Of a DNA stretch of 30,163 nucleotides, positions 1 through 30,163 are shown one piece after another; the first letter of the stretch is position 1; each line of letters begins with the position of its first letter. The notes under the pieces are model-generated. The model ran no database searches and was not told where the DNA came from. It was given only the letters and a program-made list of their open reading frames with translations. Origin of the DNA: a virus. The stretch spans positions 1 through 30,163 of IMG/VR virus record IMGVR_UViG_3300021964_000326; one strand, written 5' to 3'. The translations under genes were made by a program, and so were the position numbers.

Positions 1-146
1 AGTTATTAGCAAGCCGGTTACACCATCAAGTGCCCAAGTTGCACCACAAACGTCACACGGTTCTCTAAACGTAGAGACTCAGGACGTAGACGGCTCCACT
101 ATCTTTGTGGATCGTAACGGTAAGTCGATTAGAGACTTTGTGTTCT
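1..146. repeat. Terminal overlap, left copy (circular closure)
   Basis: Bases 1-146 match 30018-30163 with one mismatch (G at 127, C at 30144), a silent serine codon change. The repeat lies inside one long reading frame, which continues unbroken when the ends are joined. This fits assembly of a circular or circularly permuted molecule better than a physical terminal repeat, because a packaging end inside a tail gene would be unusual. Confidence 0.95.
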
Positions 147-976
147 CGTTCAATGAAGACGCATACATCACACAGGATCTATCTGTGCTCGCCTCTCACT
201 TGATTACTCAGCCTATAGATATGGCTTTGCTGAGTGGTACACAGAGCGATGATGCGAATTGGGTGTTCTTCGTGAACAGCGACGGTAATGGCGTGATCCT
301 GAATACTCTCCGCGCTCAGGACATTACTGGGTTTACGCGATGGGAGAACACTGGCGACATCAAAGGCGTGTGTGTTGTAGACGAAGACTTGTATCTAATT
401 GCCGAGCGAACAATCAACAGCGCGACTGTTAAGTTCTTGGAGCGTTGGAACTTCGATCACAAGATGGATGCCTCCATCAAGATAGCCCCTACAGCCTCCC
501 AGACTGTCCTCACAGGCTTGGATTATTTGGAGGGGGAAACGGTACAGATAGTTGCGGACGGCGTTGTACTGCAAGATAGGGACGTCTCAGGTGGGTCTAT
601 AACCCTAGAGTCTAGCGAGACAGGATATACCAGCGTTGAGGTTGGTCTAAACTTCTCTATTGAGTTGAAGCCGATGCCATTGAATACGAATGTCGGCAGT
701 GGTCAGAACCAAATGCGCCTCAAGCGCGTGGTAAGAATTAACTCCCGTGTGTATCAGTCTTCTGGTGTGTACGTTAATGGTAACCCGGTGCCGATTAGAG
801 CATTCGGTGCTGCACCAGATACCCCATTGGATAACCCGCCAGACGTACTGACAGGGATTATTGACGATATATACGGTACAGATGGATGGACGAGAGAGGA
901 GGTGCCGGTGTTCACGGTTCCCGATCCAACTCCATTCCATATACAGATGATTGAATTTGAAGTGGAGAGCAGCTAA
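1..976 (+). CDS. Tail tubular protein B (nozzle), C-terminal part
   Basis: This is the 3' part of the gene that starts at 28513. The frame is open from base 2, and the ATG at 107 is internal, not a start. Joined across the circle, the protein is about 826 residues, close to the T7 gp12 class (about 790). In T7-type podoviruses this protein forms the hexameric nozzle below the tubular A ring and contacts the fibres. The piece here is mainly beta-rich, with no catalytic motif that I recognise. Its stop overlaps the next start as TAATG, so it is translationally coupled to the internal virion genes. Identity rests on the N-terminal motif seen at 28513 and on gene order. Confidence 0.88.
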   Translation, partial: VISKPVTPSSAQVAPQTSHGSLNVETQDVDGSTIFVDRNGKSIRDFVFSFNEDAYITQDLSVLASHLITQPIDMALLSGTQSDDANWVFFVNSDGNGVILNTLRAQDITGFTRWENTGDIKGVCVVDEDLYLIAERTINSATVKFLERWNFDHKMDASIKIAPTASQTVLTGLDYLEGETVQIVADGVVLQDRDVSGGSITLESSETGYTSVEVGLNFSIELKPMPLNTNVGSGQNQMRLKRVVRINSRVYQSSGVYVNGNPVPIRAFGAAPDTPLDNPPDVLTGIIDDIYGTDGWTREEVPVFTVPDPTPFHIQMIEFEVESS

Positions 977-1428
977 TGGACCCATTCACAGCGGCAGTAT
1001 TAGCGGTAGTAGCTGTATCAGGTGGCGTTTCTGCAAGAGGCCAGTATGTTTCCGGCAAGGTTCAGGAGCAGGAGCTAGAGCGCCAAGCTGAACAAGAGCG
1101 CATTGCCGCAGAGGGCCGTGAGCTACAGCGTCGTGAGGAATTAAACCGGGCACTGGCCGCAAGACAGATGGCTTTGGCTACTTCTGGTCTCGCTGGCGAA
1201 GGCACGCCTCAGAGTATTGCCCTTGGAGCGGCTGAAAAAATTGGCATGGGTGAGGGGCTAGAAACCTTGAGCAGTCAATTAAAGCAAGCGCAAATGCGTC
1301 GAGCCGGTAAAGAAGCGGCTAGAACAGGCAAGATACAGGCAGCGTCCACGTTGCTGTCCACGGCTACATCAGCGGCTATGTTGGGCGGTGGCGGTGGCGG
1401 TGGTGGTGATGCTGCTGGAGGCACTTAA
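976..1428 (+). CDS. Internal virion protein, T7 gp14-like
   Basis: A 150-residue protein. It has a short hydrophobic N-terminus (residues 3-20), a long charged helix rich in Glu, Arg and Gln (about 25-65), a central ATSGLAGEGTPQS segment (about 69-81) that I associate with gp14-like podovirus internal proteins, and a run of eight glycines near the C-terminus. T7 gp14 is 196 residues and is ejected into the host envelope at infection. Position directly after tubular B and before two large helical proteins matches the gp12-gp14-gp15-gp16 order. The start and stop overlap the neighbouring genes by one base each. The family call is from order and composition, so moderate. Confidence 0.7.
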   Translation: MDPFTAAVLAVVAVSGGVSARGQYVSGKVQEQELERQAEQERIAAEGRELQRREELNRALAARQMALATSGLAGEGTPQSIALGAAEKIGMGEGLETLSSQLKQAQMRRAGKEAARTGKIQAASTLLSTATSAAMLGGGGGGGGDAAGGT

Positions 1429-3038
1429 TGGCTAAAGAGATAACTTATTACGGTCAGCTACGCCCCACTGGAGTAGATAACTCTACTGCCAGAAGGTTTG
1501 AGGCGTTGGCTGGATTAGCCGATCAGGTGCGCAACACTGCTTTTGACTATGGCGCGAAGAGGGCGCAGGAGATTGGTGCTGCCGAAGGTCTGACCGCTGG
1601 GCAACAAGCTGCTGAAGTTGGAGAAGACCCAGAGCGTCGTAAGGGATTCCTGTCTACTCTATCTATTCAGGATCAAGCGTATAACGAAGCTATGGAGAAT
1701 GCGTTTCTAGCGTCCATGCAAGTGGATGTACAAAACGATATCTCTCGTATAGCGGCAGAGAATCCCACCGATTCAGCTAGTTTCTCGGTTCTATCACAGC
1801 AAGCAACTAATCCCATTCTGTCGTCTATAAGCGACGAAGCAATGAGGGCGAGGGCGGCACAGACGATAGACAGCATACAGTCTAGCGCGTTAAGACAGGT
1901 TGAGTCGGCGGAGATTGCTAAAGACAAGGCTGCGGCTGATGAGCGATTTTCAAACGTGGTCACTGTATCTGGTGATGCGTTAGTCACTGCCGCCAAAGAA
2001 GGCGATTTGATAGGTGTCACTACCCAGCAGCAGAACATCATTGACGGGCTGGCTGGTCGCTTACAGCTAGGGACTATCTCGCAGGTACAATATGACGAGG
2101 GCGTTAGGAGCGTGGGAATCCTTGCTCAAAACTCTGCATACCAAGGAACGCTACGCGATCAAATGAACGATGGCGATTGGTCTGGTGCGCTACGGTCTAT
2201 TGAGACCTTGGCCTCTAAGCCATTGAAGGGTTACCGCAATGAGGAGCAAGATGCACTGATTACACTTTTAAGAAGTGATGTCAGCGAGCGTTTGGCGCTT
2301 GATAACCAAGCAGATGCCGAAGATCAGCAGAACCTCGCTCTCTCTCAGGAAGCTACTTCTAGTGATTTGTTCCTTGGCATTCTAAACGGAACGGCAGGAA
2401 CGTCAGAAGTACAAAGAGCTACGGCTACCAGAGGTATATCTTTTAGCCAAGCTAGAGCTTTGCAGAGCACGATTAACACTAGGGGTCAGGGCGTTGACGA
2501 TATCCAGCTAATTATGGAGATCCAAGACAACATATCCACTAACCCACAAAAGGCGAGGGCGTTAATCATGGCTAACGCCGGCACTCGGTTGACTACATCT
2601 ACGGCTGAAAAGTTCTATGGTACTGCGTCGGCAAACCTGACGGGTGAAAGCCCATTAAGCACAGGCGAAGCCCAACGGTTCCGCGACTATCTCAAGCGAA
2701 TGACCGTGGTTACTGGCGCGTTTGCAGCCATTGATCCAGAGGCACAGTCCATGTGGGCTGACCTTGACGTTGTATATTCACAACGAGTGCTTGCCGGTGA
2801 GCGTCCATCTGAGGTTGCGTCTGAGTTGGTAGAGGCCAAGAACCTGTCGGGTACATCAAAAGACATAGATGCCCAGATAGACCAACTCAAAGCTAACTTC
2901 AAAGAAAGAAAGAACAAATCGAACGAGATGAGCGTAGACGAGTTCACTGCGTCTTATAATAGTTTACTTGCCGAGCAAGAGAAGCTGAGAGCGTATAATG
3001 ACTTCCGAAGCGATCTATCTCAGATCCTGAAGCGATAA
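1428..3038 (+). CDS. Internal virion protein, T7 gp15-like
   Basis: A 536-residue protein, almost wholly predicted helical, rich in Ala, Gln, Ser and charged residues. It has no signal peptide, membrane segment or enzyme motif. It opens with a TYYGQLRPTGVD-type segment followed by an ARRFEALAGLADQV helix, as in many podovirus internal core proteins that form the channel through the cell envelope with gp14 and gp16. T7 gp15 is 747 residues, so this is shorter. It is coupled to the upstream gene by a TAATG overlap. The following gene starts 9 bases after its stop. Function is inferred from position and composition. Confidence 0.65.
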   Translation: MAKEITYYGQLRPTGVDNSTARRFEALAGLADQVRNTAFDYGAKRAQEIGAAEGLTAGQQAAEVGEDPERRKGFLSTLSIQDQAYNEAMENAFLASMQVDVQNDISRIAAENPTDSASFSVLSQQATNPILSSISDEAMRARAAQTIDSIQSSALRQVESAEIAKDKAAADERFSNVVTVSGDALVTAAKEGDLIGVTTQQQNIIDGLAGRLQLGTISQVQYDEGVRSVGILAQNSAYQGTLRDQMNDGDWSGALRSIETLASKPLKGYRNEEQDALITLLRSDVSERLALDNQADAEDQQNLALSQEATSSDLFLGILNGTAGTSEVQRATATRGISFSQARALQSTINTRGQGVDDIQLIMEIQDNISTNPQKARALIMANAGTRLTTSTAEKFYGTASANLTGESPLSTGEAQRFRDYLKRMTVVTGAFAAIDPEAQSMWADLDVVYSQRVLAGERPSEVASELVEAKNLSGTSKDIDAQIDQLKANFKERKNKSNEMSVDEFTASYNSLLAEQEKLRAYNDFRSDLSQILKR

Positions 3039-3047
3039 GGATTCCAC

Positions 3048-6000
3048 ATGGCTAAAAGCCCATTCGTGACAGCACTAGAAGCGGCTACCGGCAAAGAAGC
3101 AAAGCCGAAGTTTGAGCCTGACCTGACTGCCATATCAGAGAGGTATGGCGTTGATCGAGGTCTTGTTGGCGGTATTGCTAAGACTTTGGCGGGTACGACT
3201 GTTGCTGCCGGTGGTATTACTGCAAGCGAAGAAGCAGAGGCTGGCATATTGACTGCTGCCCTCTCTCCTGTACTGCGTAAGAACCTTACCAAGATGGTTC
3301 AGGGCGAGGAGCTTACAAAGGCCGAGGAGAAGTCTGTTCGCAAGTACATCAGGCAAGTAGAAGAAACTGATGATGCTTTCGGTGCTCGTGAACGTATGCG
3401 TATGGCTGAGATGGAAACGCCAGACGTAGAAGTCATGAAGCGTCCGGGCATTGACCCACAACAAATGGTGGGGAGTGTGCTGGTTCCTGTTATGGGTGAT
3501 CCCAGTATTGCTGGCGCTACGATAAAAAGCGTGGAAGGTGTGCCGCTAGACAAAGATGTAACGCTACATGGTGGGCCTAATTACGCATTAGAAAGTATGT
3601 ACAGGCAGTCTCCGTCTGGATGGGAGTCTATGTACGGCGCTGCCGCCACTAAGCAAGAGCATTTCCTGCGAGCGCAGAAAGAAAACCCTGATGCAGATGT
3701 GCTAGGCGTTTACACGGCAATGGGGCCGGAGTCGATGCTGTTTAACACAATGACTTCAGAGATAGCCCTGCGACAGTTTCCTGCGCTAAAGATTCCCGCA
3801 AGAGACATTGAGGCATTTGACAAGAAAATCCGCGCCGTATACCCAGACTTTGCAGGTGTAGAGTCGCCGGATGCGATGGCTCAAGCCATAGGAACTATCC
3901 CGGTGACCAATGTTAAGGGCAAGCGGGAGACTGCTGGCAACTTCCGCAAGGGTTTAATCACCGAGATGCGTAAGAAGCTGTGGACTAACAAGGGCTTCCC
4001 TGTAATTGATGACATTGTCAGAGCGACAACAGAGCCTGCGCTACGCGACAGCGAGTTAGGCGCTAGCGGTTTCTCTATATTTAGGACTGAACCAGAAGCG
4101 GATCTTATTGCTCAATCAAGAACAGCTACCTATGACACCGGAATTCCCGGTCAGTATTACGGTGGCCTACAGAATAGTGTCCCTGCCGCGTTGATGTTCC
4201 CACGATTGTGGGCGCGTACAGGCGAGTCTGTCTCAAAGACTGGCGATCCTCTTAACTTTAGCCAGCAGGTAGGTCAATTACGCACCAAAACTCAGGATGG
4301 ATGGTACGAAGTCGCTGACCAACAATGGGCTGACACGATCAGTCAATACTTAGCCGACCAGTATGACAACATCAAGGTGCAACGAGTAGCCAAGGGTACG
4401 GTTGCTGCCGGTACTGTTATCGCATCACCGTTTAGTTTTGCCGATGACAACACCGAGCCTAGCTATCTAAACACTCGTCAAGAAGCGAACCTCACTCCCG
4501 CTCAACTAGCCTTACAAGAGCTTAATTCAGAGATGGAGAGAGAGGGTGCCAAAGAAACTGTTGTCCCTCAGACCGGGGATAACCTTGGCTTTATCTTTGA
4601 TCCCAAGCTGGGCCGTATGCGCCCTCGTACCGCACAGGACGAGAGCACACTAGCACAGGCTATCGCTGCCGATGTCGGTCGTGGAATCACAGAAATACCT
4701 GAACAATCACTGTATGGCGCTGTAGACGCTGTAGGAGAGGCTGTACAGGCTTTTGGTGGTGAAGGCGACTTCCAGTTCACGGAAGAAGAATACCAGCCAG
4801 AGACCACTACCGGCGCTCTAGCGCGTGGCATTAGCCAGTTCATGGTTGGGTTTATCCCTGCGGTTAAGGGATTAAAGTACGCGGGTATTACGAGCGGAAT
4901 CACTCGCTCACTAATCGCTGGTGCTGCTGCTGACGCTACGGTATTTGATCCCTACGCGGGGCGGCTGGCTGACTTAGCTAACCAGTACCCAGAGCTACAA
5001 GGGCCGCTCACTGATTACCTTGCTACCGATATTAATGATTCCGAAGCAGAAGCTAGATTCAAGAACGCGCTAGAAGGCTTGGCGCTGGGCGGAATGGTTG
5101 AGGGCTTTGTAAAAGCTGCCCGTATGATTAAGGGTCGCCAGACAATCAAGGGGCTTGCTGACGATACAGGCCAGAAGCCCAGTGAGTTGATCGACGAAAC
5201 GATTGATGATGCCAAGTTAGATGACGGTACTGGCGCTGAAAGCCGGGCTATGGTCGAGCTACGAACCAAGCAAGAAGAAGCGGAAGGTGAGTTCATCCCG
5301 TTCGAGGACTTGGCGGCACAAGAGAATGTCGGCTTTGTTCTTCCTGAGTTTAAGACTGGGCGGGGCGATGCCAAGCCGGAAGCTGCGGAGAATATCAATC
5401 TCAACAACCTAAATACTACTGAAGAAGTAGACGCACTAATCAACCGCGTAGCGGAAACCGATGCTCCTATTATCAATGAGGCAAGACGGCAGAAGGTTCT
5501 AAACGATGACTTGCCCAAACTAGCCGATGATCTAGGCATGACGGTTGATGACTTGCTGTCCAGACCGAAGGGCGCGGCGTTTAATGCGGAGCAGATTCTA
5601 GCCTCCCGTAAGATTTTGGTAGCGTCTGGTGAGAACCTAGTTCGCATGGCTAAGAAGGCCAATAGCGTTGATGGTACAGAGATGGATCTGGCTTTGATGC
5701 GTCGGGCTATGACTCAGCACCGGGCTATCCAAGCGCAAGTATCCGGCATGACTGCAGAAGCCGGTCGTGCGTTACAGCAGTTTCGGGTTGTTGCCGAGAG
5801 TTCACGCCTACAAGAGAAGGCTATTAAGGATATCCTAACCGCGAATGGCGGTGACGCATTGAATCGCAAGATGGCACAAATGCTGTCTGATCTGGACGAT
5901 CCCGCGAAGGTTGGTAAGTTCGTAAGCAAGGCATCTGACGCAACCACGTTGGACAAGCTATACGAAGTTTGGATTAACGGTCTGCTCTCCTCTCCCGCTA

Positions 6001-7727
6001 CTCATGTTGTGAACATTGTTTCCAACATTATGACAGCAGGATTCTCTGTATCAGAGCGCAAGGTAGCATCACTAATCGGTGGCGGTAGAAATATACCGAG
6101 GGGTGAGGCTGAAGCGCAGCTAGCTGGCATGATTGCTGGCGCGAGAGATGGTATGCGTCTTGGATGGAATGCACTCAAGACCGGCGAACCAACCGATCCA
6201 TTGCAGAAGATGGAAGTCGAAAACCATAGGGCAATCACTGGTGAGCAGCTAGGGTTGTCGGGTACGGCTGGTCGATTTGCTGATTACACGGGTGAGGTTG
6301 TACGAGTTCCCGGTAGGCTGCTTACTGCGGCTGATGAGTTCTTCAAGGCTGTTGGGTATCGCATGGAGCTAAATGCCCAAGCATATCGGCAGGTGTTTAA
6401 CGAGGGGTTAGATGGTGACGCGGCTGCGGCTCGGATTATGGAGATAATCGAGAATCCTCCCGAGAACATCAAGATGGCTGCTACCGATGCAGCTAGATAC
6501 CAGACGTTTACCAACCGACTGCCCGAAGCCAAAATGTCTTGGGTTGCAGAGATTGGGCAACTGGCTGAGAAGGCTAGACACGCTCCTGCATCTGGCCCAT
6601 ATGTACGGGTTATCGTGCCGTTTGTAAGAACGCCCACAAACATTATGAGCTATCTGCTGGAACGGACTCCTTTGGCCTACACATCGCAAGCGGTGAGAGA
6701 GGACATTGCCGCTGGTGGTGCGCGTAAGGACTTAGCACTGGGCAAGATTGTTACCGGCTCAATGGTCATGGCGGTAACTGCCGAGTTAGCGATGGCGGGG
6801 CAGATTACTGGCGCTGGGCCAACACATCCCAAGATGCGAAACATCTTGAGAGAGACAGGCTGGCAGCCATACTCAATTAAGGTGGGCGATACTTATTACG
6901 CCTACAACCGACTAGACCCCATCGGGGGGCTGTTAGGTTTGGCTGCGGACATGACCGAGATTATGGGTCAGACCACAGAGGCAGAAGCTAGTGAAGTGGC
7001 TTTGGCTGCGGTTCTATCTATCACCCAGAATATGGCAAGCAAGACATATCTGAGTGGGGTGTTCGATTTCGTTGAGGCATTCTTTGGTGCCAGCACAGAT
7101 CCAGAGGCCAGCAACTGGAAGCTGAATAATTGGCTCAACAGATTAGGCGGGTCAATGGTTCCATCCTTCGTTGCGGCTATAGAGCGACAGGTTAGCCCTG
7201 AGATCAGCGCAACCTACGACATGATAGACCGTATCAAGTCTAGGATTCCCGGCATGTCAGAAGGACTCCCACCCCGTAGAAATATCTTCGGGGAAGTCAT
7301 TGTGCCTTCTGGTGGATTAGGGCCAGACATCATCTCGCCCATCTACACTAATGAAGCCAAGGACAATCCTGTTGCTGACGAAATGGTACGGCAACAAGTG
7401 CCTATTGGAATGCCGAGACGCACAGTCAATGGTGTAGAATTAGATGCAGAGCAATACGATCAATACATCCTTTATTACGCGGGAGAGGGCTTAGGGAAAG
7501 GTATACCTAAGCTGAAGACCGCACTCGGTAATCTCGTAAAGTCTGCGGGTTATCGGACTGCGACTGACGGGCCTGATGGCGGCAAGAGTCTTTTGATTAG
7601 ATCCATTTTCGCCAACTACAGATCCGCTGCACAGAAGAAACTCTTTGAAGAGAATGCGGAATTGAACCAAGCAAGAATCAATGCTTTGGAAGAAAAGCAA
7701 AGAAAACTCACAGGTAGATCACTATGA
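3048..7727 (+). CDS. Large internal virion protein, T7 gp16-like
   Basis: At 1559 residues this is the longest gene in the genome. It occupies the gp16 position, just before the tail fibre gene. Visible landmarks: hydrophobic patches near residues 40-60 and 447-462, an LLSSPATHVVN motif near 975-990, a DPIGGLLGLAADM stretch near 1285-1300, and a C-terminal RRNIFGEVIVPSGGLGPD motif near 1410-1430. The SSPATH and FGE...GGLGPD motifs are typical of podovirus internal core and polyvalent ejected proteins. T7 gp16 (1318 residues) carries an N-terminal transglycosylase. I see no such catalytic motif here, and the N-terminal roughly 450 residues are unassigned. The protein is presumably ejected to form the DNA-entry channel. 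Its stop overlaps the next start (ATGA). Confidence 0.78.
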   Translation: MAKSPFVTALEAATGKEAKPKFEPDLTAISERYGVDRGLVGGIAKTLAGTTVAAGGITASEEAEAGILTAALSPVLRKNLTKMVQGEELTKAEEKSVRKYIRQVEETDDAFGARERMRMAEMETPDVEVMKRPGIDPQQMVGSVLVPVMGDPSIAGATIKSVEGVPLDKDVTLHGGPNYALESMYRQSPSGWESMYGAAATKQEHFLRAQKENPDADVLGVYTAMGPESMLFNTMTSEIALRQFPALKIPARDIEAFDKKIRAVYPDFAGVESPDAMAQAIGTIPVTNVKGKRETAGNFRKGLITEMRKKLWTNKGFPVIDDIVRATTEPALRDSELGASGFSIFRTEPEADLIAQSRTATYDTGIPGQYYGGLQNSVPAALMFPRLWARTGESVSKTGDPLNFSQQVGQLRTKTQDGWYEVADQQWADTISQYLADQYDNIKVQRVAKGTVAAGTVIASPFSFADDNTEPSYLNTRQEANLTPAQLALQELNSEMEREGAKETVVPQTGDNLGFIFDPKLGRMRPRTAQDESTLAQAIAADVGRGITEIPEQSLYGAVDAVGEAVQAFGGEGDFQFTEEEYQPETTTGALARGISQFMVGFIPAVKGLKYAGITSGITRSLIAGAAADATVFDPYAGRLADLANQYPELQGPLTDYLATDINDSEAEARFKNALEGLALGGMVEGFVKAARMIKGRQTIKGLADDTGQKPSELIDETIDDAKLDDGTGAESRAMVELRTKQEEAEGEFIPFEDLAAQENVGFVLPEFKTGRGDAKPEAAENINLNNLNTTEEVDALINRVAETDAPIINEARRQKVLNDDLPKLADDLGMTVDDLLSRPKGAAFNAEQILASRKILVASGENLVRMAKKANSVDGTEMDLALMRRAMTQHRAIQAQVSGMTAEAGRALQQFRVVAESSRLQEKAIKDILTANGGDALNRKMAQMLSDLDDPAKVGKFVSKASDATTLDKLYEVWINGLLSSPATHVVNIVSNIMTAGFSVSERKVASLIGGGRNIPRGEAEAQLAGMIAGARDGMRLGWNALKTGEPTDPLQKMEVENHRAITGEQLGLSGTAGRFADYTGEVVRVPGRLLTAADEFFKAVGYRMELNAQAYRQVFNEGLDGDAAAARIMEIIENPPENIKMAATDAARYQTFTNRLPEAKMSWVAEIGQLAEKARHAPASGPYVRVIVPFVRTPTNIMSYLLERTPLAYTSQAVREDIAAGGARKDLALGKIVTGSMVMAVTAELAMAGQITGAGPTHPKMRNILRETGWQPYSIKVGDTYYAYNRLDPIGGLLGLAADMTEIMGQTTEAEASEVALAAVLSITQNMASKTYLSGVFDFVEAFFGASTDPEASNWKLNNWLNRLGGSMVPSFVAAIERQVSPEISATYDMIDRIKSRIPGMSEGLPPRRNIFGEVIVPSGGLGPDIISPIYTNEAKDNPVADEMVRQQVPIGMPRRTVNGVELDAEQYDQYILYYAGEGLGKGIPKLKTALGNLVKSAGYRTATDGPDGGKSLLIRSIFANYRSAAQKKLFEENAELNQARINALEEKQRKLTGRSL

Positions 7728-8674
7728 CGGTAACGAATACGACTGCTCGTAACCAATACACTGCTACAGCAGGGCAGACTGTTTTTGCGTACACGTTCGA
7801 GGTGTATAACAAGAATGACTTGGCTGTATTACAGAACGGGACAGCCTTATCAGAGGGTAGTAACTACTCGGTGTCGGGTGTGGGGAGTGATACAGGCGGA
7901 AACATCACGCTGACTGTTGGCGCTACTGCCGGTGACATCATTACTATCTATCGGGACATGGCACTAGAGCGTCTAACCGACTACCAGAATAGTGGTGACT
8001 TCCTAGCTGCCGAGGTTAACGAGGACTTTGATAGACTCTGGTTGGCTGCTCAACAGGCTGCGACAGATAACGATAGAGCGATTGTTAAGCCAGTTACCGA
8101 TCTTGATTCTATTAGCATGTTGTTGCCATCTGCCTCTCTACGCGCCAATAACTTTTTAACTTTTGACTCTACCGGGGCTGTCAATGTAACTAAGGCAGGT
8201 GATCCTAGTTCACCTTCTACAATTGTAAGGGAAAGGTTTACGGGCAACGGTTCAACAACTGTATTTACATTAGCATCTGCGCCCGGAGGATCTGGTCAGT
8301 CGGTGCAAGTATTCATTGACGGGGTATACCAGCAAAGCGATACCTTCAGCGTTTCGGGAACATCTCTGACATTTACCGAAGCCCCGCCATTAAATTCATC
8401 AATCGAGGTGGTGTCTTTCAAGGTTACAAGTATTGGCGCGACTACCGCAAACCTGGTCGCGTACACCCCATCTTCGGGGTCGGATACCGATGTTCAGACT
8501 CAACTTAGAGAAATTGCCTCTACTGCAAAGACAAACATTCTTCAGTTAACAGATGGCGTTACCGCTCCCTCTACGGTTTCTGGTAATGCGAGCATTTATA
8601 TTGATTCTTCTGACGGCGACCTGAAAATTAAATTTGGTGACGGCACAGTTAAAACCATCTCAACTGACACATAG
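7724..8674 (+). CDS. Tail fibre protein with T7 gp17-like N-terminal anchor
   Basis: A 316-residue protein. Residues about 5-110 show the podovirus fibre anchor pattern: an aromatic-rich FAYTFEVYNKNDLAVLQNG strand, a GDIITIYRD strand, then SGDFLAAEVNEDFDRLWLAAQQ, which leads to the trimeric shaft. The anchor attaches the fibre to the tail. Residues about 165-225 repeat a similar beta module (FTGNGSTTVFTL, FIDGVYQQ). The C-terminus has a GNASIYIDSSDGDLKIKFGDG strand pattern common in phage fibres. At 316 residues it is much shorter than T7 gp17 (553), so host recognition is probably passed to the two downstream proteins. It overlaps the upstream stop by 4 bases. Confidence 0.85.
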   Translation: MTVTNTTARNQYTATAGQTVFAYTFEVYNKNDLAVLQNGTALSEGSNYSVSGVGSDTGGNITLTVGATAGDIITIYRDMALERLTDYQNSGDFLAAEVNEDFDRLWLAAQQAATDNDRAIVKPVTDLDSISMLLPSASLRANNFLTFDSTGAVNVTKAGDPSSPSTIVRERFTGNGSTTVFTLASAPGGSGQSVQVFIDGVYQQSDTFSVSGTSLTFTEAPPLNSSIEVVSFKVTSIGATTANLVAYTPSSGSDTDVQTQLREIASTAKTNILQLTDGVTAPSTVSGNASIYIDSSDGDLKIKFGDGTVKTISTDT

Positions 8675-8682
8675 GGCAGATT

Positions 8683-9255
8683 ATGACTATTAAAAAGCTA
8701 GGCGGTATATTTGGCCGCAACCCAACATTTAACGAAGTAACTATTGACGGCCCTATAACGGCTAATGGCAACATTGTCATGGCTAACGGGAAAGGCATTG
8801 ATTTCTCTGCCACCTCCGGCACTGGCACCTCTGAGCTATTCGATGATTACGAGGAGGGGACTTACACCGTATCTTTGCACGATAGTTCTTCTGGTGGTAA
8901 CGCATCTTCAACAACAACTACAGGATACTACACTAAGGTTGGTCGTGTCGTTACTTGTAGCTTTGCTTCTTTAGCCAACATCAGCACTGCTGGTATGACT
9001 TCAACAAGTGTTCTTTATATGTCTCTGCCATTTAGTGCAGCACAAAGTGCCTCTGGTTCAATGGCGATCTCTGTTGTGAGTGCAAGACAGGCGTCAGGTC
9101 AAGGGTATGTTGTTCCTGTCGTTGTATCAGGAAACAGCCGAGCAAGGTTCTTTGGCTGTCAATCTGATAATGCAAACGCAAGTATTCGTCCCGCAGAACT
9201 AACATCAGGCACAAGTGATTTTGAAGACTTCACTATGACCTATATCGCATCGTAG
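8683..9255 (+). CDS. Tail fibre/receptor-binding accessory protein
   Basis: A 190-residue protein. Near residue 55 it has the FDDYEEGTYTV motif and a YYTKVGRVVTCSF motif near 82-95. Both are characteristic of C-terminal beta domains in many phage fibre proteins. The first 45 residues (FNEVTIDGPITANGNIVMANGKGIDF split over turns) look like a short triple beta-helix shaft. It probably forms a fibre tip or branching subunit with the 7724 product. It starts 8 bases after the fibre gene. The exact role (tip, adaptor or decoration) is not shown by sequence. Confidence 0.72.
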   Translation: MTIKKLGGIFGRNPTFNEVTIDGPITANGNIVMANGKGIDFSATSGTGTSELFDDYEEGTYTVSLHDSSSGGNASSTTTTGYYTKVGRVVTCSFASLANISTAGMTSTSVLYMSLPFSAAQSASGSMAISVVSARQASGQGYVVPVVVSGNSRARFFGCQSDNANASIRPAELTSGTSDFEDFTMTYIAS

Positions 9256-9264
9256 GAGTAGCAG

Positions 9265-11172
9265 ATGGCCCTTACTAAAATTTCATATTCTCTAGTCAAA
9301 GGCGACACTGTAAGTGTTGTTGACTTCGGGGCTGATCCTACTGGCACGACAGACGCCACAACGGTTATTCAGTCAGCAATCGACAGTGGTGCAAAGGCTG
9401 TTTATTTCCCTGCTGGGACATACAAGATTACAAGCCAGATTGATTTAGTATCGGATCAGGTTTTGTTTGGTGATGGCCAAGAGCAATCAATTATTTCTGT
9501 GTCTGGGTCATCATGGGCTGCAACAAATGCATTGTCTGGTGAAGATACTGGCAATGTAGAAATTAGAAACCTTGGTTTTGTTGGTGACAGCCATGCTTCT
9601 ACAGCCGCAGTTGTTTACTTAGAGAACACTGGTGCAGCTAAACTTGTTGGGCCTAAGATTACAAACTGCTCATTTACTTCTTTGAATGGCTATGGGGTTG
9701 TTCAAGTTCAGGGCCCAATTACAGGAAGTGATTGGACAACAACAACTGAGCCATCATCTTCTTGGAATGCGTTTGAGAATACAATTATATCAAACTTGCT
9801 ATTCACAGATTGCACAGTTCCAAACGCAACATTTGCCTATGCTGCATTAGCTTTATCAGCTGTTCGTAGGTTCAATGTTGATGGTGTTATGATTGTTAAT
9901 TGTGAAGAACGTGGGATAAGTGCTGGGTATTTTACTGACGGTGTAATTTCAAACTGCAATGTCCAAACAACAACAAACGGCAATGCGTCATCTAACCCAC
10001 ACAGCATATACATCCGAACAGCAAAACGGTTCTCTGTTTCAAATTGTGCAATAAACTTAAACACAACCCTTGGGTCTGCCTGTGTTCGTTTGAGCCGTGG
10101 TGCTTACTATGGAACTATTTCCAACATCCAAGGGTCAACAGCATCTACTGGATCGGGCCGAGGTCTTATGTCTCACGGTGCTAACGACATCGTTGTGTCT
10201 GGTTGCCACTTTGTTAGCTCTGGAGTTGCTTGTCAGATTGCTGGTCATGGTTCTGTAAGTGGAACAGATGGCACTTCTGACCCTAGCTTTGCTGATGCTA
10301 ATAATATTATCGTAAGTTCTTCTTACTTTGAGACAACTGGCGATGTTCAAACGTTCTATGCAAATGCTGTTGCGGTTGGAACTGGTGAGCCAAGTCAGCC
10401 CGAAATGAAGAATGTTCGGATCGAGGGTTGTCAGTTTGTAAACGACACAACTGATACGGATCAAATCGCATTGCTAGATATTGGCGATCAGGCTGTATTT
10501 AGTGACTGCAAATTCTTTGGTAGTGATCCACAGGCGGCTGTACTGTTAGATCGGGATAGTCGTATTGATAGTGCTGACTTTGCTTGGCACTTTGAAAACT
10601 GTGAATTTACATCAGGCACAGAAACCACAACATCAGATGCGGGTGCTACTCATGGGAGTGCTTTTACTACAGTAGGTATTCTTTATGATAACAATGTTAC
10701 TAGCAATGAACTGTATGTTTCTGATTGCAGATTTAAGAATTGGTTTACTGGCCTTGGGATAAACAATGGTCAGGTTGTAAACATCGAAGGATCAACATTT
10801 ACAGATGTGTACTCAGGAATAAGAACTGAGGGGGCATCAAGTTCCAAGGTTTATATTTCTCGTAATAGCTTCTATGTTGATCCAGCAAACGGGGCTTGTG
10901 TTCACTTTGGCGTAGCAAACACAACGGCTACAGATTACAGCTATGTAACTCACAATGTGATGAGGGCTGTTACTGGTCGTGGGTTGTTGTTTGATAGTGT
11001 GACTTACAAACTTTTGTATGTATCTCACAACAACTACGATGGCTCTTCTAGGTTCATTCAAGATTGCCCTGACGTTGCAACGATTAAAGTTACTCACAAC
11101 TTGGTCACTGAAGGTGCTGCTACATCACTCCCAGCCAATCCAATAGATCAATTTAACTACGGAATAACCTAA
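9265..11172 (+). CDS. Tailspike, pectate-lyase-like beta-helix (putative depolymerase)
   Basis: A 635-residue protein. Residues about 17-65 hold the pectate-lyase-3 opening VVDFGADPTGTTDAT, then AIDSGAKAVYFPAGTYKI, which begins right-handed parallel beta-helix tailspikes. The rest is a long series of short beta repeats with N-[CS]-x-F/I turns (ISNCNV, VSNCAI, VSGCHF, IEGCQF, SDCKF, VSDCRF), typical of stacked coils. Such spikes bind and often cleave host surface polysaccharide. Catalytic residues cannot be assigned by eye. The coding sequence looks richer in A and T, with more ACA, GTT and AAT codons than the virion genes upstream, suggesting separate acquisition. Confidence 0.85.
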   Translation: MALTKISYSLVKGDTVSVVDFGADPTGTTDATTVIQSAIDSGAKAVYFPAGTYKITSQIDLVSDQVLFGDGQEQSIISVSGSSWAATNALSGEDTGNVEIRNLGFVGDSHASTAAVVYLENTGAAKLVGPKITNCSFTSLNGYGVVQVQGPITGSDWTTTTEPSSSWNAFENTIISNLLFTDCTVPNATFAYAALALSAVRRFNVDGVMIVNCEERGISAGYFTDGVISNCNVQTTTNGNASSNPHSIYIRTAKRFSVSNCAINLNTTLGSACVRLSRGAYYGTISNIQGSTASTGSGRGLMSHGANDIVVSGCHFVSSGVACQIAGHGSVSGTDGTSDPSFADANNIIVSSSYFETTGDVQTFYANAVAVGTGEPSQPEMKNVRIEGCQFVNDTTDTDQIALLDIGDQAVFSDCKFFGSDPQAAVLLDRDSRIDSADFAWHFENCEFTSGTETTTSDAGATHGSAFTTVGILYDNNVTSNELYVSDCRFKNWFTGLGINNGQVVNIEGSTFTDVYSGIRTEGASSSKVYISRNSFYVDPANGACVHFGVANTTATDYSYVTHNVMRAVTGRGLLFDSVTYKLLYVSHNNYDGSSRFIQDCPDVATIKVTHNLVTEGAATSLPANPIDQFNYGIT

Positions 11173-11173
11173 T

Positions 11174-11204
11174 ACCCTTCGAGGGTGGACAGGCCCAATA
11201 GGGC
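11174..11204 (+). other. Two tandem small hairpins between tailspike and next gene
   Basis: The stem ACCCT/AGGGT (11174-11178 with 11182-11186, loop TCG) is followed by GCCC/GGGC (11193-11196 with 11201-11204, loop AATA). No T-run follows, so they are not classic terminators. They lie just before a strong AAGGAGG ribosome site and may mark mRNA processing or stabilise the 3' end of the tailspike message. Function is inference. Confidence 0.4.
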
Positions 11205-11223
11205 GATAAAATAAGGAGGCCAT

Positions 11224-11478
11224 ATGGCACTTTCAGAAGAAACATTGAACGACAAGATCGAAGTAGTACAAATTGCTGCTGGTTATCCAGTAGTACAGGT
11301 TCGTACTGCGACGATCATCAAGCGTGACGATCAAGAAATATCAAGAAATTTCCACCGTCATGTACTGACACCAGATGCTGATTTGTCTGGCGAAGACGCT
11401 GACGTTGCAGCAATTGCTAATACTGTATTCACGGCTGATGCACAGGCTGCATACGCCGCCGCACAGGAGGTTGAATAA
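11224..11478 (+). CDS. Small virion-region protein of unknown function
   Basis: An 84-residue acidic protein whose start is set by an unusually strong AAGGAGG Shine-Dalgarno 7 bases upstream, implying high expression. It has an N-terminal alternating beta pattern (IEVVQIAAGYPVVQVRTATII), a central RNFHRHVLTPDADLS segment, and an Ala-rich C-terminal helix. Similar short proteins commonly follow fibre genes in marine podoviruses, but I know no function. It overlaps the next gene by one base (TAATG). A minor structural or chaperone role is possible, not shown. Confidence 0.75.
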   Translation: MALSEETLNDKIEVVQIAAGYPVVQVRTATIIKRDDQEISRNFHRHVLTPDADLSGEDADVAAIANTVFTADAQAAYAAAQEVE

Positions 11479-11783
11479 TGTCTGGAGTAGTTACTAAAAG
11501 CATCACTGCTGAAAACACGTTCAGCGATACAATGAAGACTCAAGGTTACTTTAACCTGTCTATCTCTGGCATAGCTGGTGGTACGATAGTGACGGTACAA
11601 AAGCAGTCTGGCGTTGACGGCACCAACTGGACGAATGTCGATACATTCACATCGGATATTGAAACCTATGGTTTTGAAGCTGAACGGCAAAATTATAGAG
11701 TGGGAGTGGAGACAGGCAACTTCGGCTCTGGCACTTGCAAGGTTCGTCTTGGCTGCAAGTGGATCGACTATCTCTCATCATGA
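11478..11783 (+). CDS. Small beta-sandwich-like virion protein
   Basis: A 101-residue protein with an alternating beta pattern throughout: an FNLSISGIAGGTIVTVQKQ segment, then DGTNWTNVDTF, YRVGVETGNFGSGTCKVRLG, consistent with a single Ig-like or jelly-roll domain. No signal peptide. The pattern of SG..GGT.V..Q, then an NW.NVD.F strand, then YR.GV is one I associate with phage virion-associated small proteins, but no role is assigned. It is coupled to both neighbours by overlapping start and stop codons. It could be a decoration protein. Confidence 0.72.
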   Translation: MSGVVTKSITAENTFSDTMKTQGYFNLSISGIAGGTIVTVQKQSGVDGTNWTNVDTFTSDIETYGFEAERQNYRVGVETGNFGSGTCKVRLGCKWIDYLSS

Positions 11784-12061
11784 GCGACAGCCTCCTCACT
11801 AGGATCGGTGTCTCTGGGTACAACAAGCCGAAGAGAACACCCAAGCATCCAACTAAGTCACACGTTGTTGTGGCGCAAGAGGGTGATAAGACCAAGACTA
11901 TACGCTTTGGTCAGCAGGGTGTGAGCGGCTCCTCTCCCAGTGAGGGTGAGTCAGCGGCGGCAAAGGCACGTCGTAAGTCGTTCAAGGCGCGTCATGCTAG
12001 GAATATCCGCAAGGGTAAGATGTCTGCGGCATTCTGGGCCGATAAGGTGAAGTGGACGTGA
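11780..12061 (+). CDS. Basic conserved phage protein, unknown function
   Basis: The ATG at 11780 overlaps the previous stop (ATGA) and is preferred to an in-frame upstream ATG at 11735, which would overlap its neighbour deeply. The 93-residue protein is strongly basic, with a KPKRTPKHPTKSH segment, a TIRFGQQGVSGS motif and a C-terminal ARRKSFKARHARNI plus SAAFWADKVKW. This motif series recurs, to my knowledge, in many marine phages as an unknown family, often beside the next two genes. A nucleic-acid or ribosome-directed role is suggested by charge only. Confidence 0.75.
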   Translation: MSDSLLTRIGVSGYNKPKRTPKHPTKSHVVVAQEGDKTKTIRFGQQGVSGSSPSEGESAAAKARRKSFKARHARNIRKGKMSAAFWADKVKWT

Positions 12062-12228
12062 GCAGAGTAAACGAGGCTGGAAACTACACGAAGCCAACGA
12101 TGCGTAAGAACCTGTTTGACCGCATCAAAGCTGGTGATAAAGGCGGTAGTCCGGGGCAGTGGAGTGCGCGTAAGGCTCAGATGTTAGCTCGGCAATACAA
12201 AGCCAAGGGCGGAGGATATCGAGATTAA
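12058..12228 (+). CDS. Short basic conserved phage protein (GTG start)
   Basis: The GTG at 12058 overlaps the previous stop as GTGA. The product is 56 residues. Key pattern: AGNYTKPTMRKNLFDRIKAG, then GGSPGQWSARKAQMLARQYK and a GGGYRD end. This is a familiar short phage family of unknown function, usually found next to the 12224-type protein. It has many Lys and Arg residues and no membrane segment. Its own 3' end holds the GGAGG ribosome site (12211-12215) for the following gene, so expression is probably coupled. Confidence 0.78.
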   Translation: MSRVNEAGNYTKPTMRKNLFDRIKAGDKGGSPGQWSARKAQMLARQYKAKGGGYRD

Positions 12229-12469
12229 AAAGTCGCAGAAGTCCCTGCTGGATTGGGGCAAACAGAAGTGGCGCACTAAGTCTGGCAAGCCATCGACTCA
12301 AGGGTCTGAGGCTACCGGCGAGCGGTATCTACCCGAAGCTGCGATCAAGAAGCTGACGGCTGCTGAGTACGCTAGGACTACCAAGGCTAAGAGAAAGGCT
12401 ATGAAGAGGGGTGAGCAGTACGCCTCACAACCGAAAGATGTAGCAAGCAAAACTAGGAGATTTACCTAA
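12224..12469 (+). CDS. Conserved basic phage protein with probable ATT start
   Basis: The frame is open from 12188 to the TAA at 12467-12469 but has no ATG, GTG or TTG near its beginning. ATT at 12224 lies 8 bases after a perfect GGAGG (12211-12215) and overlaps the previous TAA. It gives 81 residues beginning [M]KKSQKSLLDWGKQKWRTKSG, which matches how I know this family begins, and includes a GERYLPEAAIKKLTAAEYA motif and a Lys-Arg-rich tail. The family is of unknown function (DUF5872-like, label from memory). The ATT start, or a mutated ATG, is inferred. Confidence 0.75.
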   Translation: MKKSQKSLLDWGKQKWRTKSGKPSTQGSEATGERYLPEAAIKKLTAAEYARTTKAKRKAMKRGEQYASQPKDVASKTRRFT

Positions 12470-12564
12470 TGGCTTACGGTTCAATGAAGAAGCCCAAGAA
12501 AGGTTTGTACGACAATATGATGAAGAAGCGCAAGGTCAAGAAGGTCAAGGCGTATACATCGTAA
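12469..12564 (+). CDS. Very short lysine-rich protein
   Basis: A 31-residue frame starting MAYGSMKKPKKGLYDNMMKK. It is coupled on both sides by TAATG overlaps, which is the main evidence that it is translated. Charge is extremely positive. MAYGSMKKPK-type microproteins occur in other phages beside the 12224-type gene, function unknown. A DNA- or RNA-binding minor virion protein is one possibility. Confidence 0.65.
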   Translation: MAYGSMKKPKKGLYDNMMKKRKVKKVKAYTS

Positions 12565-12797
12565 TGGATATGAATACAGCCTTCGACGTAGTTCTTGGTG
12601 GGCTGATGTTATTAGCGGGTTTCTTTATGAAGATATTTTGGGACATGCTACAAAGCACACGCAAGGAGCTACACGACATGGAGCGCAGATCAACCGAGAC
12701 GTATGTGCGCCGGGATGATTACCGCATCGACATGGACGAGTTGCGAGATATGTTCACTCGCATCATGGACAAGCTGGATCAGAAGGCGGATAAGTGA
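12564..12797 (+). CDS. Small membrane protein of the lysis region
   Basis: A 77-residue protein with one hydrophobic segment (about residues 8-28, DVVLGGLMLLAGFFMKIFW) followed by a charged helical tail (ETYVRRDDYRIDMDELRDM, ending in KLDQKADK). One N-terminal membrane anchor with a coiled-coil tail, directly before the holin, suits a holin partner, antiholin or inner-membrane spanin-like protein. No Rz signature is visible. The start is fixed by a TAATG overlap, and the stop overlaps the next GTG start. The family is frequent in phage lysis regions but not functionally resolved. Confidence 0.7.
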   Translation: MDMNTAFDVVLGGLMLLAGFFMKIFWDMLQSTRKELHDMERRSTETYVRRDDYRIDMDELRDMFTRIMDKLDQKADK

Positions 12798-13168
12798 GCA
12801 TCTTTGCTAGTGTCATCGGGCCGGTTGCCGACTTAGGTAGGACGTGGCTAGAGGGTAAGGTTGCCAAGACCAAGGCCAAGGCTGAGGCTGAAGCCGCGGT
12901 TATGATTAACCAATCCAAGAGCGCGGCTGACTGGGAAACTGCCATGGCTAGGGCTAGTAACACTAGCTGGAAAGACGAGTGGATCACCATTCTGTTTTCC
13001 ATCCCATTGGTTCTGGCGTTTGTCCCATCTGCGGTTCCGTATGTGCGTGAAGGCTTTGAGGTTCTATCGACCATGCCAGACTGGTATCAGTACGGGTTGT
13101 CCGTAATCATCGCCGCATCCTTCGGGGTGAGGGGAGCCATCGGCATAATGAACAAGGTTAAGAAGTGA
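12794..13168 (+). CDS. Holin, 3-TM gene-transfer-agent type
   Basis: The GTG start at 12794 overlaps the preceding stop (GTGA). A 124-residue protein with an N-terminal helix rich in Ala, Lys and Glu (19-40), a SWKDEWITILFSIPLVLAF motif (about 58-76), a second hydrophobic stretch near 93-108 and a short basic C-terminus. The SW.DEW motif followed by membrane segments is the signature of the 3-TM GTA holin family. Holins open the inner membrane to release the endolysin encoded two genes downstream. Confidence 0.85.
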   Translation: MSIFASVIGPVADLGRTWLEGKVAKTKAKAEAEAAVMINQSKSAADWETAMARASNTSWKDEWITILFSIPLVLAFVPSAVPYVREGFEVLSTMPDWYQYGLSVIIAASFGVRGAIGIMNKVKK

Positions 13169-13287
13169 TGCCGTTACTCAAGGGTAAAAGCAAGAAGGTT
13201 GTTCGTCGGAATATTCGCACATTATTGAGCGAGGGCAAGCCACAGAAGCAAGCGGTTGCTATCGCGTACTCTAAGGCGAAGAAGTAA
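13168..13287 (+). CDS. Short basic conserved phage protein
   Basis: A 39-residue frame between holin and endolysin, overlapping each by one base (TGATG and TAATG). It begins MPLLKGKSKKVVRRNIRTLL and ends in a KPQKQAVAIAYSKAKK pattern. The QAVAIA.SKA ending is a recurrent signature in short phage proteins (DUF6496-like, name from memory). No function is known. The tight coupling to lysis genes may be positional only. Confidence 0.75.
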   Translation: MPLLKGKSKKVVRRNIRTLLSEGKPQKQAVAIAYSKAKK

Positions 13288-13634
13288 TGGAATACTTATA
13301 CTTCAAGCGTGAGGACTTCGACTGCCAAGAGACTGGCGAGAACGAGATGGATCCCGAGTTCATCCGCAGGGTCGATGAGTTACGCTCCGCTGTTGGTAGA
13401 CCGCTGTACGTTACGTCGGGCTACCGCTCTCCCCGTCATAGCATAGAGGCGAAGAAGTCAAAGCCCGGCACTCATGCTCAGGGTATTGCTTGTGACATCG
13501 CAGTGGCTAATGGCGTGGAACGCAGGCAGCTAGTGAAGCAGGCGTTTTATCTGGGGTTCAAAGGCATCGGTGTAGCGAAGACATTTGTACACGTAGATAC
13601 CCGCGAGACAGAACCCGTGTTATGGGTTTACTGA
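13287..13634 (+). CDS. Endolysin, M15A-type zinc D,D-peptidase
   Basis: A 115-residue single-domain peptidase of the M15A_3 family, which cleaves peptidoglycan cross-link peptides at cell lysis. Visible motifs: SGYRSPRH near residues 44-51, zinc ligands His63 and Asp70 in GTHAQGIACD, and the HVD motif with His102 and Asp104. No signal peptide, so it depends on the holin at 12794. The length is normal for phage M15 endolysins with no cell-wall-binding domain. It starts at a TAATG overlap. The next gene begins 3 bases after its stop. Confidence 0.92.
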   Translation: MEYLYFKREDFDCQETGENEMDPEFIRRVDELRSAVGRPLYVTSGYRSPRHSIEAKKSKPGTHAQGIACDIAVANGVERRQLVKQAFYLGFKGIGVAKTFVHVDTRETEPVLWVY

Positions 13635-13637
13635 GGA

Positions 13638-14081
13638 ATGATCCTTGAGGCTGTTGCAGCGGTAACGACTGCGTGTAAGGCGCTGGAGATGGCTGCGGGA
13701 GCGGCTAACAACATCGAGTCGCTAGGTGTCTTCATAGGAAGAATGGGCGCTGCAGAGTTCGACCTACAGCGCGCCAAGAACAGCACCAGAAGCATGAGCG
13801 AGGCTGAAGCTGCCAAGGCGGTGATGGCTGAGGAGATGGTTCGACAGTCCAGAGAAAACATCTACAACGTGTTCCTCGCTACCAATCGGCTCGACTTGTG
13901 GAACGACATGCAACGGAAGATGGCCGACGCAAGGAAGGCTCGGCAGGAAGAAATCAAACGGCTAGAGGCGCTGAAGAAGAAGCGGCGCAAGCAGATGATC
14001 GAGATTCTGATTGTTATATCAATCGCTCTCGGTCTGGTTCCAATCGCAATAGGCTTGGTGATCTGGTGGGCTACATCTTAA
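13638..14081 (+). CDS. C-terminally anchored membrane protein, lysis-linked
   Basis: A 147-residue protein. It has an Ala-rich N-terminal third with a weakly hydrophobic stretch (about 1-35), a long charged coiled-coil-like middle (Met-Gln-Arg-Lys repeats and LEALKKKRRKQ near 108-118), and one strong C-terminal membrane segment (about 120-145). A TGAGGA ribosome site precedes it. Position after the endolysin invites a spanin-like guess, but spanins anchor at the N-terminus, so I do not assign it. Similar proteins occur widely in phages as unknown membrane proteins. Confidence 0.75.
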   Translation: MILEAVAAVTTACKALEMAAGAANNIESLGVFIGRMGAAEFDLQRAKNSTRSMSEAEAAKAVMAEEMVRQSRENIYNVFLATNRLDLWNDMQRKMADARKARQEEIKRLEALKKKRRKQMIEILIVISIALGLVPIAIGLVIWWATS

Positions 14082-14134
14082 TCATGATCGTCGGTATCGT
14101 GTTTGCGGTCTGGCTGGCTTCGATATTAGTCTAG
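14066..14134 (+). CDS. Possible 22-residue membrane peptide
   Basis: A GTG at 14066 opens a 22-residue, wholly hydrophobic frame (MGYILIMIVGIVFAVWLASI start, ending in LV). It overlaps the end of the membrane protein gene and the end of the convergent HTH gene. An internal ATG at 14084 would give 16 residues. No strong ribosome site is visible. Hydrophobic microproteins do occur in lysis regions, but chance is a fair explanation. Confidence 0.25.
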   Translation: MGYILIMIVGIVFAVWLASILV

Positions 14135-14353
14135 GCCAGATGGCTTGGGCCATGAAGTCCTGTTGAACAACCGGCGTATCCGATCCTTCGTGCTCCCCAT
14201 TACGTTGGCTATCTCCCTTGTGCTTTTGCCCTGTAGCTGCAGTTCGTGTATCCGATGCTTCTGCTCTGCGTTGAATAGGTTGGTATCTACCTTCGCTAGA
14301 CGGTACGCGATATAACTATTACGCCATCGCTCGCTGGTTTGTATGGCAACCAT
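14126..14353 (-). CDS. Small HTH protein at end of leftward early operon
   Basis: The preferred start, ATG at 14353, overlaps the previous gene's stop as TGATG. An alternative ATG at 14359 adds two residues. The 75-residue product has a probable helix-turn-helix in its second half (LQGKSTREIANVMGSTKDRI), with the typical S-x-REIA-x-x-x-G turn, and a basic C-terminus. Upstream in-frame sequence to 14470 lies inside the neighbouring gene and is discounted. As the last gene of the early operon it could regulate early-to-late switching or bind replication DNA. Neither is shown. Confidence 0.7.
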   Translation of the reverse strand: MVAIQTSERWRNSYIAYRLAKVDTNLFNAEQKHRIHELQLQGKSTREIANVMGSTKDRIRRLFNRTSWPKPSGLD

Positions 14354-14553
14354 CAACATGTCTGGCCTCGTCGCTTCGCATTCGTGTGCCTCGCTAGACA
14401 GCTCTTGCATCGTTGAGTTGCTCCCTTCGTTAGTTCTGCCATCGGGAATATTCCCTTGCAGTTCATGCAAACCTGCATGTCCCTTGGTACGCCATACGGT
14501 ATTTGGGTTATCTTGTTACCTTCCGCAAGCCATTTCTTTAGCGCGTCATTCAT
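14353..14553 (-). CDS. Small zinc-ribbon protein
   Basis: A 66-residue protein with two CxxC pairs (Cys29, Cys32 and Cys49, Cys52), likely binding one zinc, and a basic tail. The N-terminus (ALKKWLAEGNKITQIPYG) resembles a short helical DNA-binding segment seen in other small phage proteins. The start overlaps the preceding stop (ATGA) and the stop overlaps the next start. It is co-transcribed with replication/recombination genes. Possibly an accessory DNA-binding or transcription factor. No family name can be given with confidence. Confidence 0.75.
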   Translation of the reverse strand: MNDALKKWLAEGNKITQIPYGVPRDMQVCMNCKGIFPMAELTKGATQRCKSCLARHTNAKRRGQTC

Positions 14554-15020
14554 CCTCTGTTTTCCTTTTGTACTATGGCAAACCCTACGTTGCCAAGTTT
14601 AGATTTGATCGGGAACTGCGGGCCAAGCAGGTCATCTACCCTGTCGGTTTCTTGCTTGATCCAAGACGGTAGATTCTCAGGGCACTTCACCTTCACACCG
14701 TTGTACTCAACCCCGTGTTTGTATTCCAAGTAACGGGTGGCGAGCATCTCGTTCTCACTGGTGCCGTTAGTTCTGCCCTCGCTCCCCTCGCTCTTTGATG
14801 TGCTCAGTGCAGTGATCTGGTTTCTAATATCCTTGGGGGTGGGGAAGTGGTCGAGCTTCTCTACTAACAAGCCCATAGCCTCCTGCATGAGAGCGGGGCT
14901 GTCGCGGCAGAACGCTTTGTAATGAACGTCACCCAGTCCATCGGGCCAGTCGCGTTTCTTGAACGGATGCAGTTGGAAGAACGGTCGGTACAGTGCAGTG
15001 AATTCTTGTTTTTCAATCAT
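14550..15020 (-). CDS. Putative replication protein (helicase-loader-like, tentative)
   Basis: The ATG at 15020 is preferred because it follows an AGGGG ribosome site. The open frame extends to 15131, but those residues are low-complexity and hairpin-encoded. The 156-residue product has an N-terminal helical region (FTALYRPFFQLHPFKKRDWP, about 6-25), an LMQEAMGLLVEKLDHFPTPKDI segment (near 44-65) and a Ser/Glu-rich linker. The pattern of a Trp-containing helix, then a helix bundle with FPTP, recalls small phage helicase loaders such as lambda P-like proteins. No ATPase motif exists. Its place in the recombination/replication operon supports a replisome role, with no closer proof. Confidence 0.5.
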   Translation of the reverse strand: MIEKQEFTALYRPFFQLHPFKKRDWPDGLGDVHYKAFCRDSPALMQEAMGLLVEKLDHFPTPKDIRNQITALSTSKSEGSEGRTNGTSENEMLATRYLEYKHGVEYNGVKVKCPENLPSWIKQETDRVDDLLGPQFPIKSKLGNVGFAIVQKENRG

Positions 15021-15162
15021 GTGTTTCCCCTGTTGAAGTGCGCCAGTTGGCGGCGTTGATGTGTGAATGGTCGCGGGCACAAGCACACCACCTATCTCTC
15101 TATCCCCGAAGGGGGGCTGACGCTGGCGCACCGCCTGCCCGGAAAGTTCCCGCCTACTTAGT
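15021..15162. other. Noncoding gap with inverted repeats inside early operon
   Basis: A 142-base gap in an otherwise overlapping operon. It holds CGCCA/TGGCG around 15041-15051, an 8-base inverted pair GTGCGCCA (15039-15046) and TGGCGCAC (15124-15131), and a CCCC/GGGG mini-hairpin near 15103-15113. The CTGTTG half-site (15030-15035) sits against the ribosome site of the replication gene. It may be a leader, internal promoter region or replication origin. None is proven. Confidence 0.45.
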
Positions 15163-15462
15163 CTACCAGCGATTGACTAATTTCCATCGACTCTTGAGAA
15201 CGGATGACTTTTTATCGTAGCGATGTCTTCCCATCTTCTCCCAGTCAACTAAGACCGTTAGCTCATCGTTAATCCAGCAACCTTCTTCGGTGTAGTGTTT
15301 CTTCGTGTAGAAATACGACCGCTTCATGTCAGGATTAGACTCGCATGACTCATCCGTTAAAACGATCTTCCCACCGGCTTTGTTCTTTATGTGAGCGACA
15401 GCATCCGCCAAGGCTGGCGTGGTGAACGTCATTGCTGCGATGATGATTATAAGTTTTCTCAT
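15163..15462 (-). CDS. Secreted/periplasmic small protein
   Basis: A 99-residue protein with a clear signal peptide: basic MRKL, hydrophobic core to about residue 16, then PALADA with likely cleavage after Ala20. The mature part has an AGGKIVLTDESC segment and a GCWINDELTVLVDW segment, with two cysteines that could form a disulfide, and a basic C-terminus. This GGKIVLT...C...GCW pattern recurs in short phage and prophage proteins of unknown role. Early expression of an exported protein would fit host-surface modification or superinfection exclusion, but that is inference. It starts 9 bases after the SSB-like gene. Confidence 0.75.
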   Translation of the reverse strand: MRKLIIIIAAMTFTTPALADAVAHIKNKAGGKIVLTDESCESNPDMKRSYFYTKKHYTEEGCWINDELTVLVDWEKMGRHRYDKKSSVLKSRWKLVNRW

Positions 15463-15471
15463 TGTCTTTCC

Positions 15472-15750
15472 TTAAAACGGTATGTCTTCGTCTAGTGATT
15501 CAAACGGATTTGACTGCGGCTGTGCTGGTCGAGACTTGTTTGGATCAGGCTTCCAAGTATCGACTTCTGCGTACCACTTATTACCTGACTTCGCCTCCTT
15601 CACCTGAAGGTTGATCCATTCGTCTGGCATACCTTGCAACCAGTCAATGACTTCCTGCCGCTTGATACTCAGCCCAAACTTAACGAAGTCTGGCGCGTTG
15701 TCCTTGGGTGGCTTGACGTACAAGCCCTTTGCAAAAACCTTATCGCTCAT
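15472..15750 (-). CDS. SSB-like protein with acidic DEDIPF tail
   Basis: A 92-residue protein. Residues 5-70 form a compact beta-rich domain (VFAKGLYVKPP, FVKFGLSIKRQEVIDWL, WYAEVDTWKP) compatible with a small OB-like fold. A Pro/Gln/Ser linker leads to SLDEDIPF, which matches the acidic Asp-Ile-Pro-Phe tip through which bacterial SSB recruits partner proteins. The gene overlaps the Rad52-like annealase gene by 4 bases, as in many recombination pairs. I infer single-strand DNA binding with recruitment of host SSB partners. The core fold is not confirmed by eye. Confidence 0.7.
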   Translation of the reverse strand: MSDKVFAKGLYVKPPKDNAPDFVKFGLSIKRQEVIDWLQGMPDEWINLQVKEAKSGNKWYAEVDTWKPDPNKSRPAQPQSNPFESLDEDIPF

Positions 15751-16355
15751 TGGTTACTCTCCTTTACGAGTTTATTGATATATCGCCGGGTCTGGCTTTG
15801 AAGTAGCGACCACGTCGCCACGGTTCGCTCCTGATCAGTTACGAGGCTCGCCCAGATCTCTAGGATCTTCTGGCTGTTCTCGTTCTGTACCGCTAGTACA
15901 AGTTCATTGGCTACCATCTTGTCATCCTCTGTTGGGATAGTGGCTTTGTCCTCTGACTGCACGTCAGCCATAACACCACGGCGCTTATCGAACTGCTCGG
16001 GTGTCATCTTGGAATCAGAGTACAGGTATCTAGCGATCCCAAAGGATACAGCAGCGCGTTTGAATGCGTCACTGAATCCGCCCTTGTCGCCTTCGATTGA
16101 GGTCTCACCGGCACCATCTGACTTGGCTATCCATTCCCCATCTATTTTGAGAGAGAGGGTGCAGCAGTAGTTGCCGCACACTTCCGAGAAATGGGTTTGC
16201 CAGTTCTCAGTACCGACGACTTCATCCAATCGGCTCTGAACCTGTCGCGCATCAACGTAGGACAGCATCTTGCCGCCCGGCCCTTTGCGTTCCTTCACTT
16301 CCCCTTTGGGCCACGGCCTACTAAGCGCGTGGTATATTTCACTTGCTGCTGACAT
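15747..16355 (-). CDS. Rad52-family single-strand annealing protein
   Basis: ATG at 16355 gives 202 residues; an in-frame TTG at 16361 is less likely. Residues about 12-115 show the Rad52/Rad22 fold signature: YVDARQVQSRLDEVVGTENW, a beta hairpin with LSLKIDGEWIAKSDGAGET, then KGGFSDAFKRAAVSFGIARY. Such proteins anneal complementary strands and promote recombination and concatemer formation. The C-terminal half (about 120-202) is variable and helical, as in other phage members. It forms an operon with an SSB-like protein. This is the firmest DNA-metabolism call in the window. Confidence 0.93.
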   Translation of the reverse strand: MSAASEIYHALSRPWPKGEVKERKGPGGKMLSYVDARQVQSRLDEVVGTENWQTHFSEVCGNYCCTLSLKIDGEWIAKSDGAGETSIEGDKGGFSDAFKRAAVSFGIARYLYSDSKMTPEQFDKRRGVMADVQSEDKATIPTEDDKMVANELVLAVQNENSQKILEIWASLVTDQERTVATWSLLQSQTRRYINKLVKESNQ

Positions 16356-16527
16356 GGTCAATTAACTCCCTTAATTTTTTGTGCATGAATTCTCGACGTT
16401 CCTGAGTACCCCTTGGTATCTCGCATCCTTCAATCTCTTTTTGGATGTCCTCGCCAGTGCGCTTAGGCACTAGCTCATCATCCGAACCTAGATCATCCTC
16501 GAACATATCTGACTTAACGCGTCCCAT
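16339..16527 (-). CDS. Small acidic early protein
   Basis: A 62-residue protein, acidic in its first half (MFEDDLGSDDELVPK) and mixed-charge helical in its second (ERREFMHKKLRELIDHV). The start overlaps the previous stop (TAATG), and its 3' end runs 17 bases into the Rad52-like gene, including that gene's start region, so the two are likely co-translated. No known family is recognised. Early acidic phage proteins often bind and inhibit host enzymes or mimic DNA. That is only a possibility here. Confidence 0.65.
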   Translation of the reverse strand: MGRVKSDMFEDDLGSDDELVPKRTGEDIQKEIEGCEIPRGTQERREFMHKKLRELIDHVSSK

Positions 16528-16901
16528 TATCGAACCTCCGTTACTACGCCAATGACTCGACCGCGCTGGATAATGAAATACTGACCGGCGGGGTTGCCGT
16601 TGATTACGTCGGCATCTTCCAGACCGCCATGAACGTCTGACTCTCTACCGTTGTGCGGGTGCTGTTTGATTTCCAGATTGTCTTCACGAATCCAGAAGTC
16701 AACGAGGCGATCCATCTCGTCGCGGGTGTCGGCAATGATGCCGTTGTCGAAGGACAGGTACTCATCCATGCCAAACCAATGCAGGTTGAACTGGGTGTCG
16801 TTGTCCTCAACTTCATCCATCTCGTGAACGTAATCATCATCTCCCCACATGCGTTGGAAGTTAGGATCGGCTGAGATGGGTCTGTCTGGTGTGTCGTACA
16901 T
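16527..16901 (-). CDS. Acidic early protein, first gene of leftward operon
   Basis: The longest frame starts at 16928, but that ATG falls within the TTTAAT -10 box of the promoter. The second ATG at 16901 follows an AGAGGAAA ribosome site and gives 124 residues. The protein is very acidic, with many Asp and Glu (GDDDYVHEMDEVEDNDTQ near residues 20-37), an FWIREDNLEIKQHPHNG segment and a C-terminal GQYFIIQRGRVIGVV beta hairpin. No family is recognised. As first gene after an early promoter it may target host functions or act as a DNA mimic. Unproven. Confidence 0.72.
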   Translation of the reverse strand: MYDTPDRPISADPNFQRMWGDDDYVHEMDEVEDNDTQFNLHWFGMDEYLSFDNGIIADTRDEMDRLVDFWIREDNLEIKQHPHNGRESDVHGGLEDADVINGNPAGQYFIIQRGRVIGVVTEVR

Positions 16902-16926
16902 ATCGTTTTCCTCTGTTGTTGAAGCC

Positions 16927-16955
16927 ATTAAACACTATCCTTTTATGTATATCAA
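16927..16955 (-). promoter_or_regulatory. Leftward early promoter
   Basis: On the minus strand, TTGATA (16955-16950), a 17-base spacer and TTTAAT (16932-16927) form a good sigma70 promoter. The sequence from the -10 box to the ribosome site is almost the same as in the 20480-20508 promoter (TTTAATGGCTTCA, then ACAACAG). Predicted transcription would begin near 16920, leaving a leader of about 20 bases before the ATG at 16901. Confidence 0.75.
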
Positions 16956-16982
16956 CCTTTTAATCTAATTATTTTTAGTGTA

Positions 16983-16999
16983 CTGTTGGCAGTCAACAG
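16983..16999. promoter_or_regulatory. Palindromic operator candidate upstream of cro
   Basis: CTGTTG-GCAGT-CAACAG is a perfect 6+6 inverted repeat with a 5-base centre, ending at the AGGAG ribosome site of the Cro-like gene. The size and place fit an autoregulatory operator for a Cro dimer. Single CTGTTG half-sites also occur in the leaders at 15030, 16913 and 20465. Binding is inferred. Confidence 0.6.
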
Positions 17000-17009
17000 G
17001 AGATATGAA

Positions 17010-17222
17010 ATGAATCCAGAAGTATTTGAAAGGTTAAGGGTGAAGGCTGGCGGCGTGAGCGCGTTGGCTAGGGCGTGTGGAACATACCCACAACAGGTTC
17101 AGCATTGGCGGCGGAATGGTGTACCATCCATGCATGTGGTTAGGTTGTGCCAAGTTTCCGAAGGCGAGGTTAAACCTTACGATTTAAGACCGGACATCTT
17201 CTTAGAAGGCTGGACGGTATAG
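17010..17222 (+). CDS. Cro/YdaS-like repressor
   Basis: The ATG at 17010 follows AGGAG by 7 bases. The frame is open upstream to 16986, but that would run through the operator. The 70-residue protein fits the Cro/YdaS HTH family: KAGGVSALARACGTYPQQVQHW carries the HTH (about 11-32), followed by RRNGVPSMHVVRLCQVSEGE and a DLRPDIF ending typical of the family. It is transcribed away from the leftward operon and probably represses both early promoters. No CI-type repressor or integrase is found, so a lysogeny switch is not evident. Confidence 0.88.
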   Translation: MNPEVFERLRVKAGGVSALARACGTYPQQVQHWRRNGVPSMHVVRLCQVSEGEVKPYDLRPDIFLEGWTV

Positions 17223-17231
17223 TTTGTGGTC

Positions 17232-17282
17232 GGCTCCCTTCCCGCCCCTCCTCCCCTGTTGTTGGGAGTCGGCCCTCTTTTA
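17232..17282 (+). terminator. Possible weak terminator and boxA-like sequence after cro
   Basis: GGCTCCC (17232-17238) can pair with GGGAGTC (17264-17270, one G-U pair) around a pyrimidine-rich 25-base loop, followed by a short CTCTTTTA (17275-17282). The T-run is short, so termination would be leaky. CTCTTTTA also resembles the boxA antitermination element. Position after cro is like lambda tR1/nutR. Moderate to low certainty. Confidence 0.35.
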
Positions 17283-17285
17283 CGG

Positions 17286-17561
17286 TTTGTCCTGCACCGA
17301 AAGCAGCAGAGGCTTGTACGCAATTACGTACGGGTGCCGGTGGTTAACCGGCTGGACAAAATGACCAAGACAATTTGCTCGAGGCTGCGCGTCTTAGTAG
17401 GAACGCGAAACTGAACACTCGTTAATGGTGGCAAAAACCCTCTCCCCCAGTTGATATATGGGCTGAGAGGTGGGCAACGTCTGGGCCAGCGTGGAAATGG
17501 TCGAGTGGAAATACAGCGAGTAATACAGACAAAGATTAGTATGGGCCACCAAACCCTACTA
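17286..17561 (+). ncRNA. Candidate structured RNA between cro and the next gene
   Basis: No credible protein is encoded in 17223-17562. The strand can fold as follows. Domain 1 is closed by TTTGTCC/GGACAAA (17286-17292 with 17354-17360) and holds hairpins GTACG/CGTAC (loop CAATTA) and GCCGG/CCGGC (17336-17352, 7-base loop). Next is CGCGT/ACGCG near 17387-17407. Domain 2 is closed by CACTCG/CGAGTG (17416-17421 with 17502-17507) and holds CCTCTC/GAGAGG plus CCCA/TGGG (17439-17470). Last is a bulged TAGTA-GGG/CCC-TACTA hairpin (17537-17561). It could be a cis-acting antitermination RNA, a small RNA or an origin structure. It does not fit a tRNA or group I intron. Confidence 0.5.
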
Positions 17562-17586
17562 AATGTCACGACGTGGGAGAGAGAAA

Positions 17587-17913
17587 ATGGATCGACCGGA
17601 TCGACTAGATCAGATACTGACCAGATTGAGTGAGCGAATTAATGAGTGGGAGGGGGCGAGTCGGGAAGCAATCGAGGCGGAAACTGCTTTCAAGAGCTTT
17701 GAAGCTGCTAGTCAGAAAGCACATATGGACGCAGGGTCGAGTGCTGCTAAGGCGCAAACAGAAACACGATCAACGGGGGAGTGGGCCAACCACTATCGAG
17801 CAGTCCAGCAAGCCAGTTTGATGGCCGAGAAGCTGAAGAAGCAGATCATGCTCGGGCAGTTGATGTTCGACGCAGAGCGCACGAAGCAGGCTAACCAGCG
17901 CCGCATTGTCTGA
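17587..17913 (+). CDS. Phage protein of unknown function upstream of ninG
   Basis: The ATG at 17587 follows GGGAGAG and is preferred to an ATG at 17563 that abuts the last leader hairpin. The 108-residue product is helical throughout, with an EGASREAIEAETAFKSFEAA coiled region, a SAAKAQTETRSTGEW segment and a C-terminal LMFDAERTKQANQRRI. I know this pattern from short unassigned proteins in phage early regions. The stop overlaps the ninG start (TGATG). No catalytic motif. Possibly an accessory to NinG, from position only. Confidence 0.72.
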   Translation: MDRPDRLDQILTRLSERINEWEGASREAIEAETAFKSFEAASQKAHMDAGSSAAKAQTETRSTGEWANHYRAVQQASLMAEKLKKQIMLGQLMFDAERTKQANQRRIV

Positions 17914-18341
17914 TGGCGAAGAAACCCACAAGCGCAACACTTCGCGCTAAAGCATTGAAGACGCTACAAAAACTTGCCAGAATCAGCGCGGCTGATGACT
18001 CGGGATTCGCTGCTTGCGTATCTTGTGGCAAGATTCAGCACTACAAAGAGATGGATGGCGGTCACTTCATACCGAAGGGATCATCGTCCAGATGGGCGCT
18101 GGAGGAACAGAACGTCCACCCACAGTGCCGAGGCTGTAACGGCTTCGGGATGAAACACGGCAGCGCAGAGGCGCAGTATACGATCTGGATGATTGACTGG
18201 TATGGCAAAGACGCAGTCGAGCACATGCTTTCAACGAAGAAAGACCCGATCAAATTTTACGCGGCAGACTACCGCGACATGATTGCCGACTGGGAAGAAC
18301 AGATCAAAGCGCACGAGCGTCGAGTGGGTGAGCGCAGATGA
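17913..18341 (+). CDS. ninG: NinG (Rap) family recombination protein
   Basis: A 142-residue protein with a basic N-terminus (SATLRAKALKTLQKLARI), CVSCGKIQHYKEMDGGHFIP with the first zinc pair (near residues 35-38), then NVHPQCRGCNGFGMKHG with the second pair, and a helical C-terminus. This is the HNH-like fold of lambda NinG/Rap, which acts on branched DNA and directs RecBCD- or Red-type recombination. Lambda NinG is 204 residues, so this one is compact. Together with Rad52 and SSB-like proteins it makes up the recombination set. It overlaps both neighbours by 1-4 bases. Confidence 0.9.
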   Translation: MAKKPTSATLRAKALKTLQKLARISAADDSGFAACVSCGKIQHYKEMDGGHFIPKGSSSRWALEEQNVHPQCRGCNGFGMKHGSAEAQYTIWMIDWYGKDAVEHMLSTKKDPIKFYAADYRDMIADWEEQIKAHERRVGERR

Positions 18342-18541
18342 GATCACCACGCGCTGTTGCACAGGACATGGTCAAGGCGATGGATGCTGCGATGAAGCAG
18401 GTTTGGGACGCTGAAAACAAGAAAGAATCTGATGAGGGACTGAAACGGCAGGTGTTTGCACACGTCTGCAACAACTACGCAAGGCGTGGAGGATTATATG
18501 GGACGAGCCAAACTACCAGTGGATCACCAGATATTCGCTGA
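18338..18541 (+). CDS. Small helical protein between ninG and phosphoesterase
   Basis: A 67-residue frame that overlaps the ninG stop by 4 bases (ATGA) and runs 44 bases into the phosphoesterase gene. The first 45 residues (RAVAQDMVKAMDAAMKQVWD, then KRQVFAHVCNNYARRGG) look like a genuine amphipathic helical protein. The last 20 or so, encoded in the overlap, are Ser/Gly/Thr-rich. The long overlap is unusual for this genome, though the ribosome site of the next gene lies inside it. Function unknown. Confidence 0.65.
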   Translation: MRSPRAVAQDMVKAMDAAMKQVWDAENKKESDEGLKRQVFAHVCNNYARRGGLYGTSQTTSGSPDIR

Positions 18542-19478
18542 TGAGTTCTCTGCAATCGGCGCTCAGGGGATGGCGAGCCGGTACGATGTAGGAATTAGAA
18601 ACGTATTCTTGCGAAGGCGTAGGGCTGAGGAGGCACTGGGCATGACCATTTCCGTGCCAGCACACTTATCCAAAGACAAGAATCCCCGACCGTCAGTTCG
18701 TCAGGTTCTAAAGGTCAAGAAGGATATGACCATACTTGTAGGATCGGACGCACATTACGAAATCAACACCGTGACCACTGCGCACCTTGCCTTTGTTGAA
18801 CTGGCAAAACAGCTTCAGCCTGACGTTATCGTCCTGAATGGCGATCTATTGGATGGCGCAAGCATTAGCCGACACGCTCCAAACGGATGGGAGGAGAGGC
18901 CAACGGTCGAGCAGGAACTGAACGCTGTTCATCAACGGCTGGAAGAAATCGAGAAGGCGTCACCAAGTTCCAAACGCTACTGGGTGATGGGTAACCACGA
19001 CTCTCGGTTCGATATGAAGCTGGCTGACGCTCTGCCTCAGTACAAAGGGGTGCCGGGTTTCAGCCTACGCGAGCAGTTCCCAGCGTGGATATTCTCAATC
19101 AGCCTTTGGATCGAGGGTGCAGAGCGGCCAATCATGATCCGGCACAAGCCAATAGGCGCTGCCATCACTGGCGGACACAGGACGACGCTGATGTCTGGAA
19201 CACATACTGTCTCAGGCCACACCCATCACCAAGAAGCGAAACCGTTTTCTGATTACACTGGCACGAGGCTCGGCATTCAACTGGGTACGATGGCGGAGCC
19301 TAACCAACCGACGTTTGATTACGCAGAGGACGCGCCCAAGAACTGGTCATCTGGCTTCGCAGTGTTGTCGATCAAGAACAACTTTCTGCTGCAGCCTGAG
19401 TTCGTGAGGGTTCATGGGCATCATGCTGCTGGTGAATACGAGTGGCGCGGAGACATTCATCAGGTAGACTTTGAATGA
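18498..19478 (+). CDS. Calcineurin-like metallophosphoesterase
   Basis: The ATG at 18498 follows GGAGG and gives 326 residues; an upstream in-frame ATG at 18456 is less likely. Metal-binding motifs are all present: D84-x-H86 (GSDAHYE), NGDLLDG (Asp116), GNHD (166-168), His216 and SGHTHH (His241, His243). The first 50 residues contain a short HTH-like segment (FADEFSAIGAQGMASRYDVG), suggesting nucleic-acid docking. The enzyme may be a nuclease or nucleotide phosphatase acting on host or recombining DNA. The substrate is not shown. It sits in the early operon after NinG. Confidence 0.9.
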   Translation: MGRAKLPVDHQIFADEFSAIGAQGMASRYDVGIRNVFLRRRRAEEALGMTISVPAHLSKDKNPRPSVRQVLKVKKDMTILVGSDAHYEINTVTTAHLAFVELAKQLQPDVIVLNGDLLDGASISRHAPNGWEERPTVEQELNAVHQRLEEIEKASPSSKRYWVMGNHDSRFDMKLADALPQYKGVPGFSLREQFPAWIFSISLWIEGAERPIMIRHKPIGAAITGGHRTTLMSGTHTVSGHTHHQEAKPFSDYTGTRLGIQLGTMAEPNQPTFDYAEDAPKNWSSGFAVLSIKNNFLLQPEFVRVHGHHAAGEYEWRGDIHQVDFE

Positions 19479-19663
19479 TGAAAGAGATAGAGCCGGTTGA
19501 ATATATCATGGCAAACCAGTTGAATTTTTTGTCGGGTAGGGTGGTCAGTCTGCTGACTGAATACGCTAGAACCAAGGACATCAAGCTGCTGGAAGAAGCC
19601 TGCAACGACCTTGCAACTCTCACAGCGAGAGAGAGATTCATCGAGGAGAGATTTGATGCCTAA
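19475..19663 (+). CDS. Small acidic helical early protein
   Basis: A 62-residue protein starting at an ATG that overlaps the phosphoesterase stop (ATGATG). Composition is helical and acidic (LLTEYARTKDIKLLEEACND, then TARERFIEERF). An alternative ATG at 19508 would remove 11 residues. No known family. Coupled by position to both neighbours. Its 3' end overlaps the next gene by 8 bases. Confidence 0.65.
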   Translation: MMKEIEPVEYIMANQLNFLSGRVVSLLTEYARTKDIKLLEEACNDLATLTARERFIEERFDA

Positions 19664-19814
19664 CGTTTTGGTTGAAGACCTACCTGAAAACTGCCAAGTG
19701 ACAATAATCATTTCGGAGTTGGTGGATATTGACGATCCAAACCCACCGGCAGAGAAGCCGGAGGATCAGGAGCGGGATAACGTGTGGCTGGTTAGCAAGA
19801 AGGCTGCAGATTGA
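19656..19814 (+). CDS. Small acidic early protein
   Basis: The ATG at 19656 follows GAGGAGAG, a good ribosome site. The product is 52 residues: a beta-type NVLVEDLPENCQVTIIISEL start and an acidic Pro-rich middle. An upstream in-frame ATG at 19611 would lie deep within the previous gene and is rejected. No family recognised. Its last 23 bases overlap the end of a convergent minus-strand gene. Confidence 0.65.
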   Translation: MPNVLVEDLPENCQVTIIISELVDIDDPNPPAEKPEDQERDNVWLVSKKAAD

Positions 19815-19950
19815 GATAGTCCTTGTGGACTCCTTCACATACGCGCTCGATGTATTGCCGTTCCTCCATTACTTCGTTCTCATAGTCGCTGTTACCGGCA
19901 ATAAAGAAGCCGACGATCAAGAGCAGGGCGAGTGGGTAACGTAGTTTCAT
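19792..19950 (-). CDS. Short membrane or exported protein
   Basis: A 52-residue frame. The MKLRYPLALLLIVGFFIAG start is a signal-anchor or uncleaved signal peptide, followed by SDYENEVMEERQYIERVCEG and a C-terminal cysteine. A similar DY...VM...Y...V..G...DY......C pattern occurs in many short phage proteins of unknown role. Its start overlaps the upstream gene's stop (ATGA). Two cysteines in the exported part could form a disulfide. The 3' end overlaps a convergent gene by 23 bases. Confidence 0.7.
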   Translation of the reverse strand: MKLRYPLALLLIVGFFIAGNSDYENEVMEERQYIERVCEGVHKDYLNLQPSC

Positions 19951-20075
19951 GATGGATCTCCCAACTGCTCGGCGCGTTCAATGGCGTATTGCTCTGCCTC
20001 TGCGTCGGACATCCCTAAATCTAGGGCTTCCTCGAATAATTGCTCTAGCAGAATTTCGTTGTAGTGGTTAGACAT
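19947..20075 (-). CDS. 42-residue acidic protein
   Basis: ATG at 20075, with an AGGGGATTAG ribosome region upstream. The product is one acidic helix pair (NEILLEQLFEEALDLGMSDA, then EAEQYAIERAEQL). The stop overlaps the next start (ATGA), which supports translation of both. The LGMS.AEAE pattern suggests a tiny helical-bundle regulator, but no family is known. Confidence 0.65.
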   Translation of the reverse strand: MSNHYNEILLEQLFEEALDLGMSDAEAEQYAIERAEQLGDPS

Positions 20076-20087
20076 CTAATCCCCTTG

Positions 20088-20107
20088 GGCCGCTTACGCG
20101 GCCTTTT
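20088..20107 (+). terminator. Rho-independent terminator for the rightward early operon
   Basis: GGCCGC (20088-20093), loop TTAC, GCGGCC (20098-20103), then TTTT. Read rightward this is a compact terminator that would end transcripts from the cro-to-19814 operon about 270 bases after its last stop. The minus-strand stop codon of the 20453 gene lies in the stem; read leftward no T-run follows. Confidence 0.65.
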
Positions 20108-20453
20108 GTGTTGCATACTCGTTAACGAAGTTAGATAGGTTGCCATCGTAAACCACGTTGAAAACATCGCTATCGTAAGACTGCCGCTTGTAGGCGACGA
20201 CGGACCAGATTCCTGCTTTCTTTTCTAAGTCATACCGGTATTCGGTATCGCCATGCCAGTCGTGGCTCTTGGTCATTTCGGCATTCTCGTTTGCCCAAAG
20301 GAAGCAAGGTAGGAATTGCCGTCCACTGATCCGCATGAGGTCAATAGCGTCGCGGAAGTATTCAGCAGCACCAGACAGATAACCGTCATAGTGGATGTAA
20401 ACGGTAGACGTGTTGAGTGGGGTTTTGATTTGGTATGTAGCTCGTGTAGACAT
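20094..20453 (-). CDS. Conserved protein of unknown function, MSTRATY family
   Basis: A 119-residue protein with a strong AGGAG ribosome site. It opens MSTRATYQIKTPLNTSTVYI, then HYDGYLSGAAEYFRDAIDLM, a start shared by a family known in bacteria and phages without assigned function. Middle: FLPCFLWANENAEMTKSHDW; then a beta region with YRYDLEKKAGIWSVVAYKRQ. The length is about normal for the family. It is the first gene of a three-gene leftward unit with its own promoter. It may be a host-takeover protein, but nothing in the sequence proves it. Confidence 0.8.
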   Translation of the reverse strand: MSTRATYQIKTPLNTSTVYIHYDGYLSGAAEYFRDAIDLMRISGRQFLPCFLWANENAEMTKSHDWHGDTEYRYDLEKKAGIWSVVAYKRQSYDSDVFNVVYDGNLSNFVNEYATQKAA

Positions 20454-20479
20454 GTTGCGTTCTCCTGTTGTGTGAAGCC

Positions 20480-20508
20480 ATTAAAAAGGAATCTTTCATA
20501 GGAGTCAA
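20480..20508 (-). promoter_or_regulatory. Leftward promoter for the 20453 unit
   Basis: Minus strand: TTGACT (20508-20503), a 17-base spacer and TTTAAT (20485-20480), close to the sigma70 consensus. The -10 box and the following GGCTTCA-ACAACAG region match the 16927-16955 promoter cassette almost base for base, so both operons should respond to the same control. Confidence 0.8.
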
Positions 20509-20527
20509 GGGGTATAACAAAAAAAAG

Positions 20528-20557
20528 TTAAATTATTTTTCGCAAGTAATGTACAAT
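20528..20557 (+). promoter_or_regulatory. Possible rightward promoter for packaging genes
   Basis: TACAAT (20552-20557) is a good -10 box. TTAAAT (20528-20533), 18 bases upstream, is a weak -35 box, within an A/T-rich stretch that includes a run of eight A. It is well placed for 20601 onward and diverges from the promoter at 20480-20508. Weak -35 suggests an activator, but this is inference. Confidence 0.4.
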
Positions 20558-20600
20558 AAGTGCTTGCTATCCGTTAATCATCTATGGTATTTGGCGACAC

Positions 20601-20774
20601 ATGGCAGATCATCGACACAAGATCCCCAAGAAGGATCAAGCAAAACACTTCCCGAATTGGGATCACGGCGGTAAGGGTGACAGACCCAGAATCGCTGGAC
20701 GACTGAACAACAACTCACCTAAATACCAAGACGGGTGGGAGAGGATATTCGGGGGTAAACGTGGCGAGGACTAG
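20601..20774 (+). CDS. Short basic protein before the terminase genes
   Basis: A 57-residue frame starting MADHRHKIPKKDQAKHFPNW, rich in His, Lys, Arg and Gly, ending in KYQDGWERIFGGKRGED. The ribosome site is poor (TGGCGA). The stop lies 14 bases inside the terminase small subunit gene, consistent with coupling. The GWERIFGGK end recalls short proteins of unknown role that precede terminase in other podoviruses. Confidence 0.65.
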   Translation: MADHRHKIPKKDQAKHFPNWDHGGKGDRPRIAGRLNNNSPKYQDGWERIFGGKRGED

Positions 20775-21042
20775 AGCACAAGAGAACCGCGCTATACGCC
20801 AAGAAGCACTCAGGGAGCAGTTAGCGGGGCAGGGTCATGTCCAGCATGTCGTTGATATAACAGAGAAACTTTGCAATCTGGGTGACGACTTAGACCAACT
20901 AGCAGTTACTAGGCTAAAGGCTGCTGCTGATATCAAGATGAAACTCATTGGTAAGTACATTGGGGATGTAAAGGCAGTAGAGATAACAGGAGAGGGTGGG
21001 GAGTCCTTAACCATCAACGTGCAGTCTTTCAAAGATGCCTAG
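20761..21042 (+). CDS. Terminase small subunit-like protein
   Basis: GTG start at 20761, 93 residues. The N-terminal third is a basic helix (RTRAQENRAIRQEALREQL), followed by HVQHVVDITEKLCNLGDDL and a LKAAADIKMKLIGKYIGDVK oligomerisation helix, then KAVEITGEGGES. This layout is familiar from small terminase or DNA-recognition proteins of podoviruses, immediately before TerL. It recognises the packaging site and regulates the large subunit. It overlaps TerL by 8 bases. Role inferred from order and pattern. Confidence 0.75.
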   Translation: MARTRAQENRAIRQEALREQLAGQGHVQHVVDITEKLCNLGDDLDQLAVTRLKAAADIKMKLIGKYIGDVKAVEITGEGGESLTINVQSFKDA

Positions 21043-22372
21043 TATCTCTATCCCGAATGAGTGGGCACCGCGCCCGCATCAGCTAGGACTGTTCAAAGCC
21101 TACGACGCAGGCACCAAGAGGTTCTGTGTGGTGTGGCATCGACGTGCAGGCAAGGACTCCACGGTACTGAACCTGTCGGCTAAGGCAATGCTAGAGCGGG
21201 TGGGTACATATTGGCACCTGTTCCCCTATCAAACCCAAGCCCGGAAGGCGATATGGAACGGAATAGACTCGCAGGGCAGGAAGATACTAGACCAAGTATT
21301 CCCGCAGGAGATCCGCAAGCGTACATCCTCACAGGAAATGCTGATCGAACTGGTAAACGGCAGCACATGGCAGCTGGCAGGATCAGACAACTATGATTCC
21401 TTGGTAGGTAGCAACCCAGTGGGGGTGGTGTTCAGTGAGTGGAGTCTATGTGATCCGAACGCATGGGCATACATCAGGCCGATACTTGCAGAAAACGATG
21501 GGTGGGCTTCGTTCATATACACGCCACGGGGCAAGAACCACGGCTACTCGCTCTACAACATGGCTCGCAAGTCTGATGACTGGTACTGCGAGAACCTGAC
21601 GGTAAACGACACCAAGAGAGAGGACGGATCGCCGGTCATCACGCACGAGATCATCGACCAAGAGCGTGCGGAGGGCATGGAAGAAGCACTGATACAGCAG
21701 GAGTTCTACGGGTCGTTTGAGTCACAGATCGCGGGAGCGTACTACGCAGACCAGATAAGCGCAGCCAAGGATCAGGGGCGCATCGGTAGACTGCCGATAG
21801 AACCCTCACTCCCTGTTCACACTGCTTGGGATTTAGGCATAGCGGATGCAATGAGTATCTGGCTGTTCCAATCGGTAGGCAAAGAGATCCGGCTTGTCCA
21901 CTACTACGAGGCCACAGGCAAGGGGATGGAGCATTACATCCAGTACCTGAACCAGTGGGCCAATACGAATGGGGTGATGCTAGGCACACATCTAGCACCG
22001 CATGATATCGAGGTGAGAGAGCTTACATCTGGACGATCACGCAAGGATGTGGCTAGGCAGATGGGTATAGCGTTTCGCACTGTGCAACGCCCACGAGTAA
22101 AGGCTGAAGGCATACAGGCTGTGAGGCGCATGTTCCCGAGGTTCTGGATAGACGACGAGAGAGCGGAGCAGGGATACAACTGCGTCGCATCATATCGACG
22201 TGAGTGGGATGAGAAGGCTGGTCGGTTCAGGGATAACCCGGTACATGACTGGGCATCACACGGAGCCGATGCACTGCAAACCCTCGCACTCGGGTGGAGA
22301 GAGAGTCTTTCACCGGCACACATGCAACGAGCACCACAGACGGCTAAGGTAAACTTCAATGTCTTCGGGTAA
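21035..22372 (+). CDS. Terminase large subunit
   Basis: A 445-residue protein, the phage DNA-packaging motor. The ATPase domain has Walker A-like WHRRAGKDST (34-43), Walker B-like GVVFSEW (130-136) and a coupling YTPRG motif (162-166). The nuclease domain has AWDLGIADAMSIWLF (Asp266, Asp271) and a C-terminal HDWASHGADAL motif that completes the RNase H-like acidic cluster. The length is short but normal for podovirus-type TerL. Together with Rad52 and circular permutation it suggests packaging from concatemers, perhaps headful. Cleavage type cannot be told from the sequence alone. Confidence 0.95.
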   Translation: MPSISIPNEWAPRPHQLGLFKAYDAGTKRFCVVWHRRAGKDSTVLNLSAKAMLERVGTYWHLFPYQTQARKAIWNGIDSQGRKILDQVFPQEIRKRTSSQEMLIELVNGSTWQLAGSDNYDSLVGSNPVGVVFSEWSLCDPNAWAYIRPILAENDGWASFIYTPRGKNHGYSLYNMARKSDDWYCENLTVNDTKREDGSPVITHEIIDQERAEGMEEALIQQEFYGSFESQIAGAYYADQISAAKDQGRIGRLPIEPSLPVHTAWDLGIADAMSIWLFQSVGKEIRLVHYYEATGKGMEHYIQYLNQWANTNGVMLGTHLAPHDIEVRELTSGRSRKDVARQMGIAFRTVQRPRVKAEGIQAVRRMFPRFWIDDERAEQGYNCVASYRREWDEKAGRFRDNPVHDWASHGADALQTLALGWRESLSPAHMQRAPQTAKVNFNVFG

Positions 22373-22697
22373 CTACTATGTCGTATTCACGAACAGCCGA
22401 GATCATTGGTGGTGTAGGTTCTTGCACCCTGACTATCAGCACTGCTATCTAATCAAGGCGGAAGCGGGGCGATGGATTGTGTACGGCAAGACCACAGACG
22501 GGCTAGACCTGTTCACGCTGCCAGACTTCAGTGCATCCGCTGGTAATATGGTCGTGGTCAAGGCTGAGGTCGAGGATAATCAGCGAGGTTTATTCATGCT
22601 CAACACTTGTGTGGGTCACATCAAGCACGCGCTAGGGATACGCAATCCGTTTATTCTTACGCCATACCAACTACATAAACATTTAACGAGGCACTAA
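22359..22697 (+). CDS. Conserved protein after TerL, possible Cys/His hydrolase fold
   Basis: A 112-residue protein overlapping the TerL end by 14 bases. It has aromatic motifs NSRDHWWCRFLHPDYQHCYL near residues 12-31 and a LNTCVGHIKHALGI motif (about 81-94), followed by FILTPYQLHKHL. An invariant-looking HCY histidine and a later Cys-Val with helix recall small cysteine hydrolases (NlpC/P60-like, permuted), but the match is by eye only. The family commonly sits between TerL and portal in podoviruses. Possible roles: prohead maturation or host-wall entry. Unknown. Confidence 0.75.
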   Translation: MSSGNYYVVFTNSRDHWWCRFLHPDYQHCYLIKAEAGRWIVYGKTTDGLDLFTLPDFSASAGNMVVVKAEVEDNQRGLFMLNTCVGHIKHALGIRNPFILTPYQLHKHLTRH

Positions 22698-22699
22698 CT

Positions 22700-22990
22700 A
22701 TGAAGAAGCCAAAGAAGCCAGAACCAACAGCCAGAGAAGTAGCGGTTACTGCACGACAGGAACGCGCACTGGATGAGGAAATAGCAGAGGAAGAAGGACG
22801 CTTGCGAGCACAAAGACGGGGCCAGCTGGGTACTCGTTCACTGTTAGCGGGAGCGCCGACAACCCGAAGGGCTGCGGCATCAGCAATGGGAAGGGGTAGA
22901 GCAGCAACTGCTAGGCCATCAATACCTGCAGCAACACGAGCAAGCATCTTGAGCGGTATCAATGTGAGGGGTATCGGGGGTGGCATGTGA
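22700..22990 (+). CDS. Small basic protein before the portal gene
   Basis: A 96-residue protein. Residues 1-45 are a charged helix (KKPKKPEPTAREVAVTARQE). The remainder is low-complexity, rich in Ala, Arg and Gly, with a GTRSLLAGAP segment typical of short proteins just ahead of podovirus portal genes. Probably disordered and basic, perhaps contacting DNA or the portal. The stop overlaps the portal GTG start. No assigned function. Confidence 0.72.
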   Translation: MKKPKKPEPTAREVAVTARQERALDEEIAEEEGRLRAQRRGQLGTRSLLAGAPTTRRAAASAMGRGRAATARPSIPAATRASILSGINVRGIGGGM

Positions 22991-24570
22991 AGTCGCCTAA
23001 ATACCTTGGCTCAGTCAAGGACATGAAGCGCAGAGAGAAGCGAGCGTTTGATACTGAGGGCATGTGGCACGACCAGATGTCTGATGTGTACGAATACTTC
23101 CTGCCTCAGCGTAACCTGTTCGAGACGGAGAACACGGGGCAGAAGAAGATGGATCGCATATTCGATTCCACCTCTCTCACTGCTATTCAACAGGCTGCTA
23201 GTAAGTTGCAGGAGAACATTGCTCCGATACAGGCGCGATGGGCTGCCTTCCAACCCAGCAACGAGGTCTTAGAGATACTCGATCAGGGTGAGGTGGGTGT
23301 CACTGAGCAACAGATACGCGAGAACCTCGACAAGCAGGCGAACATAGTCTTTGACTACATCAACCGCAGTAACTTCGGTACTCAGTTCTACGAAGCTGCG
23401 CTGGATCTGCTGATCGGTACAGCTACGCTACGCATCGACGAGACCGATGATGATATGAACCCCATCGTATTCCACTGCATACCGCAGAAGGGCATAGCGT
23501 TTGAGGAAGGGCCATTCGGTAACATCGAAACCCATTGGCGTAGGTTCAACGTCAAGGCTCGTTTGCTTGAGCGTATGTGGAAAGGCGTGGAAGTATCCGA
23601 GGCTGTACGGGCGCTGATTGATAACTCTCCCGACACTGACCTTGCGGTGAGTGAGGGCGTGGTATTCGAGCCTAAGTCCAAGCGGTACTACGGTTGCCTA
23701 TGGGTGAATGGTGAAGATCGGTTCTCATGGATTGAGGATTTCGGTGAAACGTCACCTTGGGTCACTGGTCGATACACAAAGGTAGCCGGTGAGGTGCGTG
23801 GTCGTGGGCCTGCAATGCAGTGTCTGCCCGATGTGCGCAGTCTGAACAAGGCCAAAGAGTTCGTATTGCAGAAGGCTGCTATCGACCTTGCAGGTATGTA
23901 CACAGCTACCGATGACGGTGTGACCAATCCCTACAACCTGACCATCGCACCGGGTGTAGTCATTCCAGTGGGGTCGAACAACACCAGTAACCCGTCAATC
24001 ATGCGTCTGGATACGGGCACCAACCTAGGACTAGCACAGTTCGAGATCACTGAACTGCAAAACTCCATCAAGTTGGCGCTATTCAACGACTTGAGAGATC
24101 CTACCGGGCCTGTCCGTACAGCTACCGAGATAGCCATTGAGAGCAGAGAGCTAGCCAAGCGCATCGGTTCTGCCTTTGGACGGCTACAAACAGAGGTCTT
24201 GATACCCATTCTCAAGCGGGTGGTATCTATCCTGATGCGTCGCGGGCTAATCATGCCGATCCAGCTAGACGGTAGGGACGTAGACGTTAAGTTTACCTCT
24301 CCTCTCGCTCGTGCTCAGGATGGTGAGGACTTGTTGTCACTCCAGCAGGCGGTGCAGTTCGTTGCCAATAACGCCGGGCCTGATCTGATTGCTACGTCAT
24401 TCAAGATCGAGGACTTCGGAAGCTACGTTGCACAGAAAACCGGCATGGCATCCGAGCTAGTCCGCAGTGATACGGAGAAACAACAGGCTATCCAAGCCGG
24501 AGCGCAGCAAGAGATGGCACAACAGCCCCAGATGCCCCCAGAATCGCCTCAGCTGCAGGTTGTTGAATGA
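22987..24570 (+). CDS. Portal (head-to-tail connector) protein
   Basis: GTG start at 22987, 527 residues, close to T7 gp8 (536). It shows the podovirus connector signature: MWHDQMSDVYEYFLPQRNLF (about 25-44), an IFDSTSLTAIQQAASKLQEN segment (58-77), PIQARWAAFQP, and a C-terminal TATEIAIESRELAKRIGSAFGRLQ-type helix near 380-403. Twelve copies form the ring at one capsid vertex, through which DNA enters and to which the tail binds. A Gln/Pro-rich tail closes the protein. It is coupled to the next gene by ATGA. Confidence 0.93.
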   Translation: MKSPKYLGSVKDMKRREKRAFDTEGMWHDQMSDVYEYFLPQRNLFETENTGQKKMDRIFDSTSLTAIQQAASKLQENIAPIQARWAAFQPSNEVLEILDQGEVGVTEQQIRENLDKQANIVFDYINRSNFGTQFYEAALDLLIGTATLRIDETDDDMNPIVFHCIPQKGIAFEEGPFGNIETHWRRFNVKARLLERMWKGVEVSEAVRALIDNSPDTDLAVSEGVVFEPKSKRYYGCLWVNGEDRFSWIEDFGETSPWVTGRYTKVAGEVRGRGPAMQCLPDVRSLNKAKEFVLQKAAIDLAGMYTATDDGVTNPYNLTIAPGVVIPVGSNNTSNPSIMRLDTGTNLGLAQFEITELQNSIKLALFNDLRDPTGPVRTATEIAIESRELAKRIGSAFGRLQTEVLIPILKRVVSILMRRGLIMPIQLDGRDVDVKFTSPLARAQDGEDLLSLQQAVQFVANNAGPDLIATSFKIEDFGSYVAQKTGMASELVRSDTEKQQAIQAGAQQEMAQQPQMPPESPQLQVVE

Positions 24571-24842
24571 GTTGGCAGAACATAGAGGGTAGGAATGAGG
24601 ACGCTCACAAGGCTTCTGCGGAGGTCAGAGAGCGTTTCTCTGAATTAACGAAGGCATATAGTCGGTGTTTTTCTACCGAAGACGGGCAAAAGGTGGTGGA
24701 GGATCTGACGCGGAAGTTCCTGCTAGAAAACTCCACAGACCTTGGCGCAAGGAACGTGGAATACGAGGCTGCCTATCACAATGGTGAGGCGGGAGTCATT
24801 CGTATGATCGTTCACTACATACAGCAAGCGGAGAAGGTATGA
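24567..24842 (+). CDS. Bbp19-like phage protein
   Basis: A 91-residue protein. It reads GRNEDAHKASAEVRERFSEL, then YSRCFSTEDGQKVVEDLTRK, and a YEAAYHNGEAGVIRMIVHY end. The FSTEDG...L and AAYHNGEAG motifs match the Bbp19-like family known from Bordetella phage BPP-1-type podoviruses. Function is unknown. It always lies, as far as I know, between portal and scaffold genes, suggesting a head-assembly role. It overlaps portal and the next gene by 4 bases each. Confidence 0.82.
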   Translation: MSWQNIEGRNEDAHKASAEVRERFSELTKAYSRCFSTEDGQKVVEDLTRKFLLENSTDLGARNVEYEAAYHNGEAGVIRMIVHYIQQAEKV

Positions 24843-25180
24843 GCGAAGTGGAACAATTGGAAGAAGTGGAAGAAGTGAAGCCCAAGAAACGGGCAACCAA
24901 GAGCAAGATCGAAGTGGTTTGCTCTGAACCCGAGTACCTGAAGAAGATTAAGTTTGATATGGAGTGGCTGCAAAAGATCGGCACTCAGTACGGTATTGAT
25001 CGGTTCGAGTACATACACAAATTCAGGGCGTTTCGTTGCTGCAAGTCCGGTCAACACGTTGATTGGGTGGATGTAAACGATGTCGCGCTGTTAAACGGTG
25101 AGCGGAGACTGGTACAGATCCTTCTCAAGCACCAACCTGTAAGCCCCAAGCGGGCGGTAATTAACTATCCTTGGAGATAA
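24839..25180 (+). CDS. Head-region protein of unknown function
   Basis: A 113-residue protein with a very acidic N-terminus (EVEQLEEVEEVKPKKRATKS) followed by a folded part: IEVVCSEPEYLKKIKFDMEW, a GIDRFEYIHKFRAFRCCKSG stretch and a VDVNDVALLNGERRLVQILL helix. The start overlaps the Bbp19-like stop (ATGA). No known family. Four cysteines exist in the middle part. The gene order suggests a minor head or assembly protein. Confidence 0.7.
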   Translation: MSEVEQLEEVEEVKPKKRATKSKIEVVCSEPEYLKKIKFDMEWLQKIGTQYGIDRFEYIHKFRAFRCCKSGQHVDWVDVNDVALLNGERRLVQILLKHQPVSPKRAVINYPWR

Positions 25181-25182
25181 GA

Positions 25183-25926
25183 ATGTCAGAGGCCGTTGAA
25201 AACGACACCCTTGAAAGCAATGAACCTACGTCCCTTGTGGATGCAGCAGAACCCACACTCTCTGAAGGTGAGTACTTCTTAACGGAAGGAATCAAGGGTA
25301 CTGGTGACACGCCCGAGTGGTACAAGGCAGAGAAGTATAAGTCCGTGGCTGACCAAGCCAAGGCATACACAGAATTAGAAAAGAAGTTCGGCGGCTTTAC
25401 CGGTGCCCCCAAAGATGGATACGCCATACCAGAGGGAGTGGAGCAAGGCGACGAACTAATGGACGCGCTCAAAGGCTTTGCCGAGAAAACCAACATGAAT
25501 CAGGACTCGTTCAACGAGGCTTGGGATCTGTTGATTTCTCAGAGCGAGGCGGTAGAGGAAGTATCTGCCGAAATGGAGATGCAGCGTCTAGGTGATAACG
25601 CTCCCGAGCGGGTAAAGACTGTTGAGCAGTTCATGAAGAACAACCTCGACAGCGATACCTACGAGAAGGTGCGCTATGCGGTTAACAGCGCGGAGTCTAT
25701 CGAACTGGTAGAGGCGCTAATCGGCGCTACGGCTCCGGCCAAGCTACCTATCGACGGACACATCGAACCCGGCGGCCTGACATGGGGCGATATTGAGGTT
25801 GAGATGTTCAAGAAAGACGAGAACGGACAGCTACTTAGGTCGGTTGATCGCAACCATGAAGCTAAAATTCAGCGAATGATGAAAGAATTTGGTGGTGATA
25901 AGCCATATTCGCAGACATTTGGCTAA
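25183..25926 (+). CDS. Scaffolding protein
   Basis: ATG at 25183, preceded by GGAGATAAGA. The TTG at 25171 is in frame but would overlap the previous gene. 247 residues, acidic, largely helical, with a WYKAEKYKSVADQAKAYTEL segment (near 50-69), a KFGGFTGAPKDGYAIPEG segment typical of podovirus scaffolds, and a short basic C-terminus (HEAKIQRMMKEFGGDKP) that would bind capsid. T7 gp9 is 307. It lies directly before the capsid promoter and gene, as in T7-type heads. Confidence 0.85.
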   Translation: MSEAVENDTLESNEPTSLVDAAEPTLSEGEYFLTEGIKGTGDTPEWYKAEKYKSVADQAKAYTELEKKFGGFTGAPKDGYAIPEGVEQGDELMDALKGFAEKTNMNQDSFNEAWDLLISQSEAVEEVSAEMEMQRLGDNAPERVKTVEQFMKNNLDSDTYEKVRYAVNSAESIELVEALIGATAPAKLPIDGHIEPGGLTWGDIEVEMFKKDENGQLLRSVDRNHEAKIQRMMKEFGGDKPYSQTFG

Positions 25927-25934
25927 ATTTATTA

Positions 25935-25961
25935 TTGACAAACCTGTATTTGTGGTATCTT
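25935..25961 (+). promoter_or_regulatory. Capsid gene promoter
   Basis: A perfect -35 TTGACA (25935-25940) and TATCTT (25956-25961) with a short 15-base spacer; TCTTAA at 25958 would give 17. It lies in the only large gap of the late region and would start a transcript with a leader of about 135 bases ahead of the major capsid gene, allowing extra capsid output. Confidence 0.65.
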
Positions 25962-25986
25962 AACAAGGTCGGATACCCCATTTGGG

Positions 25987-26080
25987 CCTGACAGATTTAG
26001 GTTAAGGACTGACCGATCTGTCGGGTACTCAGTTTAAGACCTTAGAGTGAGAGGCAATCACGCCTCGTTAAATTAATTTT
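25987..26080 (+). promoter_or_regulatory. Structured 5' leader of the capsid transcript
   Basis: Stem 1: CCTGACAGAT (25987-25996) pairs with ATCTGTCGGG (26016-26025), 10 bp with one U-G pair, with an inner GGT/ACC (26000-26002 with 26012-26014). Stem 2: GAGGC (26051-26055) pairs with GCCTC (26062-26066), followed by an A/T-rich stretch ending in TTTT. Stem 2 resembles a weak terminator, so the leader could be an attenuator or antiterminator, or may stabilise the message. Function is inferred. Confidence 0.5.
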
Positions 26081-26101
26081 GACAACTTTGAGGACTTAGT
26101 A

Positions 26102-26935
26102 ATGTCAAAGAATCTATCCGCTGTCGCGGTAACCGAGTTTGACAGTATGGTCAAACATGCCTATCAGGGCATGGGCTTGCTGAAGAACGCGGTAACGCTG
26201 CGTAATAATGTAGTAGGTGATACCTACAAATTCCGTCGTATGGGCAAAGGTCTTGCCAACCAGAAGTCTACTTCTGATCTGGTAACTCCAATGGACGTGG
26301 GCCATGAGTTCAAGACTGCCACATTGGCAAACTGGAACGCTCCTGAGTACACGGACATCTTTGATGCCGCCGAGGTTAACTTCGATGAGAAGCAAGAGCT
26401 TGCTTCAACCATCGCTGGTGCCTTGGGCCGTCGTTGTGACCAATTGGTTATCGACGCTATGGACGGCTCTACCCCTCTCACCACTGCTGTCGCTGCTGGC
26501 GGTACTAACCTGTCAATGGAGAAAGTTATCTCCGCACAGGTAGAGCTGCGCGATCAAGGCGTACCGAACACTGAGTTGTTCGCCGCCATTGAAGCTGGTG
26601 GTCTGGGCGGTTTGTTGAATGATGAGAAAGCTACTTCTGGCGACTATCAAGCTATCAAGGCTTTGGTTGCTGGTGAAGTTAACACTCTTGTGGGCTTCCA
26701 GTTCATCATCATCGAAACTCGCACCGAGGGTGGATTGACCGAAGCGGCTAACGTCGTTGACTCATGGTTCTTCCAGCGTCCTGCTGTTGGCCTAGCCATC
26801 GGCATCGACATGAAGACCGAAGTTAACTGGATCGCTGAACGTACTGCTTGGTTGACCAACGGTATGCTGAAAGCTGGCTCTGTCGTTCGCGACGAGGGTG
26901 GTCTAGTTAAAGTTCAATACGACAAGACCGCATAA
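26102..26935 (+). CDS. Major capsid protein
   Basis: A 277-residue protein encoded after promoter, structured leader and AGGA ribosome site. The pattern AVTEFDSMVKHAYQGMGLLK, TLRNNVVGDTYKFRRMGKGL, then APEYTDIFDAAEVNFDEKQE matches the short HK97-fold capsid proteins of small podoviruses. The C-terminal half contains NVVDSWFFQRPAVGLAIGID and ERTAWLTNGMLKAGSVV, both typical. At about 277 residues it is near the lower limit for this fold. It assembles on the scaffold encoded upstream. Confidence 0.9.
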   Translation: MSKNLSAVAVTEFDSMVKHAYQGMGLLKNAVTLRNNVVGDTYKFRRMGKGLANQKSTSDLVTPMDVGHEFKTATLANWNAPEYTDIFDAAEVNFDEKQELASTIAGALGRRCDQLVIDAMDGSTPLTTAVAAGGTNLSMEKVISAQVELRDQGVPNTELFAAIEAGGLGGLLNDEKATSGDYQAIKALVAGEVNTLVGFQFIIIETRTEGGLTEAANVVDSWFFQRPAVGLAIGIDMKTEVNWIAERTAWLTNGMLKAGSVVRDEGGLVKVQYDKTA

Positions 26936-26947
26936 GGAGGATCTCTC

Positions 26948-27205
26948 ATGGCTTTTGATTACAGCAAACTTTCCCGCATTGGTGGGATGGGCGATGCTCA
27001 GAAGGTGTACTCGTATGCCTCTGTTGACTCTATCGCCACGGTTACTGGTACGGATTACTTCCTGCCAGCAATCAACGAGTTGCAGGTCAATGACGTTATC
27101 TTCGTAAGTGATAGCGACGCTGCGGCTGTTACCGTTACGTTTGTAAAGACGAACGACGGCAGCACGATTGACTGTGCATCTGGTACGGCGCTAGGCGACG
27201 CCTAG
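26948..27205 (+). CDS. Small capsid-linked protein (decoration-like)
   Basis: An 85-residue protein preceded by a strong AAGGAGG site 7 bases upstream, so highly made. MAFDYSKLSRIGGMGDAQKV leads into a beta-rich body: DYFLPAINELQVNDVIFVSD, then VTVTFVKTNDG. It sits between capsid and a strong terminator and so belongs to the capsid transcript. A decoration or head-completion role is likely but unproven. Its first half is alignable with the N-terminus of the 27810 protein. Confidence 0.75.
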   Translation: MAFDYSKLSRIGGMGDAQKVYSYASVDSIATVTGTDYFLPAINELQVNDVIFVSDSDAAAVTVTFVKTNDGSTIDCASGTALGDA

Positions 27206-27210
27206 TTTGG

Positions 27211-27241
27211 GTGGGGGGTTTCGGCCCCCCGCTCTTTTTTT
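27211..27241 (+). terminator. Strong Rho-independent terminator after the capsid genes
   Basis: GTGGGGGG (27211-27218) pairs with CCCCCCGC (27225-27232), 8 bp with one U-G pair, loop of six, followed by CTTTTTTT to 27241. It would end most capsid transcripts and raise capsid output relative to the tail genes, which depend on read-through. Confidence 0.92.
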
Positions 27242-27252
27242 GAGGATAAGAT

Positions 27253-27810
27253 ATGGCGAGTAAGATCGACCTAGTAAGTAACGCGCTGATCCTTATTGGT
27301 GATTCGCCTATTAACACGCTAGACGGGAACACTCGTGCCCAGCAGGTTGGGTCTAACCTGTACGACAACATTGTAAAGTTTGAACTGACCAAACATCGGT
27401 GGGGGTTTGCCCGTAAGAAGGCCCAACTTTCACTAACGACCGATGTCCCTGCAGATCCTGAGTGGCAATCTATCTACCAACTGCCATCTGACCTTCTGGT
27501 ACTTATCAAGTTATACCCCAACACCGGCTATCAAGTGTATGGCGACAAGGTATATACCAATGGTAAGTCCGCTCTGTACTGCGACTACATATATGACGTA
27601 CCTGAGAGTGAGTGGCCTGTTTACTTCTCGAAGATGATTGAGTACGCATTAGCCAAGGACTTCGCTACGAGCGTCAGGGACAGCGTTTCTGCAAGGGGAG
27701 AGATGGCTGCGGAGTACCTGAATGCGTCCCGTATGGCGCGTTTTACGGACTCTCAGCAGCATCCACAGACGAGGATACACAGCAACCCGTTCACAAATGT
27801 GAGGTACTAA
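27253..27810 (+). CDS. Tail tubular protein A, T7 gp11-like
   Basis: A 185-residue protein (T7 gp11 is 196). It begins SKIDLVSNALILIGDSPINT, the usual start of podovirus gp11-type gatekeepers, then YDNIVKFELTKHRWGFARKK, WQSIYQLPSDLLVLIKLYP and a helical end LAKDFATSVRDSVSARGEM. Twelve copies join the portal and form the top of the tail. A GAGGATAA site precedes it. The stop overlaps the next start (TAATG). Confidence 0.9.
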   Translation: MASKIDLVSNALILIGDSPINTLDGNTRAQQVGSNLYDNIVKFELTKHRWGFARKKAQLSLTTDVPADPEWQSIYQLPSDLLVLIKLYPNTGYQVYGDKVYTNGKSALYCDYIYDVPESEWPVYFSKMIEYALAKDFATSVRDSVSARGEMAAEYLNASRMARFTDSQQHPQTRIHSNPFTNVRY

Positions 27811-28511
27811 TGGCTTTCGACTTCGAGTCATTCAGTCGCCACGGCGGAACTACTCCCTCACCCTCTTGGTGGACATACCAAACGTCTGATACATGGGACG
27901 TTGTGCTGAGTGATGGGTACTTCAACACCGCATTTACTTCTGTAAACGTAAACGACTTTATCGTTGTCCGAGCTAGTGTTACCACGTTTATGTGCCGAGT
28001 TACGGCGGTAGGCATTCGGACTGTTACTGTGGTTCGTGAGGACTTCGTAGCAGCCACGGGCATTGGTAGTGCTACGTTTGCTTCTACTGTTGACGTTGTA
28101 CCGGCTCAGGCGGACACGGCATATCAGGTGCCGTTCAATACAGCTGTCACTAATAGCGGCGGTATCACTTTGAACCCATCTGACAACACCAAGATTGAGT
28201 TCGCAGAGGGTGGTACGTACCTGATTACCGGCAACATCCAGCTATTTAGCAACTCGGCATCATCAAAGGTGTTTTATTTTTTTCCTAGTATTAACGGGGT
28301 CACTACCGGCACCAAGTCTGCGAGATACACTCTCCATGAGAATAGTTCATACAAGAGCATTGGGGTTTCCTCAGCCCTAACATTGGCTGCTGGTGACTAC
28401 ATTCAGGCTAATTACGCTGCAAGTGACACGAATGCGTGGATGGATGCGGCTGCTGCTACGGCATTTGCACCAGCTACTAACGCTATTCAGATCTCTATTA
28501 TTAAGTTTTAA
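27810..28511 (+). CDS. Tail-region protein with C1q-like C-terminal domain
   Basis: A 233-residue protein. Residues 1-85 (MAFDFESFSRHGGTTPSPSW, then SDGYFNTAFTSVNVNDFIVV) resemble the small 26948 protein. Residues about 95-233 follow the C1q/TNF jelly-roll pattern: PFNTAVTNSGGITL, then FAEGGTYLITGNIQLFSNSA, SALTLAAGDYIQANY, and a final ATNAIQISII strand. Such trimeric domains bind surface ligands. Sited between tubular A and B, it could be an adhesion or head-fibre protein. Family roles are inferred. Confidence 0.75.
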   Translation: MAFDFESFSRHGGTTPSPSWWTYQTSDTWDVVLSDGYFNTAFTSVNVNDFIVVRASVTTFMCRVTAVGIRTVTVVREDFVAATGIGSATFASTVDVVPAQADTAYQVPFNTAVTNSGGITLNPSDNTKIEFAEGGTYLITGNIQLFSNSASSKVFYFFPSINGVTTGTKSARYTLHENSSYKSIGVSSALTLAAGDYIQANYAASDTNAWMDAAAATAFAPATNAIQISIIKF

Positions 28512-28512
28512 G

Positions 28513-30163
28513 ATGGCTAAGACACGATTCATACAGTCTAGTTTTGTAAGCGGTGAGCTTAGTCCTCTACTGAAGGGTCGTATTGACCTTGCCCAGTATT
28601 ATCAGGGCGTACAGACCGCGAAGAACGTGGTTATCGTGCCTCAAGGCGGGATGAAGCGTCGGCCCGGTACCGAGTATGTGCAGACTGTTCTCAACACCCT
28701 TACTCGCAATACTACGGTTGCCACAGCGCCCAATGGTGGAACGGCTGCCAGCGTAAATGATGGCAACGATGCAACGGTATGCACCACCACTGTAGGTATA
28801 TCCACGACAAACCCGTATGTGGTTTGTAAGTTCGACTTAGGATCTGCCACAGCGGTAGAGTTTTTTGACGTTAGGAACGTGTTTCTGTCTGCTGGTACGT
28901 CTAGCGAGTTCAAGATCCAGTATTCAACGGACGATGTGACCTACACTAACGCGGCTAGTGTCCCGCTGCTGGGCGTATCCTCGCAGGATTTTCGGTTATT
29001 TGTAGGCAAGACGGCTAGATACTGGCGATTGGCTAGAATCGGCTCTACTGATCTAACTACTTCTGTGGTTTCGGTGGGTACGGTTGCGCCGATTGAGCAG
29101 ACTGCTACGGAATCTAACTTCAAGATGTTGGATTTCAGCGTGGAGGATGACCGGCACTACCTGTTAGTACTGACTGAGAACAACATTCGCGTATTCCGCG
29201 CACCAAATACTCATGTGGCGGACATAAAGACCACTATCGCGTCCGCTGATGTAAACGAAGTTAGAGATACGCAGGTAGAGAATGTGATGCTGTTGTTCCA
29301 AGAGGACACGGTTCCACAGCGATTGATTAATTTAGGCACTGACACTGATTGGTTTGTTGATGACGTGCCGTTTACCAACGTGCCTCAGTACGATTACAGC
29401 GATTCATCTAGCCCCACGCCCGTCAATGATGTGCAGGTTATGACACTTACCTCCTTTGTTGCTGGTGATAAGTTCCAGATAGACATAGAGGGAGTGGTAT
29501 CCAAGAACATTACGTTTGCTGGTGACGCTACTGCGGACGAGCAGGCGGCTACTGTTGCAAATATCCAACGCAATATCCAAGAAATGCCGGTGATGGGTGA
29601 GACAGGCGTGACTGTTGCCCGTACTGGTGCCGCTCAATACTCCATCACAGCGGGTGGAGAGTCGGCAAAAGACTTTGAATTGTACGCGGCCTTCGCTACT
29701 ACAGGCACTGCAAGCAAGACTATCGCCTTTGCCAAGTCTGCAAACGGTTCTCCACGGCGCGAGGACGTGTGGTCGGCTACCCGAGGCTACCCCAAGACAG
29801 CATGTTTCTATGAAGGACGGTTGGTTCTTGGCGGTACTCGGTCTAAGCCACAGTCTTTGTTCTTCTCCAAGTCTGGATCGTTCTTTGATTTCGACATTGG
29901 CGACGGCGATGATGACGAAGCAATCTTTGTGACTATTTCATCCCGCAAACTGAACGACATTGTTGACGTGTTTCCCGGTCGCAATCTGCAGGTATTCACT
30001 TCTGGGGCTGAGTTTGCAGTTATTAGCAAGCCGGTTACACCATCAAGTGCCCAAGTTGCACCACAAACGTCACACGGTTCTCTAAACGTAGAGACTCAGG
30101 ACGTAGACGGCTCCACTATCTTTGTGGATCGTAACGGTAAGTCCATTAGAGACTTTGTGTTCT
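28513..30163 (+). CDS. Tail tubular protein B (nozzle), N-terminal part
   Basis: This gene runs off the right end and continues at base 1, ending at 976; joined length is about 826 residues. It opens MAKTRFIQSSFVSGELSPLL, then GRIDLAQYYQGVQTAKNVVI and GGMKRRPGTEYV, a hallmark of podovirus tubular B proteins. Residues about 60-200 look like an inserted F5/8 type C (discoidin) domain: NDGNDATVCTTTVG, YVVCKFDLGSATAVEFFDV, FKIQYSTDDVTYT, ARYWRLAR. After it, the nozzle sequence resumes (LVLTENNIRVF, GRLVLGGTRSKPQSLFFSKS). It starts one base after the previous stop. Confidence 0.92.
   Translation, partial: MAKTRFIQSSFVSGELSPLLKGRIDLAQYYQGVQTAKNVVIVPQGGMKRRPGTEYVQTVLNTLTRNTTVATAPNGGTAASVNDGNDATVCTTTVGISTTNPYVVCKFDLGSATAVEFFDVRNVFLSAGTSSEFKIQYSTDDVTYTNAASVPLLGVSSQDFRLFVGKTARYWRLARIGSTDLTTSVVSVGTVAPIEQTATESNFKMLDFSVEDDRHYLLVLTENNIRVFRAPNTHVADIKTTIASADVNEVRDTQVENVMLLFQEDTVPQRLINLGTDTDWFVDDVPFTNVPQYDYSDSSSPTPVNDVQVMTLTSFVAGDKFQIDIEGVVSKNITFAGDATADEQAATVANIQRNIQEMPVMGETGVTVARTGAAQYSITAGGESAKDFELYAAFATTGTASKTIAFAKSANGSPRREDVWSATRGYPKTACFYEGRLVLGGTRSKPQSLFFSKSGSFFDFDIGDGDDDEAIFVTISSRKLNDIVDVFPGRNLQVFTSGAEFAVISKPVTPSSAQVAPQTSHGSLNVETQDVDGSTIFVDRNGKSIRDFVF
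30018..30163. repeat. Terminal overlap, right copy
   Basis: Copy of bases 1-146 with C at 30144 in place of G at 127, a silent change. Removing one copy gives a 30,017-bp circle with one uninterrupted tubular B gene. Confidence 0.95.

Follow-up and report, generated by a model that had tools for sequence, protein, structure and literature searches.

The window analysed here, i.e., the whole 30,163-base stretch of IMG/VR virus record IMGVR_UViG_3300021964_000326, raises the question of what lies in the noncoding DNA that runs from the end of a cro-like gene, the gene opening the rightward operon, to about position 17586. The region holds a highly structured RNA of about 280 bases, which represents a new phage RNA family outside the catalogued ones, and the analysis establishes its fold, strand, boundaries and conserved place. 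A sequence-only reading had put a structured RNA at 17223-17562; the structured RNA is upheld by covariation, but the conserved extent is about 17289-17567 on the + strand. The ORFs at the two ends of the window (1-140 and 30020-30163) have about 47 identical residues in common, which suggests that the sequence is terminally repeated and the genome therefore complete.

Relatives of the region

Through the adjacent NinG protein, 80 IMG/VR loci were gathered, and 64 of them carried DNA resembling the region. Pattern scans supplied further loci, bringing the total fetched to 139 (many contigs being fetched twice), which contained 68 distinct domain-B sequences, all from uncultured phage contigs. 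Alignment A1 was made with MAFFT, on sequence only, from 37 diverse members. Besides group 1 there is a second, very diverged lineage, group 2 (L079/L175, L173, L174, L176, L178, L179). Among the distant NinG relatives L187-L234, model matches were weak (best E 0.013) and not accepted, including one in L234 that sits within an ORF. The region has no relatives in INPHARED phages, searched by DNA and by p108 protein, or in PLSDB plasmids, searched by DNA, and one exact two-part pattern gave zero matches to the RNA in GTDB genomes. We found no published report of the RNA in a literature search that left out most subscription journals.

Evidence for a structured RNA

When a hand-derived structure was laid on the 37-member alignment, standard pairs filled 95.8% of the base-pair cells. 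The covariation score was 0.349 versus 0.157 for shuffled alignments, with none of 500 shuffles reaching the observed value, and it fell to 0.058-0.079 with slid partners. With a tree inferred from the unpaired columns alone, parsimony counted approximately 50 coordinated pair-to-pair changes, e.g., six each at P2 31-51 and at P1a 20-183. Folding energy told a different story, since the full region folds as a single sequence with ordinary energy (z -0.06) and domain B over the 37 relatives has a mean z of -0.87. Of the checks proposed by the sequence-only reading, comparison with shuffled sequences thus failed it and covariation across related phages bore it out. As thermodynamic folding gave no sign of structure, the covariation is the decisive evidence, and with ordinary folding energy as the sole refuting criterion the RNA finding would have been lost.

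A covariance model trained on 25 group-1 members only, with nested helices, recovered each of the five group-2 loci examined, with 98-103 bits and E about 1e-24 (E-values of a custom model being rough), and found nothing convincing in eight other loci, the HK022 stretch included. The fuller model R1 finds a single copy of the RNA in the window (227 bits). The + strand is fixed by the invariant G-U pair in PKa together with many G-U variants. A protein-coding region is rejected because the length modulo 3 is random and open frames are few, and the conserved coding frame that the earlier reading had named as grounds for refutation is absent. The probability that chance stems or a hidden coding region account for these data is practically nil, because the ordinary single-sequence folding energy is outweighed by the covariation and the hold-out search and because coding is excluded; it is virtually certain that the region after the cro-like gene is a real structured RNA.

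The comparison with Rfam that had been advised likewise came out clearly, with none of 4227 families matching in the window at gathering or at permissive thresholds (best sub-threshold match, E 3.4) and none in L038, L050, L059, L040, L174, L020 and L113. ARAGORN reported 0 tRNA or tmRNA genes.

Architecture of the RNA

The RNA is built of two domains with at least nine helices and four supported pseudoknots (Table 1). The closing helix of domain A corrects a longer stem proposed earlier, TTTGTCC/GGACAAA (17286/17354), of which only the core GTCC/GGAC pairs; relatives have GCTC/GAGC, or GCCC/GGGC in L176 by inspection. The first hairpin varies as CAC/GTG, TGC/GCA, TGT/ACA, TAC/GTA and CGC/GCG. 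In PKd the loop of the third hairpin pairs with the linker, as GGTTG/CGACC in 36 distinct sequences, as GGTTA/TGACC in 14 and in no mixed combination, a pattern that may reflect few events since the variant goes with the module type. Between T1 and domain A, six relatives (L030, L038, L040, L050, L051, L058) carry an additional, optional module some 60 nt long, with the sequence AGACCAAGGCA...TGCCTGTTAGCTCG-CCCGTC-CGAG-GGTC-GACGGG, a pseudoknot-like pairing of its own and some compensatory changes.

Table 1. Coordinates of the RNA elements and neighbouring features in the window
Feature	Position	Strand	Remarks
Predicted leftward promoter	16996-16968	-	TTGACT-17-AATAAT; -35 overlapped by palindrome
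Palindrome CTGTTGGCAGTCAACAG	16983-16999		between divergent early operons
cro-like regulator gene	17010-17222	+	YdaS family, PF15943, E 3.9e-12
T1, 11-bp hairpin	17228-17274	+	pyrimidine-rich loop, then weak T-tract
Domain A, four-way junction	17289-17357	+	closing GTCC 17289-17292 / GGAC 17354-17357
Domain A hairpins, three	17293-17305, about 17313-17334, 17337-17351	+	
PKd	17342-17366	+	loop GGTTA 17342-17346 with TGACC 17362-17366
P1, closing helix of domain B	17376-17381/17517-17522 and 17385-17387/17514-17516	+	
P2 hairpin	17388-17392/17403-17407	+	TAGTAGG in loop
PKc	17395-17401 with 17555-17561	+	P2-loop TAGTAGG with CCTACTA; excludes P6
P3	17416-17420/17503-17507	+	
PKb	17427-17432 with 17545-17550	+	GGTGGC with GCCACC
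P4, hairpin of variable length	17439-17444/17465-17470	+	
P5	17477-17479/17490-17492	+	ACG/CGT
PKa	17484-17487 with 17499-17502	+	P5 loop GGCC with GGTC; invariant G-U
P6, 3' hairpin	17536-17561	+	TTAGTA-T-GGG / CCC-TACTAA; PKb formed by loop
p108	17587-17913	+	first gene after RNA in group 1
NinG/Rap-like gene	17913-18341	+	PF05766

Domain B comprises six helices. Two-sided changes occur in 7 of the 9 pairs of P1, while P2 and P3 are both 100% paired, with 11 and 7 coordinated changes, respectively; P3 is the stem CACTCG/CGAGTG (17416/17502) of the earlier reading, now seconded by CG-to-UA and UA-to-CG compensations. P5 appears in relatives as AAG/CTT, GAG/CTC, GCG/CGC and AGG/CCT, and PKb as GGTGAC/GTCACC and GGTGTC/GACACC.

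The last strand of the RNA, CCTACTA, has two alternative partners, the 5' strand of P6 or the P2 loop. The latter pairing, PKc, is kept in 34 of 34 group-1 members, with an extra loop G paired to an extra 3'-strand C in L032, L035, L043, L050 and L143, and group 2 keeps it in other letters (GGTGC/GCACC, by inspection). In L020 and L040 the P2 loop and the 3' strand have changed together, with P6 left one pair short, and for this reason PKc is better supported than P6. As PKc alone is statistically modest, with one pair showing two-sided changes, we infer as possible a conserved three-strand switch made of the P2 loop, the 5' strand of P6 and their common 3' strand.

Genomic setting of the RNA

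In both lineages the RNA always lies directly 3' of a cro-like gene, and the palindrome CTGTTGGCAGTCAACAG is a possible operator of the cro-like protein. Ahead of the RNA the earlier reading had placed a leaky terminator, and indeed T1 (-20.2 kcal/mol, shuffle z -3.2) is terminator-like in most relatives; such a hairpin is usually there, and its position is conserved, with long T-tracts in several relatives, even where its sequence has been replaced, as by an unrelated terminator in L113. Just before the RNA, promoter signals average a best score of 5.7 against 5.5 in shuffled DNA, whereas the score before cro is 7.9; the RNA is therefore most likely co-transcribed with cro on the rightward transcript.

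Downstream, the most likely start of the next gene is ATG 17587 and not 17563, since protein conservation begins there, behind a GGGAGAG Shine-Dalgarno. This gene, p108, occurs in all RNA-carrying contigs, save those that are cut before reaching it, and in 0 of the 48 RNA-less NinG relatives, and conversely the RNA is present in all p108-carrying contigs that include the place downstream of cro. About 20 nt separate the RNA 3' end from the p108 start in group 1. In group 2 the distance is about 2 kb, taken up by a terminator-like hairpin and other genes, among them the gene after the RNA, a putative helicase named from its sequence; in L174 the hairpin (-6.2 kcal/mol, then T7) stands shortly 3' of the RNA. 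Three RNA-less relatives of similar layout (L199, L220, L234) have, as judged from translation, a replication-initiator-like gene directly after cro, in the place of the RNA. Between rightward late-region genes of the window there is a strong intrinsic terminator at 27209-27241 (GGGTGGGGGGTTTCGGCCCCCCGCTC then T7).

The model of p108 is a long helical hairpin (pLDDT 93.6), whose best plausible PDB similarity is to the T4 UvsY recombination mediator (TM 0.78, probability 0.99, with a non-significant E of 0.5). It was considered as an N-like protein and rejected, because its N-terminus is not conserved; the earlier observation that no N-like gene is evident thus stands, p108 being predicted all-helical and showing no conserved arginine-rich start. 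The divergence of the RNA does not track that of the cro, p133, SSB-like or p193 proteins (rho -0.05 to 0.28). For p108 the correlation is 0.58, or 0.33 without group 2, and may signify linkage, or else a partnership with, or function concerning, p108.

Possible function

The RNA probably acts in cis, as argued by its constant place after cro although the downstream gene differs by lineage, and as fits with an upstream terminator-like hairpin that would keep its abundance low. A host partner is favoured by the failure of RNA divergence to track the cro, p133, SSB-like and p193 proteins, and an RNA that modifies polymerase in cis is favoured by the putR-like place, the want of an N-like protein and the long operon with its terminator at 27209. 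Our best guess, still a tentative one, is a put-like, cis-acting RNA that would act on host RNA polymerase. Made within the rightward transcript that begins upstream of the cro-like gene, the RNA would fold as polymerase leaves the hairpin after cro and copies the element; once the last strand is made, its 3' end would pair with the P2 loop, replacing P6, and PKc would lock a compact fold beside the RNA exit channel. Host polymerase would thereby come to resist pausing and termination along the long operon that follows. HK022 put, an unrelated and far smaller RNA, confers such resistance with no protein; here p108 could be a protein partner, as ConAn1 is for conAn2 RNA.

The hairpin after the RNA in group 2 and the terminator at 27209 were counted for termination resistance; the first terminator-like hairpin is one that the RNA cannot suppress in cis, since the RNA lies after it. 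Several further points speak against the put-like reading: strong terminators are scarce over the next 6 kb in group-1 relatives, the element is four times the size of put and far more complex, L199, L220 and L234 do without it, and p108 correlates best with the RNA, which may come from linkage or may mean that the role of the RNA concerns p108. That we face a functionally new class of RNA machine, in which a multi-pseudoknot switch RNA replaces a phage protein, either loading onto polymerase or starting replication, seems rather doubtful.

Structured transcripts that prime DNA synthesis are exemplified by ColE1 RNA II and the T4 origin transcripts, the ColE1 type being marked by a persistent RNA-DNA hybrid where replication begins. 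A replication origin or primer RNA, whose transcript would enter an R-loop or be processed into a primer, with the alternative pairings controlling hybrid formation, would be unlikely here, and yet it is a serious rival in view of the missing recognisable initiator among the early genes scanned and of recombination-like neighbours (a Rad52-type annealing protein, SSB-like, NinG and p108 with its weak UvsY match). It would also agree with the helicase following the RNA in group 2 and with the initiator-like gene that takes the place after cro in RNA-less relatives. Origin hallmarks, however, were not seen, GC skew follows gene direction only and is uninformative as an origin test, the UvsY match concerns no more than a plain helical hairpin and its E-value is non-significant, and group 2 has a terminator-like hairpin after the RNA.

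It is likewise improbable that the rightward transcript is cut to release a noncoding RNA that works in trans, be it as a particle (of RNA only or of RNA with protein) or as a host-factor decoy. Such a product would suit a fold that is compact, has several pseudoknots and keeps its unpaired residues highly conserved, the terminator-like hairpins on both sides in group 2 and the precedent of the stand-alone phage RNAs GOLLD and ROOL (PMC12286853), but there is no promoter signal before the RNA, a terminator-like hairpin lies upstream and group 1 has no 3' terminator.

A riboswitch-like cis switch for p108 and the following genes, setting P6 against PKc, would draw on the possible three-strand switch conserved in both lineages, on the co-occurrence of RNA and p108 and on their close spacing in group 1. 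We consider it distinctly unlikely, given that the group-2 RNA is ahead of other genes and far from p108, that the switching strand overlaps neither Shine-Dalgarno nor terminator, and that L020 and L040 keep PKc without a perfect P6, which may not matter. Self-cleavage or splicing by a ribozyme, or a site of RNA processing, is very unlikely, for the multi-pseudoknot core and invariant unpaired nucleotides that might suggest it are met by zero Rfam ribozyme or intron matches and by no interrupted gene.

Comparison with known systems

Lambda relies on boxA plus a boxB recognised by the arginine-rich N protein. The RNA resembles lambda nutR/tR1 in that it follows cro, precedes the next rightward genes and is accompanied by a terminator, and differs in that no N-like protein is evident, the element comes after the terminator, and the CTCTTTTA earlier taken for a boxA-like sequence proves to be the T-tract of the terminator, present in only 4 of 37 relatives.

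With HK022 put it shares a place past an early phage promoter (here a presumed one), probable action in cis and no evident dedicated protein. The likeness in position noted earlier also holds, putR being found about 270 nt past the start of PR transcription (PMC9378689) and the present RNA starting an estimated 300 nt or so past the presumed rightward start. Nevertheless, put has about 70 nt and two stem-loops, with no pseudoknot described (PMC9378689), as opposed to about 280 nt, four pseudoknots and a single copy here, and model R1 finds nothing in HK022 26000-40751. Size, architecture and homology all place the RNA outside the put family.

In the conAn system of pLS20-type plasmids, too, a structured RNA opens a long operon and goes with a small protein, obligate in that system, of which p108 would be the analogue, though co-occurrence of the RNA and p108 is explained by clade-wide inheritance as well; conAn belongs to Gram-positive conjugative plasmids (PMC8955417). 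EAR/epsC processive antitermination RNA is similarly a structured RNA early in a long operon, and cis-acting as ours probably is, but of bacilli exopolysaccharide operons (PMC8955417), and the window has no Rfam match. GOLLD and ROOL, like our RNA, are ornate, pseudoknotted and phage-encoded; in contrast, they measure 600-800+ nt and lie near tRNA islands (PMC12286853), while no Rfam match and no tRNA are found here.

Phage RNAs with a fold this elaborate and evolutionarily proven are rare. Should this one work on RNA polymerase, phage antitermination by RNA alone would have a second, unrelated case, and HK022 put would be no curiosity; should it prime replication, the way in which a 30-kb phage replicates without a recognisable initiator would be explained. 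With secondary structure, strand and boundaries specified, direct testing has become possible.

Other features of the early region

The leftward gene at 14553-15020 (-) encodes a conserved early protein of 156 aa with the motif FxLHPFKxRDW, whose confident helical model matches no known fold. For p193, considered as a helicase loader and rejected, the predicted structure has no PDB fold match. In some relatives (L012, L013, L020, L029 and L024, L043, L047) extra genes lie between p108 and NinG, one being PAPS reductase-type-like and another YqaJ-type exonuclease-like, as judged from sequence. Finally, a rightward-facing terminator-like hairpin at 20087-20104 marks the end of a lone leftward gene (20094-20453) and recurs in L039 with a weaker T-tract.
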